The position numbers were made by a program, and so were the translations under genes. DNA of 64,000 nucleotides from Branchiostoma lanceolatum (Eukaryota; Chordata; Leptocardii; Amphioxiformes; Branchiostomatidae), in contig NC_089737.1 of NCBI RefSeq assembly GCF_035083965.1, positions 13,319,029 to 13,383,028 of the forward strand, written 5' to 3'. Positions within the stretch are counted from its first letter, which is position 1, and each line of letters starts with the position of its first letter. A model generated the notes under the pieces. It saw only the letters and a list, made by a program, of their open reading frames with translations. It made no database searches and was not told the DNA's origin. Shown here one piece after another: positions 1-64,000 of this stretch.

Positions 1-2099
1 TGCAGCCTAGGCACCAGATGTCGGAGGATTTCCCTACGGTTAGCCCGTCGTCACACTCCGGCGGAAGGTACTTGATGGGGGTGGGCGCGCTGCGATTGGT
101 CCGGGTGAGGGTGGAGCTAATGGCCGCTGTCTTCAGTTTGGCGACGCCCAGATCGCACAGGTACGTGTGTAGGGTGTCTTTTGCTATCTGCAATTATCAA
201 AGCGATTTGGTGTGAGTTAGACCATTTGAGAGGTTACAAATTTGCGGTCGTTAGCATTAGCGAAGCCGTATTGAAAAGCTACCTATTTAGTTGAGGATGA
301 AAAGGACAAAAGAAGAATTGTTATTTGCCTAGTTACAATGTTAAGATGTGCACCCACACACTCATCAACAGTATGCAAAACGATCTGTAAAAAAACCTGC
401 TAAGCGTCCATGTAGCAGTTGTCAAGCAATGTTCTACAGTGATAGGCAACTAAACTACGACTGTGATATAATGCAAAGAAACATATACATGTGTACTACG
501 TCCTAGAAGCGTGACGTAATAGAAAAATTACTCATTGACCAGATGATTCATATCGTACAAATTGAACATCTGTTCATGGTGATGATGATGATGAACTGAT
601 TTGAATGGACGTATCAACGTTATTATTGTAGTAACATATCAACGTTACCTACCAGTACATTTCCGGGTTTGATGTCCTGATGCACCAGGTCGTGCTTGTC
701 GTGTAGGTAGGACACGGCGCTGCACAGGTCTGTAGCGATCTTACCCTTCACAGGCATCGTCTTCGGCACCTACATATATCAAGATCAATATGTTACAAAC
801 ACAACAGTATCGTGGTTTTGAAAATCTGGAGTGTGCACATATTACCTTCTGTTACCAGTGAGGTAAGGGTGTCCACTTTTTGAAACTGGTGACAACGGTA
901 CTAAATTATCATTCCCAAACGCAAAATCACCATAATACAAGGATCTAACACACAGTAGAACTGATCACATATACCTGGTGATATGTACACGATATGCATT
1001 GCCGTACAGCTTACTTGTGCGTGTAACAGGTAAAGCCATTTCAGTGCACAGCAGCGTGATTATCATTGTTTGGTTCCTGAACAGATTCTTAAAAGAAATG
1101 GAAAATAGCAGTTGCTAAGCTTAAGGTTGAAAAATCCTAGCCACTTTGTATTGAGGGTATCTACATAAAAGAGAAACTTCTAAATACTACGCTGGCGCAC
1201 TACGTTCATGCTTCAAAATCTAGACAATGTATATTCTATACCTTTACTGGTGATCGTGACGGTCTGAAGAGGATCGTGCCCAGGTCAACACCGTCCACAT
1301 ACGTCATCAGAAGGTACCTTCTGGTGTTGGGCTGCCAGCAGATACCAAGTAGCTGGACGATGTGGGGGTGGCGCAGCTCCCTGTTTGAAAAACAAACAAA
1401 AAAATGTGATTCAAACCGTTTGAAGTACAAGCGGATGGTTATTGCAATTCTTCAACCAGATCCTGACCTCGGTAGCAAAATCAAGGATTGTGTGATTAGA
1501 TCTAGGCCGACTGTCAGAGACCATTTTTGCCCCCGAAGATCTACTTGTACTTGGAGGCAAGGAATTGCAGCATTTGATAGCATGGCAAATTCAAGCAGAG
1601 GACGATATCTAATCCCGACCATTTTAAATCAATGCTTATGTCACACTTCCGTAAGGTCTCGTGTCATGAAAAATAGAGTCAGTCATGAAAAATAGAGTCA
1701 GTCATCCTTTAACCGGTCGAAAAATGGGGTCGACTTTTTGTGTTGAAAGCAGTTCATTGACAAGTCAAAGGCACAGTAATTTGGTGGTATGACCTTATTA
1801 ATGCCAAGAACGTGCACAAAGCCAACCTTAAGTAAAGCAACAGTACCGTAACAGTTTAACCTTTCCATAAAAGCATACTTAATTATCGTACGTCATTTTA
1901 ATTTACCTTAAGTAATCCATCTCTCGACGGAAGCTTTCGTAGGTCTGGTCTTCGTCATCGAATTCTTTGACTGCCACGCGTGTTCCCTGCCACTTCGCCA
2001 GGTAAACTGTACCAAAAGATCCCCTTCCAAGCCTCCTGTTATCACCATGCTCGTCTTTTTCGATGGTGAATTCTTTTCTGTCGATTTCGATTCCTCTGG
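1..2099 (-). CDS. Exons 15-18: TKL/RIPK-like protein kinase domain (incomplete)
   Basis: Exon 15 (1907-2099) holds the glycine loop LGRGSFGTVY (about 571-580), the ATP-binding Lys in VAVKEF (about 592) and the helix C Glu. Exon 16 (1248-1380) continues ELRHPHIVQLLGICWQP, with a gatekeeper-region LLMTYVDGVDLGTIL. Exon 17 (653-769) has the catalytic loop HQDIKPGNVL: Asp 688, Lys 690 and Asn 693 are intact, but the usual HRD Arg is Gln. Exon 18 (187 down past base 1) has DLG (about 707-709) in place of DFG, then the PPE and SDIWCLGC motifs of subdomains VIII-IX. All phosphotransfer residues seen so far are present, so it is probably active. The lack of the HRD Arg suggests it may not need activation-loop phosphorylation. 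RIPK, IRAK and TNNI3K-like TKL kinases are the nearest types. Confidence 0.92.
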
Positions 2100-5000
2100 C
2101 TGTTAACAATTTGAAGACAGTGAGGTTAGTCAGCAACCTTAGAAAACAGTTTAGGACACAACATTTGTGCAGATTTTACTCTTGTAATGATAGTGTATCA
2201 CAGTTACTTTGATCTGTAGATAACATACATTTCGAAAAGTCCTAAACATATATATATTTTGTATTCATTTGTATGAAGCAAGCTAGGTATTGAATTTGGT
2301 AATCTCTTACCGGGGATCATAACTTAGTAGTTGCCAAATGCATACATCATACTTGGACACACCACATAATTCAATTGGGGGGTTAATGCTAAGGATGTAA
2401 TGAAATGTAATATATCTCCTCATTTTAATCCATGAAAACATGCACATAACACATTGTGAAAAACTAAATGATGGGGATAAACTTCCGATAAAGTATACCT
2501 TACCTGTGCTGCCAAACCCGGACCGATGTAGTCTCCTCTCAATAGATGCCCCTGGTCCTGCTCCTGCTCCGCTTTCGTACAGGGAGTTACTTGGTGCCTG
2601 TTGAATATCAAACACTCTCTCTTTAAAACGAGAAATACGATTAAAGGGCAGGATATTAGCAGAAAAGTACATCCGTGTATTATGACACGGTATCCGGTAC
2701 CGACTTCCAACTACCTTTGACCCGGTGCTCATAACCGTGTCAGCATCTATTCCTAGAAGACAAGATCTAAAATATGATGAAGTCGCGTTCCTTGTATTGA
2801 AGTCTAGTTTAGACCTTCTTCAGCAGTAAGATAGTTGCAAAAAACTTGATCTCGGTGATATATTCTTCTGCTTATTGTTCGCACAAGCTTTAGTATATGT
2901 TTGTCAATGAACCAACTGACCTCGGCATAGGGGTTGATCTGAGATCCATGGAGACGTTCTCTCTGCGATTGATCAACAGGCATGGCATCTGTTGGACGAC
3001 AACACAGTAATAGATATGTTAATCTTTAATGCAAGCTCACACCCGAAGGCATAATGCAGAATATATACAGACAGTGAACATACTAATTAGACCAATCTTC
3101 TGTAAAATTCTATTATCATTATTGCTAAAACGAAACCGTCATAATCAGTACTTTTGTTTCCAGTACTTACCAGGTGCGTCAGGTCTCTGTGACTCCAGCC
3201 TATTGCCGCCGGCAGCTTGTTGGCTTTGCCTTTCGTAGATGATATTGTCTATCTGTTAAGGAGGAAAAACTTGCTTTAGGATGGAAGATTTACCTATTTT
3301 GTTTTGTCAGCCGCTAACTGTGATTAAAGAAATGCAATAAACAAATAGATAAATGTGAGGAGATTTGTGATAAGACACCGTGTGTTTAAATGTGTACTTG
3401 TATAAGACAAAATCCTACCTGGGAATTTATGCGGTTCGTTGAACAGTCCATGGCTGTATGGATAAAGAGGAATGTTTGCTCAGAACGCTCATGGGTTTTC
3501 AGCAGAATTACGATCAAAGTTAAGTCTTCTAAAATGGATATGATATAGAGAATGTTTTTGGGATACCTTCCTCATCCTCGAGATCGTTGCTATGTCCGGC
3601 TTCTTGTGCAGGATTTCGGGATGTCTTCGGGTTTGTGTGATCTACAGCATGATATCAAAAACAACAAATGTAAACCTAAATCTATAAAAAAAATGTGGGC
3701 ATCGTTAAAGTCAATATACGTACTAAATACATTAAAGTCCTTAGTTTGCAGTTGTTTCGACAAAACATATCAAACAATTTCATTATCATTAGTGTTAGAT
3801 AGTAGTTTTTGACACGTGCCTATTTCATGTTTAATTTCTTATAAGTAGAAGACATCAAATGAAACACAAATATGTGGACAATTAAGATGACAAACGAATA
3901 CCATGTTGGAGGCTCTCCCCATGTGCATGGTCTGTTCCAACTTCATCTATGGGGAAATGAGACGTACTGGAATCCATCGGTTCTGGAAGATTTGAGAAAC
4001 AAGTTAATCTTGCTAATTCAAACGCACAAAAAATACGGTAAAATGTCAATCAATAATATAATATATAATTATAATCCCAGGATACAGATAGTATTATTGT
4101 GTGATATCATTGTGTGAATGCAGAGAAATTCACCATACAAGAATACTTAGTTTTGCAATTTGCATAAAGTTACATTATATGCCTCGATAATCAGATTTCT
4201 TGATATATATATTTGCTACATGTACCTGTCCCTGTATGGTCCTTTCGGACCTCCTGCATTGGGAACCGGGCCGAAGAGCTCGGGTCCAGGTCTTCTGTAA
4301 GAAGAAAATCAGACAACTACTACCTACATGTTTGTGTTAGAAACGTGTCAGTTTCTGCGCAATCTTGCCAACTTTTAATTTTAATAACAAAGGCCACTCG
4401 CACACTGTTACGGAGGCAAAGCATTCATAATGCATCTACAAAGCCGGTTTACGCAATACCTTTTAGCAGAAGAAATGTTTTACTTATCTGCAAGGATGAA
4501 GAATGTCAGGAAGTTTGTACCGACCTTGTGCAACGTCTTGGTTTGCGTCTTCGGTACCACCTCCTCTTCCTCCTTAAATCCAGAAGAAACGAGTATAAAA
4601 TATCATTAAAGAAATATTTCTTTTACACTCATATCCAAGTTGATCCCATCCCTCTTATGATATTGTGCATGGTGTACAAGGCATTGTGAAAGGGGAGATT
4701 ACCACAATTTATCCACCCATTACTGATCGATTTGTCCCTGATGATGTGAAATTTTTCTTTTTGTACCCATGAATGCTACATTCATTTTAGTAATGGCATC
4801 TCAGTCATCACAAGGGAAATATACTTGATGAATACTCACTTTCAAAGGCATCTACAGCGTTCTTCAACCCAGCGTTGAAAACTGCAGCCTTCAGACTTTC
4901 TATGGAAGAGTCGCTTTTCCTGTCCCAGTACCACATGTTCAGCGCCAGCTCGCAGCGTCCTCTGTCCTCGGCCTGTTTTCTCTGTATCCACGCGACTTTC

Positions 5001-8000
5001 TGTGGGGGAACGCCGAGTAGTTCGGCCAAGAGATGCCACTTTGGCCCTGCTCTATCCATGATTATAAGGAAGAACTCCGCTGTTTCTGCAAAGTAAGACA
5101 TCAGACGTCAGAAAGAGTAAATACTTTTCGTTTACACACACACTTGAATATATGTTAGAACACAAAGACAGTAGAAATATTTCTTAGAAAGATGCCTATA
5201 GTTGTGACAATGTTGTATTTCAATATGGCACATACACATCGCTCGGATTTCAGAAACTGTTTAATAGACTTTCAACCATGTGACCAAGTAATGGGTCAGT
5301 CAACCGGAAGGTCAAATCTTGGAGATATGGCTATTTGGAGAAGACAGTATTTTCTTAGAAATTCCCGGTTTCCTGTGTTGGAAGTCTGACAGAACATATA
5401 TATATATATAACATATATATATATATATATATAACAGTAATAACCCATTACCAGAGTCACGTGTCCTTAAGGTCAGGTGATTAAAGTAATTAGTCATGCA
5501 CTTTGAACAAAGACATAGTGAGTAAGGCTCAATTTCCTGTGTTAGAACAATAGTTTAATCTTCACCCTTACCTTCGAACTGCCCGGATCCATCCTCTCCG
5601 TCGATCCCGCCCAGATCTGCGGCCTGCAGCGCGGTCCACAGCCGGCCAACCGTCGCGTCGTACCCGTGCTTCTGTCGCCAGGTCGTCAGCACCTACATGT
5701 AAATCAATCTTTATTGTAAAATCAACTTTGCAGACATGTCTTGGAGGCCATAGCCTGGTCCCAGTCTCTAGGGTCGGCTTAGAAGTGTTTTACCGGGCCC
5801 AGTTTGCTTTATGCGACTCGTTTCTGTCAGCCTGTCTACTTAGCTGCCATATAAAATTTCGCAGCCGCTCTACTTAAGCTGCCAGAGAGAGTTCCGCTGC
5901 CGTCCTGGTAGCAACCTAATCTCATCCAAGGCCATAAACACACCCCGAGAGGGCTAAGCTGTCTGGGCGGGCGGGGATCACTACCAGCGCCGTAGAGATA
6001 TCGGAGAGCCCCCGATGGTATGGTTTCCAGGCTAGGCGGTCACAACTGAATTGCGAGAGATTTTTTACATGTTTAAAGAACTACACAAACATTCCAGTCA
6101 ATTAGATCACAATTACATCACAATTTTCATATTTATGAACTTATATACTTTCAAAAGGTGTCTTTTAGACGGACAATGACAAAAGACAAAAAGCACCTCC
6201 ATACAGCACTCCCGCTTGTCACGATGCTTGTCTTCGATCACCTCGATGTCCACTTCTTTAAAACCCAGTTGACGGGTAAGGTCCTTCCAGGCCATGCCGA
6301 CATTTTCTTTGATGGTATATAACGGATCCTTGTGTACGACTGTGTTATAGATACGTAACAGGATCATAATCACATTTTAGTACACATCTATGTCATTTAG
6401 TATCACTTGATATCTACCAATCGTTGTGAAAATTGCTTTTGTATTGCTTATTCTTAGATTTTAAGCAAGAAACTGAATACTTAAGTGAATGCATTTTGCA
6501 TCGCATTCGTGTAAATGTGAAAGCATAATGCAAGGAAAGTACATACATTGATTTTGCTGATAGTAATGCCCAATATTTGCTTCTGCGTTAATTATGACGA
6601 AAATTGTAAACAGAAACATACCAGCGCTAGGTCTCGTAGGACGACGAACAACTTGTTCTGTATTATAAGAACACAAAAGACATGCGTTTTCGGAAAGACG
6701 AATATTGAATTGTAATCCTTTTATTTCATTTCAATGTTGATGATTCTAGCATTTTCTCTACTATTCATACAGCTGTGCCTTGAGTATGTAAAAAGAAATT
6801 AAGCACAAAAGATTTATTGTTAGAAATACATTAAGTGAAAAAGTGAAAAAGAATCAAATAAGTACCTGAAGCCGGACGTTGGTAGGGCGTAGCACGGGAT
6901 CGTGGATGGTGAACCGGGGCAGCCGGCGGTTGTCTTCGCGCTTGGGCAGGAGCGGTAGCCGGGCGGGAATCACCTTGGGCCACCTGGGCCGATTCTAAAG
7001 AAAACATGACAAGCTTCTATTGGGTGATTGAAGTCACGTGATTATGACCGAACTCATCGTTAGCAATGTTGGTTGGCCAGTGTACAATATGTAAAAATGT
7101 TCTGAACAATTTGTTAATGTCCTTAATTTACCGTTTTCTTGAAATTCTTTTATAGGCTATGTATATGCGGAGAGCCACTGACTTGGAATTCTTCCCTACT
7201 TAAAACTGCATTATCAGAACAAAAGTCATAACTCATATGTTGAGAAATGCATTAGAATTCAGAAATAAGTGTAGTATGGCATGGTAGGATTTTAGTGATG
7301 CAGTCAAACCTGTACAAGTGACTACCTTATCATAATACTTTTTGATGGTCACAAGATTGTTTTCCCCATTGACACAAGCATTAAGAATTCTCAGACCTCT
7401 CTATAGTGACCACCTGCCCACATAGACCACATCATTTCATCATTCCCCTGAGCGGTCATCTTGGGCAGGTGTATTTCTTTAAATCTCACCGATAAGTTCT
7501 GCCACGCTCCTGAAGCGAGCCGAGATGAGCGCTGCCTTCAGCATGTCGACCGTTGCCTGTCTCCCGTGATCCCCTAGCCACACGTTGAGTGCCCGGATGC
7601 AGCAGTCCCGCGGTCTGCCTCGGTATGTCTGCTCTATGGAGGCGATCTGGGGCTCGTGCAGGCCCAGTCTACGGGAGATCTCTTTCCACTCGTGACAGGC
7701 GTTTTCCACCACGATGTTAAAGTATCTTGCTATGCCTTTGAACAAGGAGGTTTAAAATCATGAATACATAACACTGAAGTTCAGTGTTGCAAAACATATG
7801 ATATGTCAGTTGACAGGGGGTGTTTCAAGACTAGAGTATGCAAAGGTTGCATTTGTGGTCTTTGGAAAGGCACCTGACAGACCCAGTCTACGGGAGATCT
7901 CTTTCCACTCGTGACAGGCGTTTTCCACCACGATGTCAAAGTATCTTGCTATGCCTTTAAATGAAGACAGAAATCATTTTCAGTGTTGTGATACATATGT

Positions 8001-9251
8001 CAGTTGACAGGGGGCGTTTCAAGACTATAGTGTATGCATCGGTGGCCTTTGGCCTTGAAAGGCACTTGACAGGTCCAATCTACGGGAGATTTCTTTCCAT
8101 TCGTGACAAGCGTTTGCCACCACGATGTCAAAGTATTTTGCTATGCCTTTAAATTGACGTGAAACATTTTCAGTGTTAATGTACATGTCAGTCAGCAGGG
8201 AGCGTTTCAAAACTAGAGTGTGCAAAGGTTGCATCGGTGGCCTTTGGCCTTGAAAGGCACCTGACAGGCCTAATCTACAGGCTATCTCCTTCCACTCCTG
8301 ACAGGCGTTTTCTACGACGATGTCAAAGTATCTTGCTATGCCTTTAACTGAAGACGTTAAACATTTTCAGTGTTAATATACATATGCATGTTAGTTAACA
8401 GGGGGCGTGTAACCTTTTATGACAACAGGACTTGGAGGCTGCATCCATGGCCAATGGAAAGGCAATTGACACAATATTTCTCACGTGACAATGAAGATTA
8501 GTATTATGCCTTGGTATAGTAAAGGTTAAAATTGAACCGGTGGAAAGAAAAAGATGAGCTTCGCTTTCCATACTGTAGTGCCAGCCGGGCCCTTAGTAAT
8601 TAAGCTCCATTTATTGAACTCACAATATTAAAGTGACAATCATGCATACAAACTCACTTTCACTTTCAAATCATCATAGCAGTCAGCTATAGAAGCGTAT
8701 AATGCTAAATATTTTTAGTCTACACTTTCCTGGTGCTGCTAAAAACAATACAGACTTTATTCTAAACAAATAGCAAAAAACAAAGGGTTATAGTCTCAAA
8801 ACAATTGACAGAATACTAGCTATAGCTAGCCCTCAATTGTACTTTGCCCTACTATGGAAAAGTTGAACATTTTGGATGTGAAATTCAAAACGTAACTTAC
8901 ATGAAAGCAGTATACAAAAACGTTGATTTTTACAAACATAAATCTACTGTGACAACGATAGCACTAACCTGTAGGTCGTTGGTTCCTAAGTAAGTTACTA
9001 AGATGAGTGTTGCCTGTGTTGTCCAACGCTTTACAGAAAGCTAAGAACGCCCGGTTCCCTTTCGTGGGTAGGATGGTCAGTAATGCCCGTACCCGGTCAG
9101 TTTGGAGCCTCCTGGACCGAATATCGTCTTCTTCTTCTGCTAAAAGGATCCTTTCCTTAACCAGTTCGTCAACGACTCCGGGCACGTTGACTATACCGTT
9201 GACCAATTCCACCCGAAACTGTGTTAACAGATTTCTATGCTGCGGATCCAT
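1..9251 (-). CDS. CARD - death domain x3 - protein kinase gene (3' end outside window)
   Basis: I assembled this from 18 exons by matching GT/AG sites and reading phase: 8969-9251, 7490-7735, 6866-6994, 6622-6657, 6197-6306, 5572-5692, 4840-5085, 4525-4572, 4226-4294, 3567-3641, 3419-3453, 3171-3252, 2921-2988, 2504-2597, 1907-2099, 1248-1380, 653-769 and 1-187. Together they give about 757 residues with no stop. The order is CARD (1-94), DD1 (95-176), Pro/Ala/Arg-rich linker (177-231), DD2 (232-308), DD3 (309-390), low-complexity linker (391-547) and kinase (from about 550). Kinase subdomains I to IX are present; the C-lobe end lies off the left edge. CARDs and death domains are homotypic assembly modules of apoptotic and innate immune complexes, so a cytosolic adaptor-kinase is the natural inference. 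Closest known layouts are CRADD (CARD-DD), RIPK1 (kinase-DD), RIPK2 (kinase-CARD) and IRAK (DD-kinase). None has this combination. Exact small linker exons are less certain than the domain exons. Confidence 0.88.
2504..4572 (-). CDS. Exons 8-14: low-complexity linker between death domain 3 and kinase
   Basis: Seven short exons (4525-4572, 4226-4294, 3567-3641, 3419-3453, 3171-3252, 2921-2988, 2504-2597) code for about 157 residues rich in Gly, Ser, Gln, Asp and Glu. Examples are a GRGGGTEDANQ segment, an acidic SNDLEDEE segment and a GAGAGPGAS run. I recognise no domain. The exons were chosen because each has an AG acceptor and GT donor and keeps the frame from DD3 to the kinase. One or two could be mis-bounded or alternatively spliced. 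Confidence 0.65.
4840..5085 (-). CDS. Exon 7: death domain 3
   Basis: A 246-bp exon, phase 1-1, encoding TAEFFLIIMDRAGPKWHLLAELLGV and onward through ALNMWYWDRKSDSSIESLKAAVF. The Trp, LGV, W-IQRKQ and ALN.WYW landmarks of the death-domain core are all present, and no stop interrupts. Its length equals that of the DD1 exon. It is followed by seven short linker exons and then the kinase. Confidence 0.92.
5572..6306 (-). CDS. Exons 5-6: death domain 2, split by one intron
   Basis: Exon 5 (6197-6306) gives NVGMAWKDLTRQLGFKEVDIEVIEDKH and onward to CCMEV. Exon 6 (5572-5692) gives VLTTWRQKHGYDATVGRLWTAL and onward. Together they match the second half of helix 1 to helix 6 of a death domain, including the core Trp and LGF turn. 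The phase-0 intron between them is unlike the intronless DD1 and DD3. The donor after exon 5 reads GTGCTT, which is weaker than consensus. Helix 1 looks shortened, so DD2 is the most divergent of the three. The intron between the two halves contains a palindrome-ended repeat (5751-6034). Confidence 0.85.
5751..6034. mobile_element. MITE-like element with TAGCCTGG ends, in the death domain 2 intron
   Basis: The segment starts TAGCCTGG and ends CCAGGCTA, with no coding content. The same terminal octamer bounds elements near 15978-16073 and 17701-17784, so it is probably a family. The inner part (CGGGCGGG, TACCAGCGCCG) resembles a stretch near 56760-56820. Confidence 0.55.
6622..6994 (-). CDS. 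Exons 3-4: proline-rich linker between death domains 1 and 2
   Basis: Exon 3 (6866-6994) encodes a Pro/Ala/Arg/Gln-rich stretch (for example ARRQPPAAPVHHPRSRAT). Exon 4 (6622-6657) adds 12 residues, QVVRRPTRPSA plus the split codon. Both are phase 1-1 exons with good acceptors (CTTTAG, ATACAG) and donors (CAG then GTACTT; CTG then GTATGT). No fold is expected here. The sequence looks like a flexible, basic spacer. Confidence 0.75.
7303..7472. mobile_element. Element related to the 12-kb transposon family
   Basis: It begins CAGTCAAACCTGTACAAGTG and ends near GGTCATCTTGGGCAGGTG. It has internal CTATAGTGACCACCTGCCC. Similar sequence occurs at about 10440-10740 and 37430-37683. The ends resemble the terminal repeats of the 12041-13399 element. 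No transposase is encoded. Confidence 0.55.
7490..7735 (-). CDS. Exon 2: death domain 1
   Basis: This 246-bp exon has phase-1 introns on both sides and encodes one complete death domain. Visible landmarks are the helix 2 segment NACHEWKEISRRLGL, the Trp that is typical of the fold core, EPQIASIEQTY for helix 3, and ALNVWLGDHGRQATVDMLKAAL for helices 4-5. Death domains pair with other death domains in receptor and adaptor complexes. The exon has exactly the same length and phase class as the DD3 exon, which suggests duplication of a whole exon. Fragments of the same exon lie in the preceding intron. Confidence 0.92.
7869..8346 (-). repeat. Three tandem partial copies of the death-domain 1 exon in intron 1
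   Basis: The 3'-splice-site end of the DD1 exon is repeated at about 7874-7954, 8066-8146 and 8261-8341, in units of roughly 190-200 bp that include intron sequence (shared TTTCAGTGTT and GACAGGGGGCGT stretches). Each copy keeps the AG acceptor, runs 81 bp without a stop, and then meets a GT (GTGCC). Each would therefore be a phase 1-1 exon adding 27 residues that match helices 1-2 of DD1. The copies lose similarity to DD1 after the residues LGL. They are either dead remnants of tandem duplication or alternative mini-exons; the sequence alone cannot decide. Confidence 0.8.
8969..9251 (-). CDS. Exon 1: CARD domain and start codon
   Basis: The exon begins MDPQHRNLLTQF and ends in a phase-1 donor (ACAG then GTTAGT). 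It encodes a full six-helix CARD. Helix 1 is amphipathic (RNLLTQFRVELVNGI). A central VVDELVKERILLAEEEDDI segment follows, then the ILPTKGNRAFLAFCKAL signature, which resembles the ILPSRG.KAF motif of CRADD-type CARDs. CARDs bind other CARDs, for example those of initiator caspases, NOD-like receptors or RIPK2-type kinases. The ATG is the first in this open frame and directly precedes the fold, so no signal peptide is present. Confidence 0.92.
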
Positions 9252-9426
9252 AGCGAGCCAGGTATGTCACTTTCAAAACACGCCCATTTAAAAAGAGATT
9301 ATGAAATTGGTTGACTTAAGCTCCATGCTTATGTCATCAACACTCCGTAAAGGCCCTTTGTTGCTGTTAAAAAAAGTACGACGACAAAAGCCAGGTGCGA
9401 AATTTTACCTTCACTTTCGCTGCATT

Positions 9427-9561
9427 TCAAGATGGCGGACGCAGTAAATGCGGAAGTTCAAAGTTCACAACCTTAAGAACGTAAACAAACAGGTGCGGTA
9501 ATGCAGGGGGCGTCTCACTTCCTTTTCCTTTTATATCACGGGGCGGGATGCTATAAAATGG
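9427..9561. promoter_or_regulatory. Candidate promoter region upstream of the CARD-kinase gene
   Basis: On the minus strand TATAAAAGG lies at 9527-9535, about 280 bp upstream of the CARD start codon. On the plus strand there is a CAAGATGGCGGAC match to the YY1/TISU type of core-promoter motif (about 9428-9440) and a second TATAAAA at about 9552. These are motif matches only. Direction and use of each are not shown by the sequence. Confidence 0.3.
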
Positions 9562-9639
9562 AGCACCATGACTTCATGTAACTACATATACATAGTCCAA
9601 GACCCTGGGCGAAAAAAACACATGCTTTTTATGTTTATT

Positions 9640-9900
9640 CCAGGGTACTATGATCTATCGGAGTTTCAAACCCCGCTCGGGCAAGCTTGTGACGAGTTGC
9701 ATTCCTCCTTTCGGATGGAGACGTAACACCATCGGCCCCATATATGTGAGAACCTAATGCACCAAACATCTGCACGTAAAATAACCCAGCACACTTTCGG
9801 AGTGGAGTACGAATGTTGGGCTCCAAGAAGTACGAAGGGATCAATTAGCTTCTCCACTTCCTCATTATTATAAGCACAAGCACACACCTTTCTTGTGTAG
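9640..9900 (+). repeat. SINE-like dispersed repeat, copy 1
   Basis: It shares a core with copies near 40540, 49060, 54770 and 60540: a TTTCGGATGG-GACGTAA motif, then CTGCACGTAAAATAACCCAGCACAC. The left part GGAGTTTCAAACCCC resembles a degenerate tRNA B box. Copies differ by many substitutions, so the family is old. Confidence 0.6.
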
Positions 9901-10905
9901 TGTATCCACCCTTTCACAAGTAGAGAAAATGGATACCATATTTAAGATGCAAGGACAAAAAAACAATCATTTAAGCAAACTTAGTTTAAGGTTTAATGCA
10001 TTTTTTTCATATATCATTCAGGACAATATTTGTAAACTGTGAAAGTAATGAAGTTTTGAACACAATACTGGGAAACTGAATCTAATACATCAGAACCTGT
10101 ATTCTCAAATGCATATTTTTAGTCATTTTGGAAACAATAAGCATTGACAGTACAACATAATAATGTAACTATAGAAGGAAGATGGGTGATTTGCGTATAG
10201 CAAAGAAAAAAGTGTATGAACAGATTTGTGACAGGAGTCTTGTGGCTACCATGTCTAGTACAGGCCTATTGCAAATCACCATTGTACTGCTATGGATTAC
10301 TAATCTTTTAAATTTTGCCATAAAGGCATTTGATACAGCATTCTTCTTTTAGCAATGTAAATATTGGCACTCTTTGAGAGTAGGAAGCCTTAGTTCTAAA
10401 TACTCTTGAGTAAATCTTCAATCATTCATGGTGGTTTACAGCTTGCAGTTTTGCATTGACCCCTCCACTGAGACATTATCACATTACAACAATACAGACT
10501 TTCTATGAGCACTCTGTGTGCCCACCAAGAACATTGCAACCACCTTTCCCCATACCATCTATCGTGACCACTAAAGAGACCTGAAGAAAATGGCTGCAGT
10601 ACACAGGTGGTCACTATAGACAGGATTCATTGGGCTTGAGTCAGTGGGAAAAAAATCATCCAAGGGCTCACCAAAATGTGGCCAAATTGGCCAGCTGGTC
10701 CTTATGCAGAGGTGGTCACTTATACAGGCTTGACCATAATTTGGCCAGCACACTTGGCTTGTTCTTAGCCATTAAAACAAACATATCTCCATCAAAGATG
10801 AATTCTCTGCAAGACTGCAAAAAAGTGCAAATGCAACTCTTTTTTTCTTCCTTGGTTATCATTTCAAGACACGGTCTTTTGCCACTTCCACCTGCCATAG
10901 TAGTC

Positions 10906-10911
10906 TTTATT
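10906..10911 (-). terminator. Candidate poly(A) signal of STRAP
   Basis: AATAAA on the minus strand, about 50 nt after the predicted stop codon. It is the nearest match; more distal sites may also be used. Confidence 0.4.
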
Positions 10912-10961
10912 GTTTGGAAATAAATAGAGCCTGGGCACCAAAAACAGGGTTTGGTTCATCT

Positions 10962-13900
10962 CTAGCCTTCTGTCTTGACTGAATTGGTGCCATTGCCTGA
11001 AAGGCAAAGATAGAACATTACAAATGGTGACAAAATGTTTAAGAAATACATATTATAACTAAGAATCTATTGTGTAAATATTTTGCAGCGTTGTCCATTT
11101 TCTGCGCATAAAAATACATCCCTAAATTTCAGAGAATGATTACAATACATTACCATCACTTCTACTGATACATATAATGTAATAAATACACACCAAACAC
11201 ATGCATATCTCCTGTATAGTATAGCCTTCCACAAATAAGTTATACTGATATTGCACACTCTTCAAAATGTTAATTCATAGAAGATTTGCATGTGCTTAAC
11301 TAAAGCTTTTGTTTTAATTAGTTTTTAAAAAGAGTTCTTCTTTTTTCGAATATATATCTACAACTGTTTTCTCATCTTTAAAAACTGCAACATTTTGAGT
11401 TGTACAAAACTGGTGTGTTATGTCTAAAGGTAGTTTACTGGTTATGCAAAACAAACATTTGGATATGCAGCGATCTCTCCCACCTCCGTTGTTTGTTTCC
11501 TCTATGGCGTCCTCGGGTAAGACACACTTCCAGAGTCCGTACGTCGTGCCGACGTTTGTCTGCCACAGTCGCAGCGTACCGTCCTCCGAACCGCTGGCGT
11601 ACAATTCTCCGTCGGGGGAGAAACGCACGCAGTGGACAGGGCCAAAGTGACCCTTGTAAGATTCTAAAAGAAAAGGTTACATGTAAGTGTCTTGGCCTTG
11701 GTAGTCCGTCATTGCTGAAGCTAACTGTGTTCTCATCACGAAGGTTGGGACCTCATGTGGCTCTGGAGACCAAATCCTGAGTGTAGGGGTTGATGTCCTT
11801 GAAAAATATACATTGTCAACACAATCTTTAAATGATATACATGTATCATAGAGTTTCAGTAAGGATGCTAAATTTGCATTCCTTAGTAAAACTTTTAGTA
11901 AAACTCTTCATCGACAACAATGGACGAACATCATAGAGTTTTACTAAGGAATGCTAAATTTGCTTTGATCTGCAAAAAATAACATTACTGTAACAGCAAT
12001 TATTTTCCCAACAGCAATTTTCAAACAAAGAGAAAATAAATACAGTCGAACCTGCCCAAGGCGACCACCCGGCGGACCGAGCAAAAACGGCCGCGATGGA
12101 CAGGTGGTCGCCATGAAGAGGATTCCACTCACATGTTTCCAGGTCGAGGTTTTCAAATACAGTACGTAAATGGTTGGAAAATTATGTGAATTTAGACAGC
12201 GCGACCCCCGCCAGGTTCAATTCTCATTGACAGAAAGATCCTACAAAAATTACATTTTCCGTTATCGTTGTAATAATTGCATACCGCTACATCGTGTACA
12301 AATTTTCGTCATAATTTTGACTACAAAACAATGGCTACAAATCGATGCCTCGCAGCGCCCTCCCGCATTCACACGTTACATTGAATAATACACACACACA
12401 CGCACATCATCGAAGTTTTAAGGCCTAAGACAAATCCCTAGAAAACACCTGCTGGTCGCAGCCTTTTTTTGGGGCGCCGACCGCTGGATAAAAGGGGCAA
12501 AAAGTTTTCGATCTGACAACTAATTATATAAGATGAAAACGGAACGGTGTGATTTCGTCGCGCCGCCAAGCTCTGTGCGACCGCATCGAAAGGTATTAGT
12601 CAGTGCAGCAGAACGCACAGCGTCCAATAAAGGTTTGTGAGATTCATGAAAATAAAAAGAAAATAAGAATATTAATTTTCATAAATAACTAGAGTATTCG
12701 TAAATGTTCATACACAAAAGCATCGTGTTTTAGAAAGGTCAGCGGTACGCCAAATCCGGGCCGCCCCAAATCCAAGATGGCGTCGGGACCGAGGAACAAC
12801 ATTTCTCGCCCGATGTTTTGCCCGCCGCGAAGTCATTTTTCGGCGGAGTTTAGTAAGACACAGACACATTTTTGTTGAAAATACAAGAAATAGATAGTAA
12901 TTTCTGTGAAATCTGACTTTTTGACGCCATGCACTACGTATCCGTTCTGAAAATTGAGTTTAAACCGAACTGAGTTTGCGGTAAACTATAAGATTACGAT
13001 AGGCACAACAACATCACAAACATCTGTCTTTACAATGTTTATAGGGGGAACGTTTTATCAAAACACTTCATGGAGGAATCGATGCTATAACATTGCTATT
13101 CCATATATTTTTGTCCTTATTTTTGTCCTTCAAAGTCTTGAAAACATTTCCGTGAAATCCGACAGCAAAATGATCTGATGTCACCACACGCTTGAAAATT
13201 AGGCGGCCGCCATGGGCAGGGATTGTGCTCTGTGCGGTCCCAATTCGTGGGGGTCGCGGTCGCGTTGGACGGGTGGTCGCCTTGGGCAGGCAGCTTAATG
13301 CTTGTGCCTATGGGGAAAATTTTCGGGACCGAGAAAAAGCGGTCGCCATGGCCAGGTGGTCGCGTTGAAAAGGTGGTCGCCTAGGCAGGTTTGACTGTAG
13401 TCTCAAACTTGTCAGTTACTCTCATCAGGGCCCATGATAAGGAACACAGCAACCAGTTTGAAGCCTGGCATAGCAGCTCAAGAAAAACATACTTTTTAGA
13501 GACATTTTAACATGTAAATTTAAACAGTTCTTACCCAGTTCTGAGCCAGTTTCGTAGTCGAACTTGTAGAGTTTGAAGTCCTCTCCACCAATCACATAGG
13601 TGCCCTTGTCTTCGTTCAGGGAGGCTGAGTACACCTGTGATGGAGTACTGTAGGACTTCAGCTTCTCTAAGCTGTGAGGAAGACAATAGTAAATTGTCAG
13701 AATGTGACTTAGGGCTGTATGCCAAAATGTAGTATAAAGAACAAATGTTTACAATTGTATTTTTATCCAGTAGTAAAGATTCAATTTTATTCAATCTCCT
13801 TTCCTGACCTGATGACTAATATTCAGAAACGTATCAAGAACAAAGTACAGGTACACATAGAGCTTTGTACCAGACCCAGCTTTACATCTCATTCAAGAAG

Positions 13901-16900
13901 ACGTCCCTAACTGAAGCTAGGTACTCTTTTTCACCTGAGTTGAGCACGGAAATAGGTGTAACCGTGTAAAGTGCCTTTCACAAGGGCAGAGCACTAGGGC
14001 ATGCCAGGGATTTGAACCAAGAACCTTTATGCACAGACTATCATCTTCATCATCAATAACAAAGTTACTCAAGCAACTGGATAAAGTCTTGTAGACAGAA
14101 GATAGTGCTGTGAGATGACTGAGTCACTAACGAAAGAAAGCAAATGTTGAAACATCTGACAAAACTTATCCATCTTGTAATTTTTGGATTGTGTGTCTTA
14201 TTACCTGGGCGTCTAACCTTCATTGACGCATTAACATCATCACACTAAATAGGTCTTAGATAAGTTGGCAAAGACAAACAACACTCCTACCTGTCTGAGT
14301 TGTAGAAACTGACAGTTCTGCCATTGGTGACCACGAGGATGGATCCGTCCTTGGTGAGAGAAATGTCCGTCATGATGCTGTCTAACTCCAGCTTCTTTAC
14401 CTCAGTTTGTGATGTGATATCCCACATTCTGGAAAATATATGTAATGCATAATAAATAACTCTCAATTCAAAATCATAATGATACTGTGGATCCCAAAAT
14501 GTTTCTGTTTTATTTTTGTATTTTTATGGTGACTTCCTTCTGCATTATCCTGGCACTAATGTATGTTACATTAGACCAGTTTGGTCTGGAATGTAAAACT
14601 TACTCATGTACTTTGCCATACAGTACATGTAATCAAAGACCATTAATTTTGAAATCTGTGTGTCTGTCGTATAGTTACGACACTTAACAAAACAAACTTC
14701 GGAGATATCATAACTTTAAGGAAAATACTAATTACAAACATACCTGACTGTTTTGTCATCGCCCCCGCTGACCAATCGTTTCCCGTCTGGAAGAAACAGC
14801 GCATCCTTTACGTAGTTGGTGTGACCAGTGAAGACTACAGGGTCGGCTTCTGGCTTGTTCAGATCAAAAATCTTCAACAGTTTCTCATTTCCTCCTGTTA
14901 ACAACTGGCTGCTGTCCTATAGAAAAAGATGAAACAAGGGAGGATCCATTAACAAGTTTGAGGAATGGACGTCATGTAATATTATATACTGATATTGCCT
15001 TAAGCTATATAAAATAAGCAACAACAAGAATGTGAATGAATAAATGAATGAATGAATAATCACATCAATGAATGATGAAATGGATGAAGTTGCATGACTG
15101 AATGAAGGAATAAGTGAAGGATGAATGAATGGACAAATAGATAAAGTCAAACTTTATTGCACAACCATTGTAACAGGACCTGGTACAAGTACTACAATAT
15201 GGCAAGTTCTTGAGCAGTACTAAACATCAAGACTTATATTTATGCCTTTGCCTATGACAATGCTAATGAGTTCTACATAACTTAAGACTGAATACCATGT
15301 TTCTTTCATATGAGTGATACAATACATAATGGAAAATGAGTGAAAGATACCTTAGAAAAGTCCACACTCTTCACGATGTGTTTGTGTGAAAATGTTGCAG
15401 TTTCTTCCCCAGACACAGCGTCCCAAACTTTCCTGTAAATGGATTAAAAAAACTATTTGTCAAATTTTTAGATGTTTTAAGAGTCAAACGAGAAAAATCA
15501 ACAGTTACACAGCTATAATCTTTACAAAATCATCATATTCTTACGACACATAGTAGTAGTAGTAGTAGTCCACTGTGTTCTGCTGCTGCAGTGGTTTGAA
15601 CACCCTGCAGCGGCAGTCAGTCTTACTTTTTTACGACACATACCATCCGTTAACTGATACAAAACTTTAAAACACACCTTAAATATTTAGTCTTAAGAAT
15701 CATTGCTAGTGAAAATTCTATCAGAAAAGGTTTGGCTTACGCCGTAAAGTCGGCAGCACCGGTGGCCGCTCTGGTAGCATCTTCGTTTAGCGTAGCGCCC
15801 CAGACTGCGCCCTTGTGCCCGAGAAACGTCCCAATCCAGTCTCCCGTGTCACCCTGACGTAACATGGGCTTCCCATCTGAAACACAAGGTATAACAGATG
15901 AAATGGTACATTCAGGTAATCTCCGGCTAGTCTAAGCAGAATAAGGGGCAAAATAGTTTGCCTGAGTGTCATTCTAGTTAGCTTGGATGCCAGACCCCCA
16001 ATCTCTAAAATATCTATCCTCAAACAATAGATATTATACTTTATAGAAATTGGGGGGTCTGGCATCCAGGCTACATCGTGTTTAGGTCCAGGGCTCCCAT
16101 ACTTTTACTTTTTAGTCTACCCTCACTTTGGTTGGTTAGGGAGACTATGGAAGCCCTGGAACTAAGAGGGATGACACTCAGGCTACAGGCCAGAATCTCC
16201 AGGCGTCCCCCTTGAGCTTGAGGATGAAAAGGGTTGCCTTCTTCACATCAATATAAGTAATGTAACATTAATTAATGTAACATTAATCCTTGTATTAGAA
16301 ATATTGTCTGTTCATATATTTACACATGTACAAAGAAGCGAGAAGAAGTCGACTCTACTGGACTAGCTTAGTTTAATAACACGTTTTGTCTACACTATAT
16401 GTTTACAGCTTGTATTGTTGTATTTATGTCCTTGTATGTTCCATGTGTTAAGTTAGACGACCTGTACCTAGCCCCTCGGGGCATGAATGCACAATAATTT
16501 AAGGTCTTTCATTCATTAACATTTTGAGTACTGAGTATCAGTCCCTTGTTATCTGTTACAAATTACAATGAAAGTAAGAGATGTCAGCACTGTTTTTGCG
16601 GGAAGGTTTGTTCTTCTAAGAATAGAGGGTGAAGAGTTGTTGTAAATTTCTGGGACCAAACAGATTATTGAAAAAACAGGAACATTTTTTAGCATTGATA
16701 CTACTTCCTCAAGGTATATAAACAAAAGCTATAATAAAGTCTTCATTTGAACCTTGTTTGAACACAGAAAAACACAACTAAACCTATATCTAGATATTAT
16801 CATGTGGGGTTTACAGTTAGTTTCTAACATGACAGCTGTTCGTAATAATCAACCAAGTTCGACCATGCTCGCCACATGACTATGTTCATGCCCCCCTCCC

Positions 16901-17084
16901 CACGCCCTCGTTTGTCTACAAATACCACATACAGAACAACAAAACACTGGTCCAGAAGTTTGTCCTTACCTTTACAAGCGCTGATGAGAAAGTATCCGTA
17001 CGGAGTGAGTCGGCTGAAGGCTAGTTTGACCACAGGGCGGGTGTGACCACTGCAACTCAGCGGGGTCTGGCGAATGGCGGCCAT
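10962..17084 (-). CDS. STRAP: STRAP, serine/threonine kinase receptor-associated WD40 protein
   Basis: Eight exons splice in phase: 16970-17084, 15741-15876, 15351-15432, 14744-14916, 14291-14428, 13535-13671, 11484-11663 and 10962-10996. They give 331 residues from [19 protein letters not shown] to a short tail ending KTEG. The sequence follows animal STRAP closely from end to end ([72 protein letters not shown]). It is a seven-bladed WD40 propeller. In animals STRAP dampens TGF-beta receptor signalling and joins the SMN complex / UNR RNA-binding assemblies in the cytoplasm. The C-terminal tail is shorter than in vertebrate STRAP (about 350 residues). The last exon (10962-10996) is chosen by phase and acceptor alone and is the least certain; reading through the last donor would give a different tail. 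All domain exons are secure. Confidence 0.96.
12041..13399. mobile_element. 1.36-kb non-autonomous DNA transposon in a STRAP intron
   Basis: The ends form a terminal inverted repeat of about 28 bp: left TACAGTCGAACCTGCCCAAG, right (reverse complement) TACAGTCAAACCTGCCTAGG, both continuing into CGACCAC. Further GGTGGTCGC repeats sit just inside both ends. Reading all frames shows only short open stretches, so no transposase is encoded. It lies between STRAP exons 6 and 7 and should be removed with the intron. Superfamily is not assigned. Confidence 0.8.
15960..16183. mobile_element. Nested palindromic MITE in a STRAP intron
   Basis: The outer ends are GCCTGAGTGTCAT and its reverse complement ATGACACTCAGGC. 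Inside lies a second palindrome, 15978-16073, whose arms read TGCCAGACCCCCAAT and ATTGGGGGGTCTGGCA. A third inverted pair (CCAGGGCTCCCATA / ATGGAAGCCCTGG) lies at about 16090-16160. The order suggests one element inserted into another. Confidence 0.75.
16320..16520. repeat. Possible LINE 3' tail fragment
   Basis: An A/T-rich stretch ends in CCTAGCCCCTCGGGGCATGAATGCACAATAA. Similar tails (a GC palindrome, then gene-free AATAAA-like DNA) occur near 57000 and 61720. No reverse-transcriptase coding remains. Confidence 0.3.
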
Positions 17085-17090
17085 CTTGGG
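17078..17090 (-). promoter_or_regulatory. TISU/YY1-like start-codon context of STRAP
   Basis: The minus strand reads CCCAAGATGGCCGCC around the start codon. This is one mismatch from the TISU consensus (SAASATGGCGGC), which marks short-5'-UTR housekeeping genes and binds YY1. That would put the transcription start very close to the ATG. Confidence 0.4.
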
Positions 17091-17700
17091 AGGAAGGGAA
17101 GTGGACTGAACATAGCCTATAATTCGTCATATGGCATAACGAGCAATATTAAAAAGAAGGAAATTGTTTAAAACTGATAGAACTGAATGCAGTATGGTCA
17201 ATCATTTTGAAGAGCTTTTTATATTTTTCCTTTAGAAATCATGGTATTAAGTTGACGGAATCAGACAAGTGGAGGAGTGGAGATGGACTGAACATAGCGT
17301 ATGATTCGTCACATGCCATAACGAGCAGTAAAAGAAAGAGCCGATTCAAAACTGATAGAAGTTAAAACAGTATACTTGTTAGCAACACCGGGTTGACGAA
17401 GAGACAGAGTTCGTCTCGAAAGCTCCCCGTAGCAATTTATGTACGTTGTGTGTAAGGATTAAATGTTTGTCAACAGTATACTTGATAGCTTGTGAGGAAT
17501 ATGCATTATTCACTTTTATGGATCATCTTATGATTCATTTTATGAAGATAAAAGTTTTAACTAGACGTTGAAATTAATCCACTATAAAAGACCGTTCAAT
17601 AGCGACATCTGTCGTTTTGGATCTAAACTGCAATATCATGCCTCGCCAGTGACACCTCAAGTTGCAGTACCAGTCGGTGTTGCGTATTGCGTAATGCTAG

Positions 17701-17784
17701 TAGCCTGGTATCCAAACCTATTATAGCTACCGGTCTTCTGCACAAATAGGGAGAAAGAGACAGCTACAATAGGTTTGGATATTA
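17701..17784. mobile_element. 84-bp palindromic MITE
   Basis: The arms TAGCCTGGTATCCAAACCTATT and (reverse complement) TAATATCCAAACCTATTG... bracket a short loop. The ends match the TAGCCTGG family seen at 5751 and 15978. Confidence 0.7.
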
Positions 17785-18539
17785 AAGAGGTTATAATGCA
17801 GGAAAGGCAGTTTGAAAAGGCTGTTCTTCCTGAGTTACGACTAAAATTTGGAAGGAAAGCAAAATACTACGACAAGAGGAAGTTGGCACTATTCTTATCG
17901 AATTTTCAGACGCAGAATAAAGATTCTTGAAGCATATACCACGTAAGAAAAGACTGCTTTAAAAGCTTGGCATGTCTGCTTTTGAATACTGAGAAAACTA
18001 CATGGGTACTTGCTGGCTGTGATATTACAACTTGTTGAATGATAATGATGCCCTCTAAAGAGATATAGAATATATACATTCAACACATTTTGTGGAAAAA
18101 AAAACAGGTCCTATTTTTAAGAGTCTAGACATCATCAAACGGTCTTACCTCGTGCTATTTTTAGGAAGTCTTAAGCTATATTTATCACAGGCTGTTACAT
18201 CATTATCCGTTTTTAAAGCAATCAAACGGTTGAGCTATTAATGGCAACAGAGGAAACCCCAGGAACAATAGGTGTAACTACGACGTCAACAGACGGGCTT
18301 GCCCTTGCAAATTGTCGGTTGCTACGGCTGTCAATAACAGCGGCTTCACTGGGCACGACCATTTCAACCCCCAAGTGTTAAAAGCAGTTGTACTGCCACA
18401 ATTGTGCACTGAGTGGACGTAAATTCAGGATACGACTACTATCCAGCTGTGCTATCTATTGTAGGTCGTTGACATTGTCCGACGAGTATTTTTGGTATCG
18501 CCTGGAGGTATATGTGAGTAATCCCTTACACCGATAGAG

Positions 18540-18545
18540 TATATA
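18540..18545 (+). promoter_or_regulatory. Candidate TATA box of SRPBCC gene 1
   Basis: TATATA about 75 bp upstream of the start codon at 18617, within a plausible distance for a short 5' UTR. No other evidence. Confidence 0.35.
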
Positions 18546-18616
18546 CAGGCCGCGTTTAGACCGGGCGTTTCTACATAGAGAAAATCTCACAGCGACAAGA
18601 AGCGACAACTTTCACG

Positions 18617-20346
18617 ATGGTGGCTGAGAAGACCTTCAAACCTTACGTGTTCTCAACGGTAGCTTTTGTAGCTATCTTATGCGCTCTTGTGCCATATACC
18701 CTTGTGAGGTAAGAGTATATCATTTTTGTACACACAGAAGACCTTTTTGTTGAGTGTTATGAATAGCACTAGTTTTGTTTCGTAAATAAGCCCGGCACCA
18801 TGGAATTTGTTTTGCCTTCAATATCTGATTTTCACTCAATTTTGTCTTGTTTATATCCATCATTTGTTGTTGTTTCCAGGGTACAATTTGTGGTAAAAGA
18901 GGAAATTTTCATAGCCGCTACGCCCGAAGAAGTCTTCGCCTTTCTAAGCGACGTTCGGTTACTCGACCACGTGCATCCTTACAGGTGAGTTTATATATGT
19001 ATATATATTTTGAACGGTATCACTCGATGCTGTAAGGTAAGAATTGGCCACTATTAGGCACTGAACTACATGTATTCATAAGTTGAAGAAGGATATATAT
19101 CTATATATAACGTTATCCCTCGCCAAGAAGGTTTTGTTCGGTGCTGTTGCCTTTGTGGCGTGGTTTTTGGACAGGATAACTTGAGAAGCTGTGGATAGCT
19201 TTGTACGAAATTGTGGTCATGTTTGCAAGAAACGGATAAAAAGTTGTTGGGCAAGGCAGTCGGTAAGACTGTTTGAAAACAAAGAGTACCAAGCACAATA
19301 TAACCGAACAAATCTCACCTGCTAACGTTTGTTGTGTTACAAGGCATTGAAAGGGTTGTCCTTACTTTAAACATATCCCGGACATATTACAACCAACATT
19401 ACGAAGCTACTCACAAATTTTTCTTTTAAGGCTATTACATAATAAAAACCCTCTAATAGCGTCATATTCTATTGATTTTACCATTTGTCGGAAACATGAA
19501 TAAAGATATATAGCGGCAAACATCCGGCTCTAAAAGGTTGGTTTGTGTCCTGTTTTGTTACAGAATCGAAGCCCGTGACATCCAACATTTCAGCGAGCTT
19601 GAGTTGAACTACACCAGTGTGGAGAGAGTGGACTATGTGAAGGGGGTCTACTCCACCGTATACGCCTTCCCTGTGTGGGTTCGCTTTGCAAAGTAAGTGT
19701 TGTTGTTACTTGATCCCTAAGAGAGTGAAGAAATATATTTTGGGCTTCTCTCTCTCTGTCTCTCTCTCAGTGTCTCCCTGTGACCCTCTGAGTCTAGATC
19801 TCTGTCTATTTCTCTATCTCTGTATCTCTGTCTGTCTCTCATTGTCTCTCTTTCTCTCTCTCTCTCTCTGTGTTCTCCCTCTGTCTCTCTGTCCCTCTCT
19901 GGCTGTCTGTCTCTCTGTTTTCTTTAACTTAACCAACGCAATGAAGCTCTTCACGAACACAAACAAGGATTGCAGCAATTTCCGATCTCTCCGATAACTC
20001 ATGTTTTCAAATCTATTTCTTACCTAGAATTAAAAACGGGTACCAAGTCCGCTCTACCTATGACGTCCTCAATGGAACCCTCATCGCGCGCCAGGCTTTC
20101 ACCATCACAGCCGCAAAGCATGCCGGTCACAACGGAACCATGCTGACGGACAAGAACCTAATGGAATGTCCCTGGGTCTATTCTTACGCAACATTTTGGA
20201 AAGCTAAGGAGGCGCACAGGGACATCCTTGAGGGGATGAAGCAACTGCTCGAGAGAGAACATGTGTTCGAACTGAATTTACCGAACAGGTATCTCACCGG
20301 AAGTGACGTCACGAGTCGACACATTCCTTGTGTTACGAATCAGTAA
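18617..20346 (+). CDS. Membrane-anchored SRPBCC/START-like protein, gene 1
   Basis: Four exons (18617-18708, 18880-18984, 19564-19692, 20028-20346) join in phase 2 at every intron and give 214 residues. Residues about 9-30 are one hydrophobic segment (YVFSTVAFVAILCALVPYTLV), a signal anchor. The rest fits the SRPBCC (START/Bet v 1/polyketide cyclase) pattern: VVKEEIFIAATPEEVFAFLSDVRLLDHVHPY for strand 1 and the two short helices, and a long C-terminal helix KEAHRDILEGMKQLLERE that closes the ligand cavity. This fold binds lipids or other hydrophobic ligands. I cannot name the ligand or a vertebrate orthologue. A paralogue lies at 27290-34257. ATG chosen because it directly precedes the anchor. 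Confidence 0.85.
19740..19925 (+). repeat. CT-rich simple sequence in intron 3 of SRPBCC gene 1
   Basis: Irregular TCTCTCTG/TGTCTC repeats, with no coding content despite an open frame. Confidence 0.8.
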
Positions 20347-20378
20347 GACAAATTTATATGTATAATGAGCGGTTATGA

Positions 20379-20741
20379 AATAAAAAGATGGGTAAAGAGA
20401 TTTTAGTTGATTTTTAACAAATGTGTACACGCACATGCATCAGATTGTATTTAGTAGTGGTTTAACTTATCAAATGATGTTAAACTTTTAAATTGTGGAA
20501 ACGTTGGAAAGTTGGCCAGTCATTCTCTTTCTTAGATATGCTTTGAATAACTCATCTTTCTATGGTGCTATATTTCTTATCATAATGTGCAATGAAATGA
20601 ATATTCAATATTGTTTCACTTAGACTATCGAATGAGTTTAAATGTACGATGCATTGGATATACGTGAGGTTACGGTTATATTGGGCTATGGATGATGTAA
20701 TGTATTTCATAGAAGGCTAGTAGCTGAACTTTGCCAATAAA
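20379..20741 (+). terminator. Candidate poly(A) signals of SRPBCC gene 1
   Basis: AATAAA at 20379-20384 (33 nt after the stop) and again at 20736-20741. Either could end the transcript. Confidence 0.45.
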
Positions 20742-20952
20742 TCTATGTAATCACTGGACATCCTCTGTTTGGTCTCTTTGGCTGTAAAAATATACCTTAA
20801 CTAGGAAGGGGTAGACAATTCACTGCTACCAGGCCAGGCGTTGTGCCGGAACTGTTTGACCCTGTTTATGGCAGAAAAATATCAGCAGAGTTCGATCAAA
20901 AACTCTTTTACTGACCCGTTCCTTATTCAACATTTCATAAATCAAGTTCTCT

Positions 20953-21170
20953 CTCACCCTCACTCACTCACTCACTCACTCACTCACTCACTCACTCACT
21001 CACTCACTCACACTCCCTGAGCCATTCACTCAGTCACTCACTCAGTCACTCACTCACTCACTCACTCACTCACTCACTCACTCACTCACTCACTCACTCA
21101 CTCACTCACTCACTAACTCACTCACTCACTCACTCATTCACTTACTCACTCACTCACTCTCATACCTGTA
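20953..21170 (+). repeat. (CACT)n tetranucleotide array
   Basis: Roughly 50 copies of CACT with scattered substitutions. Confidence 0.95.
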
Positions 21171-21485
21171 TCTCTGTGCTAGATCAATGATTGACAGATA
21201 CGTTAGAATCCTTAAAGGAATAAGACCAAATATAGATCTGTCAATGACCTTGCGTTTGTTAACTTTGTCACGCCATGCAAGGTAGACTAGCCCCACACCT
21301 GGCTACGACTGCCCGGGGGTGTACATGGGTTTACTCACTGCCCCGTACATAAGTAGGAGATCAACCACACGGCTTATGTACAGCTGAATAATACCCAACT
21401 TTTACTGAATTGGAATCCCTAAATGATACGGGAAACCCCCAATAGGAAAAACGGATGGCAAAGATGTGTTGCCATTCGGGTGTGT

Positions 21486-21489
<4 letters not shown>

Positions 21490-21518
<29 letters not shown>

Positions 21519-21543
21519 AGTGTGTGTGTGTGTGTGTGTGTGT
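21490..21543 (+). repeat. (TG)n microsatellite
   Basis: About 26 TG dinucleotides with one GA interruption. Confidence 0.95.
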
Positions 21544-21847
21544 AGGTGTAGGGGAGATTGGGTGCTTGGCTGTATGAAGTTTGCAATTTTCATAAATTAC
21601 ACAAGGGGGCGTTTGTAAATCACCTGTCATATGTATCTGTTGAAATTGAAGATAAAGCACACTTTAGACGTACAGATATAAAGGAAGTCAAGCGCAACAA
21701 AGAATGGTAGAAATGCTCAGGTGTTAACTATTAAGAATTTGTCATGATAATACACAATTATATTGATCATCACAATAAAGCACACTTTAGAAATACTATA
21801 CTAGTAGTTGCACAGTAAAGATGCTTTTTACAAAGTAACGCTATCAC

Positions 21848-22361
21848 CAGGGGTGCCAAAGAATACATACGAATTTTACGGAATACATACGATCCATTAC
21901 GCAGAAACATACGATCCGTACGGAATACATACGATCCATTACGCGGAATACATACGATCCTTACGGAATACATACGATCCTTACTAATTTGGACAAATGT
22001 GCCTGGATCACGTGACACCGGTGGCAAATTCAAGATGGCTGACTCGGGATAACCAGTTCTTCGTACGATATCTTGGCTTTTAAGGCTTAATAATGGCATA
22101 TCCCATCCGGTTAAACTCGAAAAATTTCAAGCTGCACTAAATAAAGACTGATGTAGGCTTAGACCAACTAGGAGGACCAGACAAAGCTAGATTTGGTGCT
22201 AGCGCGATGGCCAGCAAATTAGTAAGGATCGTATGTATTCCGTACGGATCGTATGTTTCTATTCTGCGTAATGGATCGTATGTATTCCGTACGGATCGTA
22301 TGTTTCTAGTAATGGATCGTATGTATTCCGTAAAATTCGTATGTATTCTTTGGCACCCCTG
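21848..22361. mobile_element. 514-bp foldback element with tandem-repeat arms
   Basis: The left end CAGGGGTGCCAAAGAATAC is the inverse of the right end GTATTCTTTGGCACCCCTG. The arms (about 21848-21991 and 22211-22361) are built from repeats of GGAATACATACGATCC followed by A/T-TTACG. The 220-bp centre is unique and includes a CAAGATGGCTGAC motif. No protein is encoded. Confidence 0.88.
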
Positions 22362-22814
22362 ATCACGGTCTCGAAGGTAGAAAAACTAGCTTCCATTGTA
22401 GTCCAAATGCCACAGAAGCCAAATACCGCGCACTTTGCGCAATGCTGCAAATACTGCTTTCTTGGTCAAATTGAAGGGGTATAAATACTTTCAAATCCTC
22501 CATTGGCACAGGTATCATTACACTCTAGTGCCAGTTTATCGTCTTCTATATAAGAAAAATGCCAAATATTCAGGTATTAAGAGCTATTGTTAAATCTGTG
22601 TTACATGTTAGAATGACGCAGCCATTTTGTCATAACATCGTAGAAATCTCTATAATACGTATCAATTACCATTATCCACTTAGGGTAAAAATAGCAGATA
22701 ATTTGCAACCTTTAAATGTGGAGCGACTAACCTGTTTAGGAAATCGCGGGGATCAAGAACACATCCTTTAATACTATCATATCGTCCGTCGTGCCAACTA
22801 GTCCGTAAAGTGGC

Positions 22815-23500
22815 TCTTATGTATGGGTGTCAATCTTTAGATTTAGAGTGGCTAGTGTTTGGTATGTGGTGTATGGTAAACATAGTTACCACGTAAACAA
22901 CGAACTTTCTTCATTCAGAAGCGAAGCGCAGGGATTTTTACAGTACATTGAACTGATGTATGAAATAGAGATAGTACTGCCACGATGACTTTGCTAGATT
23001 CAGTTTCAACTGTCTCCCTGCTACATAACTCGAGCTCTGTAACAAATGTAAAATTGGGGAAATCTAAGCGTAAGAGTGTCAATCTTAAGATTTAGACGAG
23101 ATAGTGTTTGGTATGTGTGGTGTGGGGTAAACATAGTTACCACGTAAACAACGAACTTTCTTCATTCAGAAGCGAAGTGCAGGGATTTTTACAGTGCATT
23201 GAACTGATTTCTGGAATAGAGATACAAACTGTAAATGCACTTAAGTTCGCGTGGTTTTTATTTCACGCTAAGGGGAAATGGAGTGTTTGCAGTGGTTTTA
23301 AGTTTGCGGCGGTGCTATAGTCACATACTGCTACAGTACTGGACAAAAATGTTCGCGGTGGTTTTAAGTTCGCGGTGAAACTGTCGCCGCAAAAACCGCG
23401 AACATAAAACCACCGCGAACATTTCTGCATTTACTGAAGTACTGTCACGATGACTTTGCTCGATCTAGTTTTAACCTTCTTCCTGCTGCCTAACTCTATG
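22815..23500 (+). repeat. Tandem duplication, second copy interrupted by a MITE
   Basis: A block at about 22825-23020 (GTGTCAATCTTTAGATTTAG ... GACTTTGCTAGATTCAG) is repeated at about 23075-23470. The second copy is split by the MITE at 23229-23434. Confidence 0.85.
23229..23434. mobile_element. CTGTAAATGCA-ended MITE, copy 1
   Basis: It starts CTGTAAATGCACTTAAG and ends TTTCTGCATTTAC, with inner GTTCGCGGTGGTTTTAAG and its inverse complement. The same family occurs at 47277-47486 and 51133-51661. Confidence 0.85.
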
Positions 23501-26500
23501 ACCAATAGAGAATGGCGTACCAAATGGTCATTTCAGTAAGCTAAAGGTTAAAAAAAACATTGTTCAATATTTTATCACATTGAGTTTATTTTCCATTTTC
23601 TAATTTTCATTTTCTTTTAGTACTGTTAAGCTATTGCCTTTTTGGGGAATCGCGTGGATGAAAGACCGTATCTTTTGAGTCTATCTTCATCTGCTGTTTA
23701 TTCGATCTGCTGTCTTCCTTACGCACTAAATGTGTTATTATAGGATACATCAGACATGTGTTTTTGGCATGTTGTTTCCGGGCAAAGGATACGCTAGTTA
23801 CACGTTTACAAATGGCATTACTATGTTTAGAAAAGCACCCGTCACATATAAGAAATTCAGCTCGGCCGACGTGTTGGCGAGCTTCAAATGTGCATTTTCG
23901 GCCAAAGTACGACCAACGTCCTGTCGATTGCGCGGGTTTCGGGCGATTTTTAGAAATCAAAGTTGATCCAAATATTGGCCTTTTACCAGGTTAGTCGATT
24001 CTGACATCGTCCATGTCCAAGAGATGGTACCATCCCATGGGGGATTTTTAGTTTTTAGTGTTCGACGGACGTCACCCGACATTTTCATTGGAAAATACGG
24101 TCTACGCTCGGGCGATCTACAAATTCGGCCGACGTTTGCATGAATTGTAACGCAGGCTTAACGACGACCGGAGATATTACTAATGTGATAATTTCCTTCT
24201 CACGATTTCACGATGCTCTCGTCCGGTTGTTTTCTGATATTGTTTTGTAGAAGCTCAAGTCGTGCTCGAGCTATTAAGATTTACATTCCAATTTTCTACT
24301 TCAATTGTTTGCTTTTAATCTGAAAACGTCATGCGGACACCTACTCGCCCCAAATATGGACTCGCAAAAATTTGATTAATTTTGTTTGTATCGCTTGTGT
24401 TCTATTTGCTGTGCATGTCGTTTTGTAACTTTTAGAAAAACCGAATGCTCATCATGATAGATTTGACCTAGTCTCGAACTCCAGACGTTTGAGTGGTCGA
24501 TTGATTGGTTGTTTTGTTTGTTGGTTGGTTGGTTGGTTGGTTGGTTAGTTAGTTAGTCTCCTGAAGCAATTTTCAGGCCAATTTCTACTAGATTTTAGCA
24601 ACCACGTACCGACACGAACCATACCGGCATACACTAATTTTAACCCGTTCTTGCGTTTTTGTGAAACCCTTTATGCATAACTCCTCTGGTATGTTATCTG
24701 TCTATTTGGTAAATTTCTACTCTTTCCAGCCGCCTCTGGAGCCCGCTAGAGGCTAGGACTGGGGGTTCTTGGTGATCCATAGATGTGATTGTCCTCCATC
24801 ATATGACGTCAATGAAAAGTGCCCTGCAGGTGAATCTGAGCCTGTCTTGAATAAACAAAGTTCAAACAAAAATAATGAGGTCACAAGTTTCCATGCAAAT
24901 ACCGATATTCACACTGTTCAAACTGAAAGATGTAGTATGTTTGAATATCAAATAAAAGATAAATAAACTCGCTTTGGTTTCAGAAATAAAATTTCTTTCA
25001 GTCTCCTAGAAATTTAAAACAAACTGGTACAGAAACGTGACCATGTGTTCACGTGTTCTTATGAGACCCAGAGCAAGTTTCCATACAAATTCCAATAATC
25101 ACAGTGTTTAAATGGAACGATTGTATGTTTGAATATCAATAAGAGAAAGATAGATACACTAGCTTGAGTTTCAATTAGAGTATATTTTTCAGTGTTCTAG
25201 AAAAGCAAACTAGTACAGAAACGTGATTTGTGTCCACGTGTTCTTCACCCCAATTGACAAGGTTCACAAAGCGACAAATGTCTTATCCCTTTCGACACCG
25301 TGTTTTCGAATTCATTGATATGCAATTTGTCGTTTCTTTTCTTCATGTTTGCAACTGAAGACAACTGCAACATTATCTATATGTGAAAAGAATGTTGATT
25401 TAATCTGATTTGATTTTTCTGTACCACATGACATTCTGTTGACTTTCTGTTAGCTTATAATTGCGCTTTTCAAAGTCGTTATGAGCTCCAAAGCACATTG
25501 GAAATCGCCAAACTGGCGTAATGCGTTTTCCCTGGTTGAATAAAGTGTGAAGCTAAGCAAAGTCTTTCTTTTGATACCACCAGTAATACTCTTAATAAGC
25601 GACTCACAATCAAGGACATAATTATTTGATGCTAATTGGATGCGTCAAATGTTAAATTGTAGTTCATCTACCTACGCAAAAATCTATCTTTGTATTTGAT
25701 TGGATTTGGAGTTATCAGATGATTGAAACTACACGCTGCAAATTATCGTTAAGTCGTCAACAGACGCATTCATTAACGACATAAAACGGAAGGGGTAATG
25801 TGCTGAATGATATAATTGCATTTTCTACGTCTGTGACCCACGTCATAGTTTTCACTACAAAAGAACCACTATTTTTATTCGTCACGAAGTTGAACCTTAC
25901 GTTTGAATCGATGTATATATATTAACTTGATTAGGATGATTTCATTGATGTACACTCCACGTGACCTTTTACGCTATTAGGGTCAGCAATTAGGGTCCAT
26001 TTCTTTGATCGTTGACGACAATGACTACGTCTGTAAAACCCTAGCTTCAAGAAAAATTTGACCTTTGAAGTACTTTGATTTGAAAAGCAAGAACTCCTTG
26101 TTTTTTTGTGTGCGGAACGAGGGTTTTCTCTTAAAGGGCAACAAATTGGATATTGGACGTTTGTGACAAATACCTTTTTATCTATTTATGTATTCATCTA
26201 TTCATTCATTCATTCATTTTAAATGACTATCTACGCTCAACATTTGGTGTGCTGTTGAAAGTAGTCAACAGAGTCTGTTTGTTTTTTACTGCTGTGATTT
26301 CTGATCGGGCAATATGATATACATTGTATATCTTGTTTCGTTTAACTTTCTTGCGATTTTGTTTGCTGTTAGATGTGTGCATACCTTTTATGCTATATGT
26401 TTTTCTTTAATATTTTCTTTAAAACAGTAGATCATGTTATTCTTCTAAAGGACATTGCCTGAAGGTATTGTTCTTCAAGCCAAGTTGGTCTGTCTGTCTG

Positions 26501-26874
26501 TGTGTCTATCTGTGTGCCCGTCTTCTGTAAGAGTTTGCGTCCGTATGCACAGTATTCTAAAGTTTGTTCTTCAAGCAATGTTGTTCTTCACGTCAAGTTG
26601 GCTTGTCCGCCTGTGTGTCTATCTATGTGTCTGTCTTCTGTAAGTGTTAGTGTCCGTATAAACAGTATTATAATGCACCTATAAGCTATAACATGTATCC
26701 CCTGTGTTAATAGTTCTGTATGTGAGACCGAAGGAGAGCAGCATGGGTACGGGGTGAAGTCTGCCATCTCTGTTTGCCTTCTTGATACTTTTCCCCCTGT
26801 AGCTACAGTCGACGTAAACACTATTGCTGTTTTCATTAAAGCACACAACTCTGCAATTTCAACACAATATCACA

Positions 26875-26880
26875 TTTATT
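26875..26880 (-). terminator. Candidate poly(A) signal of SRPBCC gene 2
   Basis: AATAAA on the minus strand, about 410 nt beyond the stop codon at 27290. It is the clearest signal downstream of the gene. Confidence 0.4.
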
Positions 26881-27289
26881 CTGAAGAATAGCCCATGAAC
26901 ATATTTACAATAATATACTTTCTTTTATCCAGAGCTTTTCCATAAGATGATTCTTTCATAACAAAGATATACTTCTCTTTTCATACGGATCTATTCTAAC
27001 TCTGTTATTTACAATAATTGTGCGATGTCTGGGATAATAACTTGAACACATTGTCTTTTCTGCGCTAAATATAGCTAGCAATATGTTTTTTTTCTGTATG
27101 TCTTAAAGATTTTTCTTGACACCTGTAACTTTTGTGCGTATGACATCTTCCGGTCACTGAGAGAGCACCGTGCCGACAATATATATATCTAGCTATCTAC
27201 ATTTACATGGCGTCATGTCTATGCTTGCCAGCGATTGGCCAAGAAAAATACTCTGATTGGTTAAATCTTTTTTAAATGGACCAATGGTA

Positions 27290-30200
27290 TCACGAGTTTG
27301 AACAGATCATGGGGAGCACGCAGAAAGACGTGATGTCATTGGACAGGAGTCTCAGCTCGTTGAACTGTATTCTCAAGTCGGCGTACTGCTTCAAGAGGGT
27401 GATGACGTCACTGTCTTCTCGTTCTAGGAATCTGTTGCGGATAAAAGAAGACTGGTTAATTTCCACAATACAAAACAACATCAACATGGAATAAAATGAA
27501 ATGTGTTTTGGGAGGTTTTATAAATGGTAAAAGCTCGGGACTATTGTTTTGATGGTTAAAAAAACGTGTTTCTTTTATCCTCAGAATGAGGGCAGTTACA
27601 AATAAAATGTATATATAAATATCAGATGATTCAGATGACTAATTGTATAATCTATGTAACCTACGTGATATGAACCCAAGTTTTGTCTTTGTTAACGATG
27701 TTAAATATAGCTTAGTCCAGTGCAATGGCGTTTTTTATGCGCTTTAGTTTTGTGCTAGTTTTGTTAATTATTTTCTTTGTATTTTAGTCTTGTGCTTTGC
27801 ATTTTTGTCGTAAACGTCTCAATGTGTTTTGTGAAAGTTTCCTTTGAATTTTCGATTTTGTTCAGTTAGTAATACAAGGGCTAACCCTTTGTAATAGCCT
27901 TCGGCTAGTTGGGTAGCCCTGGCTGTACTTCTTCACAGCCAAATAAATACATAAAAAAGCCGCTAGGTGGCCCAAACCTTGACCACTTACTCACTGTCCA
28001 AAGAGCTATCTACCACTCAAAAATCAGGACCATAGCATGTCCAGAACACGAGATATCAAAACAGGAAGTTCCGCTGCAGTACCGTAACAAGCCGCTAGGG
28101 GACCCAAAATCTAATCATTTCCAAGTCTCATCAAGACCTACCCACCTACCAAATATCAAGACAATCCATTCTAGCCTCCTCGAGTTACGCTGGTCGTTAC
28201 AAACATACATACAAACGCTACCCTCTGCATAATCTTCTCAGCGAAGGTAATAAGTCAAATCAAGTACACACCTGCGCATGCCTCCTAGGATCATGCGGTG
28301 CGCCTCTCCCCCCTTCCAGGCGGTGAAGTGTGAGTAGGCCCAGGGGAGGCTGACCCTGCTGACGTCCACCACCAGCGTGCCGTTCACCCCGTTACGTCTG
28401 GCCGGGTGCAGTGTGAAGGACTGGTTGGCCACGATGGTGCCGTTCATGACGTCATAGGACGAGCGGACTTCGCCTGCGTTTCTGTAGAAAGTGTAAAAAG
28501 AACATGTTATTAGAACTTTCAAAGTGTAAACTCAACATTTCTTATCGAATTTTAAACTGTAAAATCAACATTTTTAGAACTTTTAAAGTGTGAAGACAAA
28601 ATTTTTTGGAACTTTTAAGGCACAGCAACAATTCTTTAAAACTTGCCACACACAAAAATAAGAGAAAAATGGAAGAGAAAACAAATGATACGGTTCGGAA
28701 AGCATCTTCTTTTCATGACGTGAGAAGAAACAAACAAGCTACTGTAGTTTGCAAGCTAGCCGCTAGGAGGAACAAAATGCAAGCATTCCTTATAGATCTC
28801 TTCGCTACCTTGTAATATTAAACAAACCCAAGAAAGTCAACCGAAGCATGAAGAAGTAATTTAAGACGTACTTGAGGAATCTCGTGTGCACTGGGAAGTA
28901 GAGCGTCTCGGTGTAGAGCCCGAAGAAGTCGATCCTCTCCACGTTGTCATAGTTCACTCCTTCCAGGCCCGAGTCGTCTGTCACTGCCGTGATGTTAAAC
29001 GCGCCCACTCTGTGGAACAACAAACAACGGGGACTGGTCAGTATTTGTCACACACGGAGGAGCGGTTAGGGGGTAAACCGTTCGATGTTGTGAGCTCTAG
29101 GTGTGCCCAAAGTGTTTCATGTTTTTCTAGAATCTTCTTGGATAGGACATGATCAGATAGCTCGCTTTGTACATGAGAAGACATGAACAAAAGTACAGGA
29201 TCGTTCCTTCTACAAACGATAAAGACATAAAAGTAAAGCATATGTATAGATTTAGCATCGACAAGGGTAAGACATCCAGGTAATAAGATACGCAGGTGAA
29301 CGTTAACAGTTCCTCAACCAACTGGATAGATTTTGAGCATCAATCAGTCTCGCGACGAACCGGACTAAGTGGAAAAGATTGAAGGAAGACTGATTGCGGT
29401 TGCAGGATGTTTCTACTACTGCAGCAGCAGAAAACCGTGGACTACTACTACTACTAGATTTAACCAATGTTACAATGTGATATTTTTGTGTGTCTGTATC
29501 AAGGTGTGGGTTTTGCTATTGTTTACACTGTATATAACATCGAACATCTACATAGCCTGTAATACATTTGATTGGGGTCGATTCTTAGACAATTGCAAGT
29601 GAAGAACTGCGTAAGAGACTTAGTCAGAATTTAATTTTAATGGAACATTCTGCTAATTTTCCAGCAGGAATTGCGAGGAAAGATTGCGATGGTTTGCAGG
29701 CTGTCAATTCAAGGTTATCTTTTAGCTACCCTAAAGCTAGACATTTAGCACGAAAGTCGTTAAAATGTTCCCGAGTATTCCATCGCGCTAAAATCATTAG
29801 CCGGAGTGACGCCCCCGCAGAAGCGTTAAGCTAACGTTACCATGGTACCCAGTAACGGTAACAACAATACTTCGTTAGGATGCGTTTCAAACTTGATTTG
29901 AATGACGTAACAGGATTTACATGCCATGAATATGGGGGACTGAATGATTAGAATTAGACAGGAGGTTGAGAAGCTATATGTATATATAAAATGAGCGAGC
30001 AAAGAAATCGCGTGCGTGTGTGGATGTGCGTTTGATCGCTTTTAGTATTTACTACGAAGGCCCAAAAGTACATTAGGCACGCCGCCTACTTTCAACATTG
30101 AAATCAAAATCACTCAACAAGAACTACAGCTACCTATTTGTAAAGAGTTCGGTAAAGTTTGAATGCCTTCGGTTTGAACTATAGTCCAATCTTCTGTCGT

Positions 30201-33200
30201 CTGGAGTTGCGAGCGGGAGTTTTGCCAGATATGTCAAGATCACGACCGCAATTTGTGCCTCCCCTAAGTAGCAACGCTAGCGTTCAAATTTAAGATGTTA
30301 TCTAATCCAGACTTGGAACGAAGACAAAAGTTTAAAGAAACTAGGTCAGGTTGTCTGGGTCTCAGTCGTAATGTGTCTAATAAACAGTTTCTACAGCTAA
30401 GGCTGGCGTTCTTGGCAAACTTGCACTTTTCTTTGGCACGTAGACACGGCGAGAAATGTGCTGATCACTGAGGTTTATTCGTCTGAAACTTGTAAGGCAT
30501 TTCTGTTAGCCTTGATAGCAGCGCTGTAGCCCAAATAACCAGCAAGGTTGCAAGTATAACAGTGTAAAACCAATCCATACTTTTAATCCAAGACTTGAAT
30601 TCAATTTCACGAAAAGAAGTTGACGTGGGTTCCTGATTTCGGCCTTTTCATGCCATTTTTTTTTTATCCGGCCCCGCGATTTCACTATCAACCTAAACCC
30701 ACAGATTTCCCACCGCCCTTTCCATCTAATGCTACCAGACCTTTTCCCTACCGACGCCTTAAACTCAAAGACTTCCGTCCTGCTGTGAGTGTTTGGTGAC
30801 GTCAAACTCTTAAAAGCTCAGGTGAATCGGTTGGTTGCTCTTTGCGGTGGGGATTTGCGGAGCATTAGAGAAAAGATGTCAGCAAAGTACGGCGTCACTT
30901 AATGACATGTTTCGGTGGTTCGTTTTGAAGCGGGACTTTTTATATAACTCTGTACATTTTAAGGCGAATAGAGTTGATTTTTTGCGGTTCAGTGTATTAT
31001 ATAGATAGTGGTGTTCTTAACGACAAAGTTTGTTACGTTGAAGTTTATGCAACTTGAACGACTAGAATCCAGCGAATGATTTGAAATAACAACCAAAATG
31101 CGGCCCGTATTCGCTCTACCGTTCGCTGCTTTTGTATCAAAAGTCTATACCAAGTGATTTTCCTCATGATTATCAAACCGTACAATCTGTTTTTTCTTAA
31201 TTTCTCCATCTGCGGTGCAAGTATGAAAACATGTGGGAAAACAAACAGAACGTGTTCCCGGTTTCTAAGAATAGACTAGAGCATCTCCGTTGTCTCTTTC
31301 GTGCTAAAAATAGCTCAGTGGTATAAACAAGCCGTCAAGTCGGTTTCAACGTGTTTACATTTTCTGACATATCAAGTTATCTGGCCTAGATTATTTCCTT
31401 GGTGGATATCTGAGAAATCATGCTATCGCACGTAGCATTGAAAGTATGTGTACATCGGCTGTTACAAAAAAGGGGACAAGGTACAAAAAATAACATCGAA
31501 TCCTACAATTGTAAGGGGGACGCTGTAGACCGTCTACCAAGACAAAAACAGTAAAAGAAGAAAATTAAAACACCGCATTTACCTTTCCGAAGTTGCAGGG
31601 TTAGGTTCAGTGTTTGTCTCGTGTTTTCGGACATTTCATACACCTTTCTATCGGTTTCCATATTTCTCTTCCCAATTTCCTCCTAAGGCCACTGAAAAGA
31701 CGTATGATAAAAAGCACGCACAAAACGCTGAGCGAGTCACTACATCTGCTTGGAGAATGCCCGTGGGGCATAGGCAGAGTAAATACGGGATAATCACTTG
31801 CAAGGATTTCGTCGCGACGTTGGAGTAGTCAAAGCACACACGTTAAGTATTAAAGTGAAATGGTAGGAAAAACCACACTATCCAAGCAGGGGTTGGTGGA
31901 AAAGATTGTGACCTTTTTTATCTTCCGTTTTCTGTCGGCCATCAAAAAGGTCACAAACTTCTCCACCAACCTCTGCTTGGAGAGTAGGAAAGTCGACCAG
32001 TGGAAATCGTTTTAAGTGATGGATTGAATTTTTGTTTTCTTCCGCTCAGTGCTTCACCGGATTTCCTTTTCTCACCGGAAGCGAAAGAAGGAAATATAAG
32101 ATTTCCGGACTTCCGAACGATTTCTGAAAGAAAGTGCCGGATATCTTTCTGGTACAAAAACAAATACGCAGGTATGTTCTGTGACACGTCCCTGGGCGAA
32201 ATTGTGACAGCCATTTCCGACCGGCTGAAAAACATGACCTTCGAAACAGGCTAAGATGGAAAACCTTACAATATTCTCAATGTCCTGCGGGCGTTTGAAC
32301 CATTTTCAGTGTTCCATCTGAAAAGCACTAACTACTAGTACGTTTTCAACAGTGGCCTTGTTTCTATCCATTTGGCGGTATAAAAGTCTCAGGCCGTCAA
32401 TTTTCTCGTGATTATCCCCAAGTTGTCACCGTTGAAGATACCCATCTGGCCGTATCAAAGTCCAACGGGAGGGAAAGAGCGGTTCTTTAAGTGTATCTTT
32501 CTTGGAAAGAAACTGGTGTCTGTATTATGATAGATTGCAGCGCGCCAAGTTTTTTTGGCCACTGATTATAATGATATTACCAGCCATTCAGGCGCGTTGG
32601 AAGCGGACTAACGCCCCTTAACGAGGCTGGACTCCAGGCTACAAAGTCTACCTACACTGTATAACATACAGCTTTGCTTTAGGGTGTATAAACGAGTAAA
32701 GCAAATAGAACTTCTCAGCTGATATCACGACATATCAGTGGACACAATCCGATCAAAGTTCTTCAATTTGCCTTCTGTATTTTCTAGACTGAAAATACAG
32801 AACCGACTGGAGGGTCTATGCCAAAAGCAGACCAGCCTGGCGAACCCTATGCATGCCTACAGCCGCCATGCATCAGACACTGATGCTTGCGAGCGATTGA
32901 TTGATTGATTGATTTTCTCTGTTTGATTTGGGGTAGGCTGGATGCGGGCTGTCTCGGGTGAGTATACAGGCGTGCTAAGGGGCATGGTCCGCGCGTGATA
33001 GCCTCGTGTTCAGACGTCGTGGTGCGGACGTGATAGCCTCGTGTTCGTGCCGTATTTCATTGGCCTAGAATTGTCAGGCGAGGCTATAAAAAACGACGGA
33101 CGAGGATCGATGACTTTTTCTGTCGCTAGACGTTTGAACTTTGAACGACCCGTCCACAATTGTCGCAAGAATCACATGAATTTGCTGGTTTAAACCTTCC

Positions 33201-34257
33201 GTAGGACACATCCGACTGGGCCCTGAAGCCTAGTCATTACCAGACAAACTACGCCAGCGATAGAGAAATTGTTTGCCAGGGAATTTTGGTCATCAAAGGT
33301 TTGCATTTGCAGGCGCAGTTGAGGGAGAAATGTTAACCTTCCCACGGATGACTCTACTGGCTAATTATTCCTTTTTTTGCCGAATTTTACGATCCGTACC
33401 CCCGTAGGAAGGCCTGGTAGAGGCAACCTGAAACCGCCCTCACGATATGCAGTATATCCTCAGACGCCCGGCGGCCCTTAACAATGGCCCGGCGGACTTT
33501 GAACACAGCAAAACGACACGTCTTCGGGGACACATTACGTGATGGATGTTAGAGATGTCGCAATCATAGCCACGGTATAGTGCTACAGATGTTCCTTCCA
33601 TTCACAACGACCGAAGAAAAAAACGCGGAATGATGCACTTTTGTGTCCGTGTACAAATGTATGCTGCAACTATACATTATATTTGTTGTACGTGGGAATG
33701 ATACGGTTGATCTAGCACGCTCTTTGAAATTTTAGACTTCAGAACAGATTTGAGATCATTTGAGAGTTCACGGGGAGTTCTGACCGTCTAGTACACTAAC
33801 CGTTAGCTCCTTTCTCTCAATTATTGCCCGTAAATGTTAATCATATAGAAAATAATACAAAACTCGGAATGATGTCTGTGTGCGTGTGTCTGCGCCAAAA
33901 AATCCCTCTTACTTCAATATTACATATGAACAATTCTAGACTCTTCGCAGCCATTCACAAATGCCTGTACACCAAACAACCGTAGGAGTCAAGCTGTACC
34001 ATTTTCAACAGAATGCCACCTATTGTATAACAAAGGGCATTAGAACAAGCATGAGGTACCCACCTGTACGGGTGCACAAAGTCCAACAATCGGACGTCAG
34101 ACAAGAACTCGAACACCTCGCTCTCCGAAGCCTGGATGAAGATTTCTTCTCTGAACTCGACGGAGGTTCTTCTGAGGAAGAAGTAGGAGCAGAGCGCCAA
34201 GACGGCGCTGAAGACGGTGATCTTGGAGTTGAGCTTGCTCATCTTGGAACTCGCCAT
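27290..34257 (-). CDS. Membrane-anchored SRPBCC/START-like protein, gene 2
   Basis: Four exons (34064-34257, 28872-29009, 28272-28481, 27290-27431) join in phase 2 and give 227 residues. The protein starts MASSKMSKLNSK, has a single membrane segment (ITVFSAVLALCSYFFL), and then VEFREEIFIQASESEVFEFLSDVRLLDFVHPYR. That segment lines up with gene 1. Later shared landmarks are SSYDVMNGTIVANQSFT, LPWAYSHFTAWKGGEAHRMIL and FLEREDSD. Gene 1 carries an extra intron after its anchor; gene 2 has instead an intron before FLERED. Intron 1 is about 5 kb and repeat-filled. The frame stays open upstream of the chosen ATG to 34518, so a longer N-terminus is possible; I chose this ATG by similarity to gene 1. 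Function beyond a membrane-tethered hydrophobic-ligand fold is unknown. Confidence 0.85.
27866..28235. repeat. Dispersed repeat fragments (GGGCTA..CAGCC and ACCAAATATCAAGAC types)
   Basis: The first part (GTTGGGTAGCCCTGGCTGT, then AATAAATACAT) recurs inverted near 35150-35220 and again near 55430-55480. The second part (CTACCAAATATCAAGACAATCC, then CTCGAGTTACGCTGG) recurs near 61020-61070. Both look like 3' ends of retroposons. They lie in or next to intron 3 of SRPBCC gene 2. Confidence 0.55.
31882..31980. mobile_element. 99-bp palindromic MITE
   Basis: The arms CCAAGCAGGGGTTGGTGGA and (inverse) TCCACCAACCTCTGCTTGG continue into TTGTGACC and GGTCACAA. Confidence 0.8.
33215..33440. repeat. 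Fragment of the TAGAGGC palindrome family
   Basis: It contains ACCAGACAAACTACGCCAGC, TTGCATTTGCAGGCGCAG and GGCCTGGTAGAGGCAACCTG. All three also occur in the elements near 42200-42480 and 58231-58730. Confidence 0.6.
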
Positions 34258-34405
34258 CGCTTCTGGTTCGAGAAGATCGGAGAGAGAGACTCTTGCGCTG
34301 GTGAGTCGGCGGAGAAGTTTTCTGTGCAGCGATCTCGTGGTGAGAGTTGCAGAGAGTGGTTGGACGATCGACGGGGAGGTCCCCTCCTTTTCTAGGGGTT
34401 TCCTT

Positions 34406-34432
34406 GTCACGTGACCAGCTGCCATGACGTCA
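34406..34432. promoter_or_regulatory. E-box and CRE palindromes upstream of SRPBCC gene 2
   Basis: GTCACGTGAC (34406-34415), CAGCTG (34416-34421) and TGACGTCA (34425-34432) lie side by side, about 150 bp upstream of the start codon. This is a likely bHLH and CREB/ATF binding cluster. Confidence 0.5.
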
Positions 34433-35530
34433 CATGACGCGATAGACGCGTAAACAGTACATCGAGCCCACGCCCCCTCGTGCGTAGTCCACCATTCATA
34501 GAACAAGCGTCCTTCCATAACCGCTATACAATCAGCGCTGCCTTGTCCCGTATGGGCATATTAGGAAGTTGTGTGGGACTTCAAACGACGGTGTTCTTTC
34601 CTTTTGGTACAGGCACGACGTAGTCGTGACCATGACTCGATCTCCTTTTCAACGGTTATGTAACACGTGTTGGTGACATGGAACTGCGAGCGCTTGAAAT
34701 ATGGCTTGGTTCTCTTTAACAGGCGCTGTCTACAACAGTATATGGTATCAATGCGCACACATCGAGGTCGTCTGATGGTATAGATCTGCCGGGAACAAAA
34801 ACAACGTAAACCGTTCAAATCTCTCCGGAAGACTTTTGTAATCCGAAAATCACAGAAAATACCATTGAAAATCGTAGTACAGTAGCAAGAAGCCTCATAC
34901 TTTGATATCTAAAAGCGGTTGTGACGCACTAGAAGATGCGGGCGCTCAAAGTATTTTCTTTCATAATGGAATTGGATATGTGGACGACGTGACCGCAGTT
35001 AAACGGCCAAAACACGGCAGTGTTACCTTAAGAGCATGGGAGTGACGTTACGCATAAATAAAGACTCATACAGCTAGGTTTTTAGGTACACTGCGGCTAG
35101 TCATGCGTGTATATTTCATCTAAAGATGATACGTTTTATTTATGTATTGGGTTGGATGTTCAGCACACACAGCTAAGGCTGCCTAACTTGTCTGTTGCCA
35201 TTACAAATGGCTAGCCCTGCTGACAAGGACAAGACATTACAATGGAATTCTAACATGGACAGCATAACAAGCTAAATCGATGGTACGTGTGTTGCCTTCT
35301 GTGTTTTCGTTTTATGACGAAGTAGCGCTCTTAAATTGCTGATTATTCAAAGTATACAGTATGGGTTGTTATTCTCATTAGATTGCCTTAAAGAACGCTT
35401 GGAGTTAGACATAAATGATTTTTGCGATGTTACAGCTCGATCACATTCATTGTAGGTCGTGGCACGATTTGGATGTTGTAAAAGTTTCAAGAAGGCTGTG
35501 ACAGAACCAACAACCGACAAGGATCTAAGA

Positions 35531-35720
35531 CACTGAATAAAATTAAAAAGGCGCTTTTTTTCACAACCAAGAAATTCATTCCACCGACGTTTTGGTGACC
35601 ATTCTTCAAGGCAAGAAGAAGGCGACGAAGAAGGAAGAATGAAGAAGGTGACAGATGGTCACCGAAACGTCGGTGGAATTAATCTCTTGGTTGTGAAAAA
35701 AAGAGTCTTTTTATTCAGTG
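35531..35720. mobile_element. 190-bp palindromic MITE with CACTGAATAAAA ends
   Basis: The ends CACTGAATAAAA and TTTTATTCAGTG, then TTTTTTTCACAACCAAGA and its inverse, enclose CCACCGACGTTTTGGTGACCA / TGGTCACCGAAACGTCGGTGG. Confidence 0.85.
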
Positions 35721-36712
35721 ATTTACCAACCTGGTGAAACTATTCACGGAGTATCAAAGACAGTTAGTAACAGGACAGCTGAAAGTTGCACGACATTTGT
35801 ACGACTATCCCAAGACTGACCTCAGTTTGCAATCGTACAAGGATCGAACGACGGCCCTTAACAATATAAAACGTTAACTTTACTGTTGTTCATCTTACAT
35901 TTCTAGTAATCAATTCTCAAAATCATTCATAGGATTATGAACAAAGGATGTGCTTTGTTCGCTGAATATGACGAATCTTATTCACCGAAAATATGAAACT
36001 TAATGGTTTCAATATTCAAAATAGTTTTAGCACTTTATAAAATCAATCAATTGAAATAACTACGTACAATATCGACGAAACGCTTATGAAACAAAAAAAG
36101 GCATTTTTTTTAGCCATATGTCACCAGTGACCCAATCCTTTCCCCCACCACACCCAAAGTAAATACTATGGTTTCTCATTAGTTAAAACTTTACTTTATT
36201 TTTAGCACAAGACTTCTATATTTAGTACAGATCGATACTTTATTTTTAGCACAGAAGTTCTATATTTAGCACAAATCTATTTTAGGATATCCCTTGATTA
36301 ACTCCAAATGTTTTATCTATTTTTAACTTAGGAAAACACCCCTGTGTCCTCTGAAGAGAAACATGTGTCGCGTTTGGTTGCGACCTGATGCGTGTGGCCG
36401 CGTTCTGGGACTGGAGGTGTTGAAATGGGACGACTTTTCGTGCTATTTTTGGCGGGAAAATGGACAGGGCGTGTTTAAACAAAACATACAAACTGTCGTC
36501 GTCTACAAGATGGCCAGAAAACTGGTCGTCCACGTTGTGACCTAGTTGGGCCACGTGTACGACTTGTTTCATGTCATATCTTGTGTCGCACGATCAGTTC
36601 ACGACAAGACATTGAGGGTATCATCTTGGAACAGTCGTTGATCTATCGTGCTGTAATTGTAGCCTTATATGTCTTGCTCGAACACAAGATACTGCTTACA
36701 GGTTTACAGCAA

Positions 36713-36853
36713 GTCTAGGATACAAGTAGCATCCGTTTTCTTTAGAAACCGTTCCCTCTCGGCCCGTAATAAGAAAAAAAAATGTAATACGAAAACGGTA
36801 TCTAAAGAAAACAGCCGGGGGGAGCCAGCAACAGATGCTACTTGTATCCTAGA
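36713..36853. mobile_element. 141-bp palindromic MITE
   Basis: The ends TCTAGGATACAAGTAGCATC and its inverse GATGCTACTTGTATCCTAGA flank an inner pair TTTCTTTAGAAACCGTT / AACGGTATCTAAAGAAA. Confidence 0.85.
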
Positions 36854-37429
36854 TAATAAGAGTGGCATGAACCTGAACTTGTTGCGGAGGCGGAGTCCCA
36901 GTTCAAAGCCCTGCTAGGACGTTCTTCGCTGCATTGAGCTGCCCTCCGTACATATGTACATGTACATGAAAATATGTGTATCACTAGTAACATCACTAAA
37001 TTGCTCTTTGCACCGACGGTCCTTGTCCCTCCCCCTCCTACCCTTTGTTTGCACCCGTTACTAACATTACTGCAAGTAACCCACTCCAAAGGGGGCTAAG
37101 CAGTAAAGAAGAAGAACAATATTATAAGTTAACACAATCTTGTGGGCAATAAATATCAAAATTGCAGATACACCACTTGGACAAATTCTAGAATAACGAA
37201 AAGGCTTAACATACATGTGTACACGCTACGTGCAAGTACAAGCAGAATCATACTGATGACCTAAAACAACAACTCTGTTGTTTTTGTCTTTTTTTAAGGT
37301 TAGGTTCATGTCTGTCATCATCAGGAATACATGTACAAACAGCTATGGTCATCTCAGCTCAGCTCCAAGCAGATGTAAGGATAGGGCCTTGTCTTAATCT
37401 GGTCACAATATACCAGCTGGCTATTCCCA

Positions 37430-37683
37430 TTCAAACCTGCACAAGTGACCACTTCTACTTTAGGACTACCTGGCCAATGTGACCACTTTTTGGTGGTCCC
37501 TTAGATGATTTTCCCCATTGACACAAAAAATAAGAATCCTGTCTATAGTGACCACCTGTCTACATAGACCATGTTTTATCAGCCCACGGAGTGGTCTGCT
37601 TGTACAGTTGTGACCGTATTGAAACTATAAAGCTTAGTTTATAAATCTGACCATGAATGGTCTTCTTAAGCAGGTTTGACGTA
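37430..37683. mobile_element. CAAACCTGCACAAGTGACCAC-type element
   Basis: It starts ATTCAAACCTGCACAAGTGA and ends TTAAGCAGGTTTGAC. The internal TTTTCCCCATTGACACAA matches the element at 7303-7472. Confidence 0.65.
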
Positions 37684-40135
37684 CGGGAGGGCTTTACGTC
37701 TCGTGTCATCTCTACAGGTTTGTAGTCTCCTTTTTTTATTTCTTAATACTCATGATTTAAAACCTTTCACAAGTTTTCGGTAGTCCCAGAAGGCAAAATA
37801 AAGTACGAAGATACACGATAACATCCCACGGCAATCAATTGTATTTATGATAGGCAATTAATACTAAAGGAAAAACATGTACTTTAAAGTTGCAGTCGGC
37901 CTTTACAGCAATAATGGAAAATCACGATGATAATGAGTAAAGCGACCAAAGCCCGGAGGACCCAAAACGATGACGTCAAACCGGTGCTGAGTTCCAACAT
38001 CAAAGATTCCCCGCACCTTCCCGTTTGCGTCACCAACAGTGCTCTGAAATCGCAGTTAAAGAATCTTCGTACAGTTTTTCATTTCTATCATCTGAGGCTT
38101 TTGAATGCCAATTGTTCAGCACTGTGTTAAGGGATGATGGCGACCGCAGGGGTTTTGCGTAAAGGGCGATTGACGTCAATGATAGCAGATGCAAACAGCT
38201 TAAAGAGCCTTAAGTGCAAGATGTTACAAGCCAAGGATAAAACTATCCATTACTTGGCTTTAATGGTATTCCTTAAGAGCGTAATTTCAATCGTGTAAGA
38301 CTTGAAAGAAACATTCATCTACATCTAGCTTTTCCTGTTCTTTCAAATAGTGAAGTTGAGTCTTTTATGAAAGGTTTGCAACCAATCGTGTGTATGTATG
38401 TATTAGGAAATCTTACGAATTGATAGCAACCAATAGGCGTCGTCAACTGCAAGAAAAGTAGGATTTTCAATGGTGCTGTCGAAATGTAAAGTAATCTGTA
38501 ATGCTTTAGGCAAGCTTAGTACCTGGTGTGGCATTTTGCCTAATGCGTAAACTCAACATTTTGTTTTGTTCTTGTTTTGAATGAAGCACATGCTGTAGAA
38601 TATATGTAACTATAGTATTTTGATGTTGTTAGAGAGAGAGATTGACTATCAAGAAATATTGAATATATAGAAGAAGGCCGATTGAATAAGTATAAATACT
38701 ATAACGTCAACGTACCATGAAATGTGTTTTGGAGGATGAAAGCTTGAAGTATGGCAACCTAGCTGGGACTAATTACACTAGCTAGTTGCGTCTTCTTATG
38801 CATAATGTAGCCTTTCTAGTGAAGTAATAGTTTTATATCTTTTGTCGGATAGTCCAAGATGGCGTCACCTCAAAGCAAAAGGTCCTATGAGATACTGTCC
38901 AAAAAGTTCTCTCATTAGTTGAGAAACGTGGGCGTTATGCCGCGTAAAATCTAGGTGTTCACCATGCAGATTTAAGGCATACCAGTGCACTACACACCTA
39001 AATGCAACACATAGATACAATACTATGTAGATGATATTTTAAATGTAAATGTATTTCAGTGTTGGAACCCATTCTTACCTTGATACTTTGATGACGGTTA
39101 GACATCCAGCAGTCGTTGTCTGATGCTGTCTGACTCTGAAACGTTTGCCTGTTTCAAAATTTTATCCAGTTGTATGAGTAACTATTTTTGCCATTCTTAC
39201 CTTGTTTTATAGTGGTAGCAAGCCCGCTTCTGTGAAGCTATGGAAGTTCAAAAAGTCGGCCGGTACAAGTTGCGTATAAAGGCTCTCTTTAAGGCGTTCT
39301 AAGGGGTGACGTCAACACCACCAGCATAAAGATGGAAAAGACAAACAATGGATGAAACCCGATCACACAAAGAACTAATCCCTTGTGTGGGAAGATGTGA
39401 AAGAAAATTGACATTTATATAGAGTTATACATCAAACCAATTAGGTTTGTTACGTTTACGTTATGTATAGTGACCCAGATACAAAATCTCCAAAGGTGCT
39501 GAATTGAAAGGTCGTAGCCAAATGTCGCACCTGCCTGCTTGGTGGTACATTTACATAACATGTATAAAAACATTCAACGACATAAGCGGCAACCCTTACT
39601 TTGTGCAAATAGGTAAGTATATCAAAGAATGTTTAGACCTTAAAACTAGTAGTGTAAGTGATAGGAAATATATCAAAGAATTCTTTGAACTTAGTGATAC
39701 GTCAAACACGACATGTCGAATTATCCGTATACTTATACGTAGGTTATCCTTGTGTATCCACTTGTTTGTTTGCATGCATAGTTGTAGACTTTTGTTGTGT
39801 CAATAAAGGTTGTTGTTGTATAGGTCTAATATGAAATGTCGCTCATCTTCTGTTTATTACAATGTTGGCAAAGTCTTTGTATTACCGTGTATTTGGCGGT
39901 CTGGCTAACTTCTCCCAACAGTTGCAAGCGTGCCAAGACATGTGGAACGTATTAAGTCCTAACCTTGACTATGGGTGTGTGTTGCCTCAAAGTGGATCAA
40001 GAACGTTTGAAAATAGCCGGGTTAGATAATGAACCTGACGAAAATCTAGGTCAATGCCAACGCAAGGGATGGTGGAAGTGTGGTTTAAGGTGGAAAGTTA
40101 GGGTTGTGGTAAGGACTGTTGAGATTCTAGGTCAA

Positions 40136-40516
40136 CAACCCTATCCACAACCCTAACCACAACCCTAACCACAACCCTAACCACAACCCTAACCACAACC
40201 CGAACCACAACCCTATCCACAACCCTAACCACAACCCTAACCACAACCCTAACCACAACCCTAACCACAACCCTAACCACAACCCTAACCACAACCCTAT
40301 CCACAACCCTAACCACAACCCTAACCACAACCCTAACCACAACCCGAACCACAACCCTAACCACAACCCTAACCACAACCCTAACCACAACCCTAACCAC
40401 ACCTAACCACAACCCTGACCACAACCCTAACCACAACCCTAACCACAACCCAAAACACATCCCTAACCACAACCCTAACCACAACCCTAACCACAACCCT
40501 AACCACAGCCCTAACT
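40136..40516. repeat. 12-bp minisatellite (CCCTAACCACAA)n
   Basis: About 31 units with rare CCCTATCC, CCCGAACC and CCCAAAAC variants. Read on the minus strand the unit is TTAGGG followed by TTGTGG. The long open frames on the minus strand arise only because 12 is a multiple of 3. Confidence 0.97.
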
Positions 40517-40539
40517 AAAAAAATATTCTGGGTTCGAAT

Positions 40540-40740
40540 TCCTTGGAAATGAACACCTAGTTCCTCACTCCACTCAGGTGAAAACGAGTATCTATCTTCG
40601 GTTAGGGACGTTCTCTCGAGTGGGACGGAGGTCCTGTGTTTGAGGAGAGCCACACCTCGAACGCATTAAATAAGATCCCACTACAATTATCGAAAAGAGT
40701 AGGGGTCCTTCCCGGTTTTGGTGGATCAAACCTCCGAGAC
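40540..40740 (+). repeat. SINE-like dispersed repeat, copy 2
   Basis: It shares CTATCTTCGGTTAGGGACGT, GTCCTGTG..GAGGAGAG.CACACCTCG and ATTATCGAAAAGAGTAGGGG with the copy at 54760-54930. A TGGGTTCGAATTCC stretch just upstream (40530) looks like a tRNA B box. Confidence 0.75.
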
Positions 40741-41078
40741 AGCCCGGTCTTTTGCAATGTGTACTTACTGTACACAACTGATGTGTTACGACTAAAGGCG
40801 GTTTACCTATTATACAAAACAAACAGACGCCATGTACCATATTACAGTACATCAATTTACAACACACGGGAGAAAGGGATTTACCCAACTTTGTTGAAGC
40901 TTGGCGAAATCGATGGATGCTGATTTAACCAAACGCCACCCGTCGATGTGTCATTGCAGTTGGGACATATTTGTGTTGACCCATTTTCAAGCCACGGTTA
41001 CATAAACAGCTTGTTTAGTGGTTTTCAGAAGGTCAAATGAAATTCGTCTGACCGATATCTTGGACGCTCAAGTCACGG

Positions 41079-42007
41079 TGTCTGTCAGTCAGGAAAGCCT
41101 CAATTTCAACCTGGAATCCAGACTACCTCCAGGGACTATACAGGACAACTTTTCGGCACCAAGGCAAACCCAACATACCACAGAGGACATTTCACTTAAG
41201 ACCCCCCCCCCTCCCCCAGGAACGCCAAGGAACAGTATACTAGTATGGCTACGTCCCAACAGTAGAAATGATTTAATCGGGTACACAAAACTAGCAATAT
41301 TACAACGATATATTGTTCAACAGTAGGTACGTGGCAAAGCCATATTATCATTGACAGATTCAAACCCAATTCTTTAGAATATTTGAGAAGTAGATGAAAA
41401 TGCTAGCACTGTGACTGACTGAATGTCATTCCGTAGACTAAAGTTCTGAGTGCACTCAGAGTTAAAGCGTCTTTATTAAGTATACTGCTCATGCATGTGG
41501 TACCAAAGAGCGCTGGGCGGGCCCTGGCAGCAATCTGGATTCCAGGTTAGGCTACACCAAGTAATTTTTATGGATGACGTCCTTTGGAGACCCTAAATCT
41601 AATGCGAGAGCGCGGAAAAAAAAACAAGAAGGGCTGAAAAAAAACAAGATGCCTAGATTTGAAATATAATAGTCGATGACACATGTTAGGACACAAATGG
41701 AATGAGAGAGCACAGTGTAACAACTAACAATTATTTTATTCATCATGAAAACAGCAATAATTTGAATAAATCAGTTGAAGTTGAACAGCAGTTGTTGTCC
41801 TGTCCTGTTTCTTTCCATATCCCATTGATTTCGCAGGCCTGCAGAAACATAGTATATTAAAAAGTAACTCTTTGGTCATAGTTACAGGCAGCTGAATTTC
41901 TTGTTTTCTTTTCTGGGAACAGCCCAAAATCAATGCGCGCGCGGACGTCATCCATAAAAATTACTTGGTGTAGCCTTAGCTTGAGGCTTTCCTGACTGGC
42001 AGACAGA
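41079..42007. mobile_element. Nested inverted-repeat element
   Basis: The outer arms TGTCTGTCAGTCAGGAAAG (41079) and CTTTCCTGACTGGCAGACA (about 41988) are inverse. An inner pair at 41549-41976 (AGGCTACACCAAGTAATTTT and its inverse, then ATGGATGACGTCC) is near-perfect. No coding content. Confidence 0.7.
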
Positions 42008-42179
42008 GTCCATCGTGCCCCAGTTACCGGCCAGATATTTGACCTTCTCCTGAAGAAACCGGACTGGATAAGCTGTTTACGTGACCGTGTTTGGATGACC
42101 ATGACTTGAGGATTAGCGTTAACCCACCAGTTTGTACATTGACTGGGTTACAGGTTGGCGTCAAGTGGATTGTACCCGT

Positions 42180-42480
42180 TTGCGTTGCCTGTTTTACCGG
42201 ACATTGATAGCCTCCACCGGGCCTTCCTACGGGGGTACAGATCATAGAATTCGGCAAAAAACATCACTGATTAGTCAGGAGAGTCAGTCCATGGTAAGGT
42301 TAACAGGCCTTCCTTTGGGGGCACGGGTCGTAGAATTCGGCAAAAATATCAATAATTGCCCAGGAGAGTCAGTCCACGGCTAGGACTGCGCCTGCAAATG
42401 AAACCCTATGGTGGCCAAACTCTCCTGGCAAATGTCCTCCCTATAGCCGGCGTAGTCAGTCTGGTAGAGACTAGGACATT
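42180..42480. repeat. Fragments of the TAGAGGC / CCGGCGTAG palindrome family
   Basis: It contains CCTGCAAATGAAACCCT, CCCTATAGCCGGCGTAG and TCTGGTAGAGACTAG. All three are found intact in the 58231-58730 element. A CTACGGGGGTACAGATCATAGAATTCGGCAAAA block is present twice. Confidence 0.6.
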
Positions 42481-42728
42481 GGCACTTGGAGAGAGACGTC
42501 TAGCCTCAGGTTGACAGACATGAAGACATGGCTTAACTAGAGCAAGGTCGGTAAAATTAGCCGAACTTGCTGACATGTCTAAAGGACATGGTCTGAAGAT
42601 TGCTGAGGATGCGACTATGGGCCGTGTTGTCTGTGAAGGACTAACAAGAAACTGGTCTGGATATAGCCTCTTCCAGGCTCCATATAGGTTGCTGGAAAAA
42701 TAGTAGAAATTGTCTAAACATACAAATA

Positions 42729-43005
42729 CCAACCCGTCAAGGCTACCTATCCGTGTGTTCAGGCTAGCCTCTGCCAGGCTCCATAGGGTACTGTAAAAAT
42801 AGTAGACATTTGCCAAATAGACAGATATAACATGCCAGAGAAGTTAGCTGGATGAAAATACAGATTGGAACCCACGGAAACTACGTTTTCAGCCAGCTAA
42901 CTCCTTTGTCATGTTATATCTGTCTATTTGGCAAATGTCTACTATTTTTACAGCACCCTATGGAGCCTGGTAGAGGCACATGGATAGGTAGCCTTGACGG
43001 GTTGG
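42729..43005. mobile_element. 277-bp palindromic element
   Basis: The outer arms CCAACCCGTCAAGGCTACC and inverse flank inner arms TAGCCTCTGCCAGGCTCCAT / ATGGAGCCTGGTAGAGGCA. These continue through AGTAGACATTTGCCAAATAG and AGATATAACATG. Confidence 0.85.
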
Positions 43006-43696
43006 TAAGGTGAAGAACAACTGAAACTAAAGGATCGTTGATGACGCCATGCTGTCGGAATAAAGAGTAGTCAGTGCAGATGAAGGTTAGATGTCTAGAT
43101 ACATAACGCATCATGCAAAATGAATGAATGATAGAACTGACAGTGAACCGTAGTCCATTTTGAGCACACTGAGTCTATATTTGCTACGCCAAGAAAACTA
43201 CACAGCTGAAAGCTATAACTTTTCTTTGCACATCATCAACGTATCACGATTTTGAGACCCAGTTTCTCGACAGTCTCATGTCTAAACCTGGCTAAATTTA
43301 GCTCGACTTGCAGTGATCGTTTCCTCAGATTAGTTTCTTGGACGGATATTGAGGACTTTGGTCACCCCAAAGATTAATCACCAAGTGTCAGTCGACTTTG
43401 CTTCCTTGCCGGAAGATATCAATCCCAGATCAGTCAAGTGTCAAGGTCTTTAGACCTACTTGTTGGAGCAGGGATGGGTTTGTGCCCAAGCAGCCTTTGC
43501 AATTGTGGTCCCGCTTTTCATCGGGACAGTTATGAATGAACGAAAGATATTTATTGCACATTTATATTCTTTTCACATAAAGCAGAACTGTACTTACAGT
43601 GATACGAAAAATCCTCTCCACTGAGGCGGCAATCGTTGAGCGACAGAAACCTTCGTTCGTAGTTCGTGTGTGTAAACCAGGCCATAGTCACGTAGT

Positions 43697-43862
43697 CACG
43701 TGCAAGCAAATACATTGCCAGGTGCAAGCAAATACATTGCCACGTGCAAGCAAATACATTGCCAGGTGCAAGCAAATACATTGCCACGTGCAAGCAAATA
43801 CATTGCCACGTGCAAGCAAATACAATGCCACGTGCAAGCACCGGATAATCACGTGCAAGCAG
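43697..43862 (+). repeat. 22-bp minisatellite carrying CACGTG E-boxes
   Basis: Eight units of GTGCAAGCAAATACATTGCC plus AC or AG. Where the unit ends in AC the junction forms CACGTG; six or so such sites are present. Confidence 0.93.
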
Positions 43863-44266
43863 GATGGACTGCTTCGTGAAGGCATCATGGACTTTGGACC
43901 AAACGGTCCGGATGGGACCTAAGGACCTGCCAATCAGCTGTCTGCCAAGCAAGTACTGAGGACTTCGGACCCCCTTCTAAGAAGTCCAACTTTCTTATGG
44001 TAGCTTATCTAAGACGTCAAATCACTGCACGAAAGAAACTCATAGAAACAGAATCTAGTTTAGAAGGACACGAACCTTCTCTCGACAATGAAGGACAAGC
44101 AGTTCTGGAGAATAAACTTTTCTTGCTGCATCTCGTAATGAGGAGGACTGGTGATGATGATGGTGACGACGACGACGATAATGATTCACTGAGCACACAA
44201 CATCTCTAACTTGACGATGGAGTGACGACCACCGAGCCTCTTTGACCAATCCGTCTTAAGTGTGCC

Positions 44267-44267
<1 letters not shown>

Positions 44268-44319
<52 letters not shown>
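44268..44319 (+). repeat. (CA)n microsatellite
   Basis: About 25 CA units. Confidence 0.97.
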
Positions 44320-44320
<1 letters not shown>

Positions 44321-45155
44321 TGGGTTTGGTGTGCCAATGAGCAAGCTAAGATTTGCAAATTTACCACCAAGATCCTTTTTTCCAACGATGTTGCTCTCCT
44401 TAATCATTTTCTCAACCTTTAAGAATTCATCGGTAAAACATGTAACGTTATCTGTTGCTCAACTGTGCTTGAGTGTTTAATCCTTACTATCCCTGCTTAG
44501 CTGACCGTAAGTTTGTTGTTTTAGGCCATGTCGTGGAGTGACCCAGTTACTTGGTCAGTTAAAACTTCTCTGACCTTCTCCTGAAGCAACCCTGTCCGTG
44601 TCAGTGAAGGATGGGTTCCATGCGGTCGGTCTACAGCTGGACCTTCTTGTTAACAGATAGCGTGTCCAGTGTGTGTCTTAAGTGTGAGCTAGCTACTGGT
44701 CAGTTTACACTTCCTTGGCCTTCTCCTTGAATAACCGTGTCAAGGGATGGATTCAGTTAGTCTCTTTTGCTACATGGACTGCTTATATGTATTACACAGA
44801 TATTGAGACTTTTCTTTTTTGGTGGTATTGCATATTGCACTCCACCACATCTTGAGTCCTTGATGCTTGTCTGGTCTGTGGTTGAAATCTTCCCACGAGG
44901 AAAACGACTGATTGATGATGAATAAAGTCCTCGATGTCCGTCCAAGTAATCAGGAAATATGTTGGTCAAGGACAGAGCCAGGGGCTCACGGTTTGAGTGT
45001 CCAAACTGTGGGTCAAAAACGTGATACGACGATGATCTCTAAAAGAAAGGTTATATTTCCCAGCTGTTTTCTTGATATGCAAATTAAGCTCAGTGTGCTG
45101 AAAATAGACTACATGATTTGCTGGATTGTGTAAGGGGACTCTAACACTTGTTCGT

Positions 45156-45342
45156 AGATCAAGTCCGTATGAGTTCCGTATTGACATTTATTTGGCTCAG
45201 GTAAAGTTTGCAGCCGAAGAAGTCGTTTTTTTTCGTTCGGTTCGATGACCAGGCTGCACATTGATGAATATGGCTGCACTTCTTGCCCGGAAACTTTACC
45301 TAAGTCAAACAAGTGTCAATACGGAACTCAGACGGACTTGAT
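45156..45342. mobile_element. 187-bp palindromic MITE
   Basis: The arms ATCAAGTCCGTATGAGTTCC and inverse GGAACTCAGACGGACTTGAT continue into CAGGTAAAGTTT / AAACTTTACCTAAG. A partial copy (TAAGTTTGCAGCCGAAGAAG ... AACTTTAC) lies at 45733-45832. Confidence 0.85.
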
Positions 45343-46004
45343 GTACGTTACTCTACAGCCGACAATTCGTAGCCACATATTCTATTACGTTGAAGCACTC
45401 AACATATGTACAAGTCTAAAAATACAAAATCTTAACACCAAGAAGTGTTGATATGCTTTTCTTTAGTTGAAAACAAAGTTGTATCTATAGTTGTATAGTT
45501 ACCTTAAAATACTGTTATTGAGATTCGAAGTACTAGCTACTTTTTTTTACAAAAGTATTGACCTAGATTTTCCCCCACTAATTTGCAATTTAACCTTGAT
45601 TTTTAATTAGACGTTCCTCACTGTTTGTCTTGACCTACTTAAGTCAAAATGTTTATTGCAGACTGTACGCCATGTCACACTTGTGTGTATATGCAAGTCC
45701 TTACTGAGTTGCGTAACAAGTTTTTGTTTTAGCTTAAGTTTGCAGCCGAAGAAGTCATTTCTTTGGTTCGATAACTAGGCCGCACAACGGTGGCTCAAAG
45801 TAGAACACAACTTCTTCCCTGCAAACTTTACATAAACAAAACAAAATGTTCATGAGCAACTCATACGCACTGGAATATACGAACACATGTGACAGGGCCT
45901 TAGGAGAATATATATAACACACCCATGTTAAACACCGGGAAATCACTGCACAGTGCCAAGGTGTTTATCTAATATTCATCGCATAAAAAAGCTAGTCTGT
46001 TACT

Positions 46005-46135
46005 CAGAAGTGTGGTTATAACTGATATGCAGATACAAATGCAGAAACGGATGTAAGTTACGCTGAATGGTGGTTATACCTGATATGTAGATATACAGAT
46101 ACAGAAGCTGGTGTGTTACGCTGAAGGGTGGTTAT
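46005..46135 (+). repeat. About 62-bp tandem duplication
   Basis: GTGGTTATA.CTGATATG.AGATA and GTTACGCTGAA.GGTGGTTATA occur twice in a row. Confidence 0.7.
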
Positions 46136-46591
46136 ATTAGCTCTATAGACACAGATAAAAACTTAATTTCTTTATTAAATGGTTCAATACTATGCGATGC
46201 ACGCAAAAGCAATACGCACCCTATATATAGTAGTACGTAGAAAGACATGCGTCCTTACGCATGGCTGCGTCATAAAAATTCCTCAAATATCAAGACTCAA
46301 TCGAACATCCGGGAGGTCGTTGATGAAGGTGAAATGACATGAATGAAGATCCTGTTTTTTCTGCTTGAAAATATGAAAGGTGCGTCATACATAGGATGTA
46401 ACGTCCGCTCTTCAGACAATGTCATCAATTAGAGCAAACGTTTTCATCGGTCAATATAGATAAGTCATGTCTGGGAAACCTTATGTGTTAGTATAAATAC
46501 TACGAGTCATACAATGGGTCTTACCCACGTAAAAAAGTGCAGATAAAGTTGATCGACAAAAGTCAGGGGTACCATCACTTGTTTCAAGACT

Positions 46592-46598
46592 CACACAG

Positions 46599-46678
<80 letters not shown>

Positions 46679-46680
46679 AG
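46592..46680 (+). repeat. (CA)n microsatellite
   Basis: About 40 CA units, with ACGCAC interruptions at both ends. Confidence 0.97.
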
Positions 46681-47276
46681 AGTCTACTTTTACCTCCCGT
46701 ACTTTAACGTTGCAAATAGTATTTTCAAAAGGCCTTTATATAACTGTGACAGCGATAATTCCCCAGTGAGTCCCCGCGTACCGATATTATTGCCTTCACA
46801 CAAGAAAAGCGCCCTTATGTCATAATTGGGACTCTCGGGCTGATGTCAGCTTTGACCTATAAGGGTATGACGTCATTGTTCACGCCATAAACGGCAATAC
46901 AAAAGATTCGAAGCTATGAGGTGGACAATAGAATTCATTCTGGCTCGTTACTACATTTTGTAAACTAGGAACGTTGATGTTTCTCAAACTAGTGTAGATT
47001 CAATGCTGGTTCAACAATAGAAGCTTGCAATAGTTTTTTTTTTTCAAATGAAAATTTAGAAATTTGTCATTATTACACACGCTTATGTATGATTAATGGC
47101 CCTGTGGTATTATGCCAAAAATGTTTTGATTGCGCGTAGCATGAAACAGCACATTTTCTTTCTTTCTCCCTCTTTCCAACTTCACCCCCTCTCCACACAC
47201 TCACATACGCACTCAGGCGCCCCCATCCCCCATCCCCCCTTCCCTGACAGCTACCTTCAAGTCAACAGAAAGCTTA

Positions 47277-47486
47277 CTGTAAATGCATTTAAGTTCGTGT
47301 GATTTTTAATTCGCGCTAAGGGGGAAAATGGACTAATCGCGGTGGTTTTAATTTCGTGGCAGGGCTATAGTCACATACTGCTGCAGTATTGGATAAAAAT
47401 GTTCGCGGTGGTTTTATGTTCGCGGTGAAACGGTAGCCGCGAAAACTGTGAACATAAAACCACCGCGAACATTTCTGCATTTACAG
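47277..47486. mobile_element. CTGTAAATGCA-ended MITE, copy 2
   Basis: The ends CTGTAAATGCA and TGCATTTACAG are perfectly inverse. The inner AAATGTTCGCGGTGGTTTTA pairs with TAAAACCACCGCGAACATTT. This is the best-kept copy of the family in the window. Confidence 0.92.
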
Positions 47487-48045
47487 TATATCTAGATAAA
47501 GACGATGCATACAAGTCAGTAGAACTCATAACAGAGGCACTTACCTTGACACTCTCACAGCCCCCCCCTTGACACATAGCGACCGCGTTTTGACTCTGTG
47601 CATGCGCATTAAAACAACAGCAACCATGTCGCTTTTTAAAGATTGGCGAAAAACCGGCGGAAAAACGTTTCAGTTGGAAAATAAATCGGTTTAACCTTGG
47701 TCTACTTCGTCTGGTGTCCATGACCTAGATACATCAAAATTAGGGCCGTCTTTTATTCAAAATCAGGGTTAATGTTCCTTCAAAGTAAGCACTATCAAAT
47801 TTTGGAGCACAAATATGAAGACAATTCAAACTCTACTACTGGCCATGGATAAAATTCGGAAATTTACTTCCTGACGTTTTGAGCGACATCCTTCTCTTCT
47901 TCTGCGTAACTAGAATGAACTGTCATAACGAATCAATACTACTTTGGAGTACATAATGTATAACTTTTTTTATATAATTCATGATGTATATCCGAGAATA
48001 CTGGAAGCAGAACTTTGTATACGCTTCAACTCGCTGAGAGTATGA

Positions 48046-48090
48046 CCATGTATGTATGTATTTATGTATGTATGTATGTATGTATGTATA
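48046..48090 (+). repeat. (TGTA)n microsatellite
   Basis: About ten TGTA units with one TTTA interruption. Confidence 0.93.
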
Positions 48091-49060
48091 ATTCATCCAA
48101 TGAATAAGTACTAGTGACATTTTATAGACCGGCTTAAGAAAGTTTGCTGACTTTTAGTTCGGTAAAGGTGTCCTCGACATGTCCTCTGTTGGAAGTCTGG
48201 AATCTGAGACTAATAAGCGAACTCAACCTTGACCTACATTCTGCTGTGCGCATGCGCTATTACACTTTCTCAGCAAGTAGCAGATTATTTGACCACTTGT
48301 AAGCTGAAATAAGCCCAACATTCGTGACATCCAAATATGACAAAAAATGGAGCTATTCCCTCAAAATGTGATTCGTGTACTGAAGGTCTTTATTCATGTA
48401 AAAACAAAACAAAATCACAATATATCTAATACACTGGTAAACATTTCAGTATAGATACAGCCATAGACATATTCAACTGCATAAAAACTAAACAGTCACT
48501 AATTTATTGATGATACATATGTCTTGTGTTGTCTTCTCACAACAGCCTTTGATAGCTTAGAGGACTTCAAAACACAATGTATATATTATCTTACCACCCT
48601 ATCGCTATACGCCTAGTGCCTAGATTGTTAAAAAAAAGACTCTTAGTGATACAAAATCAAGTGAATCTTATTACAGTCGTCTATGCTAGTGGTCAAGCCT
48701 TTTTTACAAAAAACAATGACGTCATTTCTTGTCCTCCAATCATCGTGCTTCTTGTAACTGCCTTGATTCACATGTGTCATGTTTGCTCGCCTCAGCAGCG
48801 CCCTCCAGCGAAATGTGTGAGTACGATAGTCACGTTATCATTGCTTTTATTTGCAAGATTTTGGCAGTCTACAGCTAAGGATTACGTGTAAAGAACCACA
48901 GGAAGAATAGCCAGCAGAAATATCAAGCCCGATTTGAATCCAAATGAAGTCAAGTCAAATGAAAATAAGGATACACGTAGCTATCCCTTTGCCCAACAAT
49001 CTAAGTCCGTGTGTGCATTATAAGTCCAGAACGGGAAGTTTTGCTGACTCACATCGGAAC

Positions 49061-49195
49061 AACCCATTTTTCTAACGATAAGTGTGCTGGGCTCTTCAAC
49101 ATGCTCGAAGTGTTTTCGAACACGAAGCCTCTGGCTTGACGTCCGATCCAAGAGGACGTCCCTTACCAAAGGTGCGTACTCATTAGTTTCACCTG
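49061..49195 (-). repeat. SINE-like dispersed repeat, copy 3
   Basis: Read on the minus strand it has TAAGGGACGTCCTCTTGGAT, AAGCCAGAGGC.TCGTGTTCG and CCCAGCACACTTATCGTTAG, matching copies at 40540 and 54760. The open frame across it is therefore not taken as a gene. Confidence 0.7.
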
Positions 49196-49407
49196 GCAAA
49201 TATGAGAAAATCGTGATCAGTGCCTAGTAGCCATAATATAACCTTACAAAAATAATGTAAGCCTATGCAAAGAACGTATCAGATAAATACACGATACAGT
49301 CCAGTTTCTTATTACATAGGTTTACTTAGTCAGTATGTCGTAATTTTGTGTAAACTAGAATCAGACGGAAACTCAAGATTGACCATGACATTGAAGGCAC
49401 AGGGGGT

Positions 49408-49760
49408 TCATCTGGAGTCGACGGCGGTATCGGTGGGTTGCGTGCCAAAGTCCATAGAATCGCCACCATGCGACTGAAAGAAGAAAAACAACAACACGTT
49501 TTAGAATATTAAGTAAGGTTATTCAAGTGCAATAGTTTTGGTTACAACTTTGTTTCAATTTTTCGGAGTCTAAGGGTTCCTGAATGTAGCAAAGTCCATC
49601 AAATCACCACCATATGACTGAAAAACGTCACGTTTGCAACATGTTAGCGTAGTAGTGTTATTCAAGTGCAATAACACTTGCTTCAGCATTTTGTCATCAT
49701 TTAAAGTCTAAATGCAAATTTCATTGCCTCGCTGTCATAGGACTGTAAGAAAATCCACTA
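49408..49760 (-). repeat. Three tandem exon-like units; the first could be a terminal exon
   Basis: Units starting at about 49443, 49580 and 49705 share TTATTCAAGTGCAA.A and, on the minus strand, a polypyrimidine tract, AG and an exon-like start. The residues read SHGGDSMDFGTQ, SYGGDLMDFATF and SYDSEAMKF. The first copy runs 22 codons (49473 down to a TGA at 49408-49410). No upstream exons were recognised, so gene status is open. Confidence 0.4.
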
Positions 49761-49910
49761 CGTTTGCAAAATAATATGTTAAGTAAGATTATTCAAGTGC
49801 AACAACACTGGTCCCAGTTTCTCTCATTATGTACTATATGTAAACTGTAAACTGGCGTTAGCAATGGAAGCAAAGTACATTACCATATTATTGTTGTAAC
49901 ATCTACTAAC

Positions 49911-51136
49911 ATAATTCCGCCACCCTGAAAAGATATATCCAAACAGGTCCCCAACCCAACGTCCCCCAGTATAATGCGCTCCTATATAATCTTAATCGTG
50001 CATAGCATGCTGCAGTGCAGTACTCTAAAACCCGGCGCAGCATATCAATGGAGATAAAGTTAAATAGATATATGCATAGTTCATTCTCCGTTTAGCGGTA
50101 GTTAGATCGTTATACGAGGAAAAAGACAGTAAAAATTGGGATAAACGGGCGCACGATTTGACCTCCTTTCACCTTGACTTTACCCCCAGTTATTCTTTGT
50201 AATCTTGACCTTTAGCCGACAGCTATGTTATGTAATGTGTATAATCGTGGGCGATATATACACGTGGATGGCATTGGTGTAAACAGTGACACGCGTTAAC
50301 GTGTGTTTGTATGAAGGATCAAACAAGTGCAATGCCCTCTAAAGACATTGGGGAGGGGGGCGGTCCCTGTTGGAATTTGACCTTGACTGTGTTGTTCGAC
50401 TGTAATGTCTTACACCTGTGCGGTATGGTTAGCCGCCCCCCTCCCCGCTAACATGTTAACTCTTCGAGCTACGCCTAATTTCTTTTCTACACGTGTGTCG
50501 TTTTGGTTGACTTTGGACTGGGCTGGTGTTGTTTTTGGCACATAATACAATACACGTTTAAATGTCTACCAGTTAATAACAGACACTTTGGCAAGGACCT
50601 GGAAAAGTGGCCTTGACGAAAAGTAGCGGAGCAGATGTAATTCATTTTGCACTACCCGAAAGCCTTACAATTTCTAAGTTGTCCCCTATCCAACATTACA
50701 ACATTTAAATTGAAATCAGACCGTGCATTGACACTGTTGTTTACAATTGCAAGTACATATATAAGCAAGACACTTTCTCTTCTAAATGGTATAACAAAAT
50801 TTAGTCGTAAAAAATCGATAAAAGTCGACATTAAAAGAATGAGGAAATATTAGAACTAAAGAAAAAAGTTTAGAGAAAGTGATTTTAATCACTTTCTCTG
50901 CTTATTATAGATATTTCTAAACTTTTTTCTTTAAAAATGTTTCACTTCAAAACCACCATGGCCCTTTTTGTCCAAAACTAACTCCAGCTTTCACCTTCCC
51001 CTATTCCCTTCTTCAGGAAATCTTATCTAACAGACCAAATGTCCACCAGGGTACATAATTCCGCCACCTTGAAAAGATACGTCCAAACAGATATTTACCC
51101 CAACGTTCCCCAGTCTAATGTACTCCTATATAATGT
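49911..51136. repeat. 85-bp direct repeats 1.14 kb apart
   Basis: ACATAATTCCGCCACC.TGAAAAGATA and CTCCTATATAAT occur at 49911-49993 and 51050-51136. Between them lie short inverted repeats: GGGGAGGGGGGCGG at about 50351 with its inverse at about 50427, and a hairpin at 50858-50932. Confidence 0.7.
50858..50932. repeat. Two-stem hairpin
   Basis: Outer arms AAAGAAAAAAGTTTA (50858-50872) and TAAACTTTTTTCTTT (50918-50932) are perfect. The inner stem GAGAAAGTGATT / AATCACTTTCTC has a 2-nt loop. A 19-nt bulge lies on one side. Confidence 0.85.
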
Positions 51137-51661
51137 AAATGCATTTAATTTCGCGTGGTTTTTATTTCGCGCTAAAACGAAAATGAGGTGTTTGCGGTGG
51201 TTTTAAGTTCGCGGCAGCGCTATAGTCACACTGCTACAGTATTGGACAAAAATGTTTGCGGTGGTTTTAAGTTCGCGGCAGCGCTATAGTTACACACTAC
51301 TACAGTATTGGACAAAAATGTTCGCGGCGGTTTTAAGTTCGCGGCAGCGCTATAGTTACACACTGCTACAGTATTGGACAAAAATGTTTGCGGTGGTTTT
51401 AAGTTCGCGGCAGCGCTATAGTTACACACTGCTACAGTATTGGACAAAAATGTTTGCGGTGGTTTTAAGTTCGCGGCAGCGCTATAGTTACACACTGCTA
51501 CAATATTGGACAAAAATGTTTGCGGTGGTTTTAAGTTCGCGGCAGCGCTTTAGTTACACACTGCTACAGTATTGGACAAAAATGTTCGCGGCGGTTATAA
51601 GTTTGCGTTGAAACTGTCGCCGCGAAAACCGTGAACATAAAGCCACCGCTGCATTTAGACT
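51133..51661. mobile_element. CTGTAAATGCA-type MITE, copy 3, with 66-bp internal array
   Basis: TGTAAATGCATTTAATTTCG at the left and TGCATTTAGAC at the right mark the family. Inside, the GGACAAAAATG.TTGCGGTGG segment is repeated at exact 66-bp steps (GACAAAAATG at 51245, 51311, 51377, 51443, 51509 and 51575). Since 66 is a multiple of 3, long frames stay open on both strands without coding meaning. Confidence 0.92.
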
Positions 51662-51925
51662 GTATCTCAGACTGTGCATACCTGGTGGTGCTACACTAGA
51701 GATCTCTCAAACCCACTGTTTTTCAAAGAGGCAGATTTATGTAACCTGGCGGATTAATGTTAATGGGGGTTAGGTTAACGACCGTTCGGACTGTCACGCT
51801 GCCTGTGTGTTGTGATAACATACCCTCTACTTCAACTGTCCTTTGTACTGATCTGATTCTGTCCTGATGAACTTTGATACGAAAAACAACAATATGTTGA
51901 CAAACAATGTGGCGATGACGCACTT

Positions 51926-52590
51926 ACATGTTGACACAACAAACAATTAAATGGACCTCGGCCTGAAGCACTGAGTGGTGTCAATAAGAACCGGCCACAT
52001 GTGAATGTCCGGTCACTAGTGCACTGTTTCAACGTTCAAACCCCAATGCATTTGTAGCCCTTTACACAAGAGAGACTGTGTTATAACAGATAGAAACGTT
52101 TATCATACACTATGTCAATCCGCCATTCCGTGATTTTTAGGATGAGTATTATTGTGTTAAGCGATATGTTATTGTTGCCATACATTGTACCAGGTACAAT
52201 TGTTGAGCAAGAAAGTTCATTCAAGTTTTAACTATACACTGCATTGCTAAGTTATATAAGCTTACATGTTACTAGTAACACAACAAACAATTAAATGGAC
52301 CTCAGCCTAAACCACTGAGTGGCGTCAATAAGAACCGGCCATATGTCAATGACCGGTCACCTAGTATCAACGTCCATAGTCCAAGACATTGGTAACCCTT
52401 TACAAAAGAGTGTATAGAAACTCTTGTCATACACTATGCCAGCTCGCTATTCCGTCATATATTGTTCCCGTTGTCATATATATATTTTTTTAGAATAGAC
52501 GAGTATCATTGTGTTGAGTGCTCTGTTAAGTTATTGTTGCCGTAATTTGTACCATGCACAACTGTCGAGCGATAAAGTTTATTCAAGTTT
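51926..52590 (+). repeat. About 340-bp tandem duplication
   Basis: CACAACAAACAATTAAATGG starts both copies (about 51933 and 52279). GTCAATAAGAACCGGCCA, CTTTACA.AAGAG and TTATTGTTGCC follow in the same order in each. Confidence 0.85.
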
Positions 52591-53132
52591 TAATCAAATT
52601 AATAACAGCGCGGTCGTAGGCCGTCGAACGACTTCTGTGTTGTGAAATTCTCAAGCAAGCTCAGAGGATGAATGTGATCAGGCCCTAAATGTGCCATGAC
52701 ATCTATGTTTGACATTTAAAAGATCCACACGTACATGTTACAGGTTACCTTTATGACACGAAATTCTTCAGTAACAATACTGTATCCATGTATTTTCACT
52801 TAATGTCTTAGAAAAAGGAACTATATCGTAAAAGAAATAGCAAGTTTTAACGTTCCTTTAAGACCTGGGCCTACATAGATATAACAGTCGGTCAAGGACA
52901 TCTTATTTTGCAACATGTGTTATAATAATCACCAGCTGCAAATTGTCACATTATCAGACAGCAAATAGGGAGGGTACGAAAAGTACAAACTCCGTCTGCG
53001 ACTTCGCTTAGTTGCACCTTTGGGGTTTTGTAAACCGCATTGTCCGGTCAGTGACATCAGTTAATGGTCCAAAACCAACAGTCTGACACAGCAAATTCCC
53101 CGGGTTCGCTACTGTCTGTCAGCGGTGAAGGG

Positions 53133-53326
53133 TAGTCTCCAAGCAGACCTACGGGTTGGCAAAGACCGTATCCAACAGGCAGAAGGAGTTTTTATAGCCA
53201 ACCCAAGTCTCATAGCCAACCCTTCTGGCAGACCTTGGGTTGGCTATGAGACTTGGGTTGGCTATAAAAACTCCTTCTGCCTGTTGGATACGGTCTTTGC
53301 CAACCCGTAGGTCTGCTTGGAGACTA
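53133..53326. mobile_element. Near-perfect 194-bp palindromic MITE
   Basis: The arms are about 90 bp and seem perfect over their whole length: TAGTCTCCAAGCAGACCTAC inward, and the inverse GTAGGTCTGCTTGGAGACTA at the far end. The loop is about 14 nt (CTTCTGGCAGACC). The lack of mismatches points to a recent insertion or to gene conversion between arms. Confidence 0.95.
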
Positions 53327-53539
53327 GTAAAGGGAACAGCGGCGCCCGGGGCGGCGTAGCACCTGTTTCCCTCATGGCCTGGCCTGCTACCACCTTGCGA
53401 AAGTCTTTTACGTCGTTTTTGGACAGACAAGGACGACGTGGCACTGCACTCACGTTTTTCATAACTTATTTCAACAAGGCCAATAATAGAGAACAATAAA
53501 TCCATTTCTACACCTGGGTGGATTGAAGAAAGTCGTGTT

Positions 53540-53640
53540 AAATGTCTTTCCCAAGGGCACAACATCGGTGGCGTCAGGGGAGTCGAACCCGGGACCGCTG
53601 GGTTCTGAGCCAAAGAGCCTGCCGTCTAGCCACATTTCTG
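53540..53640. repeat. SINE-like fragment with tRNA-B-box-like sequence
   Basis: GTCTTTCCCAAGGGCACAACA, GGGGAGTCGAACCCGGGACC and AGCCTGCCGTCTAGCCA follow the layout of many deuterostome SINE ends. A degenerate relative lies near 13965-14030 (GTGCCTTTCACAAGGGCAGAG). Confidence 0.5.
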
Positions 53641-54459
53641 CATTTATAGAACCTGGTACCATTAGATTCTAACTTCAACAACCCTAATCTTAAGTAGTAC
53701 ATGCTTTCACAGGTATACATTGGTGGTTTGTTATTTTAGTATACGCAATTCACAGCATACAAGGCTATTATCTTATATACTAGTACCAGAACTTATTTCA
53801 AACTTAGTACATATTGACATGTGACAACCCATCTATGGTATACATAGGAAAATACATTAAAAAATGTCTAGACGATAAGAATTCCTCCAATGATTGTAAA
53901 AACCCATTCTAAACCTATACTATACACTCTTGTATTAGGTAGATTTGAACCCTTACATACATATAAAACTGTAGTCATGTACCAGCCATACTTGTACTTT
54001 GTACAATTGTTGCGCAATTAATAAGTTACATGTATCATGTTACATCATCAAACTATGATAACTCTTATTAACCTTATGTTCATGAAGGCTACTTGAGGCC
54101 ACACGGCAGTTTACAGACAGACAGACAGATGTTCTGGTTCAAGTTCATCATTAGCATATCGATGATAACAGGGTTCAAAGTCCACTGGTACCATGTCGTG
54201 CCCCCCTCCCCTCTTCGGATGGAACTAATTTAGTCAGGTCTCTGACCGTGACCTTCTTGTTTTCCCCAAGTCTTCAGTAACTTGGATAAGGCAAAGGATG
54301 CCGAACTTGAACTTTGGAATGGGAATAATAAGGTCACACGAGTTCAATGTTAAGATTATTTCAAGACATATCGGAAGTGCATGGACCTTGTGCGGACTAA
54401 ATAAGATGGTCCTCCTGACACAAACCGGACCCTATAAAGCATCCAAGACGTCTTGATTA

Positions 54460-54716
54460 GACGCATGAGGGTGGCGCCCATCTCCATTTTTATAGCCCCT
54501 GGGCCACACATTTGTGCAAGTCACTATAACAGGGGGCTAGTCCGCTGGTAGTGATGTGTGTTTAACTTCCATACTCGTTTCCCAAATGCTGAGTGCTAAG
54601 CAGAGAAAGCAGTATGTACCATTTTTAGAGTCTTTGGTATGACCCGGCCGGGGTTCGAACTCACGGCCTACCATGTGCAAGGCGAACACTCTACCCACTA
54701 GGCAATTGCACCGGTT
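54460..54716 (-). mobile_element. tRNA-derived SINE
   Basis: On the minus strand the head has a pol III A box (TAGTGGGTAGAGTG, about 54688-54701) and B box (GAGTTCGAACCCC, about 54650-54662) at tRNA spacing. A unique body follows, to about 54460 (GGGGCTATAAAAATGGAGAT). Confidence 0.75.
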
Positions 54717-54759
54717 AAACCCTATAGTAGATCATAATGCTGTGTCCTAGGGAAATACG

Positions 54760-54930
54760 TTTTACACCTATGTCCTCACTCGACTCAGGAGAAAATGAGT
54801 ACCTATCTTCGGTTAGGGACGTCCTGTCGGATGGGACATAAAGCCGAAGGTCCTGTGCAAGAGGAGAGTCACACCTCGGCCACGTTAAAGAACCCACCAC
54901 ACTTATCGATAATATAAGAGTTCGGGTCCA
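54760..54930 (+). repeat. SINE-like dispersed repeat, copy 4
   Basis: Best copy of the core: CTATCTTCGGTTAGGGACGT, CCTGTCGGATGGGACATAAAG and CACGTTAAAGAACCCACCAC. It lies next to, and opposite in direction to, the tRNA-headed SINE. Confidence 0.75.
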
Positions 54931-56089
54931 CTGGTCTTGTGCAGCTTGAACTTAATACACAAAACGGATGTGTTTTGAAGTTAATAACGGAAGATTTCTT
55001 CAAGACGAAATGTACTGCTCCATTGACGTGCGATTCACGCTGGTACTGCAGTCATTAACATAATTTATGCACAAATCATTCTGACTTTAGTGTTTGTACT
55101 TTTTACCATACAACACATCCAAATGTTCCTAAAAGCAATAGTTGTACTAAATAAAAAGCAGTAAGAGGCAATAAAACAACACTATATCATAGTTTTTTTG
55201 CAATTTCTCAACTGTAGTCATGTTAAGCCACAGCTCATACATATTACGCATGTTTTAAACTCTTGCCACTGACGATAAGTTGTTATCAAAATCGCATCTC
55301 TAACGCACCACCATTCCATTATATACTAGTTAAGGTTAAGGTTTTGCGTTTTTGTAAATTTTTGTCTGCCCCAAACGGGGCAATAAAATACCAAATTATA
55401 TATAAAAGTCAGTGAGGTCTATATATTTATTTAAATTACTGGTTTGGCTGTTCAGCACGCACAGCCAGGGCTGCCCAACTAGCCTGCTCTCCAAGCAGAG
55501 GCGTGGGTCTGGCTGTTTTTGTACGTGTTTTTAAGTTTTTTTGTCGGACTTTCTACCTTGTACATTGGGCATTTCGCATAATTGTACCAGCCGGATAATT
55601 GCACCAAAAACGCTGACAAACGGGTGGTGCAGTTAAGCGGATTCTACTGTAATGTTGTTTCTTTGTCTCACCAACCCACAGCTGGCTATGAATGACTGCC
55701 ACCCCACAGGTCCTGCTTCGAGGTGGGAATTGGTGCTGGGTGCTAGTTGTAACTTCTTTGTCTTTATATATGCCCCCATCCGGCCAAGATGTGGAGCAAT
55801 CAAAAATTTATTTGCTTTAGCAAATATGCCTTTCTAGTAATAATTAATAACCTGTCAAATCTTCAATCGATTCATCTCAGCAATGTAGAGGAAGCAAACG
55901 TTTAACGTACGTCTAGAAAATAAACTAATTTTGCGGGATTATGCTTTAAAGGAAACTATTTATTTGCTGTCACGCGTACAAAACGTCTTATTTACTCCTT
56001 TTATAAGTGCCATTGTATTATTTGATGACGAAAAATACAATAATTACACCAACGCTTTCCGGAAATGACTTCAAGGCTTACAAAACGAT

Positions 56090-57660
56090 TCTATACATAA
56101 ATTATGTTAATGAGCTGAAGTAGGCTGCAGTACCAGTAAGATCCGCATGTGTCAGTCTCTGAAAATTGATATGTAAGGAATATTTTGGGGATGCCGAAAA
56201 CACTAGGAAAAGATTTACCATGAAAGTACCTGTTGGTTTTCTCAATCGCCCTCGGGGTGCAAAAAAAGTCCTCAAGGCTAGGGGGTGTAGGGCGGTGTTG
56301 TATATGAACCCAACGCACCACCCTTCCGCATCCTAATGCGTCGTACAAATAAATGTAGACAGGCACTAGAAAGGCGGACATGTGTGGTAGGTACTTCTTT
56401 GATTTATAATTTGGCCCGTGAAACAGGTCGGATTCACAGGCCATCCAAAAATATTTATTTGCATAATTTATATCAACATAAGAAACATCGGCCAAGCTAT
56501 CCAATGTCGCTAATACATTATTTCCGTTGTGGTTTATAAGAGAACAGAAATATGTGTAATCATACAATTACATACATAGATCAACTAGCGACATTTTTTA
56601 TGTGTCTATAAAGTAGTTTTGTTTAAAAAAAAATGTATACAAAGCATGTGTTCTGTCTCTTTATCCTAACAAATATGAATTCAAGTGTCAAAACTGCTAT
56701 TTACATAAATTATGTTGATGAGCTGCACCAACACAATGCAGGTAGGCCTTATTGCAGCACCATCGGAAGCTCCCCGTTATCTCTGCGGTGTTAGGGGTGT
56801 TGCCCGCCCGCCCAGTTCATTACCACAACCCGGATAATTTTTACGCTGTCTGTATCAATCAATCCGCTCCTACGGGATGCTAGTAATTAGAAATACAGAC
56901 TGTTAAGTGATCTAAAACGTCATCTGGGGTGCCAGGGTGGAGCATATCATATGACCTGCAACCAAGGAGGTTTTATATAGTTATATAATAATAATAATAA
57001 GTTTATTGCAAATTCATGCCCCTTGGGCTAATTGCATGTTGACAACAATATCAAAGTACAAATGTAAAGTAAAAACATAAGACATACATGTGATACAAGA
57101 TCATACTATATTGCTAGTCTACAATAAATTTTTATATCTATGTTTCTAATGCGGCGTTTGAGTTCTTCTTTGAAAGCAGTGGGAAACAAAAAAAAGTCCC
57201 ATACTTTCAATGATGAGTGGGAAAAACTCCTTACTGCAACATAATCGGTTCATCGCCGATTATCTAGCACCGAATTCGGACCCTGGGACTTTAGTCTTTA
57301 GTCTCAGTAGAAGGTGTGAGATTGTGTCTGTGCGAACTTCTTTTGTTTAAAATTTGGCCCGTGAAACAGGTCGGAATCACAGGCCATCCAAAAATAATCA
57401 TTTGCATAATTAATATAGTTAAAGGGATGAGTAGCAATCCAAATCCGCAAACGTACTTTTGTCACTGTGGTTATATCCGTCGCACTTGAAATATAATATC
57501 ACAAATTATAGACATAAGTCAACTAACTAGCATGTTTATGTGTGTATAAGATAATTGAATCTTAGTTAAATACAAATAAAGAACTATTTAGTCTTTCCAA
57601 TAGGATAAACAATACAAAATTGCGTCAAAGCTGCTTTTCGCATAGATTATGTTAATGAGC
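56090..57660 (+). repeat. Repeated segments within a local duplication
   Basis: ATTATGTTAATGAGCTG occurs at about 56102, 56709 (with a GATGAG change) and 57647. TTTGGCCCGTGAAACAGGTC with CACAGGCCATCCAAAAAT occurs at about 56410 and 57350. This is a decayed tandem duplication of about 0.6-0.95 kb. Confidence 0.7.
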
Positions 57661-58031
57661 TGCAATACCATTAAGCACCGCATGGGTTATTAACCTTTAC
57701 AACCAGAGCAGTCTGAAGTGCGATAAAGCGGTTATTATGGATAATTTCCCCACAAAATCTATGTATTTTGGGGTTTCTTTCATATATTCTTTTCGTGATT
57801 GCCAACGTCCTTGTTGAGTTAAGTAAACAGTTATCGTCATTTTCCTCTGTTTTTTTTGGTCATTTTTTGGGAAATTTTTCGACACTGCGGCGTCACCCGT
57901 CACTGGCTGTGTGTGCCTCCACCATATGTTTAACAGAATCTGGCAAATAAAGGCGAATATTTGGTTAGGACAAGAAGCTTAAATTGAAACCTGCTTGGTC
58001 AGAAGAGTCAGTCTGCGGTGAGGGTAGCATG

Positions 58032-58177
58032 TAATCTCCAAGCAGATCTATAAGTTGCATAAAGACCTTATCAAACTGGCAGAGGAAGTACGTTTTGCAG
58101 ACCTTGGATTGCATTACAAGCTCCTTCTTCCAGTTGGATACGGTCTTTGCAATCCATTAGGTCTGGTTGGAGACTAG
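58032..58177. mobile_element. Diverged relative of the 53133 palindrome
   Basis: TAATCTCCAAGCAGATCTA and TAGGTCTGGTTGGAGACTA form the ends. ACCTTATC.AACTGGCAGA and TCCAGTTGGATACGGTCTTTG match the 53133 arms with many changes. Confidence 0.75.
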
Positions 58178-58230
58178 GTAGCATGGTGGTGGCCAAAGTC
58201 CCCTGTCAAATTATCCTCCGTAGCGAGCTA

Positions 58231-58730
58231 GCCTCTACCAAGGCTCTACCAGGCCCCGCGGTGAAATAGTAGAAAATAATAGGCCAAACAGAGTGAATTG
58301 TATGAAGGGCAACAGAGAGAGGGTCCAATCTGCAATCCTAGGAGCCTGCAAGTGAAACCCTGGCAAATGTATCCCTATAGCCGGCGTAGTTTATAGTCCG
58401 GTAGAGACTAGTAGCGAGCGTGGTTTATGATAGTCTGGTAGAAACAATGGTTTACACACGCGTTCTTGAGTCAACGCTAGGTCACCCGAGTAGCGTTTTC
58501 TAGTAGGAAAACTCTAGTCTCTACTTGACCAGACTAACTACGCCGGCTTTAAGTTTAGGGAGAATATTAATGCCAGGGTTTCATTTGCAGGCTCCGTTAG
58601 GATTGCAGATTTGACCCCCTCTCCGTAGCTAACTCCCTTTAATTGCATACAATTCACTCAATTTGACCAAGGACTTGATTTGACCAATTTCTACTATTTT
58701 TCCCTGCGATCCGCGGGGCCCGGTAGAGGC
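58231..58730. mobile_element. 500-bp palindromic element
   Basis: The left arm (GCCTCTACCAAGG ... TCCAATCTGCAATCCTAGGAG ... CCGGCGTAGTTTATAG) is inverted in the right arm (ACTACGCCGGC ... GTTAGGATTGCAGATTTGAC ... GGGCCCGGTAGAGGC). The arms are about 190-220 bp and imperfect. The centre includes duplicated GGTAGAGACTAGTAGCGAG. Confidence 0.85.
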
Positions 58731-59309
58731 GAGAAAAACTCCACTTGAGCAGCCCAAAGCTCCTCACACACAGCCCCGAGTCGACTCCGAAAACTTTTGT
58801 GTAAATCGGACCTACAACTAGCTTCTTCACGTGCAGATGAAAGCAGGCTAGCCGCTAGCACACTTGTACTATGCTGTATGCCCGATTTACACATAAGTTT
58901 CAGGGACTCCTCCGATACACGTATACGACAGCATAATTCAGATGGGGGCTGGGGTTTCCTTTGTTTGACCAAATCGTGGACTAACGTTGGCAAGGTGACC
59001 CTGAACTTTCATACAAGGTCGCGGTATCCCTGACTTTAAAAACGTGTCCTCAGAGGGTCACTCACATTTACACGTCATCCTTATGGAAGGAATTTTCTAA
59101 ATACTTGAAGATTTGTTTCGAAAACAAAAGCCAGGGAAGCAAGGAAAGAAGCTAGGCGGTACCAGTCACACTTTGAATGTGTCCTCTCTATCGGACCTGT
59201 TTACAGTTCTCAGTCGAACAAATAGGAGATACGTCTAGTCATTCTAGTAATGTGATCAATGCGCGATAAAATATCAGTCAGGTCACACTCTAACACGCGG
59301 TTAAAGACC

Positions 59310-59900
59310 TTGTTTAGGGCAAAACTAGGCAACTTTGTACTCTCCAAGACAGACGGGCGGGGCGACAGAAGACAACAAGGAGGTGAAAAGACCGGCTTGC
59401 TGAGAGGCGACGGTAATCGGACACAGTGATCACTGAAAACTGAGAAGAAATGTGGCCAAAGAGAAGCGAATAAAGAGGGAAACTATCTTTCAAAGCGATC
59501 GCGAGACACCTCGACGCCATTCTTTTGCGGTTGAAGTTGGTGCACGAACGATTTCCGGACTCTCAGACTCTGAAGTTTTGAAGTTCAACTTCTACTTGCA
59601 ACTGAGATAAAACCTTGACACAAAATGGCGCTAGCACAAATCTCACTCCTAATATTCTGTGGAGAAGCATATCACCATATTTGGAAAACACATTCTAAAA
59701 GGACTCACCTGATGGAAGTACACAAAGAAAATTAATCCTCGGCGTTGCTAGAATCCATGACCAGCCAAGTAAATCCGTGCTCGTGATGAACACAATAGAC
59801 TTAGTGAGAAGTCGTCTTCGCTTGGGCTGGCTAGGGATCGGGTTCCCGCCATTGACGTCATCGTATGTTAATGAGATTCCATGGATTGTTTTGCCAGATA
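59310..59900 (-). other. Possible first exon(s) of an unrecognised minus-strand transcript
   Basis: A consensus donor (CAG then GTGAGT) lies on the minus strand at about 59704-59710, downstream of a TGACGTCA site near 59855. This resembles a 5' UTR exon. Further on, ATGGCGTCGAGG opens a 68-codon frame (59520 down to 59314) of unknown kind. No domain is recognised and no continuation was found. Confidence 0.2.
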
Positions 59901-60539
59901 GTGCGGCATGACTGTCTACCTGCGACCGTCAACTGAACTAGAGTTTGTTCACCTAAGAGTTTGAACTGTCCGTATCTCGTGGTTATCTATATTAACAAAT
60001 ATAAGACTTTTATTGCACGTTTATGCTTTTATAACACAATATAAGCTAAGTATAGATCATAGTGATGAAGCAGAAGTACCATTGCAGTGATATACGAATG
60101 TGTTATCTTATATGTGTACTACGATGACTTTAAAAAGATGGAAAAGACTTTGTAACTATAAGATGGAATATAGCATAAGTTCTCTGCTCTTTTACTTAAT
60201 AAATAGTTATCTAACACAATGCATTCAGCCTATGCTAGTCACAAATATGCAATAAAGATCATAGTCATTGTCATAATGATATGGCGCAGCACAAGGCTAT
60301 CCCTAGGTCAAGGTTTCTTATACAATTCTAGTGCATGATTTCAACTACAGGGCATTCACCTCGTAAAATAATGATAGCGCACGTGCTGACATGCAGAAAA
60401 ATATTTATTTTGTCGCTATAAACTCAGGCTGGAAATGGTACAATGACAGGGAACGAGAATTACTAGACCGTACAAAAAAACATATCCAAATGGCGCCAGC
60501 AGTAACACAACCCCGCTGTTAGACCATATTAATCAAATT

Positions 60540-60760
60540 CTGTGGATCTATGGGCCTGAGTTCGATCCTAGGGTTGACCCCAGCTCGGACACGTTGGAAG
60601 AGATTGCACTCGTCATTTCGGATGGTGACGTAAAGCCGGCGGCCCTGTGCATGAGGGAGCTTCATGCATAAGCTTCAAGCGCCATGGAACCGGCTCTGCA
60701 CGTAAAAGAACCCAACACACGTATCTAAAAGAGTAGGGGTGACCCAGTGTGCTTGGCTAA
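60540..60760 (+). repeat. SINE-like dispersed repeat, copy 5
   Basis: GAGTTCGATCCTAGGGTTGA (B-box like), CATTTCGGATGGTGACGTAA and CTGCACGTAAAAGAACCCAA match copy 1. Confidence 0.7.
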
Positions 60761-61084
60761 GCCGCACTGCGCTACTAGCTATCAAAACTACTCAAGTGTC
60801 ATGCTTCGTCCTCAGTGTGAGGGCCAGCCGCTTTACCTTTACAAGTGCATATCCTGCAGGGCGTTCACCGTCTTGCAAGGAAATAATGGCGCACGTGCTG
60901 ACAGTACAAGCTGAAAGAATAAATATTTATTTCGTCACGATAAACTGAAAAAAGAAATAAGGTGACATCATGACCAGGGGGCTAAAATTGATATTTACCT
61001 TCGTCTTCCCAACTCATACCCACATACCAAATATCATCGTAATCTATTCAGAGGTTCTTGAGTTATGCTGACTACAAAAGCCGG

Positions 61085-61141
61085 AAACACAAAAACACAG
61101 ACAGACAGACAGACACAGACAGACAGACACACAGACACACC
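61085..61141 (+). repeat. (CAGA)n simple repeat at the end of a retroposon-like tail
   Basis: ACAGACAGACAGACAC follows a TACCAAATATCATCGTAATC and GAGTTATGCTGAC tail, the same pairing as at 28140-28200. Confidence 0.75.
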
Positions 61142-62240
61142 CAAAACAACGAAAAACAGGGGTGACTAGACCCTACGTGTGGTGTGCATATGGTTCACAC
61201 GTACGTGCAGGACGGCCGCCTTGCAAAGAACAAATAATGTCGCACGTGCTGGCAAGCTGAAAGAACAAATATTTATTTCGTCACGATAAACTGAGGAAGA
61301 AGAAAGTAAATTAAAGCTAGCGCAATGACAACGTAACACATGAGTTCACTTGACAATACTAATGTATGGTTCTAGCCTGCAGGACGTTCACCTTTAGAAC
61401 AAGAAAAGAAAAGAAAAGATGGCTCACGTGCTGGCATGTTACTTGTGAAGAAAAAAACACATTTTTCCCCGGTCAACTGAAACAAAAGAGTGACAACTAT
61501 CTATCGCTTCACACCATACTCCATAGCCTGTCGTAAGACCTTCCGGTGACTGGCGGTCTTTTTTTCTGATTTACGCTGTTTTCTGATCGTTTGCGACTGT
61601 TTTTTCATGTGCAAGCTTTAACAACAACTAGGTGTAAATGTTATTGATTCTAATGTACAGTGAGGTTTAATTGTGTATTTTATTCTGCATCCTAGTTAGA
61701 ATGATGTACTGAATTTCGCAATTCAGCCCTTGGGCTGCAAAGAGAGTTCATTCAATAAACCAGTCATAAACAACGGACTGCCTCATCATCCCAACGCCTC
61801 ATTTAGAAGCATCCTTGAGAAGCCTGGCCTACTCCAGTAGTATGGGACGAGACGCACGCAGCCACACATTAGGGCGGCTCCGTCCATCAATATGCACAAA
61901 TCCTACATGCATAATCAGGCATTGATACGGACTAAACGACTACGGATTTGATGATGGACTAATGACTTGATAATATACCTAATGATGTTTTCAAGCATTT
62001 ATTTCATTATCAATTTTGACTTATTATTTATGATTGTGTTGATATAGTTTACGTAAAGTTTAAATTAAGTTTATTTTGTACTCTTTATCCGTGACCCCTC
62101 CCCCTCCACTTCGACCTTGTTGAAAAGCGGCCCGTGTGGCTGAAAGAAGCATTCGAAAGAAAATAAAGGCTTTGTACGCATAGTCATGTGTAGGCCTGCG
62201 GCTCGTAGCACACTGCCCCCACCCAACAAGAAAACGCACC

Positions 62241-62589
62241 TAGAAAGTAGCCTCCGTTGCAGGCATCCCCGCGGCGATTTTCAACTTATCGGGGCCAGGT
62301 TCTTTGACTGGGGGCCGTATCTGCTTGGGGACCGTATCTGCTTGAGACCCCGTATCTGCTTGGGGACCGTATCTGCTTGGGGACCGTATCTGCTTGGGGA
62401 CCGTATCTGCTTGGGGACCGTATCTGCTTGGGGACCGTATCTGCTTGGGGACCGTATCTGCTTGGGGACCGTATCTGCTTGGGGACCGTATCTGCTTGAG
62501 GCCCCGTATCTGCTTTGGATCCTGGCCCCGATAAGTTGAAAAATCGCAGTGGGGACGCCGGCGCCTGCAACGGAGACTTCCTAGAAAGT
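62241..62589. mobile_element. Palindrome-ended element with a 17-bp internal array
   Basis: The arms include CCTCCGTTGCAGGC and inverse GCCTGCAACGGAG, then TCAACTTATCGGGGCCAGG and CCTGGCCCCGATAAGTTGA. Between them lie 12 copies of CCGTATCTGCTTGGGGA (17 bp, about 62308-62514). The repeated open frames on both strands reflect 3 x 17 = 51 bp periodicity and are not genes. Confidence 0.93.
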
Positions 62590-62749
62590 CTGCGCAGGAG
62601 ACTACCCATACCACACCGTTTGTTTTCCTGCATACTTATAATTGTGCGCTGCATGATTAGTAGTCTACGGTCAAGGCGATATGGAAGTAGTCCAAGTCTG
62701 ATGTCTGTCTTCCTTACCCCTTCTTAAGGAACGAATCAAGCGACCTTGT

Positions 62750-63440
62750 TGTGTCTTGTCTTATATTCAAGGTTATCTGTTGGAGATGACCTCTTATATA
62801 CAAATGGAAAGCGGCCCCAGGCCGATTTGAGCTTCTCATGAGTAAACAAATTTAAGGTTCAAACAAAACAAAACAGACATGCCCTTGATAGTGTGTATCA
62901 TATACTAATTAAGTTGGTCTCTTGTCGTGTCTTGTCTTATATTCAAGGTCATCTGTTGGAAATGACCTCTTATATACAAATGAAAAGCGGCCTGCAGGCT
63001 GATTTGAGCTTCTCATGAATAAACAAATTTGAGGTTCAAACAAAACAGACATGCCCTTGATAGTCATATACTAATTACGTTGGTCTCCTGTTGTGTCTTG
63101 TCTTATATATAAGGTCATCCGCGAGGGAGATGACCTCTTATATACAAATGAAAAGTTTGAGCTTCTCCGTGGAATAAACAAATTTAAGGTTGATAAAAAT
63201 GCCCTTGATAGTTTGTATCTTACAATAATTGAGTTGGTCTCTTATTGTTGCGTCTTGTCTTATATTCAAGGTCATCTGGTGACAGTGACCTTTTAAGTAC
63301 ATGACCTTGATAGAGTGCATCTTACAACAATTAAGTTGTTCTCGGGCTTGTTGTTTCATGCCTTATATTCAAGATCAGCTGGTGACAATGACCTATAACA
63401 TACCTGTCCTTGGTAGAGTGTATCTTACAAAAGTTGAGTT
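62750..63440 (+). repeat. Decaying tandem array of about 100-180 bp units
   Basis: TGTCTTGTCTTATATTCAAGG with GATGACCTCTTATATACAAAT recurs at about 62753, 62932, 63092, 63254 and 63358. The units shorten and diverge to the right. Confidence 0.85.
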
Positions 63441-64000
63441 GATCTCTGGAGGAAAACAAGGACCTTAGATGCCCTGCGTGCCGTAATAAGGTAACGACCT
63501 TAACAAGTGGCAGATGTCAGAATCTCTTCTTCCTCACGTTTTCAGGTGTCCTCAGGAAAGGTTACATTCTTCGAAGACAAGAATTGGTAACTTTTCTGTT
63601 TTCAGTTAGGTTTTTGTTTTCCATACATAATATTTTAGTTAATATATTTTACTGTCATTAGTTATTGAGTTCATAGTTGTCACGGCATTCTTTTGTTTCT
63701 ACACTTAATATTATTGTAAATAATCGTGTTTAAGAAAATGGGGAAGGAATCTTATAGATCATATTGGTCTCAACTTTCCCCAGCACTATGTATTTTGATT
63801 AGTTATATGTATGTATTATTTCGGGGGGGGGGGGTCTAAACGTGTTCCAACAAAGTCCTCTAATGAGACGAGGTTCCTGTTCTCTATGTCATCGCCTTTT
63901 AACGGCTGGGCTAGGCGAACTGTTGCCCTACATAGACAATGTTATTCTACAGGCCAGACAATCACATGGTCTTAAAGTTGGTTGGACATGATATACCGCT

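Follow-up and report, generated by a model that had tools for sequence, protein, structure and literature searches.

A predicted lancelet gene that combines a protein kinase with a CARD and three death domains

Exons and domains of the predicted gene

The window analysed is a 64-kb stretch of DNA from the lancelet Branchiostoma lanceolatum. A predicted gene is located on the minus strand at one end of it, running from position 9251 to position 1. The gene model consists of 19 exons, 18 of them complete and one cut by the window edge. Conceptual splicing and translation of these exons gave a frame of 797 codons with no stops. The original prediction of eighteen exons joining in phase is borne out as regards the joining, while the number of exons has to be corrected to 19 by counting the cut one. 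The junctions 8969/7735, 5572/5085 and 2504/2099, which it had singled out, are reproduced exactly in the rebuilt spliced model. All 18 introns are GT–AG by construction, since the splice sites were picked by eye. The exon coordinates below refer to the minus strand.

Exon 1 (9251–8969) contains the start codon and a complete CARD (residues 1–94). An in-frame TGA is located directly 5′ of the ATG at 9251, and no AG separates the two. Therefore no upstream exon can be spliced at this place, and the N-terminus is well defined. The donor of exon 1 ranks at the 98.7th percentile among the GT sites on the same strand of the window. The CARD was detected by Pfam with an E-value of 2.4e-16 when scanned alone and 1.4e-14 in the whole chain (PF00619, 59.9 bits against a gathering score of 23.9). 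In a phmmer comparison with known CARDs it matched those of APAF1 (3.7e-6), caspase-9 (5e-5) and RAIDD (0.0091). The structure predicted for the CARD alone was poor (pLDDT 58.0) and was left out of the fold search.

The first death domain, DD1, is encoded by a single 246-nt phase 1-1 exon, exon 2 (7735–7490). It is followed by linker 1, rich in Pro, Ala and Arg by composition and encoded by the in-frame phase 1-1 exons 3 (6994–6866) and 4 (6657–6622). The second death domain, DD2, begins in exon 5 (6339–6197) and runs on across the junction into exon 6 (5692–5572). The third, DD3, is again a single 246-nt phase 1-1 exon, exon 7 (5085–4840). When the pieces were scanned alone, the Pfam Death model matched DD1 at 2.9e-11, DD2 (exons 5 and 6 together) at 1.2e-15 and DD3 at 1.5e-6. 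The corresponding PF00531 scores are 43.8, 57.8 and 28.7 bits against a gathering score of 22.6. DD1 matches the death domain of FADD at 1.2e-7. DD2 matches those of ankyrin-1 (2.4e-7), RIPK1 (2.5e-7) and CRADD (0.004). DD3 shows weak sequence similarity to solved death domains, with a best E-value of 0.16. Its structure, predicted from three window sequences, reached a pLDDT of 85.5 in the best model and 70.6, 67.3, 57.7 and 50.3 in the other four, and the best E-value of the predicted model in Foldseek was 1.0e-3.

Linker 2 comprises 184 residues encoded by eight exons: exon 8 (4572–4525), exon 9 (4294–4226), exon 10 (3982–3902), exon 11 (3641–3567), exon 12 (3453–3419), exon 13 (3252–3171), exon 14 (2988–2921) and exon 15 (2597–2504). 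The remaining four exons encode the kinase, which Pfam detected as Pkinase at 3e-32 in the whole chain over profile positions 4–185 of 263. The match stops at position 185 because the window ends; the end of the C-lobe and the stop codon lie beyond its edge. The CARD, the three death domains and the kinase, all of which had been called from the letters alone, were thus each confirmed by Pfam above the gathering score.

Ahead of the kinase there are 15 introns, 12 of them in phase 1. Each of the remaining three splits a pair of exons that, taken together, form a 1-1 unit; one such pair encodes DD2 and is interrupted by a phase-0 intron. The introns within the kinase have the phases 2, 0 and 0. 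This is the phase pattern expected from module shuffling. A bias of shuffled exons towards phase 1-1, above all of domain exons, has been described for lancelets in PMC4284660.

Within a 195-bp tandem repeat in intron 1 (7803–8383, minus strand), the beginning of the DD1 exon, its first 78 nt, recurs as three partial copies with open frames. Over this exon part, the copies and exon 2 show 82–97% identity to one another, and the nearest copy shares 76 of the 78 positions with exon 2. In gapped alignments the flanks are 73–77% identical among the copies and 47–61% identical to exon 2. Codon differences in the exon part amount to eight silent and six replacing ones between copies 1 and 2, and to one of each kind between copy 3 and exon 2. 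They show no clear bias towards silent changes. Each copy could represent an 81-nt in-frame cassette with the acceptor AAAG and a donor-like TCAG/GTGCC or TCAA/GTGCC. Recent duplication or gene conversion explains the likeness of the copies as well as their use does.

When the 64 kb were searched with the domains of the gene by tblastn (E<0.1), the hits were confined to the gene and the partial DD1 copies in its first intron. Beyond 9.3 kb the window contains 120 stop-to-stop frames of at least 75 aa. Ninety of them were scanned with Pfam; most of the 30 left out overlap other frames or are situated within or close to tandem repeats. In the scan, 15 families reached an E-value of 0.01. Thirteen are WD40/beta-propeller models that all fall on one frame at 11317–11676, and the other two are DUF1242 (0.0035) and CILP_5th (0.0037). 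The WD40 repeat frame (Pfam 1.2e-11) is located upstream of the gene on the same minus strand. Its best 60 matches listed in the PDB are other WD40 proteins only, and it resembles the C-terminus of a STRAP orthologue. Neither an Rfam match at gathering score nor a tRNA was found in the window. Positions 40135–40515 are occupied by about 32 copies of the 12-bp unit ACAACCCTAACC (94% matches), a telomere-like repeat. Clean tandem arrays were also observed at 51189–51607 (66 bp, 6.4 copies) and 62309–62515 (17 bp, 12.1 copies).

The kinase domain and its relatives

Exon 16 (2099–1907) encodes the glycine loop, the beta-3 lysine and the alpha-C glutamate, exon 17 (1380–1242) the N-lobe and hinge, and exon 18 (769–653) the catalytic loop HQDIKPGN. 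Exon 19 (187–1) contains the DLG motif, the activation loop, the PPE and the DIW motif, and its reading is cut by the window edge after DIWCLGC. Translation and alignment thus place GRGSFGTVY, VAVK, the alpha-C glutamate, HQDIKPGN, DLG, PPE and DIW in the window. The catalytic roles of these motifs are standard. The Gly loop, beta-3 Lys, alpha-C Glu, HxD and DxG are all present and align with five reference domains. Judged from these residues, the visible catalytic core of the predicted kinase is intact.

The original prediction assigned the domain to the TKL kinases. The kinase call stands with the Pfam match, but the TKL label is not established. The best relatives in a redundant list of PDB chains are a two-domain tyrosine-kinase chain (86.4 bits), MAP3K5/ASK1 (77.3), CTR1 (74.1) and ABL2 (71.7). 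No RIPK or IRAK chains are among the best 60 of 798 PDB matches, places filled by redundant ABL and ASK1 chains. When the five references were scored in one run, MAP3K5/ASK1 reached 77.9 bits, RIPK2 58.1, RIPK1 51.6, IRAK4 51.5 and the JAK-type domain 42.0. When the stretch preceding the glycine loop was removed, the scores were 63.5 for ASK1, 55.2 for RIPK2, 51.1 for RIPK1, 50.0 for IRAK4 and 42.5 for the JAK-type domain. A large share of the lead of ASK1 is due to this stretch, as its margin over RIPK2 shrinks from some 20 bits to some 8. The best identity to the references is about 31%, with the C-lobe missing from the comparison. By sequence comparison, RIPK and IRAK are no nearer relatives of the predicted kinase than MAP3K5 is. 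The NCBIfam matches of the domain are bacterial and archaeal kinase models, far under their cut-offs.

The stretch before the glycine loop in exon 16 (2099–1990, minus strand) itself resembles MAP3K5/ASK1, reading EKDEHGD where ASK1 has EYDENGD. This likeness may be a sign that the kinase derives from a MAP3K.

The linker exons and the extent of the gene

The exons of linker 2 were assessed with a dynamic programme run over the gap between DD3 and the kinase (4839–2100). It combined splice consensus, frame and stops, used generic splice weights typed from recall and charged 4 bits per exon. Five of the eight linker exons, E9, E12, E13, E14 and E15, were recovered with the exact boundaries of the hand model. 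The chain scored 27.0. In 100 dinucleotide shuffles the mean score was 1.7 and the highest 8.6; none reached the observed value. On the opposite strand of the gap the same programme found no exon chain that beats the empty chain. E8, E10 and E11 were not chosen. Their weak splice sites are the E8 acceptor (77.7th percentile), the E10 donor (75.2nd) and the E11 acceptor (70.5th); the acceptors of four domain exons are hardly stronger (79.9 to 81.6). The length of each of the three exons is a multiple of three, so their omission leaves the frame unchanged.

Codon composition sets the linker exons apart from open intron segments (0/1000). Codon usage failed as proof of the linker frame, since the +1 frame (86.9) and the +2 frame (41.0) both outscore the true frame, which comes last with 29.7. 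The linker exons are supported only by the splice chain and by the way their composition differs from that of intron segments. E9 and E10 are alike, with a shuffle p of 0.0005 for the best of 15 pairs compared, and this likeness counts in favour of a single gene. A duplication of E12–13 as E14–15 is not supported (p 0.40).

Exons 9–15 (4294–2504, minus strand) also contain two PxQE stretches (p 0.002) and three N-x-Y-E-like tyrosine motifs (0/5000 shuffles), both motifs having been picked after reading the sequence. PxQE is the TRAF2-type consensus. A broader TRAF2 pattern shows no excess over chance in the linker (p 0.18). The two PxQE stretches are possible TRAF sites, candidates from a pattern chosen after the fact.

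The predicted single chain of CARD, three death domains, linker and kinase is the best model for the locus, presumably read from a single transcript. A single chain is likely. That the death domains and the kinase belong to one gene is well supported but unproven, as judged from the splice signals and the frame. It is rather unlikely that two adjacent genes or transcript classes are present instead, namely a CARD-DD-DD-DD adaptor ending after exon 7 and a kinase starting at a linker methionine. Such an arrangement is favoured by the stop that read-through past the E7 donor meets after 10 residues, by ATTAAA variants at five sites in the gap (4385, 4379, 3835, 3030 and 2429) and by the in-frame linker methionines at residues 430, 443, 494 and 534, which could serve as starts. 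The ATTAAA variants and the read-through stop would allow a short form with the CARD and three death domains. Fused models are also a known lancelet annotation error: PMC4967905, which mentions neither death domains nor CARD, uses EST cases to argue that domain fusions in lancelets can arise in this way. Against two genes stand the strong E7 donor at the end of DD3 (99.1st percentile among the GT sites on the same strand of the window), the lack of any AATAAA in the gap 4839–2100 and the in-frame exon chain across it that the shuffles do not match. The modelled gap exons keep the frame from DD3 to the kinase, and a direct splice from DD3 to the kinase is in frame as well.

Known systems and the proposed mode of action

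CRADD/RAIDD consists of a CARD followed by one death domain and has no known kinase domain. The locus resembles it in the order of CARD and death domain, in the match of its CARD to RAIDD (0.0091) and in the match of DD2 to CRADD (0.004). The model differs from this layout of a single death domain and nothing else by two more death domains and the kinase. The IRAK/Pelle proteins have one N-terminal death domain, a C-terminal kinase and no known CARD. As in IRAK/Pelle, the death domains precede the kinase in the predicted chain, visible up to the window edge. Unlike IRAK/Pelle, the locus has three death domains and a CARD, and its death domains match those of FADD, RIPK1 and ankyrin best. A kinase joined to a death domain or a CARD is found in RIPK1 and RIPK2, respectively, and DD2 matches the RIPK1 death domain at 2.5e-7. 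The RHIM core pattern, which concerns RIPK1 and RIPK3 only, is absent from the 797 visible residues, the C-terminus lying beyond the window. The human RIPK1 and RIPK2 are kinase-first according to Table 2 of PMC9573974, whereas here the CARD and the death domains come first.

Similar layouts are found in Branchiostoma floridae. By the counts of Table 3 in PMC9573974, with columns assigned from a flattened version of that table, 11 of 19 RIPK-related models contain DEATH, and nine of these have it ahead of the kinase. These nine of the 19, DEATH-kinase and LRR-DEATH-kinase models, share the order seen here, and the kinase is at or near the C-terminus in eight of them. Unlike the gene described here, all 19 models are listed without a CARD, and eight of the nine have LRRs. 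Eight of the nine also have a single death domain; the exception is LOC118408547, with two death domains, each followed by a kinase match. According to the text of the same source, vertebrate members are the only ones in which CARD and RHIM have been identified. Amphioxus hybrids by "direct connection", described with cDNAs in the available part of PMC2575513, include death-caspase, death-NACHT, DED-NACHT, TIR-SAM and TNFR-caspase proteins. They share the principle of death-fold domains fused straight to effectors, and that part describes no CARD-DD-kinase protein.

The original prediction put this exact combination forward as unfamiliar. No description of a CARD with three death domains and a kinase was found in the literature covered, namely search listings and passages from the texts of papers. 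The claim of unfamiliarity is softened by the amphioxus models of PMC9573974 in which DEATH, alone or with LRRs, is joined to a kinase that in most cases is C-terminal. The combination appears to be an unusual yet understandable recombination of known cell-death and immune-signalling parts, following a principle already known. In two lancelets, according to PMC12373286, no domain is more over-represented among dispensable genes than Death (35 and 34 genes), and therefore the gene described here may vary between individuals.

We propose that the locus is probably one gene of shuffled phase-1 exon modules encoding a death-fold scaffold kinase that clusters and activates itself. The partners, the oligomerisation and the output we infer from its modules: the CARD, a FADD-like DD1, a RIPK1/ankyrin-like DD2, a FADD-like DD3, a flexible linker and a kinase whose visible catalytic core is intact. 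Death folds are known to form helical complexes. Here such an assembly, of the CARD or the death-domain type, would be nucleated by an upstream protein with a CARD or a death domain. The three tandem death domains would raise its valency, and together with the CARD they may offer several surfaces for nucleation or bridging. The flexible linker of 184 residues would tether the kinase domains and let them meet, leading to mutual phosphorylation. Trans-phosphorylation after clustering is known for the Myddosome kinases and the RIPKs. Caspases or other CARD or death-domain partners could be recruited to the same platform. That the protein would act as scaffold and kinase at once, as originally suggested, is thus a reasonable inference. 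The output of the kinase would most simply go to NF-kB or JNK-type cascades. NF-kB is a reasonable output because amphioxus RIPK1a and RIPK1b, as cited in PMC7179693, bind TRAFs and activate NF-kB. JNK/p38 would be a fair rival output because the kinase resembles ASK1.

It is possible, if on balance doubtful, that the kinase works as an ASK1-like MAP3K rather than like RIPK or IRAK, so that a death-fold-triggered MAP3K would feed JNK/p38. MAP3K5/ASK1 heads the five references at 77.9 bits, and the likeness includes the stretch before the glycine loop. However, CTR1 (74.1 bits) and ABL2 (71.7) are nearly equal in the PDB, the lead over RIPK2 shrinks to about 8 bits (63.5 against 55.2) without that stretch, and the best identity is about 31% with the C-lobe missing. 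An unlikely reading is that kinase activity is beside the point and that the CARD and the tandem death domains bridge or cap assemblies as a scaffold or decoy. The CARD and three death domains do fill the N-terminal half, and partial domains could in principle come from the half-DD copies of intron 1; the visible catalytic residues are kept, which would not be expected under relaxed constraint. The same copies enter a very unlikely scheme in which a single-protein signalosome, equipped with assembly surfaces of both the CARD and the DD type as well as the effector kinase, replaces the separate adaptor and kinase, and the three 81-nt half-DD segments serve as in-frame cassette exons that insert an incomplete death domain and tune or stop assembly. 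The tandem partial exon copies could also be taken as a sign of a decaying or misassembled locus rather than a working gene, and assembly errors may occur, but with 797 codons free of stops and intact catalytic motifs this is highly improbable.

If the proposed scaffold kinase is transcribed as one chain, CARD-driven and death-domain-driven inputs would meet directly on one kinase. This would be a shortcut between pathways that vertebrates link by separate adaptors. The gene would then provide a natural test of whether tandem death-fold clustering suffices to switch on a kinase, and it would be another case of exon-module shuffling rewiring invertebrate innate immunity.
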